Shown here in pieces: positions 1 through 64,000 of a stretch of 64,000 bases of DNA. Numbering within the stretch: position 1 is the first letter of the stretch; each line of letters starts with the position of its first letter. This DNA is from Chloroflexota bacterium. GTDB lineage: Bacteria; Chloroflexota; Dehalococcoidia; Tepidiformales; Tepidiformaceae. The DNA lies in assembly GCA_026710655.1 (NCBI GenBank), contig JAPOQN010000031.1, forward strand, positions 1-64,000. The letters are read 5' to 3'. The notes beneath the pieces are model-generated. The model worked only from the letters and a program-made list of their open reading frames with translations. It did not search any database and was not told where the DNA came from. Both the position numbers and the translations under genes were made by a program.

Positions 1-91
1 CCGCGCCCTCTGGATCCAGGGCGCCGGCATCGTGACCATCAACGCCGCCATCATCGCTGCAGCCGTCACCCTCGTCGACGCGTTTCGATGA
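1..91 (+). CDS. C-terminal end of a small membrane-anchored coiled-coil protein (DUF1640-like), cut by the window edge
   Basis: The last 29 codons before a TGA stop at 89-91 lie in frame from base 2. They read as one hydrophobic helix that begins RALWIQGAG and ends LVDAFR. This matches the tail of three other small proteins in this window (4870-5304, 11561-11830, 14039-14269), which end with ALAIQGG, FAIQSG or ALAIQSG followed by a hydrophobic helix. I infer it is a further member of that family. The coiled-coil part and the start lie outside the window. Function is unknown; the helix would anchor the C-terminus in the membrane. Confidence 0.6.
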   Translation, partial: RALWIQGAGIVTINAAIIAAAVTLVDAFR

Positions 92-611
92 GCGGGGTGA
101 TCGGTGGTCGGTCCGCCCCGTCCTCCAAGAGCCAACAGCCAACAGCCGCGAGCGCAGCTCGCCCGCCCCGTTAACCTTTCTCCGTGATTGGCGTTATACC
201 CCCTGATTACCAGTTCGCGAGTGGGCCTCCGTGGGCCCTTCGCGTGGGCGGAACAGGTTGACCGTCGAGCAAGCGAAACGTAGGCTCGCCCCAACTCTGT
301 CCGCATTCTGTTACACGGAGAAAGGAGGCCGCTTTCCCCCGCTGAGCGAGGCGCGCGCGCCGGTCGAGAGACCCGCGCGAGAGGCGTGAGACGCGAGGGT
401 TTCAGCTGATACACCACGCACAGGGGAACGGCCCGGACCCGCCTGGAGCCTAGCGCCAGGCACTGGCGGCAGAACGAGCGGGCGGCCCCACAGAGGAAGC
501 GGAGCATCCCTCCGCAACCGCCCGCACGATCCGGGCGAGTCCGGAACACGACCGGCCCCACGGGGCCACAGGACAGAACCAACTCAAACACCCAGCAAAG
601 GGGTACTTGAA
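92..611. other. 520-nt intergenic region, probably a long structured leader for the surface protein gene
   Basis: No convincing gene is present; a 68-codon minus-strand ORF at 311-517 has no family features. The first part (about 99-147) holds 7-nt periodic stretches (TGATCGG then TGGTCGG; AGCCAAC twice) that resemble the heptamer hairpin repeats elsewhere. The part from 300 to 600 can form several short hairpins, for example GGTC-gaga-GACC near 362, GCG-tgaga-CGC near 385 and GCCT-agcgcc-AGGC near 449. A ribosome-binding stretch AAAGGGG sits 8 nt before the TTG start at 612. I compared it by eye with known riboswitch classes and could not assign one. Confidence 0.4.
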
Positions 612-2618
612 TTGAAGAGCAACCTTATTAGCGCCATCGCCGGTTGGAAGTCCGCCGCGCTCCTGGCGCTTGTAGCAATGGTGGCGGCCGTCGCCTTCAG
701 CGGCGTCCTCACCAGCACGGAGTCTGCCGACGCGCAGGCTGCGGACTACAACAGCAACCCGGGCAAAACTGTGGCCGTGCAGTTTGACGACATCACAAGC
801 CCGAGTGCAGGGGACGACTACCGGATCTCCGCGGATAGCGAGGGTTCGGCAACGTTCGTGGCGAACGGTGGCACGTCAATCCTCTGCACCAACAGGAACC
901 TTGACGGCAACGACGACGGCAATGCCGACGGGGTGGATGATCCCACCACAACGGGCACTGACGAAGCAACGACCGATCCGGTTGCAGATCCTGACGACCG
1001 CAACGTCCGCTCAGTCTGCGACACCGCGAATGGCTTGGCGGTGGGCGACGACGGCAACGACCTTGGTAACGCCGATGCCAACAGGGTCACCCTGCTCGTC
1101 AGGATTGACGACGACTCCCCGAGGGGTCGAATTTTCGTCGAGCGGCGTAACCGCACCGGTGGCGAATTCGTGTTCGTCGAAGGCAAGGTCATCCAAGTCA
1201 ATCCGCTGAACCCGGCGGCTGCCCTTCGTGGCGGCCCACCGAGTGCCGCGGCGATCGACAAGGACGGCAGCGCTCCGAGCAACATTACGGTGACGCTCAC
1301 GAACGCCATCGGCCTTGGTATCGGTAGCGAGGCCGTGTTGGTCACCACCTCGCGAGGCGTCCTGACGTCGGGCGAGGACTGCGCGAACGAAAGCGCTTGT
1401 ACCCTCCTGACCGCCGCCGGCACCGGTAGCATCACCGTTGCTCTGACGGGTAACGGCGCGACCGGCACCGCCGAGGTGGTCTTCCGGCACCTCGCTTCGG
1501 GTCTCAACCATACGGCTGAAGTAGTCGTCCACGGCGATCCCGCGAGCATCAGTGCTGCAGCGGATCAGGGGACGATTGCGATCGGTGGGTCGACCTTCAT
1601 CGTCGTGACCATCGTCGATGCCGAGGGCAACCCGACAGTCGGCAAGCATGCGGGCGTGAACAGCGGGCAGCCGCTGGTCCCAGGCATCCTGGGTCCAGAG
1701 GTTCCGGCGGGCGACCGCGCGAATCCGGTGACGTCCAACCTCAACGTCGACCGCAATTATCCTGGCGTAGCCAACGACATCCCGGCCTGTGGCAACCAGC
1801 TAGCGGTTGTGGATGATGCGGCGACCACGGATGTCGATGAGAGTACTTTGAACCTGCAGGCTGCGGACGGTACGGATGTGGGCTCCGGCACGAATACTGC
1901 CGGGCAGTGCGTCATCCAGGTCACCGCCCCCGACGAGCCTGGCGCGGCCAACGATGCGACCCGCGGGACGCACACGGTCGCAATCTCGTCGCTTGTGGCT
2001 CTCGGTGGAGACCTTACTCCGAGGATCGACACGGTCACCGTGGAAATCCAGGTGGGTGGATCCCCGGCCAGCATCGAGTCGGATTCCCCCGGCCGGGTTG
2101 ACTCGCTCAGCTCGACCAGCATCACCGTTACCGTCCTCGACGACGAGGGCGTGCGCGTCGGCGCAGTGCCCATCACCGTCATCAAGGTCGAAGGCTCCGG
2201 CCAGGTCGATGACGTGGCCACTGGCATGACGTCGGACGGCCGTGCGTCGTTCACGTACCTCGCTCCGCTCACGCCGGGTGAGGCCGTGTTCCTGATTCGC
2301 GCCGGCGATGCTGCCAAGGGTCAGCAGATCCAGGACACCATCACCCTCGCCATCGGCCCCGAGCCTGAGGTAGCCCCTGAGGCTCCGCCGGCCACGTGGA
2401 ACAACGAGCTCGTCTCGGGTCAGAACTACGTCGTCTGGAACGGCGCCGACGGTGCTGATCCTTCCGAGGGCGCTGCTGAAGGCGTGTCGGCCATCTGGTC
2501 GTACAACTCTGGCAGTGGCTCCTGGGATGGCTACTTCCCGGATGCTGCTGATGTGCCGGGTGGCAACACCCTCACGTCCCTCAGCAACAACCAGTCCTAC
2601 GTAGTCATCGTCGACTAA
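612..2618 (+). CDS. secreted cell-surface protein with bacterial Ig-like (invasin-type) repeats
   Basis: The protein has 668 residues and a TTG start, chosen because AAAGGGG lies 8 nt upstream and a signal peptide follows at once (basic MKSN, hydrophobic residues about 14-33, likely cleavage after ADAQA near 43). The mature part is acidic and rich in Thr, Asp and Gly. At least two Ig-like/invasin-type modules can be seen, at about 215-330 and 480-580, with phrases such as TVTVLDDEGVRVG and GRASFTYLAP. The C-terminal 75 residues form a separate module (NYVVWNGADG, WDGYFP, LSNNQSYVVIVD) of a kind I associate with Chloroflexota exported proteins. No membrane anchor is visible. A role as a surface-layer or adhesive protein is inferred only from this architecture. 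Confidence 0.75.
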   Translation: MKSNLISAIAGWKSAALLALVAMVAAVAFSGVLTSTESADAQAADYNSNPGKTVAVQFDDITSPSAGDDYRISADSEGSATFVANGGTSILCTNRNLDGNDDGNADGVDDPTTTGTDEATTDPVADPDDRNVRSVCDTANGLAVGDDGNDLGNADANRVTLLVRIDDDSPRGRIFVERRNRTGGEFVFVEGKVIQVNPLNPAAALRGGPPSAAAIDKDGSAPSNITVTLTNAIGLGIGSEAVLVTTSRGVLTSGEDCANESACTLLTAAGTGSITVALTGNGATGTAEVVFRHLASGLNHTAEVVVHGDPASISAAADQGTIAIGGSTFIVVTIVDAEGNPTVGKHAGVNSGQPLVPGILGPEVPAGDRANPVTSNLNVDRNYPGVANDIPACGNQLAVVDDAATTDVDESTLNLQAADGTDVGSGTNTAGQCVIQVTAPDEPGAANDATRGTHTVAISSLVALGGDLTPRIDTVTVEIQVGGSPASIESDSPGRVDSLSSTSITVTVLDDEGVRVGAVPITVIKVEGSGQVDDVATGMTSDGRASFTYLAPLTPGEAVFLIRAGDAAKGQQIQDTITLAIGPEPEVAPEAPPATWNNELVSGQNYVVWNGADGADPSEGAAEGVSAIWSYNSGSGSWDGYFPDAADVPGGNTLTSLSNNQSYVVIVD

Positions 2619-2640
2619 CCTGTCCGTCAACCAACCCCGT

Positions 2641-2690
2641 CCCCCGTCCCCGCCTCGCGGGGGCGGGGGCCCGGGGAAGGTCCCGGGCTT
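2641..2690 (+). terminator. double hairpin after the Ig-like surface protein
   Basis: A 13-bp stem with one G-U pair (CCCCCGTCCCCGC against GCGGGGGCGGGGG) spans 2641-2669. A second stem, GCCCGGG/CCCGGGC, spans 2669-2688 and is followed by a short T run (CTTT). The position between two same-strand genes fits a Rho-independent terminator or 3' end stabiliser. Confidence 0.6.
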
Positions 2691-2726
2691 TAGCCATAAC
2701 GGACAGATAGCAAGGAGCAAAACCGA

Positions 2727-3509
2727 ATGACCAAGACTCTCAAGTGGCTCGGAGGGGGTATCGCGGCAGCCATGCTGCTGGGCCTCGCCGGCCTCTTCAG
2801 TGGAGAGGTGGCGGAGGCGCAGCCGTCTGGCCCGCCTCACCGCTTCGCCGGCTCCGTCAGCCTCGACGGTGAGCCCGCTGCCGCTGGCACGTCGGTCACC
2901 GCCGTCGTGAACGGCGCCGAGTGTGGCTCCGCGACGGTCCTCACCAGCGCTGCTGGCTCGACCTACGTGCTCGACGTTCCCGACTCTTGCGCCGACGCCG
3001 GCGACGCCGTCTCCTTCCAGGTGGGCGGCTACGACGCGGCCGAGCACGGGGAGTGGAGCAGCGGTGGCCGCAGCGACCTCGACCTGACCGCCTCCGCCAT
3101 GATGCCGGAAGACCCGATGGGTGAAGAAGGCATGGGCGAAGAAGGTATGGGCGAAGAGGGCATGGACGAGTGCCCCGACGACATGGACGACGGCATGAAC
3201 GGTGACGACCCTGCGGAGCCCGCAGAGCCGGCCGAGCCCGCCGAACCGTCTGAGCCTGCAGAACCCATGGACGAAACCGCCGATGACTGCCCCGAAGAGG
3301 AAGGCATGGGCGAAGAAGAAGGCATGGGTGAAGAAGAAGGCATGGGCGAAGAGGAAGGCATGGGCGAAGAGGAGATGGCTCCTGAAGTCTCCGACGCCGG
3401 TACCGGCCTCGCGACCACCAGCACCAGCACCTCGCTGGCTGCCCTCCTCGGCGTGACTGCCCTGGCCCTCGTGCTGGGCGGCTACACCGTCGCTCGCCGC
3501 CGCCGCTAG
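2727..3509 (+). CDS. secreted surface protein with acidic low-complexity repeats and C-terminal membrane anchor
   Basis: The protein has 260 residues, an AAGGAG ribosome-binding site about 10 nt before ATG, and a signal peptide (hydrophobic residues 8-25, cleavage near EAQ 32). A small beta-rich domain (about 35-115) follows. Next are low-complexity blocks: GMGEE units at about 130-145, a PAEPAEP tract at about 160-180 and EGMGEE units at about 192-217. The protein ends with a hydrophobic segment (about 236-255) and RRRR. The tail order of linker, helix and arginines is that of cell-wall sorting signals, but no LPxTG is present; the nearest match is DAGTGLA at the usual place. It is probably co-located for function with the Ig-like protein upstream. 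Its role is unknown. Confidence 0.65.
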   Translation: MTKTLKWLGGGIAAAMLLGLAGLFSGEVAEAQPSGPPHRFAGSVSLDGEPAAAGTSVTAVVNGAECGSATVLTSAAGSTYVLDVPDSCADAGDAVSFQVGGYDAAEHGEWSSGGRSDLDLTASAMMPEDPMGEEGMGEEGMGEEGMDECPDDMDDGMNGDDPAEPAEPAEPAEPSEPAEPMDETADDCPEEEGMGEEEGMGEEEGMGEEEGMGEEEMAPEVSDAGTGLATTSTSTSLAALLGVTALALVLGGYTVARRRR

Positions 3510-3539
3510 TTCGCTAGCGTCGCCAACGGCAACCAACCC

Positions 3540-3570
3540 GAAAGGGGCCCTCCGGGGCCCCTTTCTTGCG
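3540..3570 (+). terminator. intrinsic terminator after the acidic surface protein
   Basis: A perfect 11-bp stem GAAAGGGGCCC / GGGCCCCTTTC closes a TCCG loop (3540-3565) and is followed by TTGC. It lies 30 nt after the stop codon at 3509. Confidence 0.8.
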
Positions 3571-3581
3571 TCCCGGCGGGG

Positions 3582-3676
3582 TAGTGGCTAGTGACTGGTG
3601 ACTAGTCCCCCCTGCCCCGCCCCGGCGAGCGCAGCGAGCCACTACACTAGCCACTAACCACCAGCCACTAGTCACT
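3582..3676. repeat. heptamer-built inverted repeat, copy A
   Basis: The left arm reads in 7-nt steps TAGTGGC, TAGTGAC, TGGTGAC, TAGT. The right arm, on the other strand, reads TAGTGAC, TAGTGGC, TGGTGGT, TAGTGGC. The arms can pair over about 25 nt around a GC-rich middle that contains GCGAGCGCAGCGAGC. Related copies lie at 29555-29660 and 43258-43350. The right arm runs directly into the ATG at 3677. Confidence 0.8.
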
Positions 3677-4276
3677 ATGAAAAACTGGATCATCGCCGCC
3701 CTCGTCGCCGCGCTCGCGCTGTCGCTCGTCGCCGGCGTCGTTGTCGCGCAGACGCGGCAGGCGCAGCCCACGGCCACGGTCCAGCTGCGCATCTGGGAAA
3801 GCGCCGAGGACCCCTCCCGCAACTGGATCAGCATCCGCACCGACGGCGCCCCCTGGGACCCCACCACCCCACCCCTCCTCCTCGATGACGGCCACAGCCC
3901 CGACGGCCGCCACCGCTACGCCCACCTCACCATCGAGAGCGCCGTCCCCGACCCCGTCCCCACCGGCCTGCGCATCACCGAGACGAGCTGCTATCGCGGG
4001 CAGTTCAACGCCTTCCTCACGCTCCACGGCGTCCTCGAGAACGTCACCGACGCCACCATCAGCGACATCACCATCACCGGCGCCCTGCGCGACCGCACGG
4101 GCGTGGAGGCGGCGCAGGGGTCGGCTATCCTCCTGCACGGCATCTCGCCGTGGGGCAAGCGCGCCTTCGCGATTCACTTCTACAGCGCCGCCGCCACCCG
4201 CGGCACGTGCCACCTCCTCGGCATCGAGTATCGGGCCAGCGCCCGCTTCGATGCCCCCGTGGAGGCCCCGCGATGA
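3677..4276 (+). CDS. secreted protein with a repeated unrecognised domain (RxW..DP...RY type)
   Basis: The protein has 199 residues and a signal peptide (MKNW, hydrophobic residues 5-24, cleavage near VVAQ 25). Residues about 35-85 carry a segment also found in the next gene and twice in the protein at 38726: VQLRIWESAEDP, then SIR, a Trp, and HRYAHL. The remaining part looks beta-rich, with one Cys pair (TSCYRG and GTCHLL) possibly bridged. There is no Shine-Dalgarno sequence, because a repeat element ends at the base before the ATG. The following gene overlaps its stop by ATGATGA, so the two are translationally coupled. Function is unknown; it is exported and related in architecture to its neighbour. 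Confidence 0.7.
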   Translation: MKNWIIAALVAALALSLVAGVVVAQTRQAQPTATVQLRIWESAEDPSRNWISIRTDGAPWDPTTPPLLLDDGHSPDGRHRYAHLTIESAVPDPVPTGLRITETSCYRGQFNAFLTLHGVLENVTDATISDITITGALRDRTGVEAAQGSAILLHGISPWGKRAFAIHFYSAAATRGTCHLLGIEYRASARFDAPVEAPR

Positions 4277-4857
4277 TGAAGAACGCCGTCATCGCGCTGC
4301 TCGTGGCCGCCCTGGCGCTCTCCATCGCCGGCGTCGTCGCCCAGACGCAGCGCACCGCCACGGTCGAGGTGCGCGTCTGGGAGGACGTCGACGATCCGAC
4401 CCAACACCTCGTCTCCCACCGCCCCCAGGGCGGCGAGTGGAGCGTCGCCCAACCCCTCCCGGAGCTCTACGACGGCTTCGTCCAGGCCGGCCGCTACCGC
4501 TACCGGGACGCCTTCGTGAACGCCACAGTTCCCCAGCCCCTCCCCCCTACCATCGAGTTCTTCGACGTCACCTGCGAGGACCACGTCCACCCCAACGGGA
4601 AACACCTCATCCTGCGTGGCTCCTTCCGCAACGGCACGAACGCGACCCTCTCCGAGGTCGTCATCACCGCCGCCCTCGTGAACGAGGACGGCATCGAGGT
4701 CCTGCAACTCACGGACGAGATCGCGGGCCAGATCGCGCCCGGGGGCGAGCGCTCGTTCACCATCAATTTCATCAGGGCTCCCAACGTGGAGGGAACCTGC
4801 CCCATCGTCGCGGTCGACTACAGCGCCGCCGTCCGCTACGAAGTCCCCATCCCCTAG
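4273..4857 (+). CDS. secreted protein, paralogue of the preceding gene
   Basis: The protein has 194 residues. It starts at the ATG pair that overlaps the previous stop (ATGATGA), and a signal peptide begins exactly there (MMKNAV, hydrophobic to about residue 20, cleavage near VVAQ). The shared domain is at about 27-75: VEVRVWEDVDDP, SHR, a Trp, RYRYRDAFV. The C-terminal half is homologous by eye to the previous protein (LRGSFRNGTNATLSEVVITAAL against a similar stretch there), including a Cys pair (FDVTCED and EGTCPI). The overlap and shared design suggest tandem duplication and co-expression. The molecular role is unknown. Confidence 0.7.
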   Translation: MMKNAVIALLVAALALSIAGVVAQTQRTATVEVRVWEDVDDPTQHLVSHRPQGGEWSVAQPLPELYDGFVQAGRYRYRDAFVNATVPQPLPPTIEFFDVTCEDHVHPNGKHLILRGSFRNGTNATLSEVVITAALVNEDGIEVLQLTDEIAGQIAPGGERSFTINFIRAPNVEGTCPIVAVDYSAAVRYEVPIP

Positions 4858-4869
4858 GGCAGGCGGCTC

Positions 4870-5304
4870 CTACAGCGACTCCACCAGCGCCAGGATGACG
4901 CCCATGCCACCCAGGATGATGCCCCCCTGGATGGCGAGCGCGCGGTACATCTCTGCCCGAAGCGCCTCGAAGCGCTCGTCCACGTGATGCCGCTCGCCGG
5001 TGAATCGGGCATCGAGATACTCGCGGTCCGCCGCACGCTGGGCGTCAAGCCGCTCGCGGTCCGCCGTCCGCATCGTGTCGTAGTGCTCGCGGTCTGCCGC
5101 ATGCATCGCGTCATAGTGCTCGCGGTCCGCCGCACGCATCGCGTCATAGTGCGCGCGTTCCGCTGCACGCTGGGCGTCGAAGTAGGCTCGGGTTAACAGT
5201 TCGCCCGTGGCCTCGGACACCACCTCCACGATCCCCTCCGCGAGCGCCTCATCGGCCCCACTCTCGCGTAGCTTCCGCACGGCGCCCAGCGCGTCCAGCG
5301 TCAC
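4870..5304 (-). CDS. small membrane-anchored coiled-coil protein with hendecad repeats (DUF1640-like)
   Basis: The protein has 144 residues. I chose the GTG at 5304 because GGAGG lies 8 nt upstream, in a context (GGCGGAGGC) identical to that of the paralogue at 11561; the upstream extension is not shared. The N-terminus VTLDALGAVRKLRESGAD is followed by EALAEGIVEVV. Then come six near-perfect 11-residue units of the type DAMRAADREHY (about residues 40-105), which predict a right-handed coiled coil. A hydrophobic tail ALAIQGGIILGGMGVILAL forms one membrane helix. The layout resembles DUF1640/CCDC90-type proteins. Function is unknown. Confidence 0.65.
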   Translation of the reverse strand: MTLDALGAVRKLRESGADEALAEGIVEVVSEATGELLTRAYFDAQRAAERAHYDAMRAADREHYDAMHAADREHYDTMRTADRERLDAQRAADREYLDARFTGERHHVDERFEALRAEMYRALAIQGGIILGGMGVILALVESL

Positions 5305-5425
5305 AGGTTCTGCCTCCGCCGCCAGCGTACTACTTTTGTGAAAGACAAAGCAACCGACCTGCAACGGTAGCACATCGCTAACCCCGCGCGGGGCGCGGGC
5401 TTACTGCCCGCACACAGCGCCCCGG

Positions 5426-5431
5426 TACACT
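5426..5431 (+). promoter_or_regulatory. -10-like box TACACT of leaderless otsA
   Basis: TACACT lies 6 nt before the GTG start at 5438, so a transcript from this box would begin at or next to the start codon. Confidence 0.55.
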
Positions 5432-5437
5432 CTTCGG

Positions 5438-6883
5438 GTGGACCTCATCCTTGCCAACCGCGCGCTCCTCGACCACCACGCCCCGCCCGGGGTCGCTGGC
5501 GGCGCCGCGACGGCAGCCGGCGGCCTCGTCGAGGCCGTACGGCCCGTGCTCGTCCCCTGGGACGGCGCCGGCGGAACCACCTGGATCGGGGCCGGCCGCG
5601 GTCCCCACGACCGCGCCTGGACCGACGGCGACGGCTTCGAGTTGCTCGAGACGCCCGCCGGCCCCATCCGCCACCAGCGCCTCTACCCCAGCGAGTCCGA
5701 CTGGCGGGGCCACTACGCCGAGGTCGCCAACGGCTTCTTCTGGCCCCTCCTCCACCTCGTCCGCGTCGACCTCCCCGAGGCCCTCCCCTACTACCCCACC
5801 CCCGCGCCCCCCTCCGACGACGCCTGGGCCGCCTACGAGCGCGTCAACCGCGCCTTCGCCGAGGCCGCGCTGGCGGCGGGCGGGGGCGTCTGCTGGGTAC
5901 ACGACTACCAGCTCGCGCTCGTGCCGGCCATGCTCCGCGAAGGCGGCTTCGGCGGGCGCACCGGCTTCTTCCTCCACACCCCCTTCCCCTCCCTCGCCGT
6001 CGCCGAACCCTCCCTGCCGCCGCCCGCCCGCGCCCGCTTCGCCGCGTGGCTCGCCGGCATCCTCGGCGCTGACCTCGCCGGCGTCCAGACGGAGGCCGAC
6101 GCCGAGCGTCTGCGCGAGGCGGCCCAGCGCCTCTGCGGCGCTCGCCTCGAGGGCCCCGACCTGCGCGTGAACGACCACCTCGTGCGCATCGCCGCCTTCC
6201 CCGCCGGCATCGACACGGATCAGCTCGCCCGCCAGGCGCCCGAGGGGGCGCTCCCCGCAGCCGTCCCCCGCGATCCCGCCCTGCCCTTGGTCGTCGGCCT
6301 CGAACGCGCCGACTACACGAAGGGCGTTCCCGAGCGTCTGGCCGCGGTCAGCGCGGCGATCAAGGGCGGCGCCCGCTTCGCCTACGCGGGCTTCTCCGCC
6401 CCCACCCGCGCCGGCGTCCCCGCCTACGACGCCCTCCAGGCCGAATGCGAGCGGCTGGCGGCGGAGGCCGCCGGCCTCGCCGCCGAGCGCGGCCTGCCCT
6501 TCGTCCAGGGCCGCGAGGCACTCGCCTGGAGCGAGGTGCTCGCCCTCCTGCGCGAGGCCGACGTCGTCTTCACCGCCTCCCTCGCCGACGGCATGAACCT
6601 TGTGCCATTGCAGGCCGCCGTCGCGCAGTCGTCGCGCCCCGCTGCCGAGCGCGGCGTCGTGCTGGCGGGCCGCGATGCAGGGGTATCGTCCGCCTACGCT
6701 GGCTTCGAGGAAGACGGCCTCGTGCCCTTCGACCCGCTCAAGCCCGAGGGCGCCACGCGCGTCCTCCTTGATGCCCTCAAGGGCCGCCCGGGGCGCATCA
6801 GCGACCGGCTCGTGGCGGCCGTTCGCGAACACGACGCCCATGCCTGGGGCCGCAACTTCCTCGGCGCCCTCGACGGAGCATGA
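5438..6883 (+). CDS. otsA: alpha,alpha-trehalose-phosphate synthase (GT20)
   Basis: The protein has 481 residues, the usual length. It transfers glucose from a nucleotide sugar to glucose-6-phosphate to give trehalose-6-phosphate in the cytoplasm. Visible family motifs are VHDYQLALVPAML, FFLHTPFPS, AFPAGID, the phosphate/nucleotide-binding VGLERADYTKGVPERL, and LADGMNLVPLQAA near the C-terminus. The GTG start follows a -10-like box by 6 nt with no Shine-Dalgarno sequence. The stop overlaps the otsB start (ATGA), giving a two-gene operon for trehalose, a compatible solute. Confidence 0.95.
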   Translation: MDLILANRALLDHHAPPGVAGGAATAAGGLVEAVRPVLVPWDGAGGTTWIGAGRGPHDRAWTDGDGFELLETPAGPIRHQRLYPSESDWRGHYAEVANGFFWPLLHLVRVDLPEALPYYPTPAPPSDDAWAAYERVNRAFAEAALAAGGGVCWVHDYQLALVPAMLREGGFGGRTGFFLHTPFPSLAVAEPSLPPPARARFAAWLAGILGADLAGVQTEADAERLREAAQRLCGARLEGPDLRVNDHLVRIAAFPAGIDTDQLARQAPEGALPAAVPRDPALPLVVGLERADYTKGVPERLAAVSAAIKGGARFAYAGFSAPTRAGVPAYDALQAECERLAAEAAGLAAERGLPFVQGREALAWSEVLALLREADVVFTASLADGMNLVPLQAAVAQSSRPAAERGVVLAGRDAGVSSAYAGFEEDGLVPFDPLKPEGATRVLLDALKGRPGRISDRLVAAVREHDAHAWGRNFLGALDGA

Positions 6884-7671
6884 CGCTGGACGAGGCCCTC
6901 GCGCGCCGTCTCCGCGAGCTTGCGCGCGGACCCTCCCCGCTGCTGGTCGCCAGCGACCTCGACGGCACCCTGGCCCCAATCGTGCCCCGGCCCGAGGACG
7001 CGCGCGTCCCGCCCGCCACCCTTGCCGCCCTCGAACGGCTCTCGCAGGTTGCGCATGTCGCCGTCGTTACCGGTCGCGACCTCGCGACGGCGCGAGCCCT
7101 GGTCCCCGTGGCCGGCGTCGAGTTCGTCGCCAGCCACGGCCACGAAGCGTCGTTCGACACAGCGACGCTCCCGACCTCCGGCGCTTCTCTGGCCGAACAG
7201 CTCGAAGAGTTGGCGCGGTCCCTGGAGACGCGCTTCGAAGGCAGGACCCTGCGGGTCGAGCGGAAGGCGCGTTCTGTCGCCTTCCACTACCGCGCCGACC
7301 CCGCCCTCGCCCGGCCCCTCCGCGAGGCGCTCGCCGAGCTACCGGAGGGTTTCCGTCTGCAGCCCGGGCGCCTCGTCCTCGAGGTCCTGCCCGCGGGCGC
7401 GGGCAAGGACGCCGCCCTCGCCGCCCTCGTCGACCGCTTCCGCCCCGGCTCCCTGCTCGTCCTCGGCGACGACCTGACGGACGTCGCCATGCTCGAGGCG
7501 GCGCGCGACCTCGCTGGCGAGGGCCTGCACGTCCTCGCACTGGCCATCGAAGGCGGCGTCGAGACGCCGCCGGAGGTGGTCGCCGCCGGCGATGCCGTGA
7601 TCGGGCAGGAGCAGGTCGAAGGGGTGATCGCGCTGCTCACCGGGACGCTCGGCTCCCCACATCCGTCCTGA
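6880..7671 (+). CDS. otsB: trehalose-6-phosphate phosphatase (HAD superfamily)
   Basis: The protein has 263 residues and removes the phosphate from trehalose-6-phosphate. HAD motif I is ASDLDGTLAPI (both Asp present), motif II is VVTGRD, motif III surrounds the Lys of GAGKDAALAAL, and motif IV is LVLGDDLTDVAM. The ATG overlaps the otsA stop by 4 nt, so translation is coupled and the two enzymes act in sequence. Confidence 0.94.
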   Translation: MTLDEALARRLRELARGPSPLLVASDLDGTLAPIVPRPEDARVPPATLAALERLSQVAHVAVVTGRDLATARALVPVAGVEFVASHGHEASFDTATLPTSGASLAEQLEELARSLETRFEGRTLRVERKARSVAFHYRADPALARPLREALAELPEGFRLQPGRLVLEVLPAGAGKDAALAALVDRFRPGSLLVLGDDLTDVAMLEAARDLAGEGLHVLALAIEGGVETPPEVVAAGDAVIGQEQVEGVIALLTGTLGSPHPS

Positions 7672-7680
7672 CGGCACGGG

Positions 7681-7686
7681 TATACT
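7681..7686 (+). promoter_or_regulatory. -10-like box TATACT of a leaderless gene
   Basis: TATACT lies 7 nt before the ATG at 7694. Confidence 0.55.
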
Positions 7687-7693
7687 CGACCCG

Positions 7694-7948
7694 ATGGAGA
7701 TTCCGCCCGACCCCGCCGTCGGCCCCGACCGGTCGCAGGACACCTTCGACTTCTCGCAGGGTGCCCTCGGCATGCCCCCCGATCTGGCGCGCCAGCTCCG
7801 GGAGGCCACAGAGGGCCTGACCGGTATGGCCTCTGAGCAGCGCCGCCACCTCGTGATCGCCATGGGCGCCGTGGGCGCGACCGTGATCGCCCCCATCCTC
7901 GCCGGCCGCCGCCGTCGCAAGCGCCGTCGCCGCCGCCGGTCCGCCTAG
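7694..7948 (+). CDS. small membrane protein with strongly basic tail
   Basis: The protein has 84 residues and no recognised family. Residues 1-55 are polar with a possible amphipathic helix (DLARQLREATEGL). One hydrophobic helix (VIAMGAVGATVIAPILA) is followed by a tail of Arg and Lys, which predicts a single-pass protein with the C-terminus in the cytoplasm. Its own -10-like box 7 nt before ATG indicates separate, leaderless transcription. It sits between otsB and a DNA repair gene, with no clear link to either. Confidence 0.6.
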   Translation: MEIPPDPAVGPDRSQDTFDFSQGALGMPPDLARQLREATEGLTGMASEQRRHLVIAMGAVGATVIAPILAGRRRRKRRRRRRSA

Positions 7949-7962
7949 CGGCCTGAGACCGC

Positions 7963-8640
7963 GTGAGCGCTGAAGCCCTCGACTCCCTGAACCGCGAGAT
8001 TGCGGACTGCCGCGCCTGCCCCCGGCTGGTCGAGTGGCGCGAGCAGGTCGCTCGCGAGAAGCGCGCCGCCTACCGCGATTGGACTTACTGGGGCCGTCCC
8101 GTGCCCGGCTTCGGCGACCCCGCCGCCGGGATATACGTCGTCGGCCTCGCACCCGCCGCCCACGGGGGGAACCGCACGGGCCGCGTTTTCACCGGCGACC
8201 GCTCCGGCGACTGGGTCTACGGGGCGCTCCACCGCGCGGGCTTCGCAAACCAGGGCACGAGTACCGATATCGACGACGGCCTGCTGCTGGACGGCGCCTA
8301 CATCGGCGCGATCGTGCGCTGCGCGCCCCCCGACAACCGCCCCTCCCGCGAGGAGCGCGCCGCCTGCATGCCCTACGCCCGCCGCGAGCTCGAACTGCTC
8401 GGCGGCGCGCGGGTTGTCGTGGCGCTCGGCGCCTACGCCCACGATGCGGTCTGCGACCTGGTGGGCCTGCGACCCCGGGCGAAATTCGGGCACCTCGCCG
8501 AGGCCGCCCTGCCCGATGGGCGCACGCTGCTCGACTCCTTCCACCCCAGCCAGCGCAACACCTTCACGGGGAAGCTGACGCAGGAGATGTTCGACGCCGT
8601 CTTCGCCCGCGCCCGCGAGATCGTGGCTGGCGGCGGCTAG
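7963..8640 (+). CDS. uracil-DNA glycosylase, family 5-like (UdgB) with Fe-S cysteines
   Basis: The protein has 225 residues and a GTG start. It removes uracil and related deaminated bases from DNA. The active-site stretch GLAPAAHGGNRTG fits the family 5 pattern, which lacks the Asp/Glu of family 4, and the C-terminal HPSQRNTFTGKLT is the leucine-loop HPS motif. Cysteines at CRACPRL (about 15-18), VRCAPP and AACMPY can hold a 4Fe-4S cluster as in families 4 and 5. The 3' end overlaps the converging rsmE by 4 nt. Assignment to family 5 rather than 4 rests on the GLAPA motif read by eye. Confidence 0.88.
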   Translation: MSAEALDSLNREIADCRACPRLVEWREQVAREKRAAYRDWTYWGRPVPGFGDPAAGIYVVGLAPAAHGGNRTGRVFTGDRSGDWVYGALHRAGFANQGTSTDIDDGLLLDGAYIGAIVRCAPPDNRPSREERAACMPYARRELELLGGARVVVALGAYAHDAVCDLVGLRPRAKFGHLAEAALPDGRTLLDSFHPSQRNTFTGKLTQEMFDAVFARAREIVAGGG

Positions 8641-9345
8641 GCGCGCGCCAGGGCGACCGCCACCACCGCTGCCGTCTCCGTGCGCAGCGTGTGCGGGCCG
8701 AGGGAAGCGATCCTCGCCCCAGCTTCGGTAGCCCGCGCCACCTCCGCGTCCGTGAATCCGCCCTCCGGCCCGATGGCCACCGCGAGCGACCCGCGCTCCG
8801 GCAGCTTCGGGGTGACATCCCCCCAGGGGGCGCCGTCCCGGTTCGCCAGCACCAGCGCCCCCTCCAACCCCTCCACTGCCTGCTCGAACGTCACGACCGG
8901 CGCGACCACGGGCAGGGTAGAGGCGCCCGCATTGTTCCGCGGCCTCGATCGCGATGCGTTCCCAGCGCTCGAGCCGCCCTTCCGAGAGCTCCTGGCCCCG
9001 CGTGGAGTGCTCCGTCGTGATGGGCCGGAAGACATCGAGGCCCGCCTCGACGCACTTCTCGATCGCCCACTCCATGCGGTTCGCGCGCACGTTCGCGCAC
9101 CACACCTCGACCCTGCGCGCGGGTGGCGGCTCCTGCCTCGCGATGTCCAGGACCGTCGCCGTCACGCCATCGCGCGACGCGTCCTCGATGCGGGCGTGGT
9201 ACTCGGTGCCGTCGCCGGCGAACACGAGGAACGCGTCCCCCTGCCGCAGCCGCCGGGCCGCGAGGTGGCGCGCCTGTGCGTCCGGTAGCGCCAGCGCTCC
9301 CGGCTGGACGCCCTCGGGCACGCAGATGCGGGGCAGGCCTTCCAT
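8637..9345 (-). pseudogene. rsmE: 16S rRNA m3U1498 methyltransferase RsmE, frameshifted
   Basis: The reading frame from ATG at 9345 encodes the N-terminal RsmE part (residues 1-140, ending RWERIAIEAAEQCGR). It then runs out of frame. The C-terminal part continues in another frame from about 8927 (STLPVVAPVVTFEQAVEG, then AIGPEGGFTDAEV, the SPOUT knot, and LRTETAAVVAVALARA). Removing one base near 8923-8930 joins the two exactly where RsmE proteins continue from AAEQxGR. RsmE methylates U1498 in the 30S subunit. It is the third gene of dnaJ-prmA-rsmE. Either the gene is broken or the sequence has a one-base error; nothing else in it is degraded. Confidence 0.85.
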
Positions 9346-9348
9346 CGC

Positions 9349-10236
9349 TCAGTTTGCCGCCAGCTCCAGGAGCGCCCACTCGCGCTCCTCGCGTTCGGCC
9401 GTCAGGCGCAGACCATGCTCGCCGAAGGCGGCGACAACATCGTCGCGGTCGCTCGTCAGGAAGCCGCTCGCGATCACTCGTCCCGAGGGCTTCAGTGCCC
9501 CCGCTATCCCGGCTGCCAGCTCGATGTCGGCCCGCGCGCTCACGTTCGCAACCGCGAGGTCCGCGGGCGGAACGCCGTCGCCGGGGAAGCCGCCGTGCAT
9601 CGCGACACACGCGGATGCGCCGTTCGCCTCACAGTTGGCCCGCGCCACGTCCGCCGCGATCGGGTCGATCTCGAACGCGTCGACCCGCGCCGCGCCCAGC
9701 TTCACCGCCGCGATGGAGAGGATGCCCGACCCCGCCCCGACGTCGAGCACGTGCATGCCCGGCTGCACCGTCGCATCGAGCGCCGCGAGGCAGAGCCGCG
9801 TCGTTTCATGGTGGCCGGTGCCGAACGCCTGGCCCGGGTCGAGCCGCACGACAAGCTGGTCCGGGCCGGCCTCGTACTCCACCCACGAGGGCACGATGGC
9901 GATCCGCCCCGCCTCCACCGGCCCGAAGAACTCGCGCCAGCTCACTGCCCAGTCCTGTTCGTACAGGGGCCGTGCCGTCAGCTCGACCGCGGGGAAGTCC
10001 GCCAGATCCTCGCGCAGCTGCTGCGTCAGCACCGCCCCCAGCTCGCTCGCGGGCAGGTAGACCCGCAGCGCGACTGGTTCGCCCGCCCGCACGGCGTACC
10101 CCTCCTCCGGTCCCAGCAGGTCGACCGGTTCCTCCACCGCTAGCCCCCCCGGAGCCGCCTCGCGCATGACGGCCGAGACCGCCTCCACGAGCGCTGGCGG
10201 CGTTTCCGCCGTGATCTCGTACCAGAGCCCGGTCAT
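9349..10236 (-). CDS. prmA: ribosomal protein L11 methyltransferase
   Basis: The protein has 295 residues, the usual length. It trimethylates L11 using S-adenosylmethionine. The substrate-side motif LDPGQAFGTGHHETTRL (about 148-164) and the SAM-binding motif VLDVGAGSGILSIAAVKLG (about 182-200) are intact. The motif usually read as N-[IV]-L-A appears here as ANVSA. It lies 18 nt after dnaJ and 3 nt before rsmE, forming the common dnaJ-prmA-rsmE operon. Its substrate gene rplK is also in this window, at 24502. Confidence 0.93.
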   Translation of the reverse strand: MTGLWYEITAETPPALVEAVSAVMREAAPGGLAVEEPVDLLGPEEGYAVRAGEPVALRVYLPASELGAVLTQQLREDLADFPAVELTARPLYEQDWAVSWREFFGPVEAGRIAIVPSWVEYEAGPDQLVVRLDPGQAFGTGHHETTRLCLAALDATVQPGMHVLDVGAGSGILSIAAVKLGAARVDAFEIDPIAADVARANCEANGASACVAMHGGFPGDGVPPADLAVANVSARADIELAAGIAGALKPSGRVIASGFLTSDRDDVVAAFGEHGLRLTAEREEREWALLELAAN

Positions 10237-10254
10237 GGGAGCGCCCTCGTGGCG

Positions 10255-11385
10255 CTAGCCGGCCACGGCGTCGCGCAGCCGCTCCAGGAAGCTCTTGTGC
10301 TGGCTCGGCAGCGAGGGCGTGCCCAGCGTCTCGGCAAGCTGCTCGAGCAGCGCCTCCTGCTCTTCCGTCAGCGCCTCCGGCACCACCACCGTCGTCCGCA
10401 CGATCATGTCCCCGCGACGCGTGCTGTTGAGTCGCGGCACCCCCTGCCCCCGCACGACGAACTCGTCGCCGCTCTGCGTCCCCGCGGGCACGTCGAAGTC
10501 CATGTCCCCTTCGAGGGTGGGAATCTGGAGGTTCGTTCCCAGCGCCGCCTGTGCGACGTTCAGGGGCAGGTCGTAGAGGATGTGGTCGTCGACGCGTTCG
10601 AACAGCTCGTGGGGCTGCACGTCCAGGAGCACGTAGAGGTTGCCCGGCTGGCCGCCGCGGTCCCCGACCTCGCCCTCGCCCGTCAGCCGGATCTGCTGGC
10701 CGTCGTCCACGCCCGCGGGAATCTTCACGCTGATCTGGCGCGCCTTCCGGACACCGCCCCGTCCCCGGCAGTTGGCGCACGGGCTCGTGATAACGCGACC
10801 CTCGCCCCGGCAGCGCCCGCACGTGGACACGTTCACGAACTGGCCGAACACGCTCTGCTGGGCGCGACGGATCTCGCCCGCGCCGTTGCACTCGGAACAC
10901 ACCTCGGGCTCGCTCCCCGGCGCCGCCCCCGAGCCGTTGCACCCATCGCAGTGCTCCTGGCGCGTGTAGTCGAGCTCCTTCTCCGTGCCGAACGCCGCCT
11001 CCTCGAAGGTCAGCGTGATACGTGCGCGCAGGTCCGCGCCCCGCGCCGGACCCCGCCGCCGTCCGCCCCGTCCCGCCCCGCTGAAGAACGCGTCGAAGAT
11101 GTCGCCGAACCCCTCGAACGATGAGAACCCGTCGAACCCCGCCGGTCCGCCCGCCCCGTCGACGCCGGCGTGGCCGAAGCGGTCGTAGGCGCTGCGCTTG
11201 TCCGTGTCCGAGAGCACCTCGTAGGCGCGGTTGATCTCCTTGAACCGGTCCGCCGCGTCCTCGCCAGAATTGCGGTCCGGGTGGTACTCCATGGCCAGCT
11301 TCCGGTACGACCGCTTGATCTCGTCCGCGGACGCATTCCGGGCGACGCCGAGCACTTCGTAGAAGTCGCGCTGAGCGGGAGGCAT
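10255..11385 (-). CDS. dnaJ: chaperone DnaJ (type I Hsp40)
   Basis: The protein has 376 residues. The J-domain occupies about 5-68 with the HPD tripeptide (MEYHPDRNSG) that stimulates DnaK. A glycine/phenylalanine-rich linker follows. Four CxxCxGxG zinc motifs are present in order (CDGCNGSG, CSECNGAG, CGRCRGEG, CANCRGRG), then the C-terminal substrate-binding domains. It heads the dnaJ-prmA-rsmE operon. No dnaK or grpE lies in the window. Confidence 0.96.
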   Translation of the reverse strand: MPPAQRDFYEVLGVARNASADEIKRSYRKLAMEYHPDRNSGEDAADRFKEINRAYEVLSDTDKRSAYDRFGHAGVDGAGGPAGFDGFSSFEGFGDIFDAFFSGAGRGGRRRGPARGADLRARITLTFEEAAFGTEKELDYTRQEHCDGCNGSGAAPGSEPEVCSECNGAGEIRRAQQSVFGQFVNVSTCGRCRGEGRVITSPCANCRGRGGVRKARQISVKIPAGVDDGQQIRLTGEGEVGDRGGQPGNLYVLLDVQPHELFERVDDHILYDLPLNVAQAALGTNLQIPTLEGDMDFDVPAGTQSGDEFVVRGQGVPRLNSTRRGDMIVRTTVVVPEALTEEQEALLEQLAETLGTPSLPSQHKSFLERLRDAVAG

Positions 11386-11560
11386 AGTGAAGGGAGTGTA
11401 GCACCGGGTCCCTGTAGGAGAGCGCCGACCGGACGGCTGGGTGGGGGTCGGGGGCGCGCGGTGCCCCTGCGCGGCCCTTGATCGCCATTCGCAAAGAAAC
11501 TAACAAACAGAGGTTGTTCTCAATCAGCGTGTGGTACGATGCCTGGCGGAGGCGAAATTC

Positions 11561-11830
11561 GTGGCGTTCGATACGCTCAGGGCGGCCCAGAGACTTCGCG
11601 AGGGCGGGGCGGAAGAGCCTCTCGCGGAAGCCGGCGTCGAGGTCGTCGTCGATGCGAGCGAACACGTGACGAACGAGCGCTTCGACCAACGTATGACGTC
11701 CTTCGAGCACCGGATAGACGCGCGCTTCGAGGCGTTCCGGGCCGAGATGTACCGCATGTTCGCGATTCAGAGCGGCGTCATCCTCGGCGGTGTCGGAGTT
11801 ATCGTGGCGCTGGTGGAAACCCTCAACTAG
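11561..11830 (+). CDS. small membrane-anchored coiled-coil protein (DUF1640-like)
   Basis: The protein has 89 residues. The GTG at 11561 is preferred over an upstream in-frame GTG because GGAGG lies 8 nt before it, in the same GGCGGAGGC context as the paralogue at 5304. The N-terminus VAFDTLRAAQRLREGGAEEP matches VTLDALGAVRKLRESGADEA there. The middle is a charged coiled coil (RMTSFEHRIDARFEAFRAEM), and the end is one membrane helix after MFAIQSGVILGG. Function is unknown. The family is scattered, with four copies or parts in the first 14 kb. Confidence 0.65.
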   Translation: MAFDTLRAAQRLREGGAEEPLAEAGVEVVVDASEHVTNERFDQRMTSFEHRIDARFEAFRAEMYRMFAIQSGVILGGVGVIVALVETLN

Positions 11831-11850
11831 TGGCTGGCAGGCCGGCCGCC

Positions 11851-11914
11851 GACTGGCTCGAACTCCACATCCGTGCCCTCTTCATCCACGACGACCGAGG
11901 CCGCATCGTGACTC
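11851..11914 (+). repeat. 64-nt direct repeat, left copy: out-of-place 5' fragment of the GNAT gene
   Basis: These 64 bases match 12670-12733 with three mismatches. In frame they encode DWLELHIRALFIHDDRGR, the start of the GNAT protein at 12637, then continue to a stop at 11931 without the rest of that protein. The two copies flank the hicAB module (11966-12606). Confidence 0.85.
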
Positions 11915-11965
11915 GCTCCGGCGAGTCTTGACGGCCTGGGGGTCGCATGTGATAACCGAACACCC

Positions 11966-12172
11966 TTGAACGGCGACGAGTTCATCCGGAGGGCTAGGCG
12001 CTACGCGAGAAGAAGGGGCCTGGAGTTCGAAGTGGACTATCGACAGGGGAAAGGGAGTCACGCCACGCTGTATCTGGGCGAGCGGCGGACCACGGTCAAG
12101 CAGTCGGAGATCGGTCGGGGGCTGCTAGCATCAATGCTGCGAGACCTCAGAATTGATCGAGAGGACTGGTAG
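11966..12172 (+). CDS. hicA: HicA-family toxin
   Basis: The protein has 68 residues and a TTG start. The family is a double-stranded-RNA-binding fold that cleaves mRNA. The core GKGSHATLYLGERRTTV contains the conserved Gly-Ser-His with the catalytic His. The end EIGRGLLASMLRDLRID matches the usual C-terminal helix. It lies 2 nt before hicB, so the pair is one transcription unit. It is intact, unlike the HicA at 31553. Confidence 0.88.
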   Translation: MNGDEFIRRARRYARRRGLEFEVDYRQGKGSHATLYLGERRTTVKQSEIGRGLLASMLRDLRIDREDW

Positions 12173-12174
12173 TC

Positions 12175-12606
12175 GTGCGATACGCCTACCCCTGTGAACT
12201 GCATCCCGAAGACCCGAGCGGGTTCTACGTGACGTTCCCCGATGTTCCCGGTGCTCTAACCGGTGGCGAGGACGAGGCGGAAGCCCTGCACCTGGCGGAG
12301 GATGCCCTTGTAGCAATCCTCGCGGCGCATGTGCGGGGCAGCGAGCCACTCCCCAACCCCAGCCCCGCCGCTCCCGGCCAGCACCTTGTTCCCGTCTCGC
12401 CGCTCATTGCGGCCAAGCTCGCCCTCTACACCGCCATGCGGGAGCAGGGTGTCACCGATGCGGAGCTCGCTCGGCGTTTGGGGGCCAGCGTCGACACCGT
12501 CCGCAAGCTCGTCGACCCCGACTACGGCTCGCACCTGACCCCCGTTATGAACGCTCTCCACGCCGTCGGTCGCGCCCTGGTTGTCGAGGACGCGGCGCCC
12601 GCCTGA
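12175..12606 (+). CDS. hicB: HicB-family antitoxin with C-terminal DNA-binding domain
   Basis: The protein has 143 residues and a GTG start. The N-terminal partial-RNase-H-like HicB fold shows the usual DPSGFYVTFPDVPGALTGG and EALHLAEDAL. The C-terminal part (about 85-125) looks like a helix-turn-helix, with ELARRLGASVDTVRKLVDP. HicB binds and neutralises HicA and represses the operon. The module is bounded by a 64-nt direct repeat of GNAT sequence, a sign of past insertion or duplication. Confidence 0.88.
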   Translation: MRYAYPCELHPEDPSGFYVTFPDVPGALTGGEDEAEALHLAEDALVAILAAHVRGSEPLPNPSPAAPGQHLVPVSPLIAAKLALYTAMREQGVTDAELARRLGASVDTVRKLVDPDYGSHLTPVMNALHAVGRALVVEDAAPA

Positions 12607-12636
12607 GGCGCGTCGCGACCCTCGCAACTCCTGCTC

Positions 12637-13359
12637 GTGGGCATCACCGACACGCCAGAAACGGAACGTGACTGGCTCGAACTCCACATCCGTGCCCTCT
12701 TCGTCCACGACGACCGAAGCCGCATCGCGACTCTCAACGCCCTCGATGGTGGGCGTGCCCCCCGCTTCTTCCTCGGGCGCACGCCCGACGGGAACCGCTG
12801 GCGCAACCGCGACGACGTGCCCGACGCGGTTGCGGTCCAGCTCGAAGCGCTCTGCGAGGACGAACCGGCGCCTGCGGACCCCCGCGAGCCGCCCCTCCAC
12901 GACGCGGACTACCGCCAGGTCCTCGCCACCCACGCGCCCATCCCGGAGGTCTGGGCCGGACCCGCCTACCGCTTCCCCGTGGACCTCCCGCCTCCCATCG
13001 ATGGTGTCGTCCGCCTGACCGCCTCGACCGCCGCTCTCCTGCGCGACGGCGACCTCGAACCCTGGCTCGAGGACATCGGCCAGAGCGAACCGTTGATGGC
13101 GCTCGTGCAGGACGGCCGCGCCGTGTCGATCTGCGGCAGCGTGCGCATCACCCCCGAGGCGCATGAGGCGGGAGTCGAGACGAGCGCCGCGGCCCGCGGA
13201 CACGGCTTCGCCGTGGCCGTTGTGAAGGCCTGGGCGAGCGCCGTCCGCGAACTCGGCGCCGAGCCCCTCTACAGCACTTCCTGGGAGAACACCGCCTCCC
13301 AGGCCGTCGCCCGCAAGCTCCGCCTCATCCCCTACGCCGCCGATTACTGGCTGACCTGA
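12637..13359 (+). CDS. GNAT-family N-acetyltransferase
   Basis: The protein has 240 residues and a GTG start. The N-terminal 100 residues are not typical of GNAT and may be a separate domain (WLELHIRALFVHDDRSR). The C-terminal part (about 140-240) contains the acetyl-CoA-binding pattern VETSAAARGHGFAVAVVKAW, where the usual R/Q-x-x-G-x-G/A is ARGHG, and a downstream STSWENTASQAVARKLRL typical of GNAT beta-6/alpha-4. The substrate is unknown. Its first 64 bp after codon 11 are duplicated at 11851. Confidence 0.75.
   Translation: MGITDTPETERDWLELHIRALFVHDDRSRIATLNALDGGRAPRFFLGRTPDGNRWRNRDDVPDAVAVQLEALCEDEPAPADPREPPLHDADYRQVLATHAPIPEVWAGPAYRFPVDLPPPIDGVVRLTASTAALLRDGDLEPWLEDIGQSEPLMALVQDGRAVSICGSVRITPEAHEAGVETSAAARGHGFAVAVVKAWASAVRELGAEPLYSTSWENTASQAVARKLRLIPYAADYWLT
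12670..12733 (+). repeat. 64-nt direct repeat, right copy, inside the GNAT gene
   Basis: This is the in-gene copy that matches 11851-11914 with three mismatches. It begins at the GACTGGCTCG of codon 12. Confidence 0.85.
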
Positions 13360-13372
13360 GTCGCCGTCCCCA

Positions 13373-13465
13373 CTCAGGAGGGCGGCAGCCCGCCGCTCCC
13401 CTCAGCGAGCGCAGCGAGCGCTCTCCTCGCCCCTCAGCCGCCCGCCAGGGCGGCGCTCTCCTAAG
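13373..13465. repeat. three tandem REP-like hairpins (CTCAG-stem-GCTCTCCTC family)
   Basis: Three units follow each other at 13373-13403, 13401-13428 and 13433-13465. Each begins CTCAG, forms a short GC hairpin and ends GCTCYCCTC or GCTCTCCTAAG. The stems differ: GGCGG/CCGCC, GAGCGC/GCGCTC and GCCGCCC-GCCA-GGGCGGC. Related units lie at 31823-31976 and 54573-54673. The last unit abuts the leaderless promoter of the DinB gene. Confidence 0.8.
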
Positions 13466-13467
13466 AT
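13462..13467 (+). promoter_or_regulatory. -10-like box TAAGAT of a leaderless DinB gene
   Basis: TAAGAT lies 6 nt before the GTG at 13474 and overlaps the end of the last REP-like unit. Confidence 0.55.
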
Positions 13468-13473
13468 AGACCC

Positions 13474-13953
13474 GTGCCGCGCATTCCCGACGCCCATGCC
13501 GAAACCTACGGCCGCTTCGCGCGAGGGCCCGCGCTCGTACGCGAGGCGCTCGCCGGGACCGACCCCGCCACCCTCAACCGCCGCCCGCCCGGCGAGGACT
13601 GGTCCATGCGCGATGTCGTCATCCACCTCGCCGATGCCGAGTTGGTCCAGGCCGTGCGCATTCGCCTCCTCCTGGCCGGCGACGAGCCCGTCCTCCCCAT
13701 CTACGACCAGGACGTCTGGAAGCGGAAGCTCCTCTACGTCTTCCGCGACCCCGAGGCGGCCATGAGCGCCTTCCAGCAAGTCCGCTACGGCGCTGCCGAG
13801 CTTCTGCGCGAGTGCGCTCCCGACGCCTGGGAGCGCGCCGGGACCCATCCCCAGATCGGGATGGTCACCGTCGCCGATATCGTCGGGTTTGGCGCGGACC
13901 ACGTCGACGAGCACGTCGCGCAGCTTCGCGTGATGCGCGGCGAATCAGCGTGA
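13474..13953 (+). CDS. DinB-superfamily metal-binding protein
   Basis: The protein has 159 residues and a GTG start preceded by a -10-like box at 6 nt. The four-helix DinB/YfiT-like fold is suggested by SMRDVVIHLADAELVQAVRI, with the first metal His, and HVDEHVAQLRVM near the C-terminus, with the His pair. Members use a metal, and some are thiol-dependent transferases. The substrate cannot be read here. A second, more divergent DinB protein is at 29657. Confidence 0.78.
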   Translation: MPRIPDAHAETYGRFARGPALVREALAGTDPATLNRRPPGEDWSMRDVVIHLADAELVQAVRIRLLLAGDEPVLPIYDQDVWKRKLLYVFRDPEAAMSAFQQVRYGAAELLRECAPDAWERAGTHPQIGMVTVADIVGFGADHVDEHVAQLRVMRGESA

Positions 13954-14038
13954 GGCGCGCTGTGTGCGTGGTGACGAAACGCGAGTCTTTAGGAACACAT
14001 GGGTGGTCGTTCCTACAATTGTCCCGTAAACTAGTGGC

Positions 14039-14269
14039 ATGGCGACACTGGACACGCACCAATCAGTCACCCAGCTCCAGGATGCGGGCTCGTCCGAGCC
14101 GCTCGCTGTCGCTGTAGTCGATGTGGTGGAGGACGCCGCCGGACGCCTGGTTGGCAGGGACTATCTGCGGGCGGAGCTCCACAAGGCCCTCGCCATCCAG
14201 TCAGGCATCATGCTGGGTCTGATGGTGGCGATCGCCGGGGTGGCCATCACCATCGCAGAGCTGATCTGA
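14039..14269 (+). CDS. small membrane-anchored protein, shortest DUF1640-like paralogue
   Basis: The protein has 76 residues. It begins MATLDTHQSVTQLQDAGSSEP, the same motif as VTLDALGAVRKLRESGADEA at 5304. It has EPLAVAVVDVVEDAAG, a very short linker in place of the coiled coil, and ends with ALAIQSGIMLG and one hydrophobic helix. The start codon lies in CTAGTGGCATGG without a clear Shine-Dalgarno sequence. Function is unknown. The family differs mainly in the length of the coiled-coil part: none here, about 20 residues at 11561, six hendecads at 4870. Confidence 0.6.
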   Translation: MATLDTHQSVTQLQDAGSSEPLAVAVVDVVEDAAGRLVGRDYLRAELHKALAIQSGIMLGLMVAIAGVAITIAELI

Positions 14270-14312
14270 GCCTCGGCCGCTACAGCCTGCGGGCCATTCG
14301 TACGAATACCGG

Positions 14313-16004
14313 CTAGGCCCAGACTTCGTCGAGCATCGCGTCCTCGATGTCGAACACCGAAGGGCCATCGGGGAGGGGCAAGGGTTCGTCCAGGAGCCAC
14401 TGCGGCAAACGGTCGTCCTCGCGGTCGAAGCCGGCGCGGCGGTTGAACTCGCGCTCCGTCTCGATCGCCTCGCGGGAGAGCTCCAGCAGCTGCTCGTCGT
14501 TCATTTCCGTGGCGAAACGCTCGCTGATGAACGAGGCCATGTCGCCCGGTAGCGCGTTCGTGAACTGGCACACCCCGACCGAATCGACGGCCATCATCAC
14601 GAGCTGCTCGTGGCGGCTCTGCTTCACGAGCGTATCGGGCGTCGCGCCCCGCGCCGTCACCATGCCGGCCGTGTGGTCGGCCCCCTGCGGACTGGTGCTG
14701 TAGGTGATGCCCATGCCCTTCAGCGTGCGCGGCTCCCAGGCGGGAAGCCCCTGGCCCTTCACGACCGGCACCCGGTCGACGCCGTAGGTGGCGGCCACGT
14801 GCGCCGTGCCGCCCCCGACGATGCGTCCCAGCGGGGTGCCCTCGCGGATGTCTTCGTCCAGGAGCCGTTTCGTCCCCTCCCAGTCGCCCCACGCCAGCAC
14901 GCCCGCCTCCATCGCCACCCCGATCGCGTTCCCCACCTCGATCGTGTCCAGCCCGATGTCGTCGCAGAGCCGGTCCAGCTCGGCCACCGCGTCTGCCGGG
15001 CCGATCTCCAGGTTCGAGCCGAGCAGCGCGATCGTCTCGAACTCGAGCGCCGTGGTCACGTGCTCGCCGTTCGCGTCGTTGTAGAGGATCGCGCACTTGA
15101 TGATGCAGCCCGCCATGCAGGGCAGCATCTTGCCGCCGCGCTCCTTGCCCAGCTCCTCGATCACCTGCCCGCTGATTGAGTCCGCGTCTTCCCAGCTCCC
15201 CTCGCGATGGTTCCGCGTGGGCATCGAGAGGACGTTCTCCCGGTTCACGAACTTGATGACGCCGGCGGTGCCGTAGCGGCTCGTGTTGTGGACGCGCGGA
15301 TCCTCCAGCACCATCTTGCTGAACTTCACCACCTCGCCCTTGAACTCCTTGGCGTTCTCGCCGGGAACGGTGCGAGCGCCCTCGGCGTCGTCCACGACGA
15401 TCGCCTTCAGGCCCTTGGCGCCCATCACGGCCCCCGGCCCGCCCCGCGCCGCGTGGCGCGTCGGGCGACCCTCCGGGTCCGTCACCGCCACCGAGGCGGA
15501 GGCCATGCGGTGCTCGCCCGCCGGCCCGATCGTGGCGGCGGCGCGTGTCCGCAGCGCCTCCCCCACGAGCTCGCGGTGGAGGTCGTAGTTGCTGCGTCCG
15601 GCGAGGTCGTCCGCCCCCGAAAGGCGAGCCCCCTGTCCGTCGATGTCGAGGCGCTTCCAGCCGTCCGGCGAGGCGCCGGAAACGACGATCGCCTTGATGC
15701 CCAGCCGCGCCAGCCGGTGTCCCAGCTGCCCACCGACGTTCGCTTCCTTCGTCCCGCCCGTGAGCGGGCTCTTGAAGCCGAAGCTCGTGCGACCGCTCGT
15801 GGTCACGGCCGTGCCCGCCAGCAGCCCCGGCGCGATGAACAGCTTCGCCGCCTCGCTCAGGGGGTGGATGCGTGCGTCCGTCTCCTCCAGCAGCATCCGC
15901 GAGGTGAGGGCCCGACCGCCGAGCAGCGCGAACTCGTCGGGCGCGCGCTCGTCGGTCACGCTGCCCATGGTCATGTCCACGCGGATGATGCGGTCGATGG
16001 CCAT
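14313..16004 (-). CDS. aldehyde ferredoxin oxidoreductase family protein (tungsten-pterin)
   Basis: The protein has 563 residues, near the family length of 600. The ATG at 16004 has AGGA 6 nt upstream, and an in-frame upstream extension is not AOR-like. The N-terminal pterin-binding domain shows IRVDMTMGSV, LLGGRALTSRML and FGFKSPLTGG. The cluster-binding region reads PCMAGCIIKC; the three Cys are spaced x3/x3, whereas characterised AORs have x2/x3. A fourth Cys candidate is VGVCQF near the C-terminus. Such enzymes oxidise aldehydes with ferredoxin, using tungsten bis-pterin, in the cytoplasm. The substrate is unknown. The gene is divergent from fic across an operator-like array. Confidence 0.85.
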   Translation of the reverse strand: MAIDRIIRVDMTMGSVTDERAPDEFALLGGRALTSRMLLEETDARIHPLSEAAKLFIAPGLLAGTAVTTSGRTSFGFKSPLTGGTKEANVGGQLGHRLARLGIKAIVVSGASPDGWKRLDIDGQGARLSGADDLAGRSNYDLHRELVGEALRTRAAATIGPAGEHRMASASVAVTDPEGRPTRHAARGGPGAVMGAKGLKAIVVDDAEGARTVPGENAKEFKGEVVKFSKMVLEDPRVHNTSRYGTAGVIKFVNRENVLSMPTRNHREGSWEDADSISGQVIEELGKERGGKMLPCMAGCIIKCAILYNDANGEHVTTALEFETIALLGSNLEIGPADAVAELDRLCDDIGLDTIEVGNAIGVAMEAGVLAWGDWEGTKRLLDEDIREGTPLGRIVGGGTAHVAATYGVDRVPVVKGQGLPAWEPRTLKGMGITYSTSPQGADHTAGMVTARGATPDTLVKQSRHEQLVMMAVDSVGVCQFTNALPGDMASFISERFATEMNDEQLLELSREAIETEREFNRRAGFDREDDRLPQWLLDEPLPLPDGPSVFDIEDAMLDEVWA

Positions 16005-16087
16005 GCGCTGTCCTGCTCCCGGTGAGTCGTTAAGGTCGGCGGAATCGTTATCGTACAGTAGCGTCGGCTGCGAGCCATGCAAACGCC

Positions 16088-16275
16088 ACGCGTGGGTTTT
16101 CCGAACCCGTCCCCCTCAACGTGTTACACAAAGCGCGTTTTTCGAACATATCGCCGGGGACGTGTTACAGAAATCGCCTCCTCGCAAACACGTTCCCCCG
16201 TCTTGACGTGTTCGCCTTCCGAACACGTGCCCTCGACGTGTTATAAAAATCGGATTTTGCTAACATATCCCGGTG
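16088..16275. promoter_or_regulatory. array of palindromic direct repeats (operator-like) upstream of fic
   Basis: Five related units begin at 16088, 16119, 16160, 16206 and 16236. Four start ACGTGTT, and most contain the reverse half AACACGT or AACATAT, giving inverted repeats such as ACGTGTTC-gccttcc-GAACACGT (16206-16228). The unit at 16088 (GCGTGGGTTTTCCGAACCCGT) is a diverged version of the one at 16206. The last unit overlaps the -10-like box and start of fic. I infer binding sites for a repressor, possibly the Fic protein's own C-terminal winged helix. Confidence 0.7.
16261..16266 (+). promoter_or_regulatory. -10-like box TAACAT of leaderless fic
   Basis: TAACAT lies 6 nt before the GTG at 16273 and is inside the last unit of the palindromic array. 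Confidence 0.5.
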
Positions 16276-17370
16276 ACCACTCTGCAGCCGACGTATGCAC
16301 TGCCGCCCTTGCCTCCACCTGCCGAATTCGAAACGGTTGCCATTCTTCATGCCCTTGCCGATGCCCATCGTCATCTTGCGGAGATGAAAGGCCGAGCTGT
16401 TGCTGTCCCCAATCCGGGCGTGCTGATCGACACCCTCTCGCTACAGGAGGCGCGGGCGAGCTCCGAGATTGAGAACATCGTCACCACGCAGGACGAGTTG
16501 TTTCAGGCCACGCTTTTCTCGCAATCTCGTCAGGACACGGTGGCGAAAGAGGTTGCCCGCTATGGCGAAGCACTGCGGCAGGGCTTCGACGAAATGCAGC
16601 GGCGAGAGCTTCTTCTCACCAACAACCTCCTCGTGGAGGTCTACCGCACGCTTCTTCTCCGTTCTGACGGCTTCCGTGTCATCGCTGGAACTGCTCTCTT
16701 CAACGAAGCGAGCGGGACCGTTGTCTATGTGCCTCCCCAGGAGGCTGGCGAGATCGTGCGTCACATGACTGCGCTTGAGCGCTTCATCAACGACGATGCC
16801 GCGTGCGACCTCGACCCACTCATCAAGATGGCCGTCATCCATCACCAGTTCGAGAGCATTCACCCCTTCTCCGATGGCAATGGCAGGGTAGGCCGCATCC
16901 TGAACGTGCTCTACCTCGTGCGGAGTGGCCTGCTCGACACTCCTATCTTGTACCTCAGCCGCGCGATCAACCGTTCCAAGAACGAGTACTACCGGCTCCT
17001 GCAGGCCGTTCGTGAGGATGAAGCCTGGGAGGAGTGGGTGCTGTATATCCTCCACGCGGTTTCGGAGACAGCGCAGGCGACCTTGCAGCTCATCACCGGC
17101 ATCGGCGATCTCATGCTGGAGATGAAGCATGAGATGCGCGGCAAGCTCCCGAGGGTCTACTCGCAGGACCTTCTCAACAACCTCTTCCGCCACCCCTACA
17201 CCAAGATCGATTACGTCCAGCGTGACCTGCAGGTGACACGCCAGACTGTGGCGCGCTATCTCGATCAGCTCACCGAGGAAGGATTCGTCACAAAGTTCCG
17301 CGTTGGACGCGGAAACTACTACATCAACCACAGGCTGGCCGCGCTGTTGGCTGCGGCCGAAGAGGACTGA
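16273..17370 (+). CDS. fic: Fic-family protein (AMP transferase) with N-terminal inhibitory helix and C-terminal winged helix
   Basis: The protein has 365 residues. The Fic core motif HPFSDGNGRVGR (about 199-210) is complete, with catalytic His and the phosphate-binding GNGR. An inhibitory-helix motif SSEIENI (about 62-68), matching S/T-x-x-x-E-G/N, lies N-terminal, as in class II Fic proteins. The C-terminal 80 residues form a winged-helix-like domain (IDYVQRDLQVTRQTVARYLDQLTEEGFVTKF). The family transfers AMP, or another phosphate-containing group, to protein hydroxyls. The gene has its own promoter inside a five-unit palindromic array and no antitoxin partner. Autoregulation through the winged helix is inferred. 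Confidence 0.9.
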   Translation: MTTLQPTYALPPLPPPAEFETVAILHALADAHRHLAEMKGRAVAVPNPGVLIDTLSLQEARASSEIENIVTTQDELFQATLFSQSRQDTVAKEVARYGEALRQGFDEMQRRELLLTNNLLVEVYRTLLLRSDGFRVIAGTALFNEASGTVVYVPPQEAGEIVRHMTALERFINDDAACDLDPLIKMAVIHHQFESIHPFSDGNGRVGRILNVLYLVRSGLLDTPILYLSRAINRSKNEYYRLLQAVREDEAWEEWVLYILHAVSETAQATLQLITGIGDLMLEMKHEMRGKLPRVYSQDLLNNLFRHPYTKIDYVQRDLQVTRQTVARYLDQLTEEGFVTKFRVGRGNYYINHRLAALLAAAEED

Positions 17371-17384
17371 TCCGTCGCCCCTCG

Positions 17385-18266
17385 CTAGAAGAACGGGTTG
17401 GGCCAGCGCGGGGCAACCACCGTGAGCGTCAGCCAGATGGTGCCCGCGCCCAGCGCCAGCACGACCACTTCCGGCAGCACCCGCAGCGGCGCCGAGACCG
17501 CCGCCAGCCGCGCGAAACCCGGCCAGTTGCGGAAGCCCCACAGCACCCCCGCCGCCAGCGCCCCCAGCAGCAGTCCCCCGATGTGCCCTCCCAGCGAGAT
17601 GCCCGGGATCGAGAGCGAGATGATGATGTTGATCACGAGGAACCCGAGCACCCCCGAGTTCTGACGGCCGGCGCGCGATGCCCGCTCCGCCACCACGATC
17701 GCCCCGCCCAGCCCGAACACCGTCCCCGAGGCTCCCGCCGTGAACACGTTGGGGTCGAGCGCGAGGGCGCCCAGCGAACCGCCCAGCAGCGACACGCCGT
17801 AGAGCAGCAGCAGGCGCGCCCCGCCGATGCCGGGCTCCAGCATGCGGCCCAGCCACCACAGGACCAGCATGTTCATGCCCAGGTGCAGCAGCCCGTAGTG
17901 CAGGAACCCCGAGGTCACCAGCCGGTAGGAGTCGCCGCCGTCGACGAAGCGGCCGAACAGCGCGTAGTCGTAGTGGATCGACGTGACCTGCCCGCCCCAG
18001 AGCGAAACGTCCCCGGTCGCGGCCGCCACCACGAACCACACGAGGACGTTGACCCCGATCAGCGCCGGCGTCACCACCATCCCCGTCCGGCGCGCGACCG
18101 ACCACTGGCGCGTCTGCCGCATCCCCGCCCGAACGCAGTCCGGACACTGGAACCCGACCGCCGCCGATACCATGCACTCGGTGCAAATCGGCCGCTCGCA
18201 GCGCTGGCAGCGGACGGCCGCTGCCCGTCGTCCGTGCCGGTAGCAGGGCGCTGCGCGGGTGGTCAT
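17385..18266 (-). CDS. rhomboid-family intramembrane serine protease with N-terminal zinc finger
   Basis: The protein has 293 residues. The N-terminal 45 residues hold a B-box-like cysteine/histidine cluster (CYRHG, RCQRCERPICTEC, CPDC). Six or seven membrane helices follow, with the rhomboid features HLGMNMLVLWWLG, the catalytic serine in AGASGTVFGLGG, and the catalytic histidine in SLGGHIGGLLLG. It cleaves substrates within the membrane. A -10-like box TATACT lies 6 nt upstream of ATG, so the mRNA is probably leaderless. It converges with fic. Confidence 0.92.
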   Translation of the reverse strand: MTTRAAPCYRHGRRAAAVRCQRCERPICTECMVSAAVGFQCPDCVRAGMRQTRQWSVARRTGMVVTPALIGVNVLVWFVVAAATGDVSLWGGQVTSIHYDYALFGRFVDGGDSYRLVTSGFLHYGLLHLGMNMLVLWWLGRMLEPGIGGARLLLLYGVSLLGGSLGALALDPNVFTAGASGTVFGLGGAIVVAERASRAGRQNSGVLGFLVINIIISLSIPGISLGGHIGGLLLGALAAGVLWGFRNWPGFARLAAVSAPLRVLPEVVVLALGAGTIWLTLTVVAPRWPNPFF

Positions 18267-18272
18267 GCGATG

Positions 18273-18278
18273 AGTATA
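18273..18278 (-). promoter_or_regulatory. -10-like box TATACT of the leaderless rhomboid gene
   Basis: On the minus strand TATACT (18278 to 18273) lies 6 nt before the ATG at 18266. Confidence 0.55.
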
Positions 18279-18356
18279 GGGAGCGCCTTCGCACAGCTTG
18301 GAGCGGAGCCTGGCTTCCCGTTACGCTCCCGGTCACACCGCCGCGAGGATGCGTCC

Positions 18357-19301
18357 ATGGAAACCCCCGCCCCCGCCGCCCTCCAGGCGTGGCTGCGCGG
18401 CCTCGATGACTACGGCGAAGTCGAGGTCGGCGCCCTCCACCCCGTCGAGGGCGGCGCCTCCAACGTGATCCTCCGCGCCTCCCTTGCGAACGCGCCCCTC
18501 CCCGCCATCCTCCTCCGCCTGCAGCGCGACCGCGGCATCTTCGAGCCCTACGACGTCGTCCGCGAGGCGGCGGTGCTTCGTCGCCTCGCCCCCTCCGCCG
18601 TCCCCGTCCCCGCCGTCGTCGGCGAAGAGGCTGATGCGGCCGTGCTCGGCGCCCCCTTCGCCGTGCTGGAGTGGGTCGATGCGCCCCACATGGGCGTCGC
18701 CGGGCCCCAGGCCAGCTTCAGCGCCTACGCCGCCATGGTCGCCCGCATCCACGCCCTCGACTGGCAGGCCCTCGGCCTCGACCAGGTCCTCCCCGTCCCC
18801 GACTCGGCCGAGGCCGCCACCCGCGCCGAGCTGGAGGTCATCGCCGAGCGCATGGAGCGCTTCCCGGGCGCCGGCGCTCCCATCCTCCGCCGCGCCCTCG
18901 ACCTTCTCCGCAAGCGCGTCCCCGGGGGCGCCCCCATCGGCTTCTGCCAGGGCGACATCAACGTCTTCAACTACCTCTTCCGCGCCGGCGAGGTAGCGGC
19001 AGTTGTCGACTGGGAGCAGGCCCGCCTCGGGGACATCCGCAACGATGTCGCCCAGGTGCTGGCCCTCGGCCACCTGAAGGGCGCGCCCTTCGGTCCCGTG
19101 CGCGACCAGTTCTTCCTGCAGGCCTACGAAGCGGCGAGGGCCGCCGGTGAGCTGCCCGACATGGCCTTCTTCCGCGCCCGCTGGCTGTTCGAGCTGGGCG
19201 TCATCTACCACGGCTGGCGCGCCTTCAACGACGACCTGCCCTGGTACGGCTGGGACCATCTCACCGAGCTGCTCGCCCTCGCCCTCGACGAGATCGAGTA
19301 G
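18357..19301 (+). CDS. aminoglycoside phosphotransferase (APH)-fold protein, small-molecule kinase-like
   Basis: The protein has 314 residues. The fold resembles ACAD10/APH-type kinases: an N-lobe with VEGGASNVILRA, then DVVREAAVLRRLA, the hinge FAVLEWVDAP, the catalytic loop FCQGDINVFNYLF and the metal-binding VVDWEQARLGD. The catalytic-loop residue before Gly-Asp is Gln, where His is usual, while Asp and Asn are kept. Many relatives phosphorylate choline, homoserine or hydroxyacyl substrates, and antibiotic resistance should not be assumed. It stands alone between the rhomboid and pst genes. Confidence 0.8.
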   Translation: METPAPAALQAWLRGLDDYGEVEVGALHPVEGGASNVILRASLANAPLPAILLRLQRDRGIFEPYDVVREAAVLRRLAPSAVPVPAVVGEEADAAVLGAPFAVLEWVDAPHMGVAGPQASFSAYAAMVARIHALDWQALGLDQVLPVPDSAEAATRAELEVIAERMERFPGAGAPILRRALDLLRKRVPGGAPIGFCQGDINVFNYLFRAGEVAAVVDWEQARLGDIRNDVAQVLALGHLKGAPFGPVRDQFFLQAYEAARAAGELPDMAFFRARWLFELGVIYHGWRAFNDDLPWYGWDHLTELLALALDEIE

Positions 19302-19328
19302 GCCCGCAGCCTGGTCGCATCAGGCGCG

Positions 19329-19356
19329 TTAACGGCCCCTTAATCGTTTGTTCATA
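19329..19356 (+). promoter_or_regulatory. Pho-box-like direct repeats upstream of pstC
   Basis: Three hexamers TTAACG, TTAATC and TTCATA start at 19329, 19340 and 19351, an exact 11-nt period. This is the geometry of PhoP-type binding sites (TTAACA-like repeats with 5-nt spacers) known from Firmicutes. A further TTAATG is at 19398. The genes downstream are the phosphate transporter, so PhoP control is likely. Confidence 0.6.
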
Positions 19357-19466
19357 CGTTCCGCGCGCGTGCCCGTCATCGACTCCCTTTCCGCTCTGTT
19401 AATGGCCCGGCCCCATGCTCTCCTCCGGATGAAGGAACCCGACGCCGACCGCGCAGGAGCTCCGGC

Positions 19467-20414
19467 GTGGCGCTAGCCAGCTCCCCCGAAGGCTCCGACC
19501 TCGCCCGCGCGCTCCGCAAGCGCCCCCTCCGCCGCCCCGGCGAGAACCTCATCGTGGCCTCGCTCGTCCTCTGTGCGGCTGTTTCCATCGCCACCACCTT
19601 CGCCATCATCTTCGTCCTCTTCTCCGATGCCATTGGCTTTTTCCAGGAGATCTCGTTCTGGCACTTCTTCAACCCGACGAACCAGTGGCAGACCCTCTTC
19701 AACCCCCGCAGCTTCGGCGTCTGGGAGCTCGTGCTGGGGACGCTCAATGTCACGCTCTGGTCGATGGTCATCGCCCTCCCCCTCGGCCTCGCCGCCGCCG
19801 TCTACCTGAGCGAGTACGCCCACGTGCAGACGCGCCGCTTCCTCAAGCCCCTGCTCGAACTGCTGGCCGGCGTCCCCACCGTCGTCTACGCCTACTTCGC
19901 CCTCACCTTCATCTCCGACGACGTGCTCCTCCCCCTCTTCGGCGATAGCGTCTCGTTCTTCAACTCCCTTTCCGCCAGCATCATGCTCGGCGTGATGATC
20001 CTGCCGATCATCGCCTCCGTTTCCGAGGACGCCATGGCGAGCGTCCCGCGCGATCTGCGAGAGGCCGCCTACGGTCTCGGCGCCACCCGCCTCGAGGTCG
20101 CCTTCCGCGTCGTCTTCCCCGCCGCCATCTCCGGCATCATGGCCGCTATCCTCCTCGCCATCGCCCGCGTCATCGGCGAGACGATGATCGTGGCAGTCGC
20201 CGCCGGCTCGACGCCCAGCCTCACCCTCTCCCCCCTCGAGAGCATCCAGACGATGACCGGCTACATGCTCCAGGTGGCGCTCGGAGATGCCGCCCGCGGC
20301 ACCACCGACTACACCTCGCTCTTCGCCGTGGGCGCCCTCCTCTTCCTCATGACCTTCGTGCTCAACGTGGGGGCGCAGATCATCGTCCGCCGCTTCCGGG
20401 AGGCGTACGAGTAA
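19467..20414 (+). CDS. pstC: phosphate ABC transporter permease PstC
   Basis: The protein has 315 residues. The GTG start has AGGAG 8 nt upstream. About six membrane helices and the ABC-permease EAA loop ([26 protein letters not shown]) identify it, together with [11 protein letters not shown] typical of PstC. With PstA it forms the membrane channel for phosphate import. It is the first gene of pstC-pstA-pstB-phoU; no pstS for the binding protein is next to it, so that gene must lie elsewhere. The Pho-box-like array upstream suggests induction by phosphate limitation. Confidence 0.93.
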
Positions 20415-21319
20415 TGGCCGTCGTGGGAGCCACCCCGGAGACCGTCCGCCTTCGCGCCGAGGGCAGCGTTGCCCGGCGCCAGGCGTGGTCGCGCGCCTCC
20501 CGCTGGATCCTCCTCGGCGCGACCCTGCTCGGCCTCGTCGTGCTCGTCATCCTCGGCATCGACAACGCCATCGTTGGCATTCCCTCGCTCGATTGGGATT
20601 TCCTCTCCAACTACCCCTCCCGCTTCGCCGAGCGCGCCGGCATCCGCTCCAGCATCCTCGGCTCGGTCTGGGTGCTCGTGTTCACGGTCATCTTCGCCAT
20701 CCCCGTCGCCGTTGGCGCCGCCGTCTGGATGGAGGAGTTCGCCCCCCAGAACGCCATCCTCACCACCGTCCGCCTCAACATCGCCAACCTCGCGGGCGTG
20801 CCCAGCATCATCTACGGCATCCTCGGCCTGGCCGTCTTCGTGCGGCTGATGGAGCTGGGACCGAGCATCCTCGCCGGCGCCCTTACCCTCGCCCTGATGA
20901 TCCTGCCGATGACCGTCATCACCTCGGTCGAGGCGATCAACCAGGTAGCTCCCAGCATCCGCGAGGGTTCGCTCGCCCTTGGCGCCACCCGCTGGCAGAC
21001 CGTCTGGAACCACGTCCTCCCGGGCGCCATGCCCGGCATCATGACGGGCACCATCCTCGCCATCGCCCGCGCCGCCGGCGAGACCGCCGCCCTCATCATG
21101 ATCGGCGCCTTCACCTTCATCGCCTTCGACCCCGCCATCAGCTTCGCCGGCCTGCTCGACTCGTTCACCACGCTGCCGATCCAGGTCTACAACTGGACGA
21201 TCCGCCCGCAGCCCGAATTCCGCGCGAATGCGGCCGCGGGAATCATCGTCCTCATGGTCGCCGTCATTGGGCTCAATGCCCTCGCGCTCGTGGTCCGCGA
21301 CCGCTTGCGCCGCAACTGA
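20414..21319 (+). CDS. pstA: phosphate ABC transporter permease PstA
   Basis: The protein has 301 residues, with an ATG that shares one base with the pstC stop. About six membrane helices and the EAA loop ([26 protein letters not shown]) are seen, followed by [16 protein letters not shown], the conserved PstA stretch. It pairs with PstC in the inner membrane. Confidence 0.93.
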
Positions 21320-21342
21320 CAGTAGTAGGATGTGAGGCCGAG

Positions 21343-22218
21343 ATGTCGATTCGAGTCCGTGCAACAACCCCCACCGACGACCAGGCGCGCGAGGCCCTGC
21401 GCGGCAAGCCCGTGGCCGAGCACAGGCCATCCGAAAACGTCGCGAAGCCCGAGGGCGAGCTGGCCTTCTCGGTCTCCGATCTGAGCCTCTGGTACAGCGG
21501 CAAGCAGGCCCTCACGAAGGTCGGCCTCGACATCGCCCGCAAGCAGGTCACGGCCCTGATCGGCCCCTCCGGCTGCGGTAAGAGCACCCTCATCCGCTGC
21601 CTCAACCGCATGAACGACCTCATCCCCGGCGTCACCATCGAAGGCAACGTCAGCTATCGCAACGCCGACATCTACGGCTCCGACGTCGACCCCGTGGAGG
21701 TCCGCCGCCGTATCGGCATGGTCTTCCAGAAGCCCAACCCCTTCCCCAAGTCCATCTACGACAACGTCGCCTTCGGGGCCAAGGTGAACGGGTTCCGGGG
21801 CAACCTCGACGACCTCGTCGAGAGTTCGCTCAAGCGCGCCGCCCTCTGGGACGAGGTGAAGGACGACCTGAAGAAGTCCGGCCTCGCGCTCTCCGGCGGC
21901 CAGCAGCAGCGCCTCTGCATCGCCCGCGCCCTCGCCAACAACCCCGACGTCATCCTCATGGACGAGCCCTGCTCCGCCCTCGACCCCATCGCCACCCTCA
22001 AGATTGAGGACCTGATGCGCGAGCTCACGACCGACTACACGATCGTCGTGGTCACGCACAACATGCAGCAGGCCGCGCGCGTCTCCGACTACACCGCGTT
22101 CATGCTTACCGACGAGGAAATTACGGGGCAGCTCATCGAGTATGCTCCGACCGAAACGATGTTCACCCAACCGGCGGATCAGCGCACGGAGGACTACATC
22201 AGCGGGCGTTTCGGCTAG
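21343..22218 (+). CDS. pstB: phosphate ABC transporter ATP-binding protein PstB
   Basis: The protein has 291 residues and carries an N-terminal extension of about 45 residues beyond the usual 250. The ATG is preferred because it follows a GAGG stretch and lies after the pstA stop. Walker A is [19 protein letters not shown], with the Asn-Arg-Met-Asn-Asp typical of PstB. The signature is [16 protein letters not shown] and Walker B is [13 protein letters not shown], with the H-loop in [12 protein letters not shown]. It powers phosphate uptake. Confidence 0.95.
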
Positions 22219-22232
22219 AAGGGCGGTGACCC

Positions 22233-22901
22233 ATGGCTCGAGAGCTCTTCCACAAGGAGCTCACCGACCTCCAGGACGATGTCCTCATTCTCGGCTCCAT
22301 GGCCGAGAAGGCTGTCGTCGACAGCGTCGAGTCCCTGCGTTCGGCCGACCTTGAGTGGTCCCAGCGCATCATCGACGAAGACGCTGCCATCAATAAGAAG
22401 CGGTTCGACATCGAGGAACAGGCGATCTTCGTGATTGCCTCCCAGCAACCCCTCGCCACCGACCTGCGCGCCGTTATGAGCGCGCTCATGATCATCACCG
22501 ACCTCGAACGCATCGGGGACCACGCCGAGGGCATCGCCCGCATCAACCTGCGCCTCGGCGAGGCCGAAGCCGTCCCCCGCCGCATGGGCTACATCCCCGC
22601 CATGGCCGACCGCTCCATCGCCATGCTGCGCGACAGCCTCAAGGCCTACGTCGAGCGCAACGTCGAGGAGGCCCGCCGCGTCTGCGACGCCGACGACGAG
22701 GTCGACGGCCTGCAGGATGCCGTCTACGACGAGGCCTTCCGCGGCATGATCGAGAACCCCGCCATGATCGAGCGCAACACCTACTACCTCTGGACCGCCC
22801 ACAACCTCGAACGCATCGCCGACCGTACCACCAACATCTGCGAGCGCGTCATCTACCTGGTCACGGGGCGCATGGAAGAGATTAACGTCTCCAAGTACTA
22901 G
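22233..22901 (+). CDS. phoU: phosphate signalling protein PhoU
   Basis: The protein has 222 residues. It has two PhoU helical-bundle repeats, each with the metal-site pattern seen as DLRAVMSALMIITDLERIGDH (first) and YYLWTAHNLERIADRTTNI (second). PhoU links the Pst transporter to the phosphate-responsive histidine kinase and keeps the regulon off when phosphate is plentiful. It ends the pst operon. Confidence 0.95.
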   Translation: MARELFHKELTDLQDDVLILGSMAEKAVVDSVESLRSADLEWSQRIIDEDAAINKKRFDIEEQAIFVIASQQPLATDLRAVMSALMIITDLERIGDHAEGIARINLRLGEAEAVPRRMGYIPAMADRSIAMLRDSLKAYVERNVEEARRVCDADDEVDGLQDAVYDEAFRGMIENPAMIERNTYYLWTAHNLERIADRTTNICERVIYLVTGRMEEINVSKY

Positions 22902-23039
22902 CTCGCGCCGGCGATCCATCCCTGGCGACCGAGCGGGCTAGCAGCCGGGTGAGGCTCCTTGCGCCGCCCGTGGGAATGAAGGGCAGTCTGTGCCCCGTTC
23001 CCTGAGCCGTCGGCGTAGTGTTCCCGGCGCGAGGCCTCC

Positions 23040-24332
23040 TTGAACCGAACGCCGGCACTGCTGACGCGCCTCACTGAGCGGCACCCGGCCCTGCTGTACC
23101 CGGACTTCAGGCGCGTCTTCTGGAATGCCTTCTTCGCCTCGGCGTCGTTCTGGACCATGCTGCTCGCCCGCGGCTGGCTCGTCTTTGAGCTGACCGGGCA
23201 GGGCGCCTGGGTCGGCGCGGTCACCTTCGCCGGCATGGTCCAGCTGGCCCTCGCCGGGCCGATCGGCGGAGCTCTCGCCGACCGCATCGACCGCCGCTTG
23301 ATGGCCATCTCGGCCGACGCCGTCGGCATCGCCATGGCTGGCGGGCTGGCCGCCATCACCTTCGCCGGGGTCATCGAGCCATGGCACGTGCTGGTCTTCG
23401 CGAGCGTCGACGGCGTGGCGCGTGCCTTCGGCACCCCCGCCGAGCAGGCCATCGTCCCCAACGTCGTCCGCGAGGAGCACCTGCTCAACGCCGTCGCCCT
23501 CTCCGGTATCACGCGCCACGGATCCCGCATTGCGGGCCCGCTCCTTGGGGGCGCGCTGCTCACCACGCTCGGCGCGGGCTCGGTCTTCGTGCTGTCGGGC
23601 GTATTCCTGGTGCTCGCCTTGCAGCAGCTCTTGCGGCTCGAATACCGCAGCTCGCCGCTCCCGAGCACCGCCGGGCGCGTTCTAGCCGTTGGCCCCGTGC
23701 TCCGCGACGTGCGGGAGGGCGTTCAATACGTGATGAGCGAACCGCGCTTGCTCGTCGTGCTCGTCCTCGTCGGCTTTCACTGCGGAGCGACGATGGCGTT
23801 CGACTCGATGATGCCCACCCTCGCGACGGCCGTCGGTGGGGCGGATGTCACGTTCAGCGCCATCATCGTCGGCATCGGCGCGGGCTCGATCGTCGGGACG
23901 CTCATCGTCTCGATGATCCGGGATGATGCGGCCCTCGGGCGCATGTTCTTCCTTGTTAGTATCGGCAGCGGCCTCTCCATATTCGTCCTCGGCCTCGCCA
24001 CGACGCCGCAGCTCGCCGTCACCGGCGGCGTGCTCGCCGGCGCCACCCAGGCGAGCTTCATGGCAGTGTCGGTGGTGTTCGTGCAGCGCGTCACGCCCGA
24101 CGCATTGCGGGGACGCGTGATGTCGCTGTACATCATGCTCGCCGCCGGACAGATGGCGTTCGTGAATTACGGATTCGGGTGGCTGTCGGACTACACCGGC
24201 GTACGGCCGTTGCTGGTCGTGGCGGGCACGCTCTGGTGCGCCGGCTTCGCCGCCGCCGCGATGCTGTTGCCCGAGCTCCGCTCCCTGGTGCGCAGGGGGA
24301 ACTTCCGCCAGGCCCTGGAGCCGGTGACGTGA
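23040..24332 (+). CDS. major facilitator superfamily exporter (EntS/MFS_3-like)
   Basis: The protein has 430 residues, with a TTG start directly before the family N-terminus (LYPDFRRVFWNAFFASASFW). About twelve membrane helices are visible. The loop between helices 2 and 3 reads GGALADRIDRRLM, the MFS motif A variant with Asp-Arg. LLNAVALSGITRHGSRIAGPLLGG is typical of the enterobactin-exporter-like MFS_3 group. The substrate is unknown. It stands alone between phoU and rplK. Confidence 0.85.
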   Translation: MNRTPALLTRLTERHPALLYPDFRRVFWNAFFASASFWTMLLARGWLVFELTGQGAWVGAVTFAGMVQLALAGPIGGALADRIDRRLMAISADAVGIAMAGGLAAITFAGVIEPWHVLVFASVDGVARAFGTPAEQAIVPNVVREEHLLNAVALSGITRHGSRIAGPLLGGALLTTLGAGSVFVLSGVFLVLALQQLLRLEYRSSPLPSTAGRVLAVGPVLRDVREGVQYVMSEPRLLVVLVLVGFHCGATMAFDSMMPTLATAVGGADVTFSAIIVGIGAGSIVGTLIVSMIRDDAALGRMFFLVSIGSGLSIFVLGLATTPQLAVTGGVLAGATQASFMAVSVVFVQRVTPDALRGRVMSLYIMLAAGQMAFVNYGFGWLSDYTGVRPLLVVAGTLWCAGFAAAAMLLPELRSLVRRGNFRQALEPVT

Positions 24333-24501
24333 CCGGTGCCGCCATGCGCCCCTGACGGCGCGCGAGAAGCGACCACGCTCCTGCAGCCCGCGTTGCCCGT
24401 GCGGGCGCGCTGGCTGATACTGAACGGGCCCGCCGCTAAGGCGGGCTATCCGTCTGCGAGCGAAGCCGCTCCGCGGGCACGGCAGAGAGAACCAACAGGC
24501 A

Positions 24502-24927
24502 ATGGCGAAGAAAGTCCGCGCAGTCCTCACGCTCCAGATCGAAGCCGGGAAGGCGAACCCCGCCCCCCCGATCGGCCCCGCGCTCGGTCAGCACGGCGCC
24601 AACATCATGGAGTTCTGCAAGGAGTACAACTCCCGCACGCAGGCCCAGGCCGGGAGCATCATCCCCGCCCACCTCACCATCTACGAGGACCGCTCCTTCA
24701 GCTTCGTCCTCAAGACGCCCCCCGCTGCCGACCTCCTGCGCAAGGCCGCCGGCGTGGAGAAGGGCGCCGGCGCTTCCAAGATCGAGAAGGCCGGCTCCGT
24801 CAACACCGCAGACATTCGCCGCATCGCCGAGACCAAGATGCCCGACCTCAACGCCAATGACATCGAAGGCGCGATGCACATCATCGCCGGTACCGCCCGC
24901 AGCATGGGCATCGACGTCGAAGACTAG
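24502..24927 (+). CDS. rplK: 50S ribosomal protein L11
   Basis: The protein has 141 residues, the normal length. The proline-rich N-terminus [14 protein letters not shown] and the C-terminal RNA-binding stretch [12 protein letters not shown] are typical. It forms the GTPase-associated centre of the large subunit and is the substrate of PrmA (9349). The preceding 170 nt hold a hairpin GCCCGCC-gcta-GGCGGGC at about 24428-24446 but no secE-nusG, which normally precede rplK. Confidence 0.98.
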
Positions 24928-24942
24928 TTCGGAGAGCTCCCC

Positions 24943-25650
24943 ATGAATCGAGGCAAGCGGTTCACCACCGCCACCGACAAGATCGACAGCGCAGAGCGGT
25001 ACTCGCCCGACCAGGCCATCGCCCTGGTCAAGGAGACCGCCACCGCAAAGTTCGACGAGACGATCGAGATGCACATGCTCACCGGCCTCGATCCGCGCCA
25101 CGCCGAGCAGCAGATTCGCGGCAGCACCGTCCTCCCCCACGGCCTTGGCAAGGAGATCCGCATCGCCGTCTTCACCGAGGGTGAGCCCGCGCGTGAGGCC
25201 CAGGAGGCCGGCGCCGACATCGTTGGCGGCGACGACCTCATCCAGCAGGTCCAGGACGGCTTTACCGACTTCGACACCGCCATCGCCACCCGCGAGATGA
25301 TGGGCAAGGTGGGCCGCCTCGGCCGCATCCTCGGCCCCCGCGGCCTCATGCCCAACCCGCGCTCCGGCACCGTCGTCGCCCCCGAGGACATCGCCCGCAC
25401 CGTGGCCGAGGCCAAGAAGGGCCGCGTCGAGTTCCGCCTCGACCGTCTCGCCAACATCCACGTCGCCCTCGGCAAGGCCTCCTTCGAAGAGGAGAAGCTG
25501 CGTGACAACATGGCCACCTTCATCGAGGCCATCAACGAGGTGCGGCCCGACGTGAAGGGCGCTTTCATCCGCTCGGTCACCATCACCAGCACGATGGGCC
25601 CCGCCATCGGCATCGACGTGAACCAGGCGATGGCCCTCAAGCCCGCCTGA
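24943..25650 (+). CDS. rplA: 50S ribosomal protein L1
   Basis: The protein has 235 residues. The conserved RGSTVLPHGLGK, GRLGRILGPRGLMPNPRSGTV and C-terminal TSTMGPAIGIDV are present. It forms the L1 stalk and often represses its own operon. It lies 15 nt after rplK. In most bacteria rplJ-rplL follow at once; here they are 6.5 kb away on the other strand. Confidence 0.98.
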   Translation: MNRGKRFTTATDKIDSAERYSPDQAIALVKETATAKFDETIEMHMLTGLDPRHAEQQIRGSTVLPHGLGKEIRIAVFTEGEPAREAQEAGADIVGGDDLIQQVQDGFTDFDTAIATREMMGKVGRLGRILGPRGLMPNPRSGTVVAPEDIARTVAEAKKGRVEFRLDRLANIHVALGKASFEEEKLRDNMATFIEAINEVRPDVKGAFIRSVTITSTMGPAIGIDVNQAMALKPA

Positions 25651-25830
25651 GCCGTCCTCCTCCGCTTGGCCAGGCGGGCCCCGGGTCTCGCGGATGTTGT
25701 CCGGCCGCACGACCCCGGGGAGCCGGCCGGGGCTGTGCACCTCAAGCCGGTCGTCAAAGAGTTCGACACGCCCTCTTCCCAGCCTTCCTGCGCGTATCAT
25801 CCTTGCAGCGATACCCATGGGAGGGGCCCC

Positions 25831-26394
25831 ATGCCCAGACTCGACGACAGCGGCGCCGGTTTTGCCGGCGTCTACAGCCAGCACCGGGAGCTCTGGGAAG
25901 CGTTCCAGGTCCAGTGGGGCACCCTCTGGGAGTACGGTTCCCTTGAGCCCCGCATCCGCGACCTCGTCCGCATCAAGTCCGCCACCCTCCACGCCTGCGA
26001 CTTCTGAGCGCCTGCTCGCACTGCTGCGGCGCAGCAGGACGGCATGGACGAAGGCATGATCGCCGCCATCCACGATCCCGAGCACTCCGATCTCGAGCCC
26101 CGCGTGAAGCTCGCCATGATGTTCGTCGAACGCTGGGTGCGCGATGACGCCCGCTCCATCGACGACGCCTTCTTCTCGGAGTTGCGGGACCACTTCAGCG
26201 AGCGTGAGCTGCTGGAGCTGGCTATCACCACCGGTACCGTCGAGCTCTCGCACAAGTTCAACACCGCCTTCGGCGTCATCCCCCGCCATGAGGACGACAC
26301 CTACGAGGTGGGCACGCCCGGCGCCCCCCAGTACATGCGCGACCACCTCGCTTCCCTCGGCATCGAGTCCCCCCGGGCGAACGCGGACCGCTAG
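25831..26394 (+). CDS. predicted selenoprotein, carboxymuconolactone decarboxylase/AhpD-like, with CxxU redox motif
   Basis: The gene encodes 187 residues if the in-frame TGA at 26005-26007 is read as selenocysteine (residue 59). Before it lies RDLVRIKSATLHACDF and after it APARTAAAQQDGMDEG, then KLAMMFVERWV and HFSERELLELAITTGTVEL. Both halves belong to the same AhpD-like fold, and the TGA sits exactly at the second Cys of the family's CxxC. A 7-bp hairpin (CTGCTGC-GGC-GCAGCAG) is centred 20 nt after the TGA, within the range for bacterial SECIS elements, with G first in the loop. The start is ATG with GGGAGGGG upstream. UGA is a normal stop elsewhere in the window. A CxxU thiol/peroxide-type oxidoreductase is inferred. 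It lies 1 nt before an acyl-CoA ligase gene. Confidence 0.85.
26008..26038 (+). promoter_or_regulatory. predicted bacterial SECIS hairpin of the first selenoprotein
   Basis: The stem CTGCTGC (26021-26027) pairs with GCAGCAG (26031-26037), with loop GGC. The loop starts 20 nt after the TGA. A longer outer pairing CCTGCT/AGCAGG is also possible. Confidence 0.7.
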
Positions 26395-26395
26395 C

Positions 26396-27898
26396 GTGAC
26401 CCAGGCGGCGACGGTTCCCGAGCTGCTCGCCGCCGGCGCCCCCGACGCCGTCGCCGTGCAGGGCGCGGGCGGTCGCGACGCCACCTACGCCGGCCTCCGC
26501 GCTACCGTCGACGCGCTTGCCGGGCAGCTGCGTGGCGCCGGCATCGGCCCCGGTGACCGGGTGGCACTCGTGCTCCGCAACAGCCCCGGCATGGCCGCCG
26601 CCTTCCTCGCCGCCGCCACCGCCGGGACCGCCGCCCCCCTCAACCCCCGCTACCGCGAGGAGGAGCTGTCCCTCTCCTTCGAGGAGCTGGGCGTGAAGGT
26701 CGTCGTGGCCACCCCCGATGCGGAGGACATCCCCGCCCTCCCCGCCGTCCGCCGCCTCGACCTCCAGGGCGCCGGCCTCGACCTGACCCTGACCGAGCAC
26801 GGGACGCCCGTCCCCTCCGCCCCCGGCCCGGCCCCCTCCCCCGCGGACATCGCGATTGTCCTGCAGACCTCCGGCACAACCTCCCGCCCCAAGACCGTAC
26901 CCCTCACCCACGCCAACCTGGCCGTCTCCGCCGCCAACATCGCCGAGTCCCTCGTCCTCACCCCCGCCGATCGCTGCCTCATGGTGATGCCCCTCTTCCA
27001 CATCCACGGGCTCATCGCCGGGCTGCTGGCGCCCCTTTCGGCCGGCGGCGCCATCGCCTGCCCCGGGGACTTCAACGCCTTCCGCTTCTTCGATTGGCTC
27101 GATGCCTTCGAGCCCAACTGGTACACCGCCGTCCCCACCATGCACCAGCTCATCCTCTCCCGCGCTGGCCGCCACGCCGAGACGCTCGCGCGGACGGACC
27201 TGCGCTTCGTCCGCTCCTCCTCCGCGCCCCTCCCGCCGGTCGTACTCGAGCGCATCGAGGAGACCTTCGGCGCGCCCATGATCGAGGCCTACGGCATGAC
27301 CGAGGCCACCCACCAGATGACCGCCCAGCCCCTCCCGCCCGGCCTCCGCAAGCCGGGCGCCGTCGGACGCCCCACCGGCATCGAACTCGCCATCCTCGAC
27401 CCCGCCGGCGACCTCCTCCCGCCCCACGAGCGTGGCGAGGTCTCCATCCGTGGCGCCAGCGTCACCGCTGGCTACGAGGCCAACCCCGAGGCCAACGCCG
27501 CCGCCTTCACGGCCGCCGGCTGGTTCCGCACCGGCGACGAGGGCTACCTCGACGAGGACAGCTACCTCTTCCTTACCGGCCGCCTCAAGGAGCTCATCAA
27601 CCGGGGGGGCGAGAAGGTCGCCCCGCGCGAGGTCGAGGAGGTCATCCTCCGCCACCCCGCCGTGCGCCAGGCCGTCTGCTTCGCCCTCCCTCACGCCACC
27701 CTCGGCGAGGACGTGGCCGCTGCCGTCATCCGCAACGAGGGCGGCGCTCTCGACGAGGCCGCCGTCCGCGACCTCTGCGGCGAGCACCTCGCCCCCTTCA
27801 AGGTCCCCCGCAAGGTCGTCTTCGTCGACGAGATCCCCGTTGGCCCCACCGGCAAGCTCCAGCGCATCGGCCTCGCCGAACGCCTCGGCCTGGCGTGA
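26396..27898 (+). CDS. AMP-forming acyl-CoA synthetase (oxalate-CoA ligase-like)
   Basis: The protein has 500 residues, with a GTG start 1 nt after the selenoprotein stop. It activates a carboxylate as acyl-AMP and then acyl-CoA. Motifs are LQTSGTTSRPKTVPLTH (ATP P-loop), EAYGMTEATHQM, GWFRTGDEGYLDEDSYLFLTGR, LKELINRGGEKVAPREVEE, and the catalytic Lys in PTGKLQR. The size and several stretches recall oxalate-CoA ligases and related short-chain ligases, but substrate choice cannot be read from sequence. A ThDP enzyme resembling oxalyl-CoA decarboxylase is at 62472, which makes an oxalate role worth testing. Confidence 0.88.
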   Translation: MTQAATVPELLAAGAPDAVAVQGAGGRDATYAGLRATVDALAGQLRGAGIGPGDRVALVLRNSPGMAAAFLAAATAGTAAPLNPRYREEELSLSFEELGVKVVVATPDAEDIPALPAVRRLDLQGAGLDLTLTEHGTPVPSAPGPAPSPADIAIVLQTSGTTSRPKTVPLTHANLAVSAANIAESLVLTPADRCLMVMPLFHIHGLIAGLLAPLSAGGAIACPGDFNAFRFFDWLDAFEPNWYTAVPTMHQLILSRAGRHAETLARTDLRFVRSSSAPLPPVVLERIEETFGAPMIEAYGMTEATHQMTAQPLPPGLRKPGAVGRPTGIELAILDPAGDLLPPHERGEVSIRGASVTAGYEANPEANAAAFTAAGWFRTGDEGYLDEDSYLFLTGRLKELINRGGEKVAPREVEEVILRHPAVRQAVCFALPHATLGEDVAAAVIRNEGGALDEAAVRDLCGEHLAPFKVPRKVVFVDEIPVGPTGKLQRIGLAERLGLA

Positions 27899-27932
27899 GA
27901 CCATCCCGCTGGGATTCTTCCTGCGCGTCTGC

Positions 27933-27938
27933 TACAGT
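27933..27938 (+). promoter_or_regulatory. -10-like box TACAGT of a leaderless antitoxin gene
   Basis: TACAGT lies 6 nt before the GTG at 27945. Confidence 0.5.
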
Positions 27939-27944
27939 ACCGGT

Positions 27945-28199
27945 GTGGCAAACGTAGCGCGCAGCAAGAAAGTAGTGGTCATCGCCCCGGACCTGCGCGA
28001 AAAGTTCGGGTGGGGCGATGAAGGCGAGATCATCGAGGTCGAGTGCGACGGCGAGATGGTGTCTTTCCTCCTGCCCCCCGTGCACAACGAATCGCTTGCA
28101 GGAAGCCTCGCGCCCTACATCAAGCGAACACTCTCAGAGGACGAGTGGGACGAGGCGCGCGGGCGCCTGGATCCAGTCGATCGGGAGAGCACCCGGTAA
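27945..28199 (+). CDS. VapB-type antitoxin (AbrB-like)
   Basis: The protein has 84 residues and a GTG start with a -10-like box 6 nt upstream. The first half (SKKVVVIAPDLREKFGWGDEG) reads as a swapped-hairpin/AbrB-like DNA-binding domain, though divergent. The acidic C-terminus (TLSEDEWDEARGRLDPVD) would wrap the toxin. It lies directly before a PIN-domain gene that starts 1 nt after its stop, the usual antitoxin-toxin order. Confidence 0.7.
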   Translation: MANVARSKKVVVIAPDLREKFGWGDEGEIIEVECDGEMVSFLLPPVHNESLAGSLAPYIKRTLSEDEWDEARGRLDPVDRESTR

Positions 28200-28595
28200 G
28201 TGAGGGCTCTCCTCGATACATCCGTGGTTGTTCGCTACCTCACCGGTGATCCACCGGATCTCCTCCCCTCAAGCATCCGCCAGATTGAGAGGGGAGAAGA
28301 TCTCGTCGTGACTGACGTGGTCATCGCTGAAACGGCCCATGTGCTCATGTCCTACTACGGCGCGTCCCGAAGCGAGGTCGTGGAGCACCTGTCGTCACTA
28401 CTCCAGAGGCGCAACCTTGAAGTGCTCAACCTCCCTAAGCAGCTCGTCCTCGGAGCCCTGGCGAGGTGCCAGCCTTCTGGACGCGTGTCCATTCCGGACG
28501 CGCTCATCTGGGCTGTCGCCCGTGCGGAGGAACTTCCCGTGTACACCTTCGACCGCCGCTTCCCGGCCGACGAGGTGACGGTCCTCCCTCCCTAG
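28200..28595 (+). CDS. VapC-type PIN-domain toxin
   Basis: The protein has 131 residues and a GTG start adjacent to the antitoxin stop. PIN acidic residues are visible: RALLDTSVVVRYL (first Asp), VIAETAHVL (Glu), IPDALIWAVA (Asp) and TFDRRF (Asp). The family cleaves tRNA or rRNA with magnesium. This is one of three VapBC pairs in the window. Confidence 0.85.
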   Translation: MRALLDTSVVVRYLTGDPPDLLPSSIRQIERGEDLVVTDVVIAETAHVLMSYYGASRSEVVEHLSSLLQRRNLEVLNLPKQLVLGALARCQPSGRVSIPDALIWAVARAEELPVYTFDRRFPADEVTVLPP

Positions 28596-28660
28596 CCGCC
28601 CCACCCTCACCCCGGCCCGCTCCTATAATCCCCCGCACCCGAACCCCCAGGAGACGCCCC

Positions 28661-29557
28661 ATGCCCGAGTACGAAAACCTCATCCTCGACCGCGCTGGCA
28701 CCGACGGCCGCGTCGGACGCATCACCCTCAACCGCCCCGAGAAGATGAACGCCCTCTCCCAGGAGCTGCTGTTCGAGTTCAACGAGGCCCTCCACGACTA
28801 CGAGGCCGACGACAGCATCCGCGTCATCATCATCAAGGGCGCTGGACGCTGCTTCAGCGCCGGCTACGACCTCACCCCGCCCCAGGGCCGCGGCGCCGAT
28901 GCTGTCGTCCGCCGCCACCGCGCCGTCGACGACGAGGGTCGCCGCCTCCTCTGGAACATGCGCACCGGCATGCAGCAGATCACCGACATCCAGATGTACT
29001 ACTGGAACATGGCCAAGGTCACCATCGCCCAGCTCCACGGCTACGCCCTCGCCGGCGGCTGCGAGATGGCGATGATGTCCGACATGGTCACCGCCGCCGA
29101 GGATGTCCGCATTGGCCACCCCGGCGTGCGCGGCCTCGGCGTCGCCCGCAACGGCGCCATCTTCCCGCTCGTCCTCGGCATGCGGAAGGCGAAGGAGCTC
29201 TACTACACGGGCGACAACGTCACCGGCAAGGAGGCCGAGGAGATCGGCATGGTCAACTACGCCTGGCCCGCCGACGAGCTCGAGGAGCGCACCACCGCTT
29301 TCGCCGACCGCATCGCCAACCTCAGCGCCGACCACCTCGCCATCGCCAAGACGAGCATGAACCGCTTTTACGAGAACATGGGCATCTACTCGTCCGTCCG
29401 CAGCTCCACCGACCTCGACGCCGCCGGTCAGTTCACCGCCCAGGCCTACGAGTGGCAGGACCGCACCCGGCAGGCCATGGAGAGCGGCGGCGGCCTCAAG
29501 GAAGCCCTCGACTGGCGCGACGGCCCCTACCGCGACTACCGCGCCAGCGGACGCTAG
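28661..29557 (+). CDS. enoyl-CoA hydratase/isomerase (crotonase) family protein
   Basis: The protein has 298 residues. A TATAAT box lies at 28622 and AGGAG before the ATG. The oxyanion-hole stretches are CFSAGYDL (about 66-73) and GYALAGGCEMAMMSD. Crotonases of this length include hydratases, isomerases and lyases. The typical catalytic Glu pair is not clearly kept; a stretch GVARNGAIFPL occupies that area. It therefore acts on a CoA thioester, but the reaction is not determined. The stop codon is the first base triplet of a heptamer repeat element. Confidence 0.85.
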   Translation: MPEYENLILDRAGTDGRVGRITLNRPEKMNALSQELLFEFNEALHDYEADDSIRVIIIKGAGRCFSAGYDLTPPQGRGADAVVRRHRAVDDEGRRLLWNMRTGMQQITDIQMYYWNMAKVTIAQLHGYALAGGCEMAMMSDMVTAAEDVRIGHPGVRGLGVARNGAIFPLVLGMRKAKELYYTGDNVTGKEAEEIGMVNYAWPADELEERTTAFADRIANLSADHLAIAKTSMNRFYENMGIYSSVRSSTDLDAAGQFTAQAYEWQDRTRQAMESGGGLKEALDWRDGPYRDYRASGR

Positions 29558-29660
29558 TGGCTGGTGGTTAGTGGGTAGTGGCTAGTGATAAACGGCTTGC
29601 GGCACACCGCTCCACCCACCACCGACCACTAGTCACCAATCACTAGCCACCAGCCACTAA
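29555..29660. repeat. heptamer-built inverted repeat, copy B
   Basis: The left arm reads in 7-nt steps TAGTGGC, TGGTGGT, TAGTGGG, TAGTGGC, TAGTGAT. The right arm on the other strand reads TAGTGGC, TGGTGGC, TAGTGAT, TGGTGAC, TAGTGG. The TAG at each outer end is the stop codon of the flanking gene (crotonase on plus, DinB-like on minus), so the element spans exactly the gap between two converging genes and could end both transcripts. Confidence 0.85.
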
Positions 29661-30217
29661 TACGGCAGCCCCGGCTTCCCCAGCAGGGCGCGCGCGTACG
29701 TGGCGCGGCCCAGGTGCCCGTTCGCGTGCCCGATGAGGCCGTGCCCGATCGCCTCCATGCGTGAGATCTCTCCCCACGGACGGAACAGCTGGAACGTGGT
29801 GATGTACTCGTCGCTCATCCCTTCGATGCGCGGCACGATCGCCTCCCGCAGCGCCTCGATGTAGCGATTGAACTCCTCCGGTGCGGGGAAGCGCAGGTCG
29901 TACGCCTCGTCCGCCGTCAGGTTCGTCCCCTGCTCGACGCGCGGCAGCCCCCACGCCTCATCGAACCCCTGCACGAGCCAGACCGGCCGCTCCCGGTCGA
30001 AGGCGAAGTGGATGATGTTGTCGACCGTGCGCAGCACGTGCCATACGTCGAACCCGATCGAGCTCGTCCGCCGCCCCTGCGTGTCGCACAGCTCCTCGAC
30101 CGTCAGGTCGGCCACCGCCAGCCTGCAGTAGTCGAGCACCCGCTCGACCAGGCGGCCGTACTGCGCCTGTACCGTCGCCTCGACGCCCATCCCCGGCAGG
30201 TTTCCCGGATTGGTCAC
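29657..30217 (-). CDS. DinB-like protein, second copy type
   Basis: The protein has 186 residues. The GTG at 30217 overlaps the stop of the upstream hydrolase (GTGA). It resembles DinB/mycothiol-dependent-type four-helix proteins, with SIGFDVWHVLRTVDNIIHFAF (first metal His) and IGHGLIGHANGHLGRATYARALLG (C-terminal His cluster). The function is not assigned. Coupling with the alpha/beta hydrolase suggests a shared pathway. Confidence 0.75.
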   Translation of the reverse strand: MTNPGNLPGMGVEATVQAQYGRLVERVLDYCRLAVADLTVEELCDTQGRRTSSIGFDVWHVLRTVDNIIHFAFDRERPVWLVQGFDEAWGLPRVEQGTNLTADEAYDLRFPAPEEFNRYIEALREAIVPRIEGMSDEYITTFQLFRPWGEISRMEAIGHGLIGHANGHLGRATYARALLGKPGLPY

Positions 30218-31068
30218 GGTGTGTGCTCCTTCAGGAAGTTGCGAACCGCCTCGATCGTATCCGGCAGCTTCGCCTCGCTGCGACAGTCGACATCGAGGCA
30301 ACGCGCGTTACGCGCGTCCCGGCAGATCTGCTCGGCGATGCTCGTCGGATGGAACACGTCGCTCCCCGGCAGGATGAGCAGCGGCGTCTCGCACCCGCGC
30401 ACGAACGCCTCGTCTACGCTGAAGTAGGGTGGCCGGTCGGGCCAGATGGCGTCCGCGTACCGCTCGACCAGGTCGACGTACGCATCCGCGCTCATCGCCC
30501 CGATCTCCTCGCGGAAGAGGTCGTCGTCGTGGATGCGCCGCGCGAACGGGCCCGCTGCATTGTTCGCCATGAAGACGCGGTTCGCCATCGCCGACTCGAC
30601 GACCGCCCCCACACCCTCCTCCCGTGCTAGCGCGAGCGTCGGCTTGAACATGTCCATGAAGGTGTCGATCGAGTTGGTGTGGTTCAGCCCTACCGGGTCC
30701 TGCCCCACCCCCGAGGCGATGCGCTTCGGCGCCTCCTGCGCGATACGCAGGATGAACGCCACGCCGATGCACCCACCGAACGTGTGCGCCCGCTCGACCC
30801 CGAGGTCGTCGAGCACCGCAATCTGGTCGGCGGCCATCACGTCGTAGGGGGCGGGCGCCGCGGGCGCGGGGCTTTGCCCCGCGTTCCGCTGGTCCATCCC
30901 GATGACCATGAAATCCGAGGCGAACTCCTCGATGGGGTTGATCGCGCTCACCGACCAGAAGTCGATCTCGCTGTTCACGCCGCCCGGCGCGAAGCACAGC
31001 AGCGGGAACCCCTCCCCGAACGTTTCGTAGTGGATGATCGCCCCATCGGGCCGCTCAATGTCCGGCAT
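30214..31068 (-). CDS. alpha/beta hydrolase with a cysteine nucleophile motif
   Basis: The protein has 284 residues, with GGAGGT upstream of ATG. The fold is shown by LLCFAPGGVNSEIDFW (oxyanion loop) and DFMVIGMDQRNAGQSPAP. The nucleophile elbow reads FGGCIGVAF, with Cys in place of Ser. LLILPGSDVFHP carries the acid region. Cys nucleophiles occur in dienelactone-hydrolase-like enzymes. The substrate is unknown. It forms an operon with the DinB-like gene downstream by a 4-nt overlap. Confidence 0.82.
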   Translation of the reverse strand: MPDIERPDGAIIHYETFGEGFPLLCFAPGGVNSEIDFWSVSAINPIEEFASDFMVIGMDQRNAGQSPAPAAPAPYDVMAADQIAVLDDLGVERAHTFGGCIGVAFILRIAQEAPKRIASGVGQDPVGLNHTNSIDTFMDMFKPTLALAREEGVGAVVESAMANRVFMANNAAGPFARRIHDDDLFREEIGAMSADAYVDLVERYADAIWPDRPPYFSVDEAFVRGCETPLLILPGSDVFHPTSIAEQICRDARNARCLDVDCRSEAKLPDTIEAVRNFLKEHTP

Positions 31069-31112
31069 GCGCTACCTCCAGCGCGCCGGATTCTAGCGGC
31101 TCGGGGCGCGGG

Positions 31113-31556
31113 TCACGCGACGGCCAGTTCCACCTCGACCGTTCCGACCTGGGCGGAAGGTTCGGGGATGGCGCGGCCGTCCGCGCGCAGTTGTTCGACA
31201 TAGCCGGTGATCGCTTTCTTCATCATCTCCCGGACCTCGTCCAGCGTTGCGCCCAGGGCCTCGCATTCCGGCAGCAAGTCCGGTGCGTGAGCTTCGTAGC
31301 CCGAGGACTCACGTCCGAAGACGACGAGATACCGGGCTGCGGGTTCCCCCGGCACTTCGACCATCCCAACCTGGGCAGAAGGCGCGGGAATCGCGTCTCC
31401 CCCCTCGCGCAGGCCGTCAATGTGGAATGCGATCGCCTCACGCATCGTCTCCGCGGTTTCCTCGTGAGTGACGCCGGTCGCTATGCAGCCCGGAAGGTCG
31501 GGCGCATACGCCGACCAGTTGCTGTCCCCTTGCTCATAGACCACGAGATACTTCAT
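31113..31556 (-). CDS. antitoxin with two tandem HicB domains
   Basis: The protein has 147 residues, starting at the ATG preceded by GAGG. It contains two successive HicB-like units: MKYLVVYEQGDSNWSAYAPD with LPGCIATG (about 1-70), and RYLVVFGRESSGYEAHAPD with LPECEALG (about 75-145). Both end in IPxPSAQVGxVEV. Tandem duplication within one chain is visible. It lies directly after a frameshifted hicA, whose restored frame would end in an ATGA overlap with this start. It probably binds HicA or related toxins; with the toxin broken it may act as a free antitoxin. Confidence 0.8.
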   Translation of the reverse strand: MKYLVVYEQGDSNWSAYAPDLPGCIATGVTHEETAETMREAIAFHIDGLREGGDAIPAPSAQVGMVEVPGEPAARYLVVFGRESSGYEAHAPDLLPECEALGATLDEVREMMKKAITGYVEQLRADGRAIPEPSAQVGTVEVELAVA

Positions 31557-31755
31557 GGCCCACCTCGTCCCTTTAGACCAGCTTGCTTCAGGATACTGTT
31601 CCACGTCCCGGCTTCACGTCATCGCCCGGATGTCCTGCGATCGTCACGACGCCCGGCTTTGCCGCGTGCTTGAACTGCCGGTGACTTCCCTTCGAACGGG
31701 TTTGCCGCCAGCCGTCTCGTTCTACTGTTCGGATGGCGTCGCGAACCTTCGGCAT
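31553..31755 (-). pseudogene. hicA: HicA-type toxin, frameshifted near its end
   Basis: From ATG at 31755 the frame reads MPKVRDAIRTVERDGWRQ, then KGSHRQFKHAAKPG (catalytic His region) and GHPGDDVKPG. It then leaves the HicA frame and stops 5 codons later at 31588. In another frame the expected ending WNSILKQAGL follows at once (about 31602-31573). One missing base near 31603-31608 explains this. The restored frame ends in ATGA with the HicB start. Either the toxin is inactivated or the sequence has a one-base error. Confidence 0.82.
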
Positions 31756-31822
31756 GCTGTCCTGTCGTGTGTGAGCCTCTGTGAAGGGCTGGCCCACTGG
31801 ACATGGTCACCCGCCGGCCCCA

Positions 31823-31976
31823 CTCAGCGCGACGGCAGTCGCGCGCTCTCCTCAGCGATGCGCCAGCGCGAGCGCGCAGCAGTCGAGCGGAGGTATTCGC
31901 GCCGGGAGCGCTCCACTCAGCCGGGCAGCGCGAGCGCGCAGCAGTCGAGCGCCCTGGAACGCCCGGCGCTCTACTC
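31823..31976. repeat. three tandem REP-like hairpins next to the rplL stop
   Basis: Unit 1 (31823-31853) is CTCAG-CGCGAC-GGCA-GTCGCG-CGCTCTCCTC with a 7-bp stem including GCGCGAC/GTCGCGC. Units 2 (31851-31917) and 3 (31916-31976) have long loops containing GCGCAGCAGTCGAGCG and end GCTCCACTC and GCTCTACTC. Unit 3 overlaps the rplL stop codon, so the array may serve as the 3' end of the rplJL transcript. Confidence 0.78.
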
Positions 31977-32360
31977 GACGTCGACGGTCGCGCCGGCCTC
32001 TTCGAGCTTGCCCTTGATCTCGTCCGCCTCGTCCTTGGCGATGCCTTCCTTGACCTTCGCCGGGGCGCTCTCGACGAGCTCCTTGGCTTCCTTCAGGCCC
32101 AGGCCGCTCACGACCTCGCGCACCGCCTTGATCACGTTGATCTTCTTCTCGCCGAAGCTCTTGAGGACGACGTCGAACTCCGTCTGCTCCTCGGCGGCGG
32201 CAGCGTCGCCACCGGCGGCGGGCGCGCCCGCGGCGGCCATCATCATCGGCGCGGCCGCCGTGATGTCGAACTCTTCCTCGATCGCCTTGTTCAGGTCGCG
32301 GAGCTCGAGCAGCGTCATGCCCTTGATGATGTCCAGGGCTTCTTCGATCTTGGTGGCCAT
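31971..32360 (-). CDS. rplL: 50S ribosomal protein L7/L12
   Basis: The protein has 129 residues. The N-terminal dimerisation part [20 protein letters not shown], an Ala-rich hinge and the C-terminal domain ([33 protein letters not shown]) are standard. It recruits translation factors as part of the L10 stalk. It follows rplJ by 49 nt. Confidence 0.98.
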
Positions 32361-32409
32361 TGCAGTTCCCCTTCGGTGTTGTGTGTGACGTTTCTGGCGG
32401 GCAGCGCCG

Positions 32410-32943
32410 CTAGGCGGCTTCGCCCTCTTCGAGCTGGTTGGCGCGTGCCTCGACGAGGCCGTTGAAGTCGCGCAGCGTGGCCTGCAGGAGGCCCGCGAGG
32501 TTCTGGACGGGCGAGCGCAGCTTGCCCGCGATCTGGGCGATGAGCTCATCCCGCGGGGGCGTCTTCGCGAGCTCCTCCACTTCGGCGGCGCTCAGGACGC
32601 GTCCTTCCAGCCAGCCCCCGTAGATGGGCAGGTTCAGCCGCTCCGACTGCAGGTACTCCATGAGCAGCCGCGCCGGGGCGACCGGGTCGCCGTAGCCGAG
32701 CGTCAGGGTTGTCGGCCCCTGCAGCAGGTCGGCCATCTCCGGCCGGCCCGCCTCTTCGGCGGCCAGCTTCGTGAGCGAGTTCTTGACGACGCGCACGCGC
32801 ACGTCGGCGGGACGCAGGGCCCGGCGCAGCGCCTGGAAGGTCTGCACATCGAGCCCGCTGTGGTCGCTCCCAATGGCGACTTCCGCGCGCTCCAGGTCCT
32901 GCTTGATTTCGGCGACAAGCGCCACCTTTTTCGCGGCAGGCAC
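32410..32943 (-). CDS. rplJ: 50S ribosomal protein L10
   Basis: The protein has 177 residues and a GTG start with TGGAG 8 nt upstream. The stretch [16 protein letters not shown] near residue 55 and the C-terminal L12-binding helix ([21 protein letters not shown]) are typical. It anchors L7/L12 to 23S rRNA and represses its own mRNA by binding the leader RNA just upstream. Confidence 0.97.
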
Positions 32944-32985
32944 GAACGTAACTCCAGTCCAGCGAGGGGGAGAGAGGAAATGCGA

Positions 32986-33085
32986 GTGGCGCGCAGTCAG
33001 GCGCTCTCCTCGCGCATCACCTCGGCAGGCGCCGCTTGCGGCTTATCCCCACCGGGGGGACCTGCGGTCTCCGGCAATCGCTTGC
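32986..33085 (-). ncRNA. L10 leader RNA (ribosomal protein autoregulatory leader)
   Basis: On the minus strand, ahead of rplJ, the sequence contains CCGGAGACCGCAGGTCCC, a GGTGGGGATAAGCC hairpin, GCCGCAAGCGGC, and CGCCTGCCGAGGTG. The pairing of ACCGCAGG with CCTGCCGAGGT and the kink-turn-like flanks match the L10 leader class, the L10/L12 binding site that controls rplJL expression. No clear T-rich terminator follows, so control may act on translation. Confidence 0.82.
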
Positions 33086-33126
33086 GCGGCCAAGCGTACG
33101 ACGCGTCCGGGATAGGGGGAAGCGCC

Positions 33127-33717
33127 CTACGGCCCTCCCGGAAGGGCCCTGGCGATGCCCGTGACCTGCTCCTCGGGGAGGTGCGCGGTCGAACCCGCGG
33201 TACCCAGCGTCAGCTTCCCGTTGACCACGTCGAGCTTCGTGATTGAGCAGTTCCCCAGCTTCACCGGCACCACCCGGTCGTTGCGGATCGCCTCGCCGAT
33301 GCCCGCGCAGATGGCGATGTAGTGGCTCACCACGATCACGTCCCCGCCGTCCTCCCCCATCGCGATGAGCGTCGCCACCACCCTGCTGCGCCAGGCCTGC
33401 AGGGTCTCGTTCTGGTTGCTCCAGTGGCCGTCCATGAACGGCCCGATGATCGCCTTGCGCTCCTCGGGCGGAACCGACGGATCGAAGACCTCCGCCACCT
33501 CCTGCCGAATCTCCGGCTCAAGCCCGAACGCCTCCGCGATCGGGTCCGCGGTCTCGCGCGTCCGCCGCAAGGGCGACACCACCAGGCGCGAGGGCGTCGC
33601 GCCGCCCAGCGATCGCGCCGTGATTGCCGCCTGCTCGTGGCCCAGCGGCGCCAGCCCCGGGTCGAGGTCGTCGAGGCCCGCCGCCGCCAGCCCATGACGG
33701 ATGAGGTAGAGCGTCAC
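33127..33717 (-). CDS. histidine phosphatase family protein (phosphoglycerate-mutase-like)
   Basis: The protein has 196 residues and a GTG start. LYLIRHGLAAAG carries the catalytic Arg-His-Gly near the N-terminus, SPLRRTRETADPIAEAFG is the second phosphate-binding Arg region, and VVSHYIAICAGIG holds the C-terminal His. It hydrolyses a phosphate monoester; the substrate is not determined. It follows the CitE-like gene by 8 nt, so the two are co-transcribed. Confidence 0.88.
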   Translation of the reverse strand: MTLYLIRHGLAAAGLDDLDPGLAPLGHEQAAITARSLGGATPSRLVVSPLRRTRETADPIAEAFGLEPEIRQEVAEVFDPSVPPEERKAIIGPFMDGHWSNQNETLQAWRSRVVATLIAMGEDGGDVIVVSHYIAICAGIGEAIRNDRVVPVKLGNCSITKLDVVNGKLTLGTAGSTAHLPEEQVTGIARALPGGP

Positions 33718-33725
33718 GACGGCGC

Positions 33726-34724
33726 TCAGGAGGCGTCGCCGCTGAAGAACAGCTTCTCGACCTCGTCCGAGAGCGTCACGTTCATCAGCCGGGCGCGCTG
33801 CAGCGCTTCCCAGTAGTAGCGGTAGGTGGCGCGGTCGTGCAGGTCGCCCTCGTGCTGGATCGGGCCCCAGTCCGCCTCGAACGCCTTCAACATGATCGCC
33901 TCACCGAGCGCCACCTCGGGCGCCTCGGGCGCCATTGCGCGGGTAATCGGCTCGATCTGCGCCGGGTAGATCGACCACTGCCGCATGAACCCGAACTCCT
34001 CCCGGGCCCGCCGCGCATCGCCGTAGATGACCTCTTCGTCGCGAAGCTCCAGGGTCACGTTGTGCGCCGGCACCACGCCGTGCGCGAGCGCCGCCGCCAC
34101 GACCTCGCCCTTGGCCCGCCGGATGAGCTGGTGGTTGAACTGCCCCGGGGAGCGCATCGCCGCCGCGGGAATCGTGCCGTGGTGGGCCGAGACGAAGTCC
34201 ATCAGCCCGAAGTCGAGCACCTGCACGTTCGGCAGCGCCGCCAGCTCCCAGGCGTCGTGCAGCGCGCCGTGCGTCTCGATGAGGATGTGGATGGGAATCT
34301 CGCGGTCCACGCCCGCCTGCTGCGTGCGCTCGCGGATGTAGGCGATCATCTCGTCGCCCTGGCTCGCCTCGGTGCACTTCGGCACCGTCAGGTAGGCGAC
34401 CCGCTCGGCGGCCTCGCCGACGACGATATCGACGTCGGCCCGCCAGTGGCTGTGGGTGTAGTCGTGGATGCGGACGCCGGCCATGTTGTGCTTGTTCGCC
34501 GGACTGTTCTGCATGCGCGCAGCCATGTGCGCATGCTCGGTCTCCTCGCCCGTTGGCGCCCCGTCCTCGAGGTCCATGGTGATGTCGAAGACGCCGCCCA
34601 TCTGCTCCTGCAGCTCGAAGGCCTTCTGGATGCGCTGCTCCGTGCCCGCGAAGTGCTCGCAGGACGGAATCACGGGCATTGGCGGTTCGCCCTCGAAGAG
34701 CGCCTCGTTCGGATGTCGGGGCAT
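33726..34724 (-). CDS. CitE/HpcH-type aldolase-lyase (citrate lyase beta-like, malyl/citramalyl-CoA lyase group)
   Basis: The protein has 332 residues, with GGGAGG before ATG. The TIM-barrel family features are FDITMDLEDGAPTGEE (metal-site Asp-Leu-Glu-Asp), AGVRIHDYTH in place of the usual RVN, YLTVPKCTEASQGDEM, and ILIETHGALHDAWELA with VQVLDFGLMDF. Relatives cleave or form CoA thioesters of malate or citramalate. The exact substrate is unknown. It precedes a histidine phosphatase in a short operon. Confidence 0.85.
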   Translation of the reverse strand: MPRHPNEALFEGEPPMPVIPSCEHFAGTEQRIQKAFELQEQMGGVFDITMDLEDGAPTGEETEHAHMAARMQNSPANKHNMAGVRIHDYTHSHWRADVDIVVGEAAERVAYLTVPKCTEASQGDEMIAYIRERTQQAGVDREIPIHILIETHGALHDAWELAALPNVQVLDFGLMDFVSAHHGTIPAAAMRSPGQFNHQLIRRAKGEVVAAALAHGVVPAHNVTLELRDEEVIYGDARRAREEFGFMRQWSIYPAQIEPITRAMAPEAPEVALGEAIMLKAFEADWGPIQHEGDLHDRATYRYYWEALQRARLMNVTLSDEVEKLFFSGDAS

Positions 34725-34823
34725 GAACGCCTCCCTGACGTATCTGGTGATGGGGTTATCGCAGCGTGCGCGAGCCAGTATCGGCCCTCACCGCCCCACG
34801 GTCACGCGCGCACGTGCCTCCCG

Positions 34824-35096
34824 CTACGCCCACCCCGCCAGCGCCGCCTCGACCGCCCCCCGCACCGCTTCCGCCACCCCTGCCGGGACCGCCTCCCCCA
34901 GGTCCGTCAACCGCGCCTCGATGTACTCGCGCGCCGACTCCACGCTCGACACGTCGTCGCTCGCCGCCGCCTCCGCGACGAGCGCCCGCGCCAGGCGCAC
35001 CGGGTCGCCAGCGATGGCCGCGGACGCCTCGCCGAGATCGGCGAACGGCTCCGCGAGCATCCTCCGGAGTTGCGTGAGGCGTATCTCGTCGGACAC
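34824..35096 (-). CDS. small helical protein of unknown function
   Basis: The protein has 90 residues and a GTG start with GGCGGAGG upstream. It is alanine-rich and predicted all-helical (LTQLRRMLAEPFADLGEA, ARALVAEAAAS, AREYIEARLTDLGEAV). I recognise no family. It lies 24 nt downstream of the zinc-ribbon gene on the same strand and is probably co-transcribed with it. Confidence 0.6.
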   Translation of the reverse strand: MSDEIRLTQLRRMLAEPFADLGEASAAIAGDPVRLARALVAEAAASDDVSSVESAREYIEARLTDLGEAVPAGVAEAVRGAVEAALAGWA

Positions 35097-35120
35097 GGGG
35101 CGCCTCCGCCGCGAAGGCGG

Positions 35121-35480
35121 CTAGCGCGGGGGCGCTTCCTGCCGGGGCGGCCGGATCTTGTTGTAGCAGGTGCTGCAGTAGACGGGGCGGTCGCCGCGCG
35201 GCTGGAACGGCACTTCCGTCATCTGGCCGCAGTCGGCGCAGGCGGCGGGGTGCATCTGGCGCGGCGTCTTGCCGCCGAAGCTGGCGACGTTGCCGTAGCG
35301 CACGTACCCGTCCATCTCCTCGAGGGAGCTGCGGTTCGAGCGCCTCGCCTGGCGGCACGAAGGGCAACGCGAGGGCTCGTTCAATAGCCCCTTGTTCGCG
35401 TAGAACTCCTGCTCGCCGGCGGTGAAGGTGAAGCTGGTGCTGCAATCGCGGCAGACGATCTGCTTGTCGGCGTAGGCCAA
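35121..35480 (-). CDS. zinc-ribbon protein with three CxxC pairs
   Basis: The protein has 119 residues. The TTG at 35480 has AAGGAG 10 nt upstream, and the region further upstream is not conserved-looking. CRDC and CPSC form one ribbon around FTAGEQEFYANKGLLNEPSR; CADCGQMTEVPFQPRGDRP and CSTC form the second. The FY-x-x-KG-x-x-NEP-x-RCP and VPF-x-P-x-x-DRPVYC patterns are those of a widespread family of small zinc-ribbon proteins often annotated near cold-shock genes. Its function is not established. Confidence 0.8.
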   Translation of the reverse strand: MAYADKQIVCRDCSTSFTFTAGEQEFYANKGLLNEPSRCPSCRQARRSNRSSLEEMDGYVRYGNVASFGGKTPRQMHPAACADCGQMTEVPFQPRGDRPVYCSTCYNKIRPPRQEAPPR

Positions 35481-35566
35481 GGAATCAGGGCTCCTTCCCT
35501 GCGGGTGTCGAACCAGTGTACCAGCCGCCCCGCTACGGCTACCCTGGCCGGCTCCGCACCTGCTAT

Positions 35567-35590
35567 CCTTACTTGCCGAACATAGTAAGG
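35567..35590. promoter_or_regulatory. inverted repeat over the vapB ribosome-binding site (operator candidate)
   Basis: CCTTACT (35567-35573) and AGTAAGG (35584-35590) form a perfect 7-bp inverted repeat with a 10-nt spacer. It overlaps a TATCCT box at 35564 and the AAGGAG of vapB. The VapBC complex typically represses its operon by binding such a site. Confidence 0.6.
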
Positions 35591-35598
35591 AGCCCACC

Positions 35599-35847
35599 AT
35601 GGAAGTCGCCGCTCGCGTCAGTTCGAAGGGCCAGATCACCATTCCCCGTGCGGTTCGTGAGGCACTCGGCATCGAAGAGGGCGACGAAGTCCTGTTCCGG
35701 CTTGAGGGGCAGCGCGTGGTCATGGCGCGCACTCCCAACTTTCTGGAGCTCGCGGGCTTCGTTGACGTGCCCCTCGAGAAACGGGGCACGCCGTGGGACG
35801 AGATTCTCCGTGAGACACGGAAGGCTCGGGCCGCCGCCCGCCGATGA
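35599..35847 (+). CDS. vapB: VapB antitoxin (AbrB/SpoVT type)
   Basis: The protein has 82 residues. The AbrB domain is clear: RVSSKGQITIPRAVREALGI followed by EGDEVLFRLEGQRVVMAR. The charged C-terminal tail (RGTPWDEILRETRKARAAARR) would bind the toxin. It overlaps vapC by ATGA. A perfect inverted repeat covers its promoter and ribosome-binding site. Confidence 0.9.
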   Translation: MEVAARVSSKGQITIPRAVREALGIEEGDEVLFRLEGQRVVMARTPNFLELAGFVDVPLEKRGTPWDEILRETRKARAAARR

Positions 35848-36239
35848 CCGCCTTCCTCGACACGAACATCCTCGTCCGGCACTACTCGGGAGACCCGCCG
35901 GAGCAAGCCCGTCTGGCAACCCGTTACCTGGAGCAGGCCGACCAACTCCTCCTCCCCGACCTGATTCTTGCCGAGGTGGCCTACGTGCTGGAGTCGTACT
36001 ACAGGATGTCCCGAGGGCAGGTGGCCGCCGCCTTGCGCTCGACCCTCGCCATGCCCGCTGTCCGGGTGGCCGATCGAAACCTCCTTCAGCGCACCGTTGA
36101 GCTCTACGACTTCCAGCGCGTCGACTTCGCCGACGCCTACCTCGTGGCGAACGCAGAGCGAACCGGCGTAGGTGTCGTCGCCTCGTTCGACCGCGACATC
36201 GACCGCGTTGGCACGGTCGTGCGGGAGGAGCCCGCCTAA
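35844..36239 (+). CDS. vapC: VapC PIN-domain toxin
   Basis: The protein has 131 residues. PIN motifs are TAFLDTNILVRHYSGD, LILAEVAYVLESYY, FADAYLVANAER and ASFDRDIDRVG, giving four acidic residues for magnesium-dependent RNA cleavage. Its ATG overlaps the vapB stop by 4 nt. Confidence 0.92.
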   Translation: MTAFLDTNILVRHYSGDPPEQARLATRYLEQADQLLLPDLILAEVAYVLESYYRMSRGQVAAALRSTLAMPAVRVADRNLLQRTVELYDFQRVDFADAYLVANAERTGVGVVASFDRDIDRVGTVVREEPA

Positions 36240-36242
36240 CCC

Positions 36243-37178
36243 CTACCCCACCAGCGACGCCACCTCCGCGACTTCCTCCGCCGTCAACTGCCACTCGACC
36301 GCCGCCGCGTTCGCGTCCAGCTGTTCCGGCTTCGTCGCGCCCGAAATGACGCTCGATACGTGCGACTGCGACGCCAGCCACCCGACCGCCAGTTCGAGCA
36401 CCGTGTGCCCGCGCTCCCCGGCCCACGCCTCAAGCCGCTCCAGCGTCGCGTAGTTCTCGTCGGTCAGGACGCCCTGGGCGCGGTCGCCCCAGGCCGCCAG
36501 CCGCGTCCCCTCCGCCACCGCTTGCCCCGGACGGTACTTGCCCGTCAGGAACCCGCTCGCGAGCGGGAAGTAGGGAAGGATGCCGAGCCCGTAGTGGTTG
36601 CAGGCCGGGACGACCTCCGTCTCCACCCCCCGCTCCATCAGGTTGTAGTGGTTCTGCGCCGAGACCATCTTCGTCAGGTGGTGCCTCTCCGCCGTCCAGT
36701 GCGCCTCCGCAATCTGCCAGCCCTTGTAGTTCGAGTTGCCGATGTAGCGAACCTTGCCTGACCGCACCAGGTCGTCGAGCGCCCGCAGCGTCTCCTCGAT
36801 GGGGGTGTCCGGGTCGGGCATGTGCATCTGGTACAGGTCGATGTAGTCCGTCCCCAGGCGACGCAGGCTGTCCTCGCACGCCTCCATGATCCGGTGGCGC
36901 GAACCGCCCCGGTGCATCGGACCCTCGCCCATGGGCGCCGCGAACTTCGTCGCGATGATGACCTCGTGACGGCGCGCGCCCAGCGCCCGCCCCAGCATCT
37001 CTTCCGACGCGCCCCGGCCGTACACGTCCGCCGTATCGAACAGCGTGACACCCGCATCCAGCGCCGCGTTCGTGACCTTCTCCGCGGCCTCGTAATCGAT
37101 GCGCATGCCGAAGTTGTTGCAGCCCAGTCCCGCCAACGAGACATGCAGGCCCGACCGTCCAAGCCGCCGGTATTCCAT
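36243..37178 (-). CDS. aldo/keto reductase
   Basis: The protein has 311 residues, starting at the ATG after GGGGGA rather than the GTG 21 nt upstream. The catalytic set is visible: Asp and Tyr in FDTADVYGRGASEE, Lys in IIATKFAAP and His in YQMHMPDPDTP. The NADPH-binding C-terminus includes SVISGATKPEQLDANAAA. It reduces a carbonyl with NADPH; the substrate is unknown. It stands alone between a VapBC pair and rsfS. Confidence 0.9.
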   Translation of the reverse strand: MEYRRLGRSGLHVSLAGLGCNNFGMRIDYEAAEKVTNAALDAGVTLFDTADVYGRGASEEMLGRALGARRHEVIIATKFAAPMGEGPMHRGGSRHRIMEACEDSLRRLGTDYIDLYQMHMPDPDTPIEETLRALDDLVRSGKVRYIGNSNYKGWQIAEAHWTAERHHLTKMVSAQNHYNLMERGVETEVVPACNHYGLGILPYFPLASGFLTGKYRPGQAVAEGTRLAAWGDRAQGVLTDENYATLERLEAWAGERGHTVLELAVGWLASQSHVSSVISGATKPEQLDANAAAVEWQLTAEEVAEVASLVG

Positions 37179-37233
37179 CGTTCCCCCTGCGCCGGTCACC
37201 CCGGCGCGGCGTCGAGTATAGGTCCTGTTCGCC

Positions 37234-37581
37234 CTACCCCGTGAAGCGCACCACCGGCGTCGTCCGCCCCCACAGCTCCTCCAGCCGGTAGTAGTCCCGC
37301 TTCTCCGGCGAGAACACGTGCACGATCACGTCCCCGAAGTCGATCAGCACCCAGCCGCTCTCCCGGCGGCCCTCCTCGTGGCGCGGCGGGACCCCCGCCT
37401 CCTTGAGTTCATGCCGCAGCCGTTCCACGATGGCACTGAACTGCAGCGGGGAGTGCGCGGTTGCGAGGACGAAGTAGTCGGCGAAGCTCGACGCCTTGCC
37501 GATGTCCAGCAGCGCAATGTCCTCAGCCTGAAGCTCGGAGAGTAGATCGATGACGCGGTGGGCGAGTGGCTCGGCTTCCAG
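37234..37581 (-). CDS. rsfS: ribosomal silencing factor RsfS (Iojap family)
   Basis: The protein has about 115 residues. AHRVIDLLSELQAEDIALLD, SSFADYFVLATAHSPLQFSAI, ESGWVLIDFGDVIVHVFSPE and RDYYRLEELWG are the family hallmarks. The protein binds L14 and blocks subunit joining in starved cells. No ATG, GTG or TTG lies in frame near the family start. A CTG at 37581 has GGAG 8 nt upstream and fits the expected length, so a CTG start is proposed. An ATG at that site is in a different frame. Confidence 0.85.
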   Translation of the reverse strand: MEAEPLAHRVIDLLSELQAEDIALLDIGKASSFADYFVLATAHSPLQFSAIVERLRHELKEAGVPPRHEEGRRESGWVLIDFGDVIVHVFSPEKRDYYRLEELWGRTTPVVRFTG

Positions 37582-37632
37582 AGCGCCTGCTCCATTTCCG
37601 CCTGGTGCGGTCGGTAGGAGAATAGCACAGCC

Positions 37633-38721
37633 GTGAATCCTCCCCGTGTCGTCTGCGCCATGTCCGGCGGCGTCGATTCCTCCGTCGCCGCCGCCCTCCT
37701 CGTCGAGCAGGGCTACGACGTCGTGGGCGTCACCATGCGCCTCTGGACCGAGGAGCGCCCCGACGAGCTTCGCGGCCACCAGCAGTGCTGCAGCGTCGAA
37801 GACATCGGCGACGCCCGCCGCGTCGCCGGCCAGCTCGGTATCCGCCACTACGTCCTCAACTTCGAGGACGCCTTCCGCGAGCACGTCGTCGACCCCTTCG
37901 TCGACGAGTACGCCGCCGGCCGCACCCCCAACCCCTGCGCCCGCTGCAACGAGCACATCAAGTACCGCGCCCTCCTCGACCGCCTCCCCGCCTTCGACGC
38001 CGACCTCCTCGCGACCGGCCACTACGCCCGCGTCGCCCACGGCGAGGACGGCGCCCCCCACCGCCTCCTCAAGGGCGTCGACGAGGGCAAGGACCAGTCC
38101 TACGTCCTCTACATGCTCGATCAGGAGCAGCTCGCGAGGCTGCTGCTGCCCGTCGGCGGACTTCGCAAGCACGAGGTGCGCGAAGTCGCCCGCCGCACCG
38201 GCCTCGACGTGGCGGAGAAGCCCGACAGCGTCGAGATCTGCTTCGTCCCCGGCAACGACTACCGCTCCTTCGTCTCCGAGCGCGTCGACCCCCGCCCCGG
38301 CGAGTTGCGCGACGCCGCCGGAGCCGTGCTCGCGCAGCACGAGGGGGTCGCCGGCTTCACCGTCGGCCAGCGCAAGGGGCTCGGCATCGCGGTCGGGGAG
38401 CCCCGCTACGTGACCGCCATCGACGCCGCCACCAACGTCGTCGTCGTCGGCGAGGAGGACGACCTTTACGCCGACCACGCCGCCGTCGAGGCCGTCACCT
38501 GGGTCGCGGGCGCTGCGCCCGCACCCGGCGCGCCCATCGAGGCCAAGGCCCGCTACAAGGCCGAGGCTGCCCCCGCAGCGATCGTCGGAACCGCCGGCGA
38601 CTCCGCCACGGTCCGCTTCGACCGCCGCCAGCGCGCCCTCACCCCCGGGCAGACCATCGCCCTCTACCGCGGCGACGAAGTCCTCGGGGGTGGCACGATC
38701 GTCCGGGCATGGCGAGACTGA
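37633..38721 (+). CDS. mnmA: tRNA-specific 2-thiouridylase MnmA
   Basis: The protein has 362 residues and a GTG start. The PP-loop SGGVDSSVAA lies near the N-terminus. The two catalytic Cys are in GRTPNPCARCNEHIKY and VEICFVPGNDYRSF, and the C-terminal beta domain carries VRFDRRQRALTPGQTIALY. It thiolates U34 of the tRNAs for Lys, Glu and Gln. It is divergent from rsfS with 51 nt between the starts. Confidence 0.95.
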   Translation: MNPPRVVCAMSGGVDSSVAAALLVEQGYDVVGVTMRLWTEERPDELRGHQQCCSVEDIGDARRVAGQLGIRHYVLNFEDAFREHVVDPFVDEYAAGRTPNPCARCNEHIKYRALLDRLPAFDADLLATGHYARVAHGEDGAPHRLLKGVDEGKDQSYVLYMLDQEQLARLLLPVGGLRKHEVREVARRTGLDVAEKPDSVEICFVPGNDYRSFVSERVDPRPGELRDAAGAVLAQHEGVAGFTVGQRKGLGIAVGEPRYVTAIDAATNVVVVGEEDDLYADHAAVEAVTWVAGAAPAPGAPIEAKARYKAEAAPAAIVGTAGDSATVRFDRRQRALTPGQTIALYRGDEVLGGGTIVRAWRD

Positions 38722-38725
38722 GGGC

Positions 38726-40729
38726 GTGTCGCGAACGTTGAAGCGCTGGCTGCTGGCGAGTCTCCTGGTAGCAGCCGCCTTTCCGTTCATGGCCTCCGCC
38801 ACCACCGACGCCCAGCCCGACCCCGACCCCTCCGTGGCCGTTGCCATCCGTCTCTGGCAGAGCATCGAGGATCCGGCGACCCTTGCCATCAGCGTGCGTC
38901 CCGAGGGCGGGCAGTGGAACGATCTCGGCACCGTTCCCCTCGAACTGACCCGCCGCACCGACTCGCGCCGCTACCGCTACGGCGACATCGCGCTGGCCGG
39001 CATCGAGCTGCGCGTCTGGCAGAGCGCCGACCGCGAGCGCCACTTCATCAGCGCCCGCCGCGAGACGGGCCTCTGGGCCGACCTCGAGACCGTCCCCGTC
39101 CCCCTCCCCGGCGTGAACCTCTCCCGCACCTACCGCTACGGCAATCTCGTCGTGGCGTTCCCCACCCCCGCACCCGACCGTGCGCTCCTGGTGGCCACGG
39201 GTGGCGAACACTCGTGCGCCCTCCTCGCATCGGGCGCGGTCACCTGCTGGGGCGACAACGCCGACGGCCAGACCGACGTCCCGCCCGGCGAGTACCGCTC
39301 GCTGAGCGCGGGGGAGCGGCATACCTGCGCCCTCACCTGGTCCGCCGAGGTCGTCTGCTGGGGCGGGAACTTCAGCGGCCAGACGGATGTCCCCTCAGGC
39401 CGGTACCGCTCCGTGAGCGCCGGCTTCGCCCACACCTGCGCCGTGGGGCGCACCGGCCGCGCGGTCTGCTGGGGCGCGAACGGCAACGGCCAGGGCGACG
39501 CCCCGCGGGGGTCGTACCTCTCTCTGAGCGCGGGCAACGCCCACACCTGCGGACTGCTCACCTCGGGCGCGGCGGAGTGCTGGGGCGACAACGCCCGGGG
39601 ACAGGCCGATGCTCCCTCCGGGGCCTTCCGCACGGTGCGGGCGGGCAACGAACACACCTGCGGCCTGCGCGACTCGGGCCGCCTTGTGTGTTGGGGCGAC
39701 ACCCACTGGCGAGATGCCCCTGCCGGTCCCTACCGCTCCCTGGGCGCCGGCGATGGCTTCACCTGCACCCTGGACTCGTCCGGAGATGTGCGTTGCCGGG
39801 GGAGCCTTGTCGAGAACCTGTCGGGCAACTATCGCTCCCTGAGCGTGGTGGGCGGCAGCCACGCCTGCGCCGTGGATGAGTCTGGCGGCGTCACCTGCTG
39901 GGCGAACCCCGTCGACAGCAGCGCCGCCGAGGCGCCCGCCGGGACGTACCTGGCGGTGAGCGCGGGCCACCTGCACACCTGCGCCCTCGGCCAGTCGGGC
40001 GACCTCTCCTGCTGGGGGGCGGACGTTTCCGCCACAACGCAGGCCCCGAACGGGGCCTACCGCAGCATCAGCTCGGGGCCCTGGCACAGCTGCGTGCTCG
40101 GCGGGACCGGAAGCGCGGCCTGCTGGGGCGAGGACGTCGGTGGCGGCACCGAGCCGCCTTCGGACCGCTACCGTTCCATCAGCGTCGGCTTCGGACACAC
40201 CTGCGCCGTCGATGCCTCCAACAGGCTCGCCTGCTGGGGCCTGGACCAGTTTGGCCAGTCGAGCCCGCCCTCGGGGCGCTATCGCTCCGTCAGCGCCGGC
40301 GACGCGCACACCTGCGCCATCGGCGCCGCCTACGACCTCGCCTGCTGGGGGGGCAACTGGCACGGCCAGCTCGATGCGCCTTCGGGCCGCTACCGATCCG
40401 TCAGCGCGGGCGGCGGTTTCGCCTGCGCGCTCGGCGAGTCGCGAGACATCGCCTGCTGGGGCGACAACGCCTACGGCAAGACCGACCCGCCCGAGGGCAG
40501 TTACGAGTCCCTCAGCGCCGGTTGGCGTCACGCCTGCGCCGTCACGACCACCGGCGAGGTGGCCTGCTGGGGACAGAACAACCATGGCCAGACCGATGCC
40601 CCCTCGGGGACCTACCGCTCCGTCAGCGCGGGCGGCTTCCACACATGCGCCCTGCGCGACACCGGCGAAGTGGTCTGCTGGGGCCACCTCCCCCACGCCA
40701 AGACGCGCCCTCCCGCCGAGATTCAGTAG
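38726..40729 (+). CDS. secreted RCC1/BLIP-II-like beta-propeller protein with 14 repeats and two copies of an unrecognised domain
   Basis: The protein has 667 residues. The GTG at 38726 lies just after mnmA, and a signal peptide starts there (VSRTLKRW, hydrophobic to about 20, cleavage near ASATTDA). Residues about 38-150 hold two copies of the domain shared with 3677 and 4273 (VAIRLWQSIEDP with RYRYGDIAL; IELRVWQSADRE with YRYGNLVV). Residues about 152-667 are 14 repeats of about 37 residues, with consensus YRSVSAG, then HTCAL, then CWG and GQTDAPSG. Nearly every repeat has one Cys in HTCA and one in CWG, which suggests a disulfide per blade outside the cytoplasm. Fourteen repeats would make two seven-bladed propellers. 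The ligand is unknown. Confidence 0.85.
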   Translation: MSRTLKRWLLASLLVAAAFPFMASATTDAQPDPDPSVAVAIRLWQSIEDPATLAISVRPEGGQWNDLGTVPLELTRRTDSRRYRYGDIALAGIELRVWQSADRERHFISARRETGLWADLETVPVPLPGVNLSRTYRYGNLVVAFPTPAPDRALLVATGGEHSCALLASGAVTCWGDNADGQTDVPPGEYRSLSAGERHTCALTWSAEVVCWGGNFSGQTDVPSGRYRSVSAGFAHTCAVGRTGRAVCWGANGNGQGDAPRGSYLSLSAGNAHTCGLLTSGAAECWGDNARGQADAPSGAFRTVRAGNEHTCGLRDSGRLVCWGDTHWRDAPAGPYRSLGAGDGFTCTLDSSGDVRCRGSLVENLSGNYRSLSVVGGSHACAVDESGGVTCWANPVDSSAAEAPAGTYLAVSAGHLHTCALGQSGDLSCWGADVSATTQAPNGAYRSISSGPWHSCVLGGTGSAACWGEDVGGGTEPPSDRYRSISVGFGHTCAVDASNRLACWGLDQFGQSSPPSGRYRSVSAGDAHTCAIGAAYDLACWGGNWHGQLDAPSGRYRSVSAGGGFACALGESRDIACWGDNAYGKTDPPEGSYESLSAGWRHACAVTTTGEVACWGQNNHGQTDAPSGTYRSVSAGGFHTCALRDTGEVVCWGHLPHAKTRPPAEIQ

Positions 40730-40738
40730 GCGCCCCGC

Positions 40739-41164
40739 CTACAGGGGATTGCGCCAGCGCACCCCGGGAAAGCGTGCGAAGTCAGCGTCGTTCGAGTGCA
40801 CCTCGGCCTGGTGTTCGATCGCCAGGGCCGCGACGTGTGCGTCGTTCACGAGGTTCCCGCCCACGCCGGTGGCCGCCAGTGCCCGCCGCATCAGCCTGAG
40901 ATGGTCCCGTCCCGGCTCCACGGGCGACACGTGCGGCAAGCGGAACCACTCCTCGACCGTGTCAATGGCTAGATCGGGAGGTGCCGGTTGCCCCATCACG
41001 TGGGGGCCGGTCACAAGGCGAACGAAACCAGTGGCGACCGACCATGGGACTCCGACCGGCTCGTTGCCGCCCAGGAGCGCGCTCCACCAGCGGCGGGCCC
41101 CTTCGTGGTTGGGCGAACCGTCGTTGTAGGCGTAGAGGAGCAGGTTGAGGTCCGGGATGATCAC
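40739..41164 (-). CDS. VapC-type PIN-domain toxin
   Basis: The protein has 141 residues. MIIPDLNLLLYAYND holds the first Asp, and VNDAHVAALAIEHQAEVHSND with ADFARFPGVRWRNPL gives the later acidic residues, the pattern of the TA-associated PIN subgroup ending FPGVRWxNP. Its ATG overlaps the stop of the upstream antitoxin by 4 nt. Confidence 0.88.
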   Translation of the reverse strand: MIIPDLNLLLYAYNDGSPNHEGARRWWSALLGGNEPVGVPWSVATGFVRLVTGPHVMGQPAPPDLAIDTVEEWFRLPHVSPVEPGRDHLRLMRRALAATGVGGNLVNDAHVAALAIEHQAEVHSNDADFARFPGVRWRNPL

Positions 41165-41445
41165 CCCTGCATTTTCCTCAGGATCTCTTGCGTTTCGAGC
41201 TCGGCGTCGATCTCTTTCAACTTCAGCGGGTCAACGCCGGGTGCAAAGCCGCTGGCGATGGGCTTCACCCGGAAAACGGGCCGCTCCTCGTCGGAGGAAG
41301 GCGGTTCCCCTTCCTCGTCGGGGGTGTCCGACAGACCACGACGCAGGACTTCGTTCACGACCTGTTTGAACGGCTTCTCAAGGAGTCGAGCGCGTTCCTT
41401 CAGCGTCGCGACGATATCTTCGTCCAGCGTCAACGTTGTTCGCAT
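41161..41445 (-). CDS. ribbon-helix-helix antitoxin (VapB-type)
   Basis: The protein has 94 residues. The N-terminus MRTTLTLDEDIVATLKERAR is a typical ribbon-helix-helix DNA-binding start, and KPFKQVVNEVLRRGL is its second helix. The C-terminal half (VKPIASGFAPGVDPLKLKEI) matches antitoxins paired with this PIN subgroup. It is the first gene of the pair. Confidence 0.88.
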   Translation of the reverse strand: MRTTLTLDEDIVATLKERARLLEKPFKQVVNEVLRRGLSDTPDEEGEPPSSDEERPVFRVKPIASGFAPGVDPLKLKEIDAELETQEILRKMQG

Positions 41446-41550
41446 GGAACTATCCTGCTGGATTGCCGCCCGGATGTCCAGAGGGGTCCCAACGAACCCT
41501 GCTGCGCAACTGTCGACGGACCCGCCAGCCCCCTGCTATCCTTCCCTTGC

Positions 41551-41622
41551 TCGGGTGACTGGCGAAAACGCGGAGTACCGCGGGGGAGCCCGAGTAGTTT
41601 CACATTGGCCGCTCGCCTGGGC
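41551..41622 (+). ncRNA. ZTP (pfl) riboswitch upstream of purH
   Basis: The leader contains GGGTGACTGGCGAAAAC (41553-41569), GCGGAGTACCGCGGGGGAG, and the second conserved half GGCCGCTCGCCTGGGCC (41607-41623). These are the signature parts of the ZTP riboswitch, which senses ZTP/ZMP, the AICAR nucleotides that accumulate when folate is short. A TATCCT box lies at 41537. PurH uses AICAR and formyl-folate, so the control fits. Confidence 0.93.
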
Positions 41623-41650
41623 CGGTCCGTTCACACGGACGGGCCTTTTG
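41620..41650 (+). terminator. intrinsic terminator forming the expression platform of the ZTP riboswitch
   Basis: The stem GGCCGGTCCGT / ACGGACGGGCC, with loop TCAC and one mismatch, is followed by TTTT (41645-41648). The 5' arm begins in the last conserved bases of the aptamer (CCTGGGCC), so ligand binding can prevent its formation. Confidence 0.88.
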
Positions 41651-41680
41651 CTTCTCTGGAGAGAAGCACGGAGGTGAGCC

Positions 41681-43246
41681 ATGCGCGCTCTTCTAGGCGT
41701 CTACGACAAGACCGGAATCGAGGACTTCGCCCGCGGGCTTCATGCCCTCGGCTGGGAGCTCGTCTCGACGGGCGGCACCGCCCGCGCGATCGAGGCCGCG
41801 GGCGTGCCCGTCACCGGCATCGAGGAGGTCACCGGCTTCCCCGAGATGCTCGACGGCCGCGTCAAGACGCTCCACCCCGCCGTCCACGCCGGCATCCTCG
41901 CCCGCCGCGACCTGCCCGAGCACGGAGAGGCGCTCGCCGGCCACGGCTTCGGCCCCATCGACCTCGTCGCCTGCAACCTCTACCCCTTCCGCGCGGTCGT
42001 CACGCAGGAGGGGGGCGCCTCCCTCGCCGAGGGCATCGAGAACATCGATATCGGCGGGCCGACCATGCTCCGCGCCGCCGCCAAGAACCACGCCGGTGTC
42101 GTCGTCCTCGCCGACCCCGCCGACTACGACGCCACCCTCGAAGCGCTGGCGGCCGGCGGCCTCGACGGCGCTGCCCGCCGCCGGCTCGCCTGGAAGGCGT
42201 TCCAGCACGTCGCCAGCTACGACAGCGCCGTTGCCGAGTGGCTCTGGGACGGCGACGACTCGCCGCCCGCGCTGAGCGTCCCCCTCGAGCGCGTTGCCGG
42301 GCTGCGTTACGGCGAGAACCCACACCAGGGCGCCGCCTTCTACCGCGACGCCTCCCTCGGCGAGGACGCCCTGGGGGGCATCGCCACCGCCGTGCAGCAC
42401 CACGGCAAGGAGCTCTCCTACAACAACTACCTCGACGCCGACGCCGCCTGGAACGCCGTCAACGACTTCCCAGAGGCCGCCTGCGTCATCGTGAAGCACA
42501 CGAACCCCTGCGGGGCGGCTACCCGCGACGACCTCCTGGAGGCCTACCGCCTGGCCGTCGTGGGCGATCCGGTGAGCGCGTTCGGCGGCATCGTCGCCTT
42601 CAACCGCCCGCTCGACGAGACGCTCGCCCGCGAGCTGCGCGAGTTCCGCAACCCCACCGACGGCTCGACGCGCATGTTCTACGAGATCGTGATTGCCCCG
42701 GCGTACACCGAGGAGGGCCTGCGCGTGCTCAAGGGCAAGTCGAAGGACCTGCGCATCCTCGAGGCCGATCCGCGCTCGCGCGGCGGTCGCTCGCTGCGCC
42801 AGGTGGGGGGCGGCTGGCTCCTGCAGGATGCCGACGAGATCGCCCCCGAGGAGATCGACTACCAGGTCGTCTCGAAGACGCAGCCCACGGCGGAACAGCT
42901 CGCCGACCTGCGCTTCGCCTGGCGCTGCGTGAAGCACGTCAAGAGCAACGCCATCACGCTCGCCCGGGACGGCCGCCTGCTGGGTATGGGCAGCGGCCAG
43001 CCCAACCGCGTGAAGAGCGTTGAGATCGCCATGGAGAAGGCCGGCGACGAGCTGCGGGGCGCCGCCCTCGCCAGCGACGCCTTCTTCCCCTTCTCCTGGA
43101 ATGACGCCGTCGAGCGCGCCTGCCAGGCGGGCGTCGCCGCCATCGCCCACCCCGGCGGCAGCCTTCGCGACCAGGACTGCATCGACTGCTGCGACAAGTA
43201 CGGCGTGGTGCTCGTGTTTACGGGCACGCGCCACTTCCGGCACTAG
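41681..43246 (+). CDS. purH: bifunctional AICAR formyltransferase/IMP cyclohydrolase
   Basis: The protein has 521 residues. A strong GGAGGTG lies before ATG. The cyclohydrolase domain (1-200) shows STGGTARAIEAAGVPVTGIE, FPEMLDGRVKTLHPAVHAGI and NLYPFRAVV. The transformylase domain shows GENPHQGAAFYRD, ELSYNNYLDADAAW, IVKHTNPCGAA (catalytic Lys-His) and HPGGSLRDQDCID. It carries out the last two steps of IMP synthesis. Expression is gated by the ZTP riboswitch and terminator upstream. Confidence 0.97.
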   Translation: MRALLGVYDKTGIEDFARGLHALGWELVSTGGTARAIEAAGVPVTGIEEVTGFPEMLDGRVKTLHPAVHAGILARRDLPEHGEALAGHGFGPIDLVACNLYPFRAVVTQEGGASLAEGIENIDIGGPTMLRAAAKNHAGVVVLADPADYDATLEALAAGGLDGAARRRLAWKAFQHVASYDSAVAEWLWDGDDSPPALSVPLERVAGLRYGENPHQGAAFYRDASLGEDALGGIATAVQHHGKELSYNNYLDADAAWNAVNDFPEAACVIVKHTNPCGAATRDDLLEAYRLAVVGDPVSAFGGIVAFNRPLDETLARELREFRNPTDGSTRMFYEIVIAPAYTEEGLRVLKGKSKDLRILEADPRSRGGRSLRQVGGGWLLQDADEIAPEEIDYQVVSKTQPTAEQLADLRFAWRCVKHVKSNAITLARDGRLLGMGSGQPNRVKSVEIAMEKAGDELRGAALASDAFFPFSWNDAVERACQAGVAAIAHPGGSLRDQDCIDCCDKYGVVLVFTGTRHFRH

Positions 43247-43257
43247 GGGACGAGTGA

Positions 43258-43350
43258 ATAGTGGCTGGTGGTTGGTGACTCGTCCCCGCGCCACATCCCC
43301 CAGGGAGGGGGGGAGGACCAGCCACTATTCACTAACCACCAGCCACCAGA
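43258..43350. repeat. heptamer-built inverted repeat, copy C
   Basis: The left arm reads TAGTGGC, TGGTGGT, TGGTGAC, TCGT. The right arm on the other strand reads TGGTGGC, TGGTGGT, TAGTGAA, TAGTGGC, TGGT. The middle is GC-rich. It lies between purH and tRNA-Ser, again between converging units. Confidence 0.82.
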
Positions 43351-43354
43351 AGGC

Positions 43355-43446
<92 letters not shown>

Positions 43447-43506
43447 GCGAGGCGTCGGGCTAGCGTAGCAAGGGCGCGCGACTCGGGCTTGCGGGCGGCC
43501 GGCGGG

Positions 43507-43707
43507 CTAGCGCTTCCGCTGCTCGCGGCGCCCCTTCGTCAGCTCGCGGTAACGCGCCCAGAGCTCCGCTTCCTTCTCCTGGGCGCCCTCGCGGGCGATG
43601 GTGATCGCTAGGTCGGCGGCGGCCCGGAGCTGCTCCGCCAGCTCTTCGGCGCTCATCTCCGGTGCGTCACCCTCGCCGATTACGGGGCCGTCCGATCCCG
43701 CGCTCAC
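43507..43707 (-). CDS. small charged coiled-coil protein
   Basis: The protein has 66 residues. The GTG overlaps the stop of the membrane protein upstream (GTGA). It is helical and charged (MSAEELAEQLRAAADLAITIA, EKEAELWARYRELTKGRREQRKR). It has no recognised family. The tight overlap implies it is made with, and may bind, the two-helix membrane protein. Confidence 0.6.
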   Translation of the reverse strand: MSAGSDGPVIGEGDAPEMSAEELAEQLRAAADLAITIAREGAQEKEAELWARYRELTKGRREQRKR

Positions 43708-44168
43708 GACTTGCCCCCGAAGCGGCCTCCGAGCGATGCAAGCGAATCGAGGCCGCGGCGGATGCCGCTCACGATCGAGTACACGCGGATGATGGGTGTC
43801 ACCGCGGACTCGCCCACGAACTCGGCCGTGCCCCGCACCTCGTCCACGAGGTCGCGGGTCGAATCGAGCAGTGGCACGACGTTCTTGTTTACAGCGCGCC
43901 TTACCGCCAGGGCGGTGCCGATGAGTACGGCCAGCAGGATGCAGGCGAGGACGCCCGCCAGCGCCGCGAGGATACCCAGCCCCACGACCGCGATGTCCCG
44001 CCACTCGCTCCAGCTGTCGGGGGCCGACCATGTGCTCGGCTCGGCATCGTCGGGGAAGATGTTCCCGCCGAAATAGCCGTCCACGAACCAGCTCACGACC
44101 AGGTAGACGACGATGATCAGCAGCGCCGCCAGGACGACGGTCAGGAAGAAACGCAGGGCTCCGTGCAT
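43704..44168 (-). CDS. membrane protein with two transmembrane helices
   Basis: The protein has 154 residues. Helix 1 is at about 6-26 (FFLTVVLAALLIIVVYLVVSW), followed by an exported acidic loop (GNIFPDDAEPSTWSAPDSW). Helix 2 (VGLGILAALAGVLACILLAV) is at about 62-85, then a cytoplasmic helical tail with LDSTRDLVDEVRGTAEFVGE. The tail resembles short proteins of unknown function in Chloroflexota. A -10-like TATCAT lies 6 nt before ATG. It heads a two-gene unit. Confidence 0.65.
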   Translation of the reverse strand: MHGALRFFLTVVLAALLIIVVYLVVSWFVDGYFGGNIFPDDAEPSTWSAPDSWSEWRDIAVVGLGILAALAGVLACILLAVLIGTALAVRRAVNKNVVPLLDSTRDLVDEVRGTAEFVGESAVTPIIRVYSIVSGIRRGLDSLASLGGRFGGKS

Positions 44169-44174
44169 GGAGCC

Positions 44175-44180
44175 ATGATA
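44175..44180 (-). promoter_or_regulatory. -10-like box TATCAT of a leaderless membrane protein gene
   Basis: On the minus strand TATCAT (44180 to 44175) lies 6 nt before the ATG at 44168. Confidence 0.5.
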
Positions 44181-44223
44181 GAGCCACACCGCTGCTGCGC
44201 GCATCGAGCGCGTCCCTCGCGGC

Positions 44224-45576
44224 CTACCCCGGCGCCAGCTCGAACAGGTCCAGCAGGTTGGCAATCGCCTCGAACGTGGTGGCCCGCGCGAGCAGTGTGT
44301 CCACGTAGTCGAGGTCGATCGCGCTCCCGAGCGGCGCGCCCACGGCCTGCGCCAGTGCGTCCAGGTACTGCTGCGCGACCGGCTCGACCGGCGCGCTGGC
44401 ATCGAGGTCGCCCTCGTAGGCGGCGGCGATCACGTCCACGAATGATCGGTGCGCTACCCCCGAGTCGGGCAGCGCCTCGCGCCCGTGCGGACTGGGCAGG
44501 ATGCCCAGCGATTCGGGCACGGCGCGGCCGCTGTTCAGCATCGCCAGCGCCTCGATGTTGAAGTTTCGCGCCAGGGGCGAGTCGTCCCGCGCCAGCTCCG
44601 GCTGCGAGAGGAGCAGGTGGATGTACAGGAAGATGTCGATGGCGCTGGCCACCACCTCCTCGGCGAGGCTGTCGAGCTGGTCGCAGTGGATCGCCTCGTG
44701 CGCCAGCAGCGGCATCAGCAGCTCGAACGGTCCCGCCTCCAGGTCGGGGCGGATGGAGAGGATGCGGCGGCCGTCCTCGTCGTAGGTCACGCGGGCGGCC
44801 AGGTCGAGGTCGCCGGGCGGCTCCTGGAAGCCGATGAAGGCGGCGCCGCTCCCCGTGCAGTTGTCGGGCCCCAGCAGGGAACGCACGGCCCCGTCCGCGA
44901 AGGTGCCCGCGAGCGCCGCCAGGGCGGCCCGCACCTTCGGCTCCGGGACCACGTCGATATCCATGCGGTCGTAGAGAAACAGCGCCGTCTCTCGCACCGC
45001 TTCCGAGGCTTCCCGCTCATCGAGGTGTTCCTCCAGGGCGGCCCGCACCCTGAATGGGTCGCGGTCCGCCTCGGTGGGGGCCTCGACTTGGCGTGGCTCC
45101 ACGAGCGACAGGTCGCCGAACGCGAACACGCCTCCCGCCAGCACCACCCCCAGTTCTGTGAACTCGCTGGCAACCGCGACCGCAACCTCGTCGTCCAGCC
45201 CCACCAGGGCGTCCCCGGCCACGTGCAGGCTCGAGCCGTTGACGATGAGGCCGGCAACGGTTACCTCGATGACGCGCGAGCTGACGACCTCCACCCCGTC
45301 CACGGGCATCTCGGCGAGCGAGTGGCCCGTCAGGGGGGAGTTCTCCGGCAGCTCCAGCCGGAAGGCCGTGTTCAGGGCGCGCAGGGTGACTGGCTCCACC
45401 CCGCCGTCGAAGCGCACGCGCACCACTGATCGGGCCAAGGGAAGCTCGTCCTCGTACAACCGCTCGGCGGTCGCCTCAAGGGGACGGACGGGTGGCGGGG
45501 GCGGCTCGCCACCCCCGCAGGAAACCGCCAGCGCCACCACGAGTGCCGCGAGACCGACGACCAGGGCGCGTTGCAT
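44224..45576 (-). CDS. lipoprotein with HExxH zincin-like motif
   Basis: The protein has 450 residues. The signal peptide ends in the lipobox LAVSC (Cys 20), so it is a membrane-anchored lipoprotein. A proline-rich linker follows. Residues about 290-300 read LLAHEAIHCDQ, an HExxH zinc-protease motif in a helix, with possible third ligands further on in the helical C-terminal part (NFNIEALAMLNSG). The N-terminal half looks beta-rich (LTGHSLAEMPVDGVEVVSS). The family is not recognised. A metallopeptidase-like role outside the cell is inferred. A -10-like box TAGGCT lies 7 nt before ATG. Confidence 0.7.
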   Translation of the reverse strand: MQRALVVGLAALVVALAVSCGGGEPPPPPVRPLEATAERLYEDELPLARSVVRVRFDGGVEPVTLRALNTAFRLELPENSPLTGHSLAEMPVDGVEVVSSRVIEVTVAGLIVNGSSLHVAGDALVGLDDEVAVAVASEFTELGVVLAGGVFAFGDLSLVEPRQVEAPTEADRDPFRVRAALEEHLDEREASEAVRETALFLYDRMDIDVVPEPKVRAALAALAGTFADGAVRSLLGPDNCTGSGAAFIGFQEPPGDLDLAARVTYDEDGRRILSIRPDLEAGPFELLMPLLAHEAIHCDQLDSLAEEVVASAIDIFLYIHLLLSQPELARDDSPLARNFNIEALAMLNSGRAVPESLGILPSPHGREALPDSGVAHRSFVDVIAAAYEGDLDASAPVEPVAQQYLDALAQAVGAPLGSAIDLDYVDTLLARATTFEAIANLLDLFELAPG

Positions 45577-45583
45577 GCCGAAG

Positions 45584-45589
45584 AGCCTA
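45584..45589 (-). promoter_or_regulatory. -10-like box TAGGCT of the leaderless lipoprotein gene
   Basis: On the minus strand TAGGCT (45589 to 45584) lies 7 nt before the ATG at 45576. Confidence 0.5.
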
Positions 45590-45662
45590 CTGCGCTTCGC
45601 GGCCGGGTGACGCCAGTGTTAACAACTCGCACAACGGGCGCCCTCTCGGCCATGATGGCGGC

Positions 45663-46208
45663 GTGAACCGCGACGCGCCCCCCTCGACATCCCCGCGCGG
45701 AACCCCCTTGATCGAGCGCAAGCGAAAGCCCGATGGCAGCGAGCGCCGCTACCGCTGCGACCTCGAATACGCCTCGTCCTCGCTCGTGGTGGTCAGCTAC
45801 GTGATGCGCCAGGGTGGGGCCGTCTTCGGCACGCCCATCGACATCCCCCCGGGGTCTGTCTCCTACGGCTACTTCTGGCGCGCCCGTCCGTACACGGTCT
45901 ACCGCATGCGCGACGGCGACCGCATCATCGCCCACCGTTTCGACGCCGTTACCGGCGTGCGTCTGCGGGAGGGCCAGGTTTCCTACCGCGACCTCGCCCT
46001 CGACTGGTGGCTCACGCCCGAGGGCGAGCTCATCGAGGAGGACCGGGACGAGTTCGAGGAACTCTGCCGGGATGGCGCCTTCAGCGCCGCCGATCTGGCC
46101 GCGGCGTCCCGCGCCGAGCGCGTCCTCGCCCGCGCCGCCGACCGCCTCCTGCCGGAACTCGCCGCCATCGAGCAGCGCCATGGCATTGCACCGCCACCGA
46201 GAACGTGA
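45663..46208 (+). CDS. DUF402 family protein
   Basis: The protein has 181 residues and a GTG start. The central part (about 20-110) reads IERKRKPDGSERRYRCDLEY, YGYFWRARPYTVYRMRDG, RFDAVTGVRLREGQVSYRDLALDWWLTPEG and LIEEDRDEFEEL. This is the beta-barrel DUF402/FomD-like fold found in nucleoside-phosphate hydrolases and antibiotic-pathway proteins. The helical C-terminus is RAADRLLPELAAIEQRHG. The substrate is unknown. It lies 17 nt before the DNA glycosylase gene and may be co-transcribed. Confidence 0.8.
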   Translation: MNRDAPPSTSPRGTPLIERKRKPDGSERRYRCDLEYASSSLVVVSYVMRQGGAVFGTPIDIPPGSVSYGYFWRARPYTVYRMRDGDRIIAHRFDAVTGVRLREGQVSYRDLALDWWLTPEGELIEEDRDEFEELCRDGAFSAADLAAASRAERVLARAADRLLPELAAIEQRHGIAPPPRT

Positions 46209-46225
46209 CAGGTAAGCCTCCCGCC

Positions 46226-46891
46226 ATGCCCGACATCCTCGCCGCCCTCGAGCGGATGCACGGCCGCGAGCGCTGGCACTGGGACGCCGACACCAACCCC
46301 TTCGAGGTGGCGGTCGGAGCCATCCTTGTGCAGCACACCACCTGGACCAACGCCGAGCGCGCCGTCGAGCGCTTGCGTGAGGCCCGCGTGCTCGACCCCG
46401 ACCGGCTGGCCGGGCTTCCCGACGACGAGATGGAGGAACTGATCCGCCCCAGCGGCCAGTACCGTACGAAGGCGCGCAAGCTGCGTGCGTTCCTCGAATT
46501 GGTCGCGCGGCACCACTCGCTGGAGGCGCTACTCGCGCTTCCGCCGGCGGAATTGCGCGCGCAACTGCTCGATACCTGGGGCATCGGCGAGGAGACCGCC
46601 GATGCGATCACCCTCTACGCGGCCGGCCGGCCGGCCGTCGTCGTCGTCGACGCCTACACCCGCCGCCTCTTCTCGCGGCTCGGACTGGGCCCGCCGCCCG
46701 GCGACTCCTACCGCGCCTGGCAGACGTACCTTGCCGCCGGGCTTCCCGCCGATGCGCCCGCCCTGGCGCGCTTCCACGCGCTGGTCGTGCTCCACGCCAG
46801 GCGCCTGTGTCTCGCCCGGCGACCCCGCTGCGGCGACTGCGATCTTGCCCCGCGCTGCGCCTTCTCCCCCGCCCCGCCCCTGTCCCCTTGA
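46226..46891 (+). CDS. endonuclease III-related DNA glycosylase (HhH-GPD with 4Fe-4S cluster)
   Basis: The protein has 221 residues. The helix-hairpin-helix region is LLDTWGIGEETADAITLYAAGRP, followed by the catalytic Asp in VVVDAYTRRLFSRLG. Where endonuclease III has the catalytic Lys (G-x-G-R-K-T-A) this protein has Glu-Glu-Thr, so it is probably a monofunctional glycosylase without lyase activity, as in MagIII-like relatives. The C-terminal cysteines C-x6-C-x2-C-x5-C (CLARRPRCGDCDLAPRC) bind the cluster. It removes a damaged or alkylated base; which one is not known. Confidence 0.87.
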   Translation: MPDILAALERMHGRERWHWDADTNPFEVAVGAILVQHTTWTNAERAVERLREARVLDPDRLAGLPDDEMEELIRPSGQYRTKARKLRAFLELVARHHSLEALLALPPAELRAQLLDTWGIGEETADAITLYAAGRPAVVVVDAYTRRLFSRLGLGPPPGDSYRAWQTYLAAGLPADAPALARFHALVVLHARRLCLARRPRCGDCDLAPRCAFSPAPPLSP

Positions 46892-46903
46892 GCGCCGCGC
46901 GGG

Positions 46904-46909
46904 TACGTT
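46904..46909 (+). promoter_or_regulatory. -10-like box TACGTT of leaderless ychF
   Basis: TACGTT lies 6 nt before the ATG at 46916. Confidence 0.5.
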
Positions 46910-46915
46910 CGCACG

Positions 46916-48013
46916 ATGCGCGTTGGGATCATCGGGCTGCCGCGGGCGGGGAAGACGACCGTCTTCAACGCCGTCGCGCGCGGACTCGCCCCTGTCGGCG
47001 GGTTCGGCGGCGCCAGTAAGCCCAACATCCGCTCCGTGGCCGTGCCCGACCCCCGCGTCGACCGGCTCTCCGAGATATACACGCCCAAGAAGACCACCTA
47101 CGCGACCGTCGAGTACGTCGACTTCCCCGCCGCCGGCGAGAGCTTCGGCGCGGGCGAGGGCCTCGGCGGGCAGTTCCTGAACGATCTGGCCGCCGTCGAT
47201 GCCCTCATCCACGTCGTCCGTGGCTTCCAGGACGAATCGGTTCCCCATCCCGAGGGCTCCGTCGACCCGGACCGCGACATCGGCATCATGGACCTCGAGC
47301 TGGCCTTCGCAGACCTCGCTCTCATCGAACGCCGCATCGAGCGCATGGACCCCGAGCTGCGCACTCTCAAGGCCGGCGAGCGTGGCCAGCTCCAGGCCCT
47401 GCGCGACCTGCTCGCCCGCATGAAGGGCGAGCTCGAAACGGAGACCCCCATCCGCGCGATGGCGCTCTCGGACGACGAACGCCGCCTTCTCGCCAGCAGC
47501 CAGTTCCTCACCGACAAGCCCCTCCTCGACCTCGTGAACGTGGGCGAGGAGGATCTGCCCCGCCGCCTCGCCATCGAGGAGGAGCTGCGCGCCGCCCACG
47601 GCGCTCCCGGCCGCGACCTCGCCGTCATGGGCGGACGCTTCGAGATGGAGCTGAACGAGCTCAGCGACGAGGAGGCCGCCGAGTTTCGCGAGGAGGCCGG
47701 CGTCGAGCACAGCGGCATGGACGAAGCGGTTCGGCGCAGCTACGCCCTCCTCGGGCTCATCAGCTTCCTCACGGTCGGCCCCGACGAATGCCGCGCCTGG
47801 ACCGTCGCCGAGGGCGCCACCGCCCCCGAGGCCGCCGGCAAGATTCACACCGACCTGCAGCGCGGCTTCATCCGCGCCGAAGTCATCCGCTACGAGGATC
47901 TGGTCGAGTGCGGCAGCGAGCCCGAGGCCAAGCGCCGCGGCCTGCAGCGCACCGAGGGCAAGGAGTACCTCGTGAAGGACGGGGACGTCGTCCACGTCCT
48001 CTTCAACGTCTGA
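46916..48013 (+). CDS. ychF: Obg-family ATPase/GTPase YchF (OLA1)
   Basis: The protein has 365 residues. The P-loop GLPRAGKTTVFNAV is at the N-terminus. LVNVGEEDLP is the nucleotide-specificity region with the Asn-Val-x-Glu typical of YchF, which prefers ATP. The C-terminal TGS domain ends HTDLQRGFIRAEVIRYEDL and EYLVKDGDVVHVLFNV. It binds ribosomes and is linked to stress control. It has a -10-like box 6 nt upstream of ATG. Confidence 0.94.
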   Translation: MRVGIIGLPRAGKTTVFNAVARGLAPVGGFGGASKPNIRSVAVPDPRVDRLSEIYTPKKTTYATVEYVDFPAAGESFGAGEGLGGQFLNDLAAVDALIHVVRGFQDESVPHPEGSVDPDRDIGIMDLELAFADLALIERRIERMDPELRTLKAGERGQLQALRDLLARMKGELETETPIRAMALSDDERRLLASSQFLTDKPLLDLVNVGEEDLPRRLAIEEELRAAHGAPGRDLAVMGGRFEMELNELSDEEAAEFREEAGVEHSGMDEAVRRSYALLGLISFLTVGPDECRAWTVAEGATAPEAAGKIHTDLQRGFIRAEVIRYEDLVECGSEPEAKRRGLQRTEGKEYLVKDGDVVHVLFNV

Positions 48014-48018
48014 TCCGC

Positions 48019-48693
48019 TCAGGCCTGGTCGTACACGACGGGGAAGCGTGGATTGCCCCAGTCCTCGTCCGGGTTCGAGAGCATCACGTCAACGAAGATC
48101 GGTACCAGGAAGAACATGATTCGCGCCCCGTCCCACACCTGGTCGCGGTTCACCGAGCTTTTCCACGTGGCCCCGCCGTGGAGCAGCTGGTTGCGAAGCA
48201 CGTAGAGGCGCGAGAAGAGGACCTTCAAAACGGCTGAGGTTTCATTCGTCCGCTGCCGTGCGATCGCCCCGTCTACTCGCTTCACGTCCCACTCAAGGCG
48301 GTCCACCCAGTCATCGGCCCCGTCGACTTCGTCCTGGAACTCCCAGAAACGCCAGTAGACGTACTGATTGGCAACGAACGCCTTGATGGGGTTGGGGAAG
48401 CGCTGCCAGACCGCTCGGTGAATCGTGCGCCCGTGCTCAAGCGCGAGAATCCTGGAAAAGTAGCTGTTGAACAGCTCATGCTCTCTTTCGACGCGTTCAT
48501 CCCCGTAGGCGGCGTTGAAGGCGATCCAGCAGAAGATGAAGGCCGCGTCGGGATCGTCCTGCTCGTCGCTGGCGCGTTGCAGCCAGCTTGTCGCCCGCCG
48601 CATGCGGAGGCCGAAGGGATGTTTGGCCGGTAGCGACTCCTCGATCTGGCTCCACGTTTCCAGGAGTCTCGCGATGGGGATGCCGCTTTTCAT
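48019..48693 (-). CDS. HEPN-domain protein (Apea-like), possible RNase
   Basis: The protein has 224 residues. ATG at 48693 is the first family-like start; the in-frame upstream part overlaps tgpA. It is helical throughout. FIFCWIAFNAAYGDERVER matches the first HEPN helix, and YVLRNQLLHGGATWKSS contains R-N-x-L-x-H, the R-x4-H active-site motif of HEPN ribonucleases. Such proteins act in toxin-antitoxin, abortive infection or RNA processing. No nucleotidyltransferase partner lies next to it. It is 17 nt downstream of tgpA on the same strand, perhaps by chance. Confidence 0.75.
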   Translation of the reverse strand: MKSGIPIARLLETWSQIEESLPAKHPFGLRMRRATSWLQRASDEQDDPDAAFIFCWIAFNAAYGDERVEREHELFNSYFSRILALEHGRTIHRAVWQRFPNPIKAFVANQYVYWRFWEFQDEVDGADDWVDRLEWDVKRVDGAIARQRTNETSAVLKVLFSRLYVLRNQLLHGGATWKSSVNRDQVWDGARIMFFLVPIFVDVMLSNPDEDWGNPRFPVVYDQA

Positions 48694-48709
48694 CCCGTCC
48701 CTTGCGGGA

Positions 48710-51100
48710 CTACTCACGCACGCGCTCCGTCTCGTAGTCGTCTTCCGGAGGCACGTCCTCCAAAGACTCGTCCACTGCGTCGTCTTCCGGCGCCTCCCCG
48801 TCCGCCTCCGCTTCCTCCTCGTCCCGGCGCGCCGCCCGCCGCCCGAAGATGCGGGCCGCGAGCGCGTTCCGCAGAATCTTGTACGCCTCACCCGACTCCT
48901 CGGGGTCCGTGCGCTCCAGGTCGGGCGGGCCGTAGCGCGCCTCCTCGAAGGCGGTGCTGAGCGCCGCCGCCTCGGCCGGCCGTTCGAGCGCCGTGCCGAT
49001 CCGGTCGCCCCACTGCCGAACCGTCTCCGACTCCACCGCCCGGAGCCCCGCCCAGCCCGCGAGCCGCTCGATGCCGCCCCACTGCCGCGGCATGCCGCTC
49101 AGTCCCCGCAGGCCCCACGCCCAGTACAGCCGCGCCCCCAGGAAGACCACCACCACCGCACCCAGCGCTCCCCCCACGCTCCAGATGATGACCCACGGGG
49201 GACCGCTCTCGCGCTGCAGCTCGACCGGCACCAGCAGCGCCTCCAGCGCCGCCGCGCTGTCGTCGATCGTGTCCAGCACGATCAGGTCGAGGGGGATCTC
49301 CGGGATCTCGGAGTTGTCCACGCCTACGAGCACTTCCCCGAGGCCCGTGCCGATCAGCGTCAGTTCCTCCGACGGGTTGAAGTCGACCCAGCCGTAGGTG
49401 GGAAAGTAGACCTCGACCCACGAGTAGGCGTCGTTCTTGCGCACCGCGAACGTGCCCGTGCTCGTATCGAGGTCCTCAGGGTCGAGCACGTACCCCACGG
49501 CCACGCGCGCGGGCACGCCCTGGGTCCGCAGCATCACCGTCATCGCCGTCGAGAAGTAGTCGAAGTAGCCCCGCTGCAGGTCGAACAGGAAGAAGTCGAC
49601 CGCGTCCCGGCGCGAGGGGGCCGAGCGCACGTCCATGTCCACCTCGAAGTCGCGGATGTACGCCTCGATCGCCTTGGCCAGGTCGTACGGGTTCGTCACC
49701 CCCTCGGTCACGCGTGCGGCCTCCGCGTAGACGCGCTCCGGCAGGTCGTCCGGGAGTTGGAGGTAGCGTTCCCGCACCCACTCCGGGTAGTTCGCCGAGT
49801 CCGCCCGCAGCTGGTCGGGCGCGGCGATGCTGACCGTTCCCGCCACCCGGTAGCGGTCGCCCTCCTGCAGGTCTTCCTGGCTGCGGATGCGCTCGATGTC
49901 GCCGGGGAAGTCTTCCGGCAGGTCCACGACCGAGTCGATGTTTGCGCCGAGCGGCGTTCCCACCGAGAAAAGCGTGTCCTCGTCGTCGAACACCTGGATG
50001 TCGAGCGGGGTGACGATCCGTTCTCGATACGCCCGCGCCTGGATCTCGCCCGTGCTCGGCTCGCCGGCGTTCACTTCCTCCTCCTCCCGGTCTGATGAGC
50101 GCCAGCCCGAGCCCGTGTACTCGTCGTAGCTGGATCCCCGCACCAGGCCGAGGCTGTCGCCCCGCACCTCGAAGAGCACTGCCGAGCCGAGGCTGACATC
50201 GCCGCGAATGGGTAGCGTGCGGCCGAACTTGTGGAAGTTGCCGCCGCCCCCGGCAAGGTCGTTGAACAGGCGGCTGAGCGGCTCGAAGGCGTCTTCGATG
50301 GGGTCCGCCACGTAGTCGATGGCGTTGTCGATGGCGTCCGCCTGCTTCCCCAGCGGCACCTGCCACGCGATCACGACCATCACGATCGTGAGCACCACCG
50401 CCACCTGGGCCGCCTGCAGGCTCAACCACTCGGGGTACTCGACGCGGGTGCGGTCCCAGTGCACGAACGCGCGCTGCAGGTGCAGCCGCGAGATCAGCAG
50501 GAGCGCTCCGATTGAGAACATGAGGAAGGCCCCGCTGGGGCGGCCGCTCGTGGTCGCGATGATCCCGAGCAACCCGACACAGGCCGGCGCCACCGCGATC
50601 CACGCGCTCCGCCAGCGGAACACGGCCCAGGCCGCCACGTAGGAGGCGAGGATGCCCAGCGTGTGCACCAGCAGCACGAACGGCATGTTGTCGTTGCTGA
50701 CGTCGTCCTCGCGCACCACCCGCACCCACTCGTTCATGCGCGCCACGGTGTCCTCGACGCGCAGGGCGATCGAGCTGCCGTCGCCGTAGGGCGTGGCCGT
50801 CAGCGTGAGCAGCATGAGCCCGAACAGCAGGGCGATGGGGTGCACGAGGAAGGGGCTCACCCGCGCCCGTGCGCCCAGCAGCCCCAGCACCAACCCACCC
50901 ATGACCGCGGGCGCGAGCGAGGGGAAGTCCCGCACCCACTCCGCCTGCTGGATGGCAATGGCGATCGAGAGGTACACGACGAGCGCGGGGACCAGCGTGA
51001 GCCAGTCCTCCCAGCTCATCAGCAGGCGCGGCGTCTCGATAAAGAAGCGGCGCAGGCGCGCGCTCACCGTTGAGGCTCGGACGACCTCTAGTTCTGCCAT
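48710..51100 (-). CDS. TgpA-like membrane protein with transglutaminase domain lacking catalytic residues
   Basis: The protein has 796 residues. The N-terminal part (about 30-240) has about seven membrane helices. A periplasm-side transglutaminase-like domain (about 440-580) follows, then one membrane helix (about 635-655) and an acidic tail. In TgpA-type proteins the core reads RGYC-x-H-F and HAWVEVY. Here the same places read RGYFDYFSTAM (about 510) and AYSWVEVYFPTYGW (about 557), so catalytic Cys and His are Phe and Tyr/Ser. It is therefore predicted inactive as a peptidase, perhaps binding peptides. It is the last gene of moxR-DUF58-tgpA and overlaps DUF58 by 13 nt. Confidence 0.85.
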   Translation of the reverse strand: MAELEVVRASTVSARLRRFFIETPRLLMSWEDWLTLVPALVVYLSIAIAIQQAEWVRDFPSLAPAVMGGLVLGLLGARARVSPFLVHPIALLFGLMLLTLTATPYGDGSSIALRVEDTVARMNEWVRVVREDDVSNDNMPFVLLVHTLGILASYVAAWAVFRWRSAWIAVAPACVGLLGIIATTSGRPSGAFLMFSIGALLLISRLHLQRAFVHWDRTRVEYPEWLSLQAAQVAVVLTIVMVVIAWQVPLGKQADAIDNAIDYVADPIEDAFEPLSRLFNDLAGGGGNFHKFGRTLPIRGDVSLGSAVLFEVRGDSLGLVRGSSYDEYTGSGWRSSDREEEEVNAGEPSTGEIQARAYRERIVTPLDIQVFDDEDTLFSVGTPLGANIDSVVDLPEDFPGDIERIRSQEDLQEGDRYRVAGTVSIAAPDQLRADSANYPEWVRERYLQLPDDLPERVYAEAARVTEGVTNPYDLAKAIEAYIRDFEVDMDVRSAPSRRDAVDFFLFDLQRGYFDYFSTAMTVMLRTQGVPARVAVGYVLDPEDLDTSTGTFAVRKNDAYSWVEVYFPTYGWVDFNPSEELTLIGTGLGEVLVGVDNSEIPEIPLDLIVLDTIDDSAAALEALLVPVELQRESGPPWVIIWSVGGALGAVVVVFLGARLYWAWGLRGLSGMPRQWGGIERLAGWAGLRAVESETVRQWGDRIGTALERPAEAAALSTAFEEARYGPPDLERTDPEESGEAYKILRNALAARIFGRRAARRDEEEAEADGEAPEDDAVDESLEDVPPEDDYETERVRE

Positions 51101-52341
51101 GCTTCCGCCCCCACGGCGGTGCTGCTCAGGGCGTAGGAGAGGTCATCCCCCTGCGCCACGACGTAGGTGAGGATGTCGCTCGCCGTCAGCTCCCCGTACA
51201 GCACCAGCGGCGAACCCTCCCCTCCGAACGTGCTCGGGTCGACGAGCACGACCGCCGCCCGCACGCCGCGCTGCACCAGCGACTGCACCGGCGAGAGCCA
51301 GCTGCTGTCGGTCGAGGCCGTCACCAGCACGAGCGTGGTGTGGCGGCCAAAGCGGCGCTGCTCCTCCATCAGCAGGTTGCCCAACGGCGCCTCGCCCGCG
51401 GCCTTCGCCACCGCCAGCGACTCGAGGATGCGCGAGAGCTGCTGCTGCCCCCGCTCCGCCTCGACCACCGTGTAGTCCTCGCCGAAGGCGATCAGCCCCA
51501 CGGAGCGGTTCGAGGCGATGTAGCGCTGGGCCACGCTGGCGGCCACGGTGATCGTGTACTCCTCCGTGCTCTCGTCGCCCTCGCCCGCCTGGACGGCGCC
51601 CTCCATGTCCGCGATCACCCAGATGTCGCTGGTGGGGTCGAGCTCGAACGTCTTCACCATCAGCTCGCCCGTGTGGGCGGTGGAGCGCCAGTGAATGCGG
51701 CTGAGCGGGTCCCCCGGAGCCCAGTCGCGGATGCCGCTGGCGTTGGGTGTGATGTAGTGCGTGCGCCGCCGGAAGCGCCCCTCGCCCGGGAGGCTCGCCG
51801 GGGGCGTCTGGAAGCGGGGCAGGTCCACCACCCGCGGATACACCAGGATCTGCTGGCGGACGCCGTAGTCGCGCTCCGTGTAGAAGAGGCCGAACGGGTC
51901 GCCCCCGCGCACGCGCAGCGGCCCCCAGTCGAAGAGGCCCCGCCGCTGCAGCGTCGTGCTCACGATCCAGCTCCGCAGCCCCCGGCTGGGGATCACGACC
52001 GCTCGCCGCGACTGGTGGCCGGGCAGGCCGCAGGGGTCCTCCAGCTCGACCCACAGTTTCGGGATGAAGCTGCGGTTCTGGACCTCGATCAGCTCCTCCG
52101 CCTCCTGCCCCACCTGCCCCCGCAGCGTGCGCCGCTCGACGTTCACGGTCAGTGCGCGCGTGTTCAGCCAGGCGAGGATGAGGGCGACGGGTATCCCCAT
52201 CGCGACGATGTAGGCGATCCGGTAGAGCAACCAGAATCCCGTGCCCGTGGCGATGAACACCGCCGCCACGAGGATGACGACGAGCACGGTGAGGGTGCGC
52301 CGCTGCGGCGCGAAGGGCCACGCGAGCACTCGCCGCACCAT
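51088..52341 (-). CDS. DUF58 domain membrane protein
   Basis: The protein has 417 residues. Two membrane helices near the N-terminus (about 18-55) are followed by a beta domain. The DUF58 hallmark is SGIRDWAPGDPLSRIHWRST (about 205-224), then TGELMVKTFE, and a von Willebrand-like fold (IWVIADMEGA, VGLIAFGEDY). The family works with a MoxR ATPase and a transglutaminase-like membrane protein, as here. The cellular role of such systems is not settled. Confidence 0.9.
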   Translation of the reverse strand: MVRRVLAWPFAPQRRTLTVLVVILVAAVFIATGTGFWLLYRIAYIVAMGIPVALILAWLNTRALTVNVERRTLRGQVGQEAEELIEVQNRSFIPKLWVELEDPCGLPGHQSRRAVVIPSRGLRSWIVSTTLQRRGLFDWGPLRVRGGDPFGLFYTERDYGVRQQILVYPRVVDLPRFQTPPASLPGEGRFRRRTHYITPNASGIRDWAPGDPLSRIHWRSTAHTGELMVKTFELDPTSDIWVIADMEGAVQAGEGDESTEEYTITVAASVAQRYIASNRSVGLIAFGEDYTVVEAERGQQQLSRILESLAVAKAAGEAPLGNLLMEEQRRFGRHTTLVLVTASTDSSWLSPVQSLVQRGVRAAVVLVDPSTFGGEGSPLVLYGELTASDILTYVVAQGDDLSYALSSTAVGAEAWQN

Positions 52342-52349
52342 CGGCAGCC

Positions 52350-53300
52350 TCAGGCGCGGGCGCGCGCGCCCGGCACGGGCACACGAGCCAGGCAGTCGGC
52401 CACCACGTCCGCCGCGGTGGCGCCCTTCACGCGCGCCCCCGGGCTGACAATGACGCGATGCCCCAGGGTCACGAACGCCAGTTCCTTCACGTCGTCGGGC
52501 GTGACGTAGTCGCGTCCCTCCAGCAGCGCGCGCGCCTGCGATGTGCGGAAGAGCGCGATCGAGCCGCGCGGGCTGGCGCCCAGGTAGACGTTCTCGTGGA
52601 CGCGCGTCGCCCCCGAGAGGCCGACGATGTACTGCTTGATCAGCGGGTCGATGTAGACCTCCCGTACGGCCCGCTGCAGTTGCCGGATCTCGGTCGCGTC
52701 CGTCACCGCCTCAAGGTCGTCGATGGGGTGGGCCACCTGCTGCTCGTCGAGCACCGTCACCTCGTCCTGCGCGCTGGGATAGCCCAGGTTCACGCGGATG
52801 AGGAAGCGGTCGAGCTGGGCCTCGGGAAGCGGGAAGGTGCCCTCGTACTCGATCGGGTTCTGCGTCGCCATCACCATGAAGGGCGATGGCATCGTGTGCG
52901 TCACGCCGTCCACCGACATCTGGCGCTCCTCCATCGCCTCCAGCAGCGAGGACTGCGTCTTTGGCGTGGCCCGGTTGATCTCATCGGCGAGCACGATCTG
53001 GGCCATGATCGGCCCCGGCCGGAACTCGAAGTCCATGGACTTCTGGTTGTAGATGGAGACGCCCGTCACGTCGCTGGGCAGCAGGTCGGGCGTGAACTGG
53101 ATGCGCTTGAAGCTGCACCCGGTGGAGACGGCCAGCGCCCGGGCCAGCATCGTCTTGCCCACGCCGGGGACGTCCTCCACGAGCATGTGGCCACCACACA
53201 GCAGGGCCGTGATCGCGAGACGCAGCTCACGGTCCTTGCCGATGATGACTTTTTCGACGTTATCGATGATTCGTTGGGAAACGAGCTTTGGCTCTTCCAA
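52350..53300 (-). CDS. MoxR-family AAA+ ATPase
   Basis: The protein has 316 residues, with a TTG start after GGGGTGA; the in-frame region upstream is not conserved. Walker A is [18 protein letters not shown], Walker B is [22 protein letters not shown], sensor 1 is [20 protein letters not shown], and sensor 2 is [12 protein letters not shown]. MoxR ATPases act as chaperones for partner proteins with von Willebrand-like domains, here DUF58 9 nt downstream. A TATACT box lies at about 53337 on the minus strand. Confidence 0.92.
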
Positions 53301-53376
53301 GGCTTCACCCCATGCCAGGTCAGGCGGAGAGAGGGGAGTATAGCAACGTGTCGCTCGCCTCACCCCGGCGAGCCGC

Positions 53377-53382
53377 TAGACT
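53377..53382 (+). promoter_or_regulatory. -10-like box TAGACT of a leaderless acyl-CoA dehydrogenase-like gene
   Basis: TAGACT lies 6 nt before the ATG at 53389. Confidence 0.5.
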
Positions 53383-53388
53383 GCGGCC

Positions 53389-54543
53389 ATGTCCGAGCGC
53401 GACTGGGTCGCCGTCGCGGCCTCCCTGGCCGAGCGCTTCGCCAAGCGCGCCCCCCGCCACGACCGCGATGGCTCCTTCCCCCACGAGAACTTCGCCGAAC
53501 TGCGCGAGGCCGGTTTCCTCAAGCTGACGGTGCCCCGCTCCCACGGCGGCCACGAGTTGCCCCTCTCCCGTTTCGTGCGCGTGCAGGAGGCGCTCGCGCA
53601 CGGCGATGGCTCCACGGCGCTCGCCCTCAACATGCACCTCATCCGCTTCGGCGCCGAGCGCGAGGGGGGTTCGTACCCGCCCCAGTGGTTCGATGAGCTC
53701 TGCCGCGGCGCCGTCGAAGACGGCCGCCTCGTGAACACCGCCGCCACCGAGGAGGGGCTGGGCAGCCCCGCCGGCGGCGGCATCCCCGATACCACCGCCA
53801 CCCCCGTCGAGGGCGGCTGGGTGCTGGAGGGCCGCAAGACGTTCGTCACCCTCGCCCCCGAGCTCTGGTACATGCCCGTGCTCGCGCGTCTCGACCCGCC
53901 CGGCGGGGGCGCCCCCGATATCGCCGACTTCATGGTCCTGCGCGACGACCCCGGCGTCCGCATCGACGAGACCTGGGACGCCCTCGGGATGCGCGCCAGC
54001 GGCAGCCACGACCTCGTGCTCGAGGGCGTGCGCCTCGGCGAGGACCGCTTCCTCGGCTACCGAAACAAGGCCAAACCCAGCCCCCGGGGCCGCGCCAGCG
54101 GCGTCTGGTTCGCGCTGGGTGTGGCCGCCACCACCACCGGCGTGGCCGCGGCCGCCCGCGACTACGCCGTCGACTTCGCCCGCACGCGCACGCCCACGGG
54201 CGTCCGCACCATCGCCGAGTTCCCCGGCGTCCGCCGCCGCATCGCCCGCATCGACCTGCTCCTGCAGCGCAACCGCTCCCTCATCGGCGATGCCGCCGCT
54301 GCCTGGGAGTCGGGCGAGGAGAGCGGCATGCCCGCCGCCGATCGCGTCGCCGTCGCCAAGGTCGACGCCCTCAACAACGCCATCGAGGCCGTCGACGAGG
54401 CTATGCGTGTCGTCGGAGGCGTGAGCCTGCAGAAGAGCCGCCCCATCGAGCGTTACTACCGCGACGTGCGCGCCGGCCTCCACAACCCCCCGCTCGAAGA
54501 CCGCGCCCTCGAACAGCTCGCCCGCCGCGCCCTCGACTCATAA
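53389..54543 (+). CDS. acyl-CoA dehydrogenase family flavoprotein
   Basis: The protein has 384 residues. The N-terminal helical domain shows ENFAELREAGFLKLTVPRSH, typical of acyl-CoA dehydrogenases and related flavin monooxygenases. NTAATEEGLGSPAG is the flavin-binding loop. WDALGMRASGSHDLVLEGVRL is the middle beta domain motif, and the C-terminal helices include AMRVVGGVSLQKSRPIERYYRDVRAG. The usual catalytic Glu position is not clear, so a dehydrogenase, acyl-transfer or monooxygenase-type activity are all possible. It is divergent from moxR, with its own -10-like box. Confidence 0.83.
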   Translation: MSERDWVAVAASLAERFAKRAPRHDRDGSFPHENFAELREAGFLKLTVPRSHGGHELPLSRFVRVQEALAHGDGSTALALNMHLIRFGAEREGGSYPPQWFDELCRGAVEDGRLVNTAATEEGLGSPAGGGIPDTTATPVEGGWVLEGRKTFVTLAPELWYMPVLARLDPPGGGAPDIADFMVLRDDPGVRIDETWDALGMRASGSHDLVLEGVRLGEDRFLGYRNKAKPSPRGRASGVWFALGVAATTTGVAAAARDYAVDFARTRTPTGVRTIAEFPGVRRRIARIDLLLQRNRSLIGDAAAAWESGEESGMPAADRVAVAKVDALNNAIEAVDEAMRVVGGVSLQKSRPIERYYRDVRAGLHNPPLEDRALEQLARRALDS

Positions 54544-54572
54544 CGGCCTGCGATCGGAGCTGTTCCCTCTCC

Positions 54573-54673
54573 ACTTAGCCGCGCGCCAGCGCGGCGCTCT
54601 TCTCTCACTCAGCCGCGTCGTGAACGCGCAGAAGTCGAACGCCGCAGTCCGGAGCGCGGCGTTCTTCTCCCTC
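54573..54673. repeat. two tandem REP-like hairpins
   Basis: Unit 1 (54573-54605) is CTTAG-CCGCGC-GCCA-GCGCGG-CGCTCTTCTC, a 7-bp stem GCCGCGC/GCGCGGC with the same GCCA loop as the unit at 13433. Unit 2 (54608-54673) has a long loop with GCGCAGAAGTCGAACG and ends GTTCTTCTCC. The array fills the gap between two converging genes. Confidence 0.8.
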
Positions 54674-55045
54674 TCACCCCATCCCCAACTCGTGCAGCCG
54701 GTCGTCGTCGATGCCGAAGTAGTGGCCGATCTCGTGCAGGACGGTCGTGCGCACCTGCTCCCGCACCTCGTCGTCCGTCCGGCAGATGGACTCGATCGGC
54801 CCCTGGTAGATGCTGATCTTGTCGGGCAGCACGAGGTTGTAGCCCTCGTGGCCCCGGTCCGGCAGCGGCACGCCGTGGTAGAGGCCGAGCAGCGTGCTCC
54901 CCGGCCCGATGCCCGCCCGGTGCCGGTCCGCCGCCGTTGGCCGCCACTCGATCACGATCTCGACGTTCTGGACGCGCGCCAGCAGCTCCCGCGGCAGCGT
55001 ATCCAGCGCCTCGCGCACCAGCTCGCGGAAGTGGTCGCGCTCCAT
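54674..55045 (-). CDS. minimal zincin-like metallopeptidase
   Basis: The protein has 123 residues, starting at ATG 55045, which has a -10-like TAGACT 7 nt upstream. The C-terminal VLHEIGHYFGIDDDRLHELG holds the zinc motif HExxHxxGxxD. EGYNLVLPDKISIYQGPIES is the family's N-terminal strand region. It belongs to the short (about 120 residue) metallopeptidase family with a minimal zincin fold (DUF1025 type), whose substrates are unknown. Confidence 0.88.
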   Translation of the reverse strand: MERDHFRELVREALDTLPRELLARVQNVEIVIEWRPTAADRHRAGIGPGSTLLGLYHGVPLPDRGHEGYNLVLPDKISIYQGPIESICRTDDEVREQVRTTVLHEIGHYFGIDDDRLHELGMG

Positions 55046-55052
55046 CCCCGCG

Positions 55053-55058
55053 AGTCTA
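55053..55058 (-). promoter_or_regulatory. -10-like box TAGACT of the leaderless metallopeptidase gene
   Basis: On the minus strand TAGACT (55058 to 55053) lies 7 nt before the ATG at 55045, back to back with the promoter at 55086. Confidence 0.5.
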
Positions 55059-55085
55059 CGGACTCGGGCCTGGGGCGGTGGGCCG

Positions 55086-55091
55086 TACACT
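55086..55091 (+). promoter_or_regulatory. -10-like box TACACT of a leaderless gene
   Basis: TACACT lies 6 nt before the ATG at 55098. Confidence 0.5.
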
Positions 55092-55097
55092 GCGCTC

Positions 55098-55931
55098 ATG
55101 AACCGTAGCGATTACCTGAAGACCCCTGACGTGATTGCTTTCCTTGAGTGGGCGGAGCCTTTCGTAACGGGCGAGTGCCCGATCGACCACACTTGGAACA
55201 GCCCCAAGTGGAAGACGCGGCACTACGCGAAGTTGTTCGATGCGTACAAGGGCTACGAGTGGAAGTTCAGCGTCGACCTGCCCGACAACGGCAGGAGCGA
55301 AGGCAAGTGCTACAACGAGACCGTGGCCTTCCTGAACACGCAAAAGGAGCAGCTGCAGAAGAGCCGGAAGCGTGAGGACAACGCGGGCTTCGTCAAAGCC
55401 GCCGACGCGGTCCTGCGGTGGGGGCACGTATATCAGAGCCAAGCACTCTCCGGGCTGGGCGAGGAAGCCATGTCCCACTTGACCGCGAACGTGGACCGTC
55501 TCGATCCGGCCAGGGCCGACCTGGATGGCTTTGCTGGTCTCAAGCCTATGAGTGCGGGATTCAGCAAGCTCTATGCGCTGCTGGTCCCGGACTTCCCCAT
55601 CTTCGACAGCCGTGTAGCCTGTGCGCTTGCCTCGCTCGTACGACTGTTCTGCCACGAGCAGAGCCTTGAGGCCGTGCCTGAGACGTTGAAGATCGACGTG
55701 CCTCAAGATCGTGCAACCGTTACCCGCGATCCATCCTGCAAGCACTTCCGCTTCGAGAGGATCTCCTCGGGGAGCACAACCCGCTACGCCAGGTCGAATG
55801 TGATGGCGGCGTGGTTGCTTGGCAAGCTCGCTAGGCACTCACCTTTCTCGGCCCAGAGCGATCCGCTCCATGCCCTCCAGTCCGCGATGTTCATGGTCGG
55901 GTACGCCCCGCTGGCCCGCCGCTGCCAGTAG
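55098..55931 (+). CDS. protein of unknown function, possibly OGG-like DNA glycosylase fold
   Basis: The protein has 277 residues. I do not recognise it firmly. It is mostly helical and has lower GC and more polar codons than its neighbours. Features are RHYAKLFDAYKGYEWKFSVD, an extended charged region (KEQLQKSRKREDNAGFVKAA), MSAGFSKLYALLVPDFPIFDSRVACAL, and YARSNVMAAWLLGKLA. The FPIFDSRVA phrase faintly recalls OGG-like bacterial proteins, where a similar phrase precedes the active-site helix. That link is weak. It is monocistronic with a leaderless promoter. Confidence 0.6.
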   Translation: MNRSDYLKTPDVIAFLEWAEPFVTGECPIDHTWNSPKWKTRHYAKLFDAYKGYEWKFSVDLPDNGRSEGKCYNETVAFLNTQKEQLQKSRKREDNAGFVKAADAVLRWGHVYQSQALSGLGEEAMSHLTANVDRLDPARADLDGFAGLKPMSAGFSKLYALLVPDFPIFDSRVACALASLVRLFCHEQSLEAVPETLKIDVPQDRATVTRDPSCKHFRFERISSGSTTRYARSNVMAAWLLGKLARHSPFSAQSDPLHALQSAMFMVGYAPLARRCQ

Positions 55932-56002
55932 CCTGTGAACGCCCCTCCCTTCCCCCAGCCCCCGATCGGCTGTACCTTGACGGTCAAGTAGTGCCTGCGT
56001 GC

Positions 56003-56115
56003 CGCCCTTATCCAGACGGGTGGAGGGAACCGGCCCCGAGAAGCCCGGGCAACCTGCCTCTTCGGAGACAAGGTGCCAAAGCCGGAATCCCCTGAGGGGG
56101 AGAACGATGAGAGCG
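56003..56115 (+). ncRNA. SAM-I (S-box) riboswitch
   Basis: The core elements are all present in order: CTTATCCAGACGGGTGGAGG, GGAACCGGCCCCGAGAAGCC, CGGGCAACC, AAGGTGCCAAAGCCGG, and the closing GATGAGAGC that pairs with CTTATC. This is the standard S-box aptamer, which turns off methionine, cysteine or SAM genes when SAM is plentiful. It precedes the operon starting at 56293. A hairpin GGTCCC-gta-GGGGACC (about 56192-56207) lies downstream but lacks a T tract. Confidence 0.95.
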
Positions 56116-56292
56116 CCAGTGCTCAAGGACCCGGCCCGCGCACGAGGAGAGAAGATGTCAGCACCTCTGGGCCGAATGTTCATGTCCCTGGTCCCGTAGG
56201 GGACCGTCCTCGCCAACCCCACCGCCTCGCGCCGGTGAGCGCGCCCATCGTGAGCGCCTCCCACCGCGACACCCGATGCACGAGAGAGAGAC

Positions 56293-57534
56293 ATGACCTA
56301 CGCACAAAACCTGCGTTGCCGCGAATGCAGTCGCGACTACCCCCTCGCAGCGCTCCACGTCTGCGAATTCTGTTTCGGTCCCCTTGAAGTCGTGTACGAC
56401 GACGAGGGCATCCGGGCGGCCGTCTCCCGCGAGGCGATTGCTTCCCGCCCGGCCAACCTCTGGCGCTACCGCGAGTTCCTGCCCTGCGATGCGGACACCG
56501 CCATCAACATCGGGGCGGGCTTCACCCCCCTCATCCATGCGAAGAACCTTGGCAAGGCCCTCGGCCTTCCCAACCTCTACATCAAGAACGACACCGCCAA
56601 CCCGACCTGGTCCTTCAAGGACCGCGTCGTCGCGATCGCCAGCTCGCGAGCGCGCGAGCTCGGCTACGAGAAGCTCGCCTGCGCGAGCACGGGCAACCTC
56701 GCCAACAGCGTCAGCGCCCACGCCGCCGCCGCTGGCATGGAGGCCGTCGTCGTCATTCCCAACGACCTCGAGGCGGGCAAGGTGCTCGGCTCGAGCATCT
56801 ACAACCCCACCCTCGTGAAGGTGGAGGGCAACTACGACGCCGTCAACCGCCTCTGCGCCGAGCTGGCGGGGACCCGCAACTGGGCCTTCGTCAACGTCAA
56901 CGTGCGCCCCTACTACGCCGAGGGCTCCAAGACCCTCGGCTACGAGGTCGCCGAGCAGCTCGGCTGGCGCGCTCCCGACCACTGCGTCGTGCCCATCGCC
57001 AGTGGGTCCCTCTTCGTGAAGATCCGCAAGGGCCTCAACGAGTTCGCCAAGGCCGGGCTCATCGACCCGCCCCAGACCCGCATGAGCGGGGCGCAGGCCA
57101 CCGGCTGCTCGCCCGTGGCCACCGCCTGGGCCGAGGGCAGCATGAACTTCCGCCCCCAGCGGCCCGACACCATCGCCAAGTCGCTCGCCATCGGCAATCC
57201 CGCCGACGGCTACTACAGCCTCGTCCAGCTTCGCGACACGAACGGCTCCTGCGCCTCGGTCAGCGACGACGAGATCGTGGCGGGCATGAAGCTGCTCGCC
57301 GAAACCGAGGGCATCTTCGCCGAGACGGCCGGCGGTGTGACTATCGCCAGCGTCAAGCAGCTTGCCGCCGCCGGTAGAATCGACCCCGACGAGCTTGTGG
57401 TGGCCTTCATCACGGGCGCGGGCTTCAAGACCGCCGAGGCCGTCGCCGATCAACTCGACCCGGCCCTGGAGATCGACGCGACCGTGGAGAGTTTCGAGGC
57501 TGCCTACCAGGACCGCGAGGGGGTTCCCGCCTGA
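56293..57534 (+). CDS. threonine-synthase-like PLP enzyme under SAM riboswitch control
   Basis: The protein has 413 residues. An N-terminal zinc ribbon (CRECSRDYPLAALHVCEFC) precedes the fold type II PLP domain. The cofactor Lys is in NPTWSFKDRVVAIASSRA, the substrate loop is CASTGNLANSVSAHAAAAG, and a glycine-rich phosphate loop is PIASGSLFVKI. True threonine synthases convert O-phosphohomoserine to threonine. The SAM riboswitch upstream, and a NIL protein and a MoaD-like sulfur carrier downstream (stop overlaps the NIL ATG), suggest instead replacement of the phosphate by sulfide to give homocysteine. That role is inference. Confidence 0.85.
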   Translation: MTYAQNLRCRECSRDYPLAALHVCEFCFGPLEVVYDDEGIRAAVSREAIASRPANLWRYREFLPCDADTAINIGAGFTPLIHAKNLGKALGLPNLYIKNDTANPTWSFKDRVVAIASSRARELGYEKLACASTGNLANSVSAHAAAAGMEAVVVIPNDLEAGKVLGSSIYNPTLVKVEGNYDAVNRLCAELAGTRNWAFVNVNVRPYYAEGSKTLGYEVAEQLGWRAPDHCVVPIASGSLFVKIRKGLNEFAKAGLIDPPQTRMSGAQATGCSPVATAWAEGSMNFRPQRPDTIAKSLAIGNPADGYYSLVQLRDTNGSCASVSDDEIVAGMKLLAETEGIFAETAGGVTIASVKQLAAAGRIDPDELVVAFITGAGFKTAEAVADQLDPALEIDATVESFEAAYQDREGVPA

Positions 57535-57776
57535 TGGCTGTGCAACGGCTTCGCTTCACCTTCCCCACCGACCTGATCAAGGAGCCCGTGATCTACCTCA
57601 TCGGGCAGCGATTCGAGGTCATCACCAACATCCGCATGGCCGACGTGGACGAACACACCGGCTGGGTCATCCTCGAGCTCGAAGGCGCTGCCGACGAGAT
57701 CGCGCGCAGTGTCGCCTGGGCCGAGAGCCGGGGCGTGCGCGTGGACCCCATCACCGGCGACGTCATCGAAGGCTAG
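57534..57776 (+). CDS. NIL-domain protein
   Basis: The protein has 80 residues. The start overlaps the preceding stop (TGATG). The sequence RLRFTFPTDLIKEPVIYLIG, QRFEVITNIRMADVDEHTGW and VILELEGAADEIARSVAWAE is the ACT-like NIL fold. It is found as a regulatory end of methionine ABC transporter ATPases and in proteins of archaeal homocysteine synthesis. As a free-standing protein between the PLP enzyme and the sulfur carrier it may sense methionine or help sulfur transfer. Confidence 0.88.
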   Translation: MAVQRLRFTFPTDLIKEPVIYLIGQRFEVITNIRMADVDEHTGWVILELEGAADEIARSVAWAESRGVRVDPITGDVIEG

Positions 57777-57807
57777 CCGCCACCACTACACGAACGGAGA
57801 CCACCAC

Positions 57808-58089
57808 TTGGCAGCAACAGTCCTCATCCCCCAGCCCCTCCGCCCCCTCACGGGCGACCAGCCCACCGTCGACGGAGCCACCGGCTCCCTCTCAGACTGC
57901 ATCGCCGACCTTGAGGCGCGCTTCCCGGGCGTGGCCGAGCGCATGCTCGACGAGGAAGGGGAACTGCGCCGCTTCGTGAACGTCTACATCAACGGCGAGG
58001 ATGTCCGCTTCGAGGACGGCCTCGCCACCGCCATCAACGACGGCGACGAGGTCAGCATCGTCCCCGCCGTCGCCGGCGGTTCTTTCTGA
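57808..58089 (+). CDS. MoaD/ThiS-type ubiquitin-like sulfur carrier with extended C-terminus
   Basis: The protein has 93 residues. The TTG start has GGAGA about 8 nt upstream. The beta-grasp features are LRPLTGDQPTVDGATGSLSD and LRRFVNVYINGEDVR, ending INDGDEVSIVPAVAGGSF. The Gly-Gly that would carry the thiocarboxylate is followed by Ser-Phe, so the tail must be trimmed before activation, as known for the HcyS carrier of Wolinella succinogenes (by the HcyD protease). It is the third gene of the SAM-riboswitch operon and is the likely sulfur donor for the PLP enzyme. Confidence 0.88.
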   Translation: MAATVLIPQPLRPLTGDQPTVDGATGSLSDCIADLEARFPGVAERMLDEEGELRRFVNVYINGEDVRFEDGLATAINDGDEVSIVPAVAGGSF

Positions 58090-58192
58090 CGTCAGATCAG
58101 GGAGTGCCTTCTCGCGGTTCTCGCGGCGAGGGGGATACGCCGGTGGCAGACGAATCCTGATCCCGGCTCACCGCCTCTGAGGGCAGAAAGCG

Positions 58193-58218
58193 CGAAGCCC
58201 CCGGAAACGGGGGCTTCG
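58193..58218. terminator. perfect hairpin between converging moaD-like and tatA genes
   Basis: The stem CGAAGCCCCCG / CGGGGGCTTCG (11 bp) has a GAAA tetraloop. It lies between the stops at 58089 (plus) and 58244 (minus). No T tract is present on either side. It probably ends or protects transcripts from both directions. Confidence 0.65.
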
Positions 58219-58243
58219 ATGTGTCTCGGTGTTCTTGAAACTC

Positions 58244-58576
58244 CTAGAAGACGTTCCGGGTGCCGCTGTCGCTGCGGGGCGCCTCGGCGGGTGGGGCGGC
58301 TGCCGGTGGGGCGGCCTGCTGGGCCGGAGGAGGCGCCTGCTGGACGGGCTGCTGCGGAGCCGCTGGTTGCTCCGGCTGGACCTCCGCCTGCGCCTCTTCG
58401 GTGGCGCCTTCCTCTTCCGAGTCTTCCCGGACGGCGCGACGGAACTCCTTGATCGAGGAGCCCAGGTCCCCGCCGATCCTGCTGATGCGGCCAACTCCGA
58501 AGAGCAGCACGATAACGCCGACGATGATGGCGAGCTCCAACGGCCCGAGCGGACCGATAAGCAGCGGACCAGGCAT
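58244..58576 (-). CDS. tatA: twin-arginine translocase subunit TatA/E-like
   Basis: The protein has 110 residues, with GAGGAGGG before ATG. A short N-terminus leads into one membrane helix (GPLELAIIVGVIVLLFGVGR). The Phe-Gly hinge is FGVGRISRIGGDLGSSIKEFRRAV, which forms the amphipathic helix. The rest is a Pro/Gln/Ala-rich acidic tail. It forms the pore of the Tat export system for folded proteins. tatC is not in the window. Confidence 0.9.
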   Translation of the reverse strand: MPGPLLIGPLGPLELAIIVGVIVLLFGVGRISRIGGDLGSSIKEFRRAVREDSEEEGATEEAQAEVQPEQPAAPQQPVQQAPPPAQQAAPPAAAPPAEAPRSDSGTRNVF

Positions 58577-58729
58577 AACGCCCTCCTCGTCCCAAGGCTC
58601 ACGCCAAGGAATCAGTCCTGTCATGGTACATGATGCTGCAATGGGGGAAAGCGCAAGCCCGGTAAGGGCCACCGCCAGCCTTCACCCCTCGCGGCGCGAA
58701 TCGTTCAGGAGCTACCCGTCGAGCCGGCC

Positions 58730-59041
58730 TCAGGAAAGACGTTCGACGAAGACGTCCATGACGCCCCCGCAGATCTTGTCCTCGCCGTCCGTCGGCTCCG
58801 TCAGGTCCACGGTGACGATTCGGGGGGAGCCGTCTTCCAGCACCTCCATCGCCTCCTGCCAGACCTCCGCCTCCCCGCAGCCGCCCCCGATCGTGCCGAA
58901 AAACGACCCGTCGCCGCGGACAACCATCTTCGCGCCCGTCTTGCGCGGCGTGGAGCCGCGCGTCCGCGCGACCGTCGCCAGCACGACCGGCTCCTCGCGC
59001 TCCATCGCGCTCTTAATCTCCCGGAAAATCTCTTCGTTCAC
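58730..59041 (-). CDS. XdhC/CoxI family protein, single N-terminal domain
   Basis: The protein has 103 residues and a GTG start. REEPVVLATVARTRGSTPRKTGAKM and the glycine stretch FFGTIGGGCGEAEVWQEAM are the XdhC/CoxI N-terminal domain. The Rossmann domain of full-length XdhC is absent. Such short proteins are usually encoded with a partner and help insert the sulfurated molybdenum cofactor into xanthine or CO dehydrogenase type enzymes. No such enzyme lies in this window. Confidence 0.88.
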   Translation of the reverse strand: MNEEIFREIKSAMEREEPVVLATVARTRGSTPRKTGAKMVVRGDGSFFGTIGGGCGEAEVWQEAMEVLEDGSPRIVTVDLTEPTDGEDKICGGVMDVFVERLS

Positions 59042-59105
59042 ACCCTGATCCTGACGCCCCCGGCCCGCCCCCGCAAGGGGAAGCGCGAAACGCCCCCGAA
59101 TTCCC

Positions 59106-59111
59106 TACGAT
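59106..59111 (+). promoter_or_regulatory. -10-like box TACGAT of a leaderless VOC protein gene
   Basis: TACGAT lies 7 nt before the ATG at 59119. Confidence 0.5.
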
Positions 59112-59118
59112 CGCACGC

Positions 59119-59757
59119 ATGACCGCCCTCGCCATCGACCACGTCATCCTCGCCACCGCCGACATCTACGCGACCGCCGCCCGCCTCGAACGCGACCACG
59201 GCCTCGCCTCGCTTCCCGGCGGCAGGCATGCCGGGCACGGCACCGGCAACCGCATCGTCCCCCTCGGTGACGCCTACATCGAGATCATGGGCGTCGTGGA
59301 CGAAGCGGAAGCGGCAGTCAGCCCCATGGGGAGCTGGCTGCGCGAGCAGACCGCGGCCGGCGATCGCGTTGCCGCCCTCTGCCTGCGCACCGACGCCCCC
59401 GGCCTCCACGCCACCGCCGAGCGCCTCCGCCTCCGACCCCTCCCCATGTCCCGCGATGCTCCCGGCGGCGTCACCCTCTCGTGGCGTCTCGCCGGCCTTG
59501 CCGAGGCCATGGCCGACCCCTCCCGCACCTTCTTCATCGACTGGCAGGTTCCCCCGGACCAGCACCCCGCCCGCGGCCCCGCCCCCCACCGCGTCGAACC
59601 CGCCGGCTTCGCCTGGGTCGAGCTCGCCGGCGACGTTGACGCCATCCACGACTGGCTGGGTGGGGAAGTCGCGGGCGTGCGCGTTGTCGAAGCCCGCGAA
59701 CCGGGCGTTCGCGCTGCCGTCGCGCTCGCAAGCGGCGAGAGCTTCGTGCTGACGTAG
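59119..59757 (+). CDS. glyoxalase-like (VOC superfamily) protein
   Basis: The protein has 212 residues. IDHVILATADIYATAARLERDH carries the first metal His, and GNRIVPLGDAYIEIMGVVDEAE carries the metal-binding Glu. The second half (RVEPAGFAWVELAGDVDAI) repeats the fold. It fits the Glyoxalase_3-like group. The reaction is unknown. It is divergent from the xdhC-like gene. Confidence 0.82.
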   Translation: MTALAIDHVILATADIYATAARLERDHGLASLPGGRHAGHGTGNRIVPLGDAYIEIMGVVDEAEAAVSPMGSWLREQTAAGDRVAALCLRTDAPGLHATAERLRLRPLPMSRDAPGGVTLSWRLAGLAEAMADPSRTFFIDWQVPPDQHPARGPAPHRVEPAGFAWVELAGDVDAIHDWLGGEVAGVRVVEAREPGVRAAVALASGESFVLT

Positions 59758-59805
59758 CAAGGAGACCTTGCGATGGGCAATCGTTCGTGTAAGAATGGAG
59801 GCACG

Positions 59806-60123
59806 ATGACGCAGGTGAAGAAGCGGAAGAAGCCCACGACGGTTGAAGACATCCCGGTCGTGCCGGTGAGCAAGCTGCGGGCGAAGCTGCGGCGCCGGAT
59901 CCGGCGTTACGAGCAGCGCTACGAGATGTCCACGGAACGGATGCGTGAGGTCGTGAGGGAAGACCCGATGCGGGAAACCTGGGAGATCTGCAAGTGGCTG
60001 ATGGACGACAACCTCCTCAAGTACCTCAACGGGGAGGAAAGCATGGATGGGTCGCCATCGACCGATATATCTCAGCCTACGAGCGCGCCCTCGAACGGCA
60101 CTCCTTCGTCCTCGAAGACCTGA
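59806..60123 (+). CDS. probable antitoxin partner of the TumE-like toxin
   Basis: The protein has 105 residues as read. ATG at 59806 has TGGAGG about 5 nt upstream and is better placed than the in-frame ATG at 59773. The core is basic and helical (LRAKLRRRIRRYEQRYEMST, ERMREVVREDP, METWEICKWLMDDNLLKYL-like), resembling small antitoxins before DUF6516 toxins. After about residue 80 it becomes Ser/Thr/Pro-rich and overlaps the toxin coding region in another frame, which suggests that the true end is earlier and that a base is missing or extra near 60045-60052. Confidence 0.6.
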   Translation: MTQVKKRKKPTTVEDIPVVPVSKLRAKLRRRIRRYEQRYEMSTERMREVVREDPMRETWEICKWLMDDNLLKYLNGEESMDGSPSTDISQPTSAPSNGTPSSSKT

Positions 60124-60482
60124 CGGTCTTTCAGCGAGCCACCGGCCGGTTAGGTCCCGTTCTCAGGGTTCAAGGACGGCTCCTCTGCCCTGTGGGCCTC
60201 GTGGTTGAAGTCGCGAAGGAGCTTGCGATCCAGACCGGTCCCCGCAACCAGGAAGAGGTGCGCGGGCTGAGCTATACCTACCACGCCTATGTTCCGGGAA
60301 CGGGCAACCTCCTGCGCTACGACAACTCCCACTCTTTCGACGAGTTCCACCGCCACGAGTACATCTTCCCAACGCGGGACCAGCAGCCGCTTCAGGTGCT
60401 CACCCGCGAGGAGTTCCCCACACTCATCGAGGTCCTCGACGAGGTGCAGGCGATGGCCCAGCGGCTGGGCCTGGCCAGCTAG
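59994..60482 (+). CDS. TumE-like toxin (DUF6516 family), start uncertain
   Basis: The clear protein begins at about 60051 (VAIDRYISAYERALERHSFV, LEDLTVFQRATGRLG). It continues with GLSYTYHAYVPGTGNLLRYD and HRHEYIFPTRDQQPLQVL, which is the DUF6516 pattern Y-x-Y-H...LRYDN...H-x-HE. No ATG, GTG or TTG lies in frame just before it. The only in-frame start is the GTG at 59994 inside the antitoxin gene. An ATG with GAGG at 60043 would start it if one base were added or two removed, so the start is unresolved. It forms a toxin-antitoxin pair with the preceding gene. Confidence 0.65.
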   Translation: MADGRQPPQVPQRGGKHGWVAIDRYISAYERALERHSFVLEDLTVFQRATGRLGPVLRVQGRLLCPVGLVVEVAKELAIQTGPRNQEEVRGLSYTYHAYVPGTGNLLRYDNSHSFDEFHRHEYIFPTRDQQPLQVLTREEFPTLIEVLDEVQAMAQRLGLAS

Positions 60483-61438
60483 CCCGCAGCCACCCGCTCC
60501 CCGATAAACGCGTTGATGCGCTCCCTCGCCTGCTGCCCGATGGGGATGGGCGCGGCGTCGAAACCGTGCGGACCGCCCGGGTAGACGGCTAGCTCCGACT
60601 CGTTCCCAGCCGCCAGCCAGCGCGCGTGCATGAAGAGCGAGTCGTCCAGCAGCGGGTCGTACGAGCCCACCGTGAAGAGCGCGGGCGGCATGTTGTGCAG
60701 GTGCGCGTTCAGCGGCGAGACATCCGGGTCCGTCGTGTCCACGCCGGGGATGAACATCTCGTAAAAGCGGTCGATCGCGGCCCGGTCGAGGCCGCCCTCC
60801 GGCCCCACCCCCAGCCGCTGACTCGGCGTCATCGAGAGGTCGTACGGACCGTAGACGAGGTTCGCCCCCTGGAAGCCCGTGTAGCCGTGACGGTCGCGCA
60901 TCCGCAGCAGCGTGACCGCCGCCAGGTGCGCCCCGGCCGAACCGCCCCCGATGAGCAGCCGCTCAGTGCCGAACTCCGCCGCCGCGTTCTCGACCAGCCA
61001 CACCGCCGCCGCCTCGCAGTCGTCAGGACCGGCGGGGGACGGGTGCTCCGGCGCCAGCCGGTAGTCGACGCTCACCGTGGCGAGGCCGAAGCCCTCGACC
61101 AGTGCGAGGTTGGACTGGTCGCTCATCCGCGCCCGCCCGATCACCCAGCCACCCCCGTGGATATCGAGGTAGACACCCGCCGGCTCGCGCCCCTCGGGCC
61201 GGATGATGCGGACCGTCGCCCCCTCGCCCATGCCCGGCACGGCGCGGTCCTCCGCCCGCTCGACGGGCGGGGGCACGGGAAACGCCCCGCCCCCCTCGTC
61301 CATCAGCCGGCGTAGCTCCACGAGGTCGGTGTTGTCCATCGACGGCATCTGCTCGCGCATGGCCATCGAGGCCGCCACGAAGTCGCGCGTCTCCTGGCTA
61401 ATGGCGTCGGGTCCGAACACGCTGGGGTCGAAGCTCAC
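60479..61438 (-). CDS. alpha/beta hydrolase of the hormone-sensitive-lipase type (esterase)
   Basis: The protein has 319 residues and a GTG start with GAGGAGG upstream. The HSL hallmark VYLDIHGGGWVIGRA (oxyanion hole) and the nucleophile elbow IGGGSAGAHLAAVTLL (Ser) are present, with ALFTVGSYDPLLDDS (Asp) and YPGGPHGFDAAP (His) completing the triad. It hydrolyses carboxyl esters. It lies 10 nt after the second selenoprotein gene and is probably co-transcribed with it. Confidence 0.92.
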   Translation of the reverse strand: MSFDPSVFGPDAISQETRDFVAASMAMREQMPSMDNTDLVELRRLMDEGGGAFPVPPPVERAEDRAVPGMGEGATVRIIRPEGREPAGVYLDIHGGGWVIGRARMSDQSNLALVEGFGLATVSVDYRLAPEHPSPAGPDDCEAAAVWLVENAAAEFGTERLLIGGGSAGAHLAAVTLLRMRDRHGYTGFQGANLVYGPYDLSMTPSQRLGVGPEGGLDRAAIDRFYEMFIPGVDTTDPDVSPLNAHLHNMPPALFTVGSYDPLLDDSLFMHARWLAAGNESELAVYPGGPHGFDAAPIPIGQQARERINAFIGERVAAG

Positions 61439-61448
61439 GCGGTCCTCC

Positions 61449-61958
61449 TCAGGAAGGCTTCAGGCCGAACGAATGGATCAGCCGCCCGTAACCCAGGTAG
61501 CTCACGACCGCCCAGCCGATCTCGAGGATCTGCTCCTCGGTGAAGTGCTGCCCGAGCTCATCGAACAGCTCGCCGTCGATGTTGGCGTGGTCGACGAACA
61601 GCCGCTCCGCATAGTGGAACGCCGCCTTCTCCGCCTCGCTGAAGTCCTGGTCGCCCCACGTCGAAATCTTGCCGACGGTGGTCTCCTCGAGGGTGTCACC
61701 TTCCCCTGACAGGGGAATTCGAGCGGCCTGTCAGAAGTCGCAGGCGTTCAGTTGCGCGACCCGCAGCCGCACCATCTCCTTCAGCCGCGCGGAAACGGCC
61801 CCGTCCCGGATCAGCGGGCGGTACCACTCGTTCCATCGCCCGAACAGCTCGGCGTTGTGCCCGAACACGCGCGTGAAGTCGTCGCCGCGGCCACGCAGCC
61901 CTTCGGGCAGTTCATCGTCGCGGGCAAGGCGGATGTGGGGGGCAGGTGTGTCACTCAT
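61449..61958 (-). CDS. predicted selenoprotein, carboxymuconolactone decarboxylase/AhpD-like, with CxxU redox motif (second copy)
   Basis: The gene encodes 169 residues if the in-frame TGA at 61733-61731 is selenocysteine (residue 76). The preceding MVRLRVAQLNACDF and following QAARIPLSGEG form the family's CxFCQxxR region with U at the second Cys. The second half (DFSEAEKAAFHYAERLFVDH, HFTEEQILEIGWAVVSYLGY) is the normal continuation of the fold and runs in frame to a TGA at 61451-61449. A 6-bp hairpin TTCCCC-TGTCA-GGGGAA starts 13 nt after the TGA, with its loop at 19 nt and G second in the loop. A -10-like TAGAAT lies 7 nt before ATG. It heads an operon with an esterase. Confidence 0.88.
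61701..61717 (-). promoter_or_regulatory. predicted bacterial SECIS hairpin of the second selenoprotein
   Basis: On the minus strand TTCCCC and GGGGAA pair around TGTCA. The loop begins 19 nt after the TGA, the same distance as in the first selenoprotein although the sequences differ. Confidence 0.7.
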
Positions 61959-61965
61959 GCTGGGG

Positions 61966-61971
61966 ATTCTA
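61966..61971 (-). promoter_or_regulatory. -10-like box TAGAAT of the leaderless second selenoprotein gene
   Basis: On the minus strand TAGAAT (61971 to 61966) lies 7 nt before the ATG at 61958. Confidence 0.55.
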
Positions 61972-62093
61972 GGACCTGTGGAGGGTCGGCGCGCTGTACG
62001 TGCGGGTTGTCGGGGGTGCTAAGATAGTGGCATCGAACAAGGGAGAGCGAGCCGGCGCTGTGCCGGGGCGACTCTCGGCAGCAGGAGCACTCA

Positions 62094-62465
62094 GTGGGGT
62101 CGTTCACCGTCACGGTAGCTGTAGCGAGTCCCGGGACCTCGGAGTTCCAGGACATCGATGCTGTGGTCGACACGGGAGCTGCCCACGCGTTCCTTCCGGC
62201 CTCGTTCCTCGAAGGGCTCGGCATCCCCCGCACGCGAACGCGAGCGTTCAAACTCGCCGACGGCACGCGAAAGACCTACGACATGGGCGAGGCCCGCTTC
62301 CGCATCGAAGGCCGGGAGATGAACTCCCCCGTCGTCTTCGGCGATGAAGGCATCGCTCTCCTCGGCGCCACCACCCTCGAGAATTTCGACCTCATCGCCG
62401 ACACGACCAACCTGCGCCTCATCGACGCCCCCGAAGGCCTGCTGGTCAGCGTCTTCCGCGGCTAA
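62094..62465 (+). CDS. retropepsin-like aspartic protease family protein
   Basis: The protein has 123 residues and a GTG start with AGGAG about 7 nt upstream. The catalytic triplet appears in DIDAVVDTGAAHAFLPASFL (Asp-Thr-Gly-Ala). VVFGDEGIALLGATTLENFDL is the usual hydrophobic Gly motif of the second half. As in bacterial retropepsin-like proteins, one chain would form half of a dimeric active site. There is no signal peptide. The substrate is unknown. Confidence 0.87.
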   Translation: MGSFTVTVAVASPGTSEFQDIDAVVDTGAAHAFLPASFLEGLGIPRTRTRAFKLADGTRKTYDMGEARFRIEGREMNSPVVFGDEGIALLGATTLENFDLIADTTNLRLIDAPEGLLVSVFRG

Positions 62466-62471
62466 GCACCC

Positions 62472-64000
62472 CTACCCCAGGTACGCCGACCCCGACCGGC
62501 GGCCCTTCGGGTCAGTCAGCACGTTCACCAGCGCGACCGTGTTCGCCGCCAGCGCTTCCTGGACCGCGGGCGCGATGTCGGCCGGGTCCTCGACGCGGCG
62601 GGCCCAGCCGCCCACCATCTCGACCGTCTTCTCGTAGGCGACGGGGAGGAGGGCGGCGATGGGGGGTGCGTCCGGGGCGAACGTCCGGTCCTGGATCGAG
62701 TGGCCCGCGATGCCCCCGTTGTTCGACACGACGATGACGACGTTGGCGCCCACGCGCGCGGCCGTCTCCACCTCCATCGCGGCCGCCCCGAAGGCGTAGT
62801 CCCCGAGCACCGCCACCACCTGCTGGTCCGGGCGCGCCAGCTTCGCCCCGAGGGCGTAGGGCAGCCCGGTGCCCATGCAGCCGGTCGTGCCCGAGTTCAG
62901 CCGCAGACGCGACCCGAAGCTCGGCATGACCGCCCTCGCGACGCCCATCGTCAGCTCCGCGTCGACCGTCACGGTCGCGTCGCGATCGAGGCAGTCGCGC
63001 ACGTCCCGCAGCAGCCGGAAGTGGTTGATGGGCACCTCGTCCGAGGCCATCGCCTCCGCCGAGCTTGCCTCGTTCCGGTCCCGCCCCTCCCGCAGCGTCC
63101 CCACCCAGTCGCTGTTCGCGACGCGCAGGCTGCGCCCGTCCAGCAGCCCGTTGAGCTGCTCCACGGCGATCGCGCAGTCGGCCACGATGCCCGTCTCGAC
63201 ATCCGCGCCGCTGTAGAACTCCTCCGCCACGATGTCGATGTGCGCCAGTCGCGCGCCCTCGGCGAAGCGCGGCGCGCGTCCGAACTGGAACACCCAGTTG
63301 AAGCGCCCCCCCACCATAAGCACGGCGTCCGCGCCACTCAGCGCCGCCGAGCGGGCCGCGTTCATGAACATCGGGTGGTCGTCGGGAATCGAGCCCCGCC
63401 CCATGGGCGACGACACGAAGGGGATGCCCCGGTCGACGAGCCGCTGCAGCGGCAGCCCCGCCTCCGCCCAGCCCGCGCCCTTCCCCATGATGACCAGCGG
63501 GCGCTCCGCTTCCGAGAGCATGTCGGCAACCGTTTCGAGGGCGGCCGGGTCGGGATGGGGACGCGAGATCTCGGGCTCGCTCGTCCGCCACTGCACGGCC
63601 TCCTCGTCGAAGGGCGTGCGGATGAGCTCGGCGGGGAAGTCGAGGTAGACGGCTCCCGGACGCCCGTTCAGGGCTCGGCCTAGCGCCAGGTGTACGTACT
63701 CGGCGATGCGCGCCTGGCTGTCGACCTGCGTCGCCCATTTGCAGGCGGGCGCGGCGAACGCCACCTGGTCCGCCTCCTGGAAGGCCCCCAGCCCGCGCTC
63801 GTTCCCCGCCGACGAGCCGCCCAGCACCACCAGCGGCATCGCGCTCTCGGTGGCGACGTACATGGGCGTGACCGCGTTCGTGAGCGCCGGCCCCGAGCCA
63901 ACGACGAGCACCCCCGGCTTCCCCCGCGCCCAGCCCCACGCCGAGGCCGCGAAGCCCGCCGAGACCTCGTGGCGGCAGTTCACCACCGTGATGCCTTCCC
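62472..64000 (-). CDS. thiamine-diphosphate-dependent enzyme (acetolactate synthase/oxalyl-CoA decarboxylase group), 5' end outside the window
   Basis: About 509 residues are visible; the start lies beyond base 64000. The pyrimidine domain shows VNCRHEVSAGFAASAWG and VVGSGPALTNAVTPMYVA, with GGSSAGNERGLGAFQEAD. The ThDP-binding region reads VVAVLGDYAFGAAAMEVETA and then ANVVIVVSNNGGIAG, the Gly-Asp...Asn-Asn metal motif. The order of domains and the phrases around RHE resemble 2-hydroxyacyl-CoA lyases and oxalyl-CoA decarboxylases more than acetolactate synthase, though this was judged by eye. The N-terminal catalytic Glu is not in the window. Confidence 0.85.
   Translation of the reverse strand, partial: EGITVVNCRHEVSAGFAASAWGWARGKPGVLVVGSGPALTNAVTPMYVATESAMPLVVLGGSSAGNERGLGAFQEADQVAFAAPACKWATQVDSQARIAEYVHLALGRALNGRPGAVYLDFPAELIRTPFDEEAVQWRTSEPEISRPHPDPAALETVADMLSEAERPLVIMGKGAGWAEAGLPLQRLVDRGIPFVSSPMGRGSIPDDHPMFMNAARSAALSGADAVLMVGGRFNWVFQFGRAPRFAEGARLAHIDIVAEEFYSGADVETGIVADCAIAVEQLNGLLDGRSLRVANSDWVGTLREGRDRNEASSAEAMASDEVPINHFRLLRDVRDCLDRDATVTVDAELTMGVARAVMPSFGSRLRLNSGTTGCMGTGLPYALGAKLARPDQQVVAVLGDYAFGAAAMEVETAARVGANVVIVVSNNGGIAGHSIQDRTFAPDAPPIAALLPVAYEKTVEMVGGWARRVEDPADIAPAVQEALAANTVALVNVLTDPKGRRSGSAYLG

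What the first reader, a model, noticed from the sequence alone, without database searches (positions are those of the whole stretch)
25831..26394. Predicted selenoprotein 1: AhpD-like gene with in-frame TGA at CxxU
The frame from ATG 25831 meets TGA at 26005 exactly where the second Cys of a CxxC is expected (HACDF-TGA-APAR). It continues in the same frame for 128 more codons of the same fold. A 7-bp hairpin with a GGC loop is centred 20 nt downstream, in the accepted range for bacterial SECIS elements. TGA is the ordinary stop in many other genes here, so a changed code is unlikely. AhpD-like selenoproteins are known as a class; this subfamily in this lineage may not be described.
Basis: partly seen in the sequence, partly recalled or inferred. 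Interest (0 to 1): 0.88.

Follow-up and report, generated by a model that had tools for sequence, protein, structure and literature searches.

The report
AhpD-fold selenoprotein, one of five
A gene that looks cut short by a stop codon almost certainly reads that codon as the selenium amino acid selenocysteine in its active site; this kind of protein is known, but this bacterium makes a whole set of them and carries an unusual change beside the active site.

Summary
The frame 25831-26394 is open except for TGA at 26005-26007, which sits at the second Cys of an AhpD-type CxxC (C56-D-F-U59). The genome holds selA, selB, selC and a selD that itself has an in-frame TGA. TGA is kept at this codon in 37 of the 38 named loci that span it, from Chloroflexota to marine Gammaproteobacteria; the 38th has TGC. 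A 7-bp hairpin starts its loop 20 nt after the TGA. It is reached by 5 of 40,000 synonymous recodings, pairs in all 196 cells of 28 distinct sequences with compensatory changes, and is missing in the Cys homologue. The predicted fold is AhpD/PA0269-like (Z 17). The gene is one of five CMD/AhpD paralogues in this genome with CxxU; the other three CMD genes found have no CxxC. AhpD-like selenoproteins are known since 2005. What differs: Arg replaces the AhpD relay His, curated full-length models do not cover it, and a sister genus that lost the Sec machinery carries Cys. Substrate unknown; a peroxidase or thiol adaptor is most likely.

The parts
25831..26394 (+). AhpD/CMD-fold selenoprotein gene, 187 residues with Sec at 59 (C56-D-F-U59-A-P-A-R63), stop TAG
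26005..26007 (+). in-frame TGA read as selenocysteine
   Evidence: TGA in 37 of 38 named loci that span this codon, TGC in one; selA/B/C/D present
26021..26037 (+). bacterial SECIS hairpin, 7 bp, GGC loop, loop 20 nt after the TGA
25819..25826 (+). GGGAGGGG, likely ribosome-binding site before ATG 25831
   Evidence: sequence read; inference
26396..27898 (+). FadD7-like acyl-CoA ligase (AMP-binding), starts 1 nt after the selenoprotein's stop; likely co-transcribed
   Evidence: follows the selenoprotein in 6 of 7 named genus loci
28664..29557 (+). enoyl-CoA hydratase-like gene (name by eye), next conserved neighbour
   Evidence: present in 6 of 7 named genus loci; L095 ends before it
24943..25650 (+). 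ribosomal protein L1, upstream neighbour, ends in TGA as an ordinary stop

Best explanation
The gene encodes a selenoprotein. SelB-bound Sec-tRNA(Sec) reads UGA 26005 as selenocysteine with the help of the hairpin 26021-26037. The product has the AhpD/PA0269 fold, with C56 and Sec59 at the start of the active-site helix. Sec59 takes the place of the second catalytic Cys of AhpD-like proteins. Most likely Sec59 is the attacking nucleophile on a peroxide or disulfide and C56 resolves it, giving a Se-S bond that a cellular thiol donor then reduces. The gene is one of five CxxU paralogues in this genome. Supported by computation: machinery, conserved reading-through, SECIS, fold. Inferred: expression, chemistry and substrate. 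The confidence below is for the selenoprotein claim; I give the peroxidase or thiol-adaptor role about 0.5.
For: selC 71 bits over its cut-off and called tRNA-SeC(tca); selA 428 bits; selB 300 bits; selD 345 bits with its own in-frame TGA at CGGUASK. Of 71 matches in 60 related genomes, 62 carry a TGA; I translated 59 of the 71, and 50 have C-x-x-U, 6 C-x-x-C, 3 neither. 37 of 38 spanning named loci have TGA. All 18 genomes behind the 18 named loci that I tested have SelA over the cut-off. SECIS: all 196 cells paired, 14 cells changed on both sides against 3.4 in shuffles, 0 of 500 as high. Codons at identical residues: 92 of 96 identical in the stem, 401 of 900 elsewhere. Substitutions fall on third codon positions on both sides of the TGA: 82/23/336 before, 229/145/1019 after. 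AlphaFold pLDDT 86.9, pTM 0.84; Z 17.2 and 17.1 to 2gmy and PA0269. Pfam CMD in 37 of 37 aligned members.
Against: No protein-level evidence. Two of the five own-genome paralogues have 7-bp hairpins that codon choice alone often gives (p 0.17 for C33:61509, 0.52 for C5:69400), and a third (C1:42945) has only a 5-bp continuous stem, p 0.90. Free energy alone separates few members from recodings. 3 of 22 CxxU genomes show no SelA hit, but these are 81, 72 and 54% complete and hold tRNA-Sec. G010 has SelA but only a 42-bit tRNA-Sec match. The substrate is unknown, and the relay His of AhpD is Arg here.
Confidence: 0.95

Rival explanations
1. TGA is a real stop. The gene is a pseudogene, or two separate ORFs with a restart at ATG 26044.
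For: Table 11 gives two ORFs, 25666-26007 and 26044-26394; the Met at the restart is nearly invariant.
Against: TGA and frame kept in 8 genus genomes and in Gammaproteobacteria; third-position bias on both sides of the TGA; the break would cut the active-site helix 59-69 from C56; the Cys homologue is continuous; the hairpin is conserved and covaries.
Confidence: 0.02
2. TGA is read as another residue (a changed code or a suppressor tRNA).
For: The frame is open when TGA is read.
Against: TGA ends 6 of 18 window genes checked; the tRNA with anticodon tca found is tRNA-SeC; the site matches Cys in homologues, not Trp or Gly.
Confidence: 0.01
3. It is a selenoprotein, but not a peroxidase: for example a reductive dehalogenase like Bmp8 (same fold), or a redox sensor like the fold's Sestrin relatives.
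For: Bmp8 (6ohi/6ohj) is among the sequence and fold matches (E 1.8e-11; Z 14.7); Sestrin2 also matches (Z 13.2). Sec serves dehalogenation in thyroid deiodinases (recalled). The His of AhpD is lost.
Against: PA0269-type peroxidase-related proteins match better (Z 17). Bmp8 has C-M-Y-C-K-S-H where this family has C-x-x-U-x-P-x-R. The conserved neighbours are acyl-CoA genes by name.
Confidence: 0.15

Closest known systems
AhpD-like selenoproteins of the Sargasso Sea and Global Ocean Sampling surveys (PMC1088965, PMC2398784; passages read)
   Same: CxxU in AhpD/CMD-fold proteins; 27 AhpD-like and 4 CMD sequences in 2005, 299 'AhpD-like 1' (COG2128) and 70 'AhpD-like 2' (pfam02627) in 2008.
   Different: Those passages name families, not this subfamily or lineage; their sequences were not held, so overlap cannot be excluded.
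P. aeruginosa PA0269 (2ijc, 2o4d, 7xw1) and A. tumefaciens Atu0492 (2gmy)
   Same: Closest solved relatives by sequence profile (E 1e-14 to 1e-15) and fold (Z about 17); same active-site helix pair; PA0269 is a weak H2O2 peroxidase (PMC3141380).
   Different: They have CxxC and His four residues on; here CxxU and Arg; about 20% identity.
NF053654, YciW-related (seleno)protein (NCBIfam)
   Same: Best E-value among NCBIfam models for all five paralogues; by its name a family with Sec and Cys forms.
   Different: 36 to 61 bits against a cut-off of 310: not members.
Debrominase Bmp8 (6ohi, 6ohj)
   Same: AhpD fold and CxxC position; marine source (recalled).
   Different: Different motif after the second Cys; 14 to 16% identity.

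Membership tests
Bacterial selenoproteins | in-frame UGA where homologues have Cys | tested here: met
Bacterial selenoproteins | selA, selB, selC, selD in the genome | tested here: met
Bacterial selenoproteins | SECIS within the published limits (loop 3-9, stem 4-16 bp, G in first two loop bases, spacing 16-37 nt, energy <= -7.5; PMC13188914 Fig. 2 legend) | tested here: met
   loop 3, stem 7, G first, 20 nt, -9.8; covariation
Bacterial selenoproteins | selenium in the protein | not testable with these tools
   needs 75Se labelling or mass spectrometry
CMD (PF02627) | Pfam gathering score | tested here: met
   31 bits against 23; 37 of 37 members matched at E 0.001
AhpD-like peroxidase-related family (as in PMC3141380) | AhpD/PA0269 fold | tested here: met
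   (predicted model)
AhpD-like peroxidase-related family (as in PMC3141380) | Cys-x-x-Cys | tested here: met
   met with Sec in the second place, C56/U59
AhpD-like peroxidase-related family (as in PMC3141380) | His four residues after the second Cys (His55 of PA0269), called invariant in that paper | tested here: not met
   R63, invariant in 37 aligned rows; Arg in 45 of 50 U forms and 6 of 6 C forms
AhpD-like peroxidase-related family (as in PMC3141380) | acidic residue 12 before the first Cys (Glu36) | tested here: met
   D44; E or D in 46 of 50 U forms
NF053654 / TIGR01926 / NF041047 / NF041238 (NCBIfam AhpD-type models) | curated cut-off | tested here: not met
   below cut-off, or not listed, for all five paralogues
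Bmp8 debrominases | C-x-x-C-x-x-H as in 6ohi | tested here: not met
   motif differs
Bmp8 debrominases | bromopyrrole turnover | not testable with these tools
   needs an enzyme assay

The most novel reading that the evidence does not exclude
C-x2-U-x3-R proteins are a catalytic class of the AhpD fold of their own. Sec, already deprotonated at neutral pH (recalled chemistry), has made the His-based proton relay unnecessary, and Arg holds the selenolate instead. An oxidase-bearing Chloroflexota lineage has built its whole redox CMD set (five paralogues) on this class and shares one branch with marine Gammaproteobacteria by gene transfer, SECIS included. Lineages that lose the selenium machinery fall back to Cys but keep the Arg.
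Probability: 0.3. Interest if true: 0.6.

Novelty: new member of a known kind. Interest (0 to 1): 0.45.

Why it matters
Table 11 annotation cuts this gene in two, and the same holds for all five paralogues. The set makes a clean natural experiment: Sec and Cys forms of one enzyme in sister genera with and without the selenium machinery. It also bears on the review statement that aerobic bacteria rarely keep selenoproteins (PMC13188914), since this genome carries a COX1-type oxidase.

Tried and rejected
Free-energy z-scores of 45 nt after the TGA: informative for this gene (z -5.1, none of 500 recodings as low) but not for most relatives, because GC-rich recodings fold well anyway; replaced by a stem-length test.

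Operon linkage as a clue to function: the ligase is missing in L099, and none of the window's neighbour proteins was found beside the loci outside the orthologous genus group; ORF listings of seven of those loci showed no shared neighbour by eye.

The first genome search used PF01268 by mistake (FTHFS: no match); it has no bearing.

A 49-bit tRNA-Sec match in each of four Cys-only genomes was rejected: ARAGORN calls tRNA-Ser(gct) there.

Literature: 'AhpD-like' + selenoprotein (7 papers), selenoprotein + carboxymuconolactone decarboxylase (5), selenoprotein + Chloroflexi (32, 25 listed), selenocysteine + sponge + symbiont (15), Tepidiforma + selen (2): by titles and abstract starts, none describes this subfamily in this lineage; the library lacks most subscription papers. 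Bmp8 + debrominase gave none. The deep-Sep paper has no AhpD or Chloroflexota text.

Full report
WHAT IS THERE. The coordinates are right. ATG 25831 opens a frame that meets TGA at 26005-26007 and goes on for 128 codons to TAG 26392. The TGA falls at C56-D-F-U59. Pfam CMD matches across the TGA at 31 bits, cut-off 23. TGA ends 6 of 18 other window genes checked.

MACHINERY. The window lies in a 3.14 Mb genome of 71 contigs, 93% complete. It holds selC (71 bits, tRNA-SeC tca), selA (428 bits), selB (300 bits, over the cut-off) and selD (345 bits). selD itself has an in-frame TGA at CGGUASK. Named relatives with matching contig lengths are Dehalococcoidia, Chloroflexi and, for G005, a Tepidiformaceae chromosome. 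The organism of the window is therefore a Chloroflexota relative of these; its own name is not told. It has a COX1 oxidase.

RELATIVES. P0001 finds 71 matches in 28 of 60 related genomes; 62 of the 71 carry TGA. I translated 59: 50 have C-x-x-U, 6 C-x-x-C, and 3 have no such motif. 22 of the 28 genomes hold a U form and 6 only a C form. SelA is found in 19 of the 22 and in 2 of the 6. The 3 U genomes without a SelA hit are 81, 72 and 54% complete and hold tRNA-Sec(tca). The 4 C-only genomes without SelA are one genus (g13), 92 to 98% complete, and their best tRNA-Sec matches are tRNA-Ser. In the tree the four g13 Cys rows sit in a set of otherwise U rows, and G012 (Cys) pairs with G010 (U); at least 3 changes between U and C are needed over 68 rows (quick search, some open forks; the tree does not tell gain from loss). 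With the loss of the machinery in g13, Sec to Cys is the likely direction there (inference). In 294 genomes of the class, 17 have a match at 1e-20 or better; 49 of the 51 matches carry a TGA, the others being G012 and one G037 gene without CxxC.

A scan of named genomes gave 40 loci. 38 span the site: 37 have TGA, one TGC (L106). One (L132) is cut before the site and one (L133) is a chance match. Besides Chloroflexota, many are marine Gammaproteobacteria by their record titles, about 40% identical. All 18 genomes of the 18 loci that I tested, mostly these, have SelA. Gammaproteobacterial rows group with one paralogue branch of Chloroflexota (support 99 for the joint set), which suggests gene transfer between phyla (inference).

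SECIS. Loop 3 nt (GGC), stem 7 bp, spacing 20 nt, -9.8 kcal/mol, within the published bacterial limits read in PMC13188914. Recoding the same peptide gives a 7-bp stem in 5 of 40,000 draws. Over 38 sequences, 28 distinct, all 196 cells pair and 3 of 7 pairs change on both sides; sliding the partner by 1 to 3 columns gives at most 70% paired. Codons at identical residues are identical in 92 of 96 cases in the stem but 401 of 900 elsewhere, window against 24 relatives. All six Cys homologues tested have stems of only 3 to 4 bp there. Against: for three of the five paralogues of this genome the hairpin is not better than codon choice would give (p 0.17, 0.52, 0.90; stems 7, 7 and 5 bp).

FOLD AND SITE. 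AlphaFold gives pLDDT 86.9 and pTM 0.84 with the Sec position at the start of helix 59-69 (Cys was modelled). Best fold matches are 2gmy (Z 17.2, rmsd 2.2, 146 aligned) and PA0269 2ijc (Z 17.1, 2.0, 141). PMC3141380 (passages) lists the relay of PA0269 as Glu36, Cys48, Tyr50, Cys51 and His55. By position these are D44, C56, F58, U59 and R63 here. Arg in place of His is invariant in the 37-row alignment and found in 45 of 50 U forms and 6 of 6 C forms. That paper calls Cys48, Cys51 and His55 invariant in the structures it compared, so this family departs from the AhpD site in one defining residue.

PARALOGUES AND CONTEXT. Five CMD genes of this genome have CxxU (C33:25831, C33:61509, C37:77754, C1:42945, C5:69400). 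The other three CMD genes found by Pfam (C8:90334, C7:147170, C1:43688) have no CxxC. So in what the search saw, every CMD gene with a redox motif uses Sec. In the genus the order L11, L1, selenoprotein, FadD7-like ligase, enoyl-CoA hydratase-like gene is kept; the ligase follows in 6 of 7 named loci and is missing in L099. This may point to acyl-CoA metabolism, weakly.

HOW IT WORKS. Reading UGA as Sec at 59 is as well supported as sequence can make it. By analogy with PA0269 and M. tuberculosis AhpD, the pair C56/Sec59 should cycle between selenol-thiol and Se-S, reducing a peroxide or passing electrons to a partner. That step is inferred.

NOVELTY. AhpD-like selenoproteins are known (PMC1088965, PMC2398784, PMC13188914; passages read). 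The full-length NCBIfam AhpD-type models are all below cut-off, or not listed, for the five paralogues; only the 51-residue ahpD_dom core model passes, for one of them, C37:77754. I file it as a new member of a known kind, with the Arg, the five-fold set and the oxidase-bearing host as the points of interest.

Noticed in passing
window 61452-61958 (-), TGA at 61731-61733: Second CxxU CMD/AhpD paralogue in the same window (LNACDFUQAARIPL), with a TTCCCCT-GTC-AGGGGAA hairpin 20 nt after the TGA; orthologues in other genera also have TGA.
   Followed up: partly
L054 (G000:C1:42945-43391 and 43688-43927, both -): A CxxU CMD gene lies next to a CMD gene that keeps the first Cys but has lost the second (HDCEAELAVRH). 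G037 shows a like pair (CAYD beside CHNU). Perhaps an active and an inactive partner that work together.
   Followed up: no
L072 (G000:C8:56278-57213, -): selD with in-frame TGA (CGGUASK): the selenophosphate synthetase is probably itself a selenoprotein.
   Followed up: partly
G020, G028, G032, G034 (genus g13 of the same family): SelA absent, and the best tRNA-Sec match is tRNA-Ser by ARAGORN, while the homologous CMD gene has CGFC: apparent loss of the Sec trait with Sec-to-Cys change.
   Followed up: partly
window 41545-41629 (+) and 56005-56113 (+): ZMP/ZTP riboswitch (64 bits) and SAM riboswitch (73.7 bits).
   Followed up: no

Follow-up and report, generated by a model that had tools for sequence, protein, structure and literature searches.

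A predicted AhpD-like selenoprotein with a covarying SECIS hairpin, one of several paralogues in a Dehalococcoidia lineage

Does the TGA triplet that interrupts an AhpD-like reading frame in the window, the whole stretch of 64,000 nucleotides analysed, encode selenocysteine (Sec), or is the gene broken at this point? Translated with TGA as Sec (U), the frame gives a 169-residue protein reading MSDTPAPHIRLARDDELPEG...RLRVAQLNACDF-U-QAARIPLSGEGDTLEE...HSFGLKPS, in which the only in-frame TGA is codon 76 (...RVAQLNACDFUQAARIPLSGEGDTL...) and 93 more residues follow before a TGA stop. Translation and sequence bear out the arrangement described in the original prediction, namely NACDF-TGA-QAAR, 93 further codons and a hairpin loop 19 nt past the TGA. 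Judged from sequence, it is very probable that TGA-76 is decoded as Sec and that the gene encodes an all-helical AhpD-like selenoprotein of the CMD superfamily, and the selenoprotein reading first proposed for the locus is supported by the Sec machinery of the genome, by the TGA in every orthologue, by selection and by covariation in the stem of the hairpin. Standard gene callers would end the protein at residue 75 or begin it too far downstream, and the active-site residue would then be missing from the annotation. The features discussed are collected in Table 1.

Table 1. Features of the predicted selenoprotein locus, its window and the SelD gene
Feature	Position	Strand	Remarks
AhpD/CMD-like gene, predicted selenoprotein	61449..61958	-	169 aa, Sec = residue 76; span includes the TGA stop
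In-frame TGA, predicted Sec codon U76	61731..61733	-	TGA in 17/17 orthologues; L041 and L056 have TGC/Cys at the aligned site
Cys73 codon, first residue of the C-x-x-U site	61740..61742	-	Invariant in the alignment
Predicted bacterial SECIS hairpin	61700..61718	-	7-8 bp stem; apical loop GUC 61708-61710; covariation and synonymous-site minimum
Paralogous AhpD-like gene, predicted selenoprotein	25837..26277	+	TGA 26005-26007; hairpin 26021-26037
HSL-type alpha/beta-hydrolase (esterase)	60479..61438	-	PF07859, 6e-49; starts 10 nt downstream of the AhpD-like gene
Clan AA aspartyl-protease-like gene	62094..62465	+	PF13650, TIGR03698; between the ThDP enzyme and the AhpD-like gene
ThDP-dependent enzyme, oxalyl-CoA decarboxylase / 2-hydroxyacyl-CoA lyase-like	62472..63986	-	Pfam TPP_enzyme M, C and N; 5' end outside the window
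SelD gene (L024)	G000:C8:56278-57213	-	In-frame TGA, LTGCGG-U-ASK

Both Pfam score and fold place the predicted protein in the CMD/AhpD superfamily. It matches PF02627 (CMD) with 34.1 bits, against a gathering cut-off of 23 bits, and its AlphaFold model (pLDDT 89) adopts the AhpD fold, with structural matches to the D. radiodurans alkyl hydroperoxide reductase 6k40 (6k40_A, Z 18.9) and further matches to PA0269 (Z 17.8), the debrominase Bmp8 (Z 15.6) and M. tuberculosis AhpD (Z 11.3). None of the NCBIfam models scored above its own cut-off; the best match, NF053654 ('YciW-related (seleno)protein'), gave 46.5 bits against a cut-off of 310, and the peroxidase-related enzyme model TIGR01926 gave 27.6 bits against a curated cut-off of 81.8. 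The redox site reads Cys73-Asp-Phe-Sec76 (C-D-F-U), and in the AhpD-like alignment R64, C73, U76, R80 and E92 are invariant, E61 nearly so. In M. tuberculosis AhpD the catalytic set comprises Glu118, Cys130, Cys133 and His137. Of this canonical Glu/CxxC/His proton relay the predicted protein has the glutamate (Glu61) and, as CxxU, the redox pair, but Arg80 replaces the histidine, and therefore classical alkylhydroperoxidase activity cannot be assumed. The arginine is not tied to Sec, since the Cys homologues L041 and L056 carry the same residue.

A search of 148 related genomes and 393 genomes of the class identified 17 orthologues, 60-93% identical and two of them outside the family, each with a single TGA whose position is common to all, and with a frame that stays open past it; close relatives in public records are Dehalococcoidia and Chloroflexi metagenome-assembled genomes (MAGs). 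Relative to L001, pN/pS in 15 orthologues ranges from 0.06 to 0.41 upstream of the TGA and from 0.11 to 0.38 downstream. Because these ranges match, the sequence past the TGA is as constrained as that before it, indicating purifying selection after the UGA, and the decay there that was named at the outset as grounds for abandoning the prediction is not seen. That the TGA is a nonsense mutation in a decaying gene, with the hairpin present by chance, is hardly credible, for although the hairpin of the single sequence is indeed no better than its shuffles and a comparable stem is not rare among recodings of the peptide, this reading is already refuted by the frame conserved past the TGA in all 17 orthologues, quite apart from the equal selection on both sides and the covarying stem. 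The UGA is aligned with Cys in the distant homologues L041 and L056, the first of which has no hairpin of this kind. No close Cys orthologue was found, the nearest Cys homologue being 36% identical.

The hairpin 3' of the TGA, TTCCCC-TGTCA-GGGGAA, has a 5-nt loop that begins 19 nt past the TGA, or a GUC loop that begins at 20 nt if the U-A pair is closed. Taken as a single sequence it has no folding advantage over dinucleotide-shuffled controls (z -0.6 to +0.3), and when the peptide is recoded at random, about 15% of the recodings contain a stem of equal or greater length. These recodings followed the codon usage of the window as derived from nine long ORFs, not all of them confirmed genes. 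Single-sequence folding was accordingly rejected as proof of a SECIS element; at this level the hairpin does not exceed chance expectation, and it is the comparative data that carry the case for the predicted SECIS. The argument against chance originally drawn from two hairpins is to that extent weaker than stated, while its conclusion, that the element is under selection, is supported by conservation across species.

A scan of 8-codon windows across 16 aligned sequences (the gene and 15 orthologues) places the lowest synonymous variability of 162 windows at codons +5 to +12 (IPLSGEGD), with a value of 0.18 where the median is 0.62, as low as only 6 of 100,000 random codon sets reach. The fixed codons of the hairpin, CTT/ATT and TCA, each account for just 5-8% of the codons for their own amino acid. 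The covariance check suggested in the original prediction was run on the orthologues, including those outside the family, together with two paralogue groups. In this set 95.3% of the cells of the 8-bp stem are paired and 25 cells have changes on both sides, distributed over seven of the eight stem pairs; the covariation score is not attained in any of 500 shuffles, and the signal is lost when the partners are slid. L036 was excluded from the set owing to a 3-nt shift of its loop; its peptide is changed to PLSSTG and it has a different, rebuilt 8-bp stem, CCCCUGUC-GUC-GACAGGGG. The loop, which lies 19-20 nt from the UGA, reads (U)GUC(A) in orthologues and GGC in paralogues and so has a leading G with G or U behind it. 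Its geometry agrees with the published bSECIS model, in which a G lies within the first two loop positions at 16-37 nt from the UGA (PMC13188914).

The heptamer UGACAGG (61727-61733, minus strand), made up of the Sec codon and the four bases after it, is also perfectly complementary to the apex of the predicted SECIS, CCUGUCA (61707-61713), and every aligned orthologue retains the core UGACA/UGUCA, which the paralogues do not. The alternative pairing is of similar energy yet shows no covariation (score 0.121, reached by 153 of 500 shuffles), and was set aside as a functional fold; the complementarity may be a coincidence or a regulatory alternative fold.

The components that define a genome able to express a bacterial selenoprotein gene are all present. 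The scan of the source genome (3.14 Mb, 93% complete) found a tRNA-Sec with anticodon TCA (71 bits, above the Rfam cut-off), SelA (517 bits), SelB (300 bits, over its cut-off) and SelD (345 bits), and this sel gene search also disposes of the other objection foreseen in the original prediction, absence of the Sec machinery. The SelD gene has an in-frame TGA of its own, at what we take to be the enzyme's usual Sec/Cys position; SelD is thus itself a predicted selenoprotein and offers an internal positive control for Sec decoding. A reading of UGA as some other amino acid, whether by a UGA=Trp code change or by Cys insertion, would likewise preserve an open frame, as any readthrough would. It is nevertheless highly improbable, and was rejected on the terminal TGA, which the gene uses as its own stop, and on the presence of SelA, SelB, SelD and tRNA-Sec; the alignment of the site with Cys in homologues and the TGC found there in a paralogue from SelA-less relatives also count against it.

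Decoding as Sec is further placed in context by the distribution of SelA among 36 relatives, where it was detected in 14 of the 15 that have a TGA orthologue against 11 of the 21 that do not (one-sided Fisher ~0.009). The exception, G026, has the TGA orthologue with SelA undetected in a genome that is 81% complete. A profile search of the whole AhpD-like group found TGA in 34 of 76 matches from 14 SelA-positive genomes, the source genome included, and in none of 19 from six SelA-negative genomes. The L003-type paralogue, CGYU-KNVRF, reads CGFC-RQVRF with TGC at the site in four SelA-negative genomes of one genus, and these sequences indicate that its Sec/Cys exchange follows the Sec machinery. 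The comparison of TGA with TGC envisaged for the site gave TGA in all orthologues, TGC in the two distant homologues and no TGA copies in SelA-less relatives. Sister genera that lack SelA and have Cys in one paralogue also provide natural Sec/Cys pairs in which to probe what the AhpD fold gains from Sec.

The gene had been presented as the independent second of two. It and the other TGA-containing AhpD-like gene of the window are instead paralogues of one family, not independent inventions, and there are more than two: the source genome contains four further TGA-containing AhpD-like paralogues besides the gene studied, at least five in all, and members of the genus have four or five Sec paralogues per genome. 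The observation that the hairpins of the two window genes differ while their spacing agrees holds exactly, as the paralogue's stem, CTGCTGC-GGC-GCAGCAG, is unrelated to that of the U76 gene and the two loops occupy the same alignment columns. Elsewhere in the source genome, an AhpD-like TGA gene adjoins a TGA-less AhpD-like gene in two tandem pairs, G000:C1:42993-43966 (L003 and L005) and G000:C5:69394-70211 (L006). The TGA-less partner L005 is without a CxxC/U site, and both pairs are found again in several congeneric genomes, an arrangement suggestive of hetero-oligomers. Another group of AhpD-like TGA genes, represented by L064 (G017:C92) and L065 (G025:C2) and occurring in two other genera of the family, has the motif CPFU-MDTNTAGSS and its own hairpin, ACUGCCGGGAGCAGU.

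The gene neighbourhood is conserved within the genus. At the orthologous loci the HSL esterase adjoins the AhpD-like gene in nine of nine members (tblastn), and the ThDP-dependent enzyme, whose best NCBIfam match (NF006721) is below cut-off, lies upstream, immediately adjacent in most members; in G006 it is visible only in the longer copy, L045. The intervening aspartyl-protease-like gene is common to the source genome and G002, and was not found at the other orthologous loci. On the far side of the esterase, a small protein with a weak match to the toxin TumE (PF20126) is encoded at 59994-60482 on the plus strand, convergent with the esterase and overlapping its frame by 4 nt. Outside the genus, L034 and L048, from a single other genus, retain the ThDP neighbour, and flanks of 1.5 kb revealed no other shared neighbours. 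It is a speculative suggestion, prompted by the ThDP enzyme and the esterase, that the AhpD-like protein works on a compound formed in the breakdown of an organic acid or ester, and the pathway idea is weak because the neighbourhood is lost beyond the genus and this one other. The pathway context originally read into the esterase is thus upheld as adjacency within the genus and does not extend outside it.

In the mechanism we envisage, SelB acting on the downstream hairpin would deliver Sec-tRNA(UCA) at UGA-76, with 93 residues to follow. Sec76, which stands where AhpD has its peroxide-attacking cysteine, would attack a peroxide or other electrophile, Cys73 would resolve the selenenic acid as a selenenyl-sulfide, and this would then be reduced by a cellular thiol system. 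The protein is likely a peroxidase or disulfide-type reductase of the Cys/Sec kind, in which Sec takes the second place of the CxxC site.

Sec might also be inserted into an enzyme that is no peroxidase, but that dehalogenates its substrate reductively, as the AhpD-like debrominase Bmp8 does, or acts on another electrophile. Bmp8 (6ohi, 6ohj) is related in sequence (E 8e-13) as well as in fold, the named relatives include Dehalococcoidia MAGs, and animal deiodinases use Sec for reductive deiodination. We consider this unlikely, as Bmp8 is outscored by several other AhpD-like structures, most of them with peroxidase-related annotations, no halogen-related neighbour occurs among the genes examined, and the Bmp8 site, CMYCKSH, has no Arg at +4. 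Bmp8 together with AhpD yielded no paper in a literature search of partial coverage. A broader and equally doubtful proposal is that in this genus the AhpD fold has given rise to several Sec-dependent enzymes that share out the tasks among them, two of the paralogues standing beside TGA-less partner genes, in which the U76 member may act on a non-peroxide electrophile, e.g. a halogenated metabolite, in a pathway with the ThDP enzyme and the esterase.

AhpD-like selenoproteins with a CxxU site are already known from marine metagenomes. The GOS survey lists AhpD-like 1 (COG2128) with 299 genes and AhpD-like 2 (pfam02627) with 70 (PMC2398784), and a 2026 selenoprotein review includes the AhpD-like protein TIGR01926 CxxU (PMC13188914). 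These groups, likened to the U76 protein by description, share its AhpD-like domain, its CxxU site and the type of evidence on which they rest. The U76 protein differs from TIGR01926 CxxU in scoring below the cut-off of that model and in belonging to a lineage with five paralogues, and to NF053654, by its description a possible selenoprotein, it is a relative and not a member. The AhpD proteins 6k40, P. aeruginosa PA0269 (2o4d) and M. tuberculosis 1gu9 have the same fold, a two-residue redox site and the Glu position, whereas here the second Cys is replaced by Sec and the AhpD His at +4 by Arg80. Bmp8 (6ohi) has the same fold and a CxxC site, but is without Sec and differs in the surrounding residues, the likeness being one of fold and distant sequence. 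Our literature search found no report of an AhpD-like selenoprotein gene set in this Dehalococcoidia lineage, and, with partial coverage, no paper tying SAR202, to which we guess the source lineage belongs, to selenoproteins. What is new in relation to the known systems is the occurrence of four or five conserved paralogues per genome in one genus, with no matching NCBIfam model. The Dehalococcoidia lineage thereby gains a predicted SECIS backed by covariation, together with a conserved group of genes for AhpD-like selenoproteins, of which the genome studied here has five.
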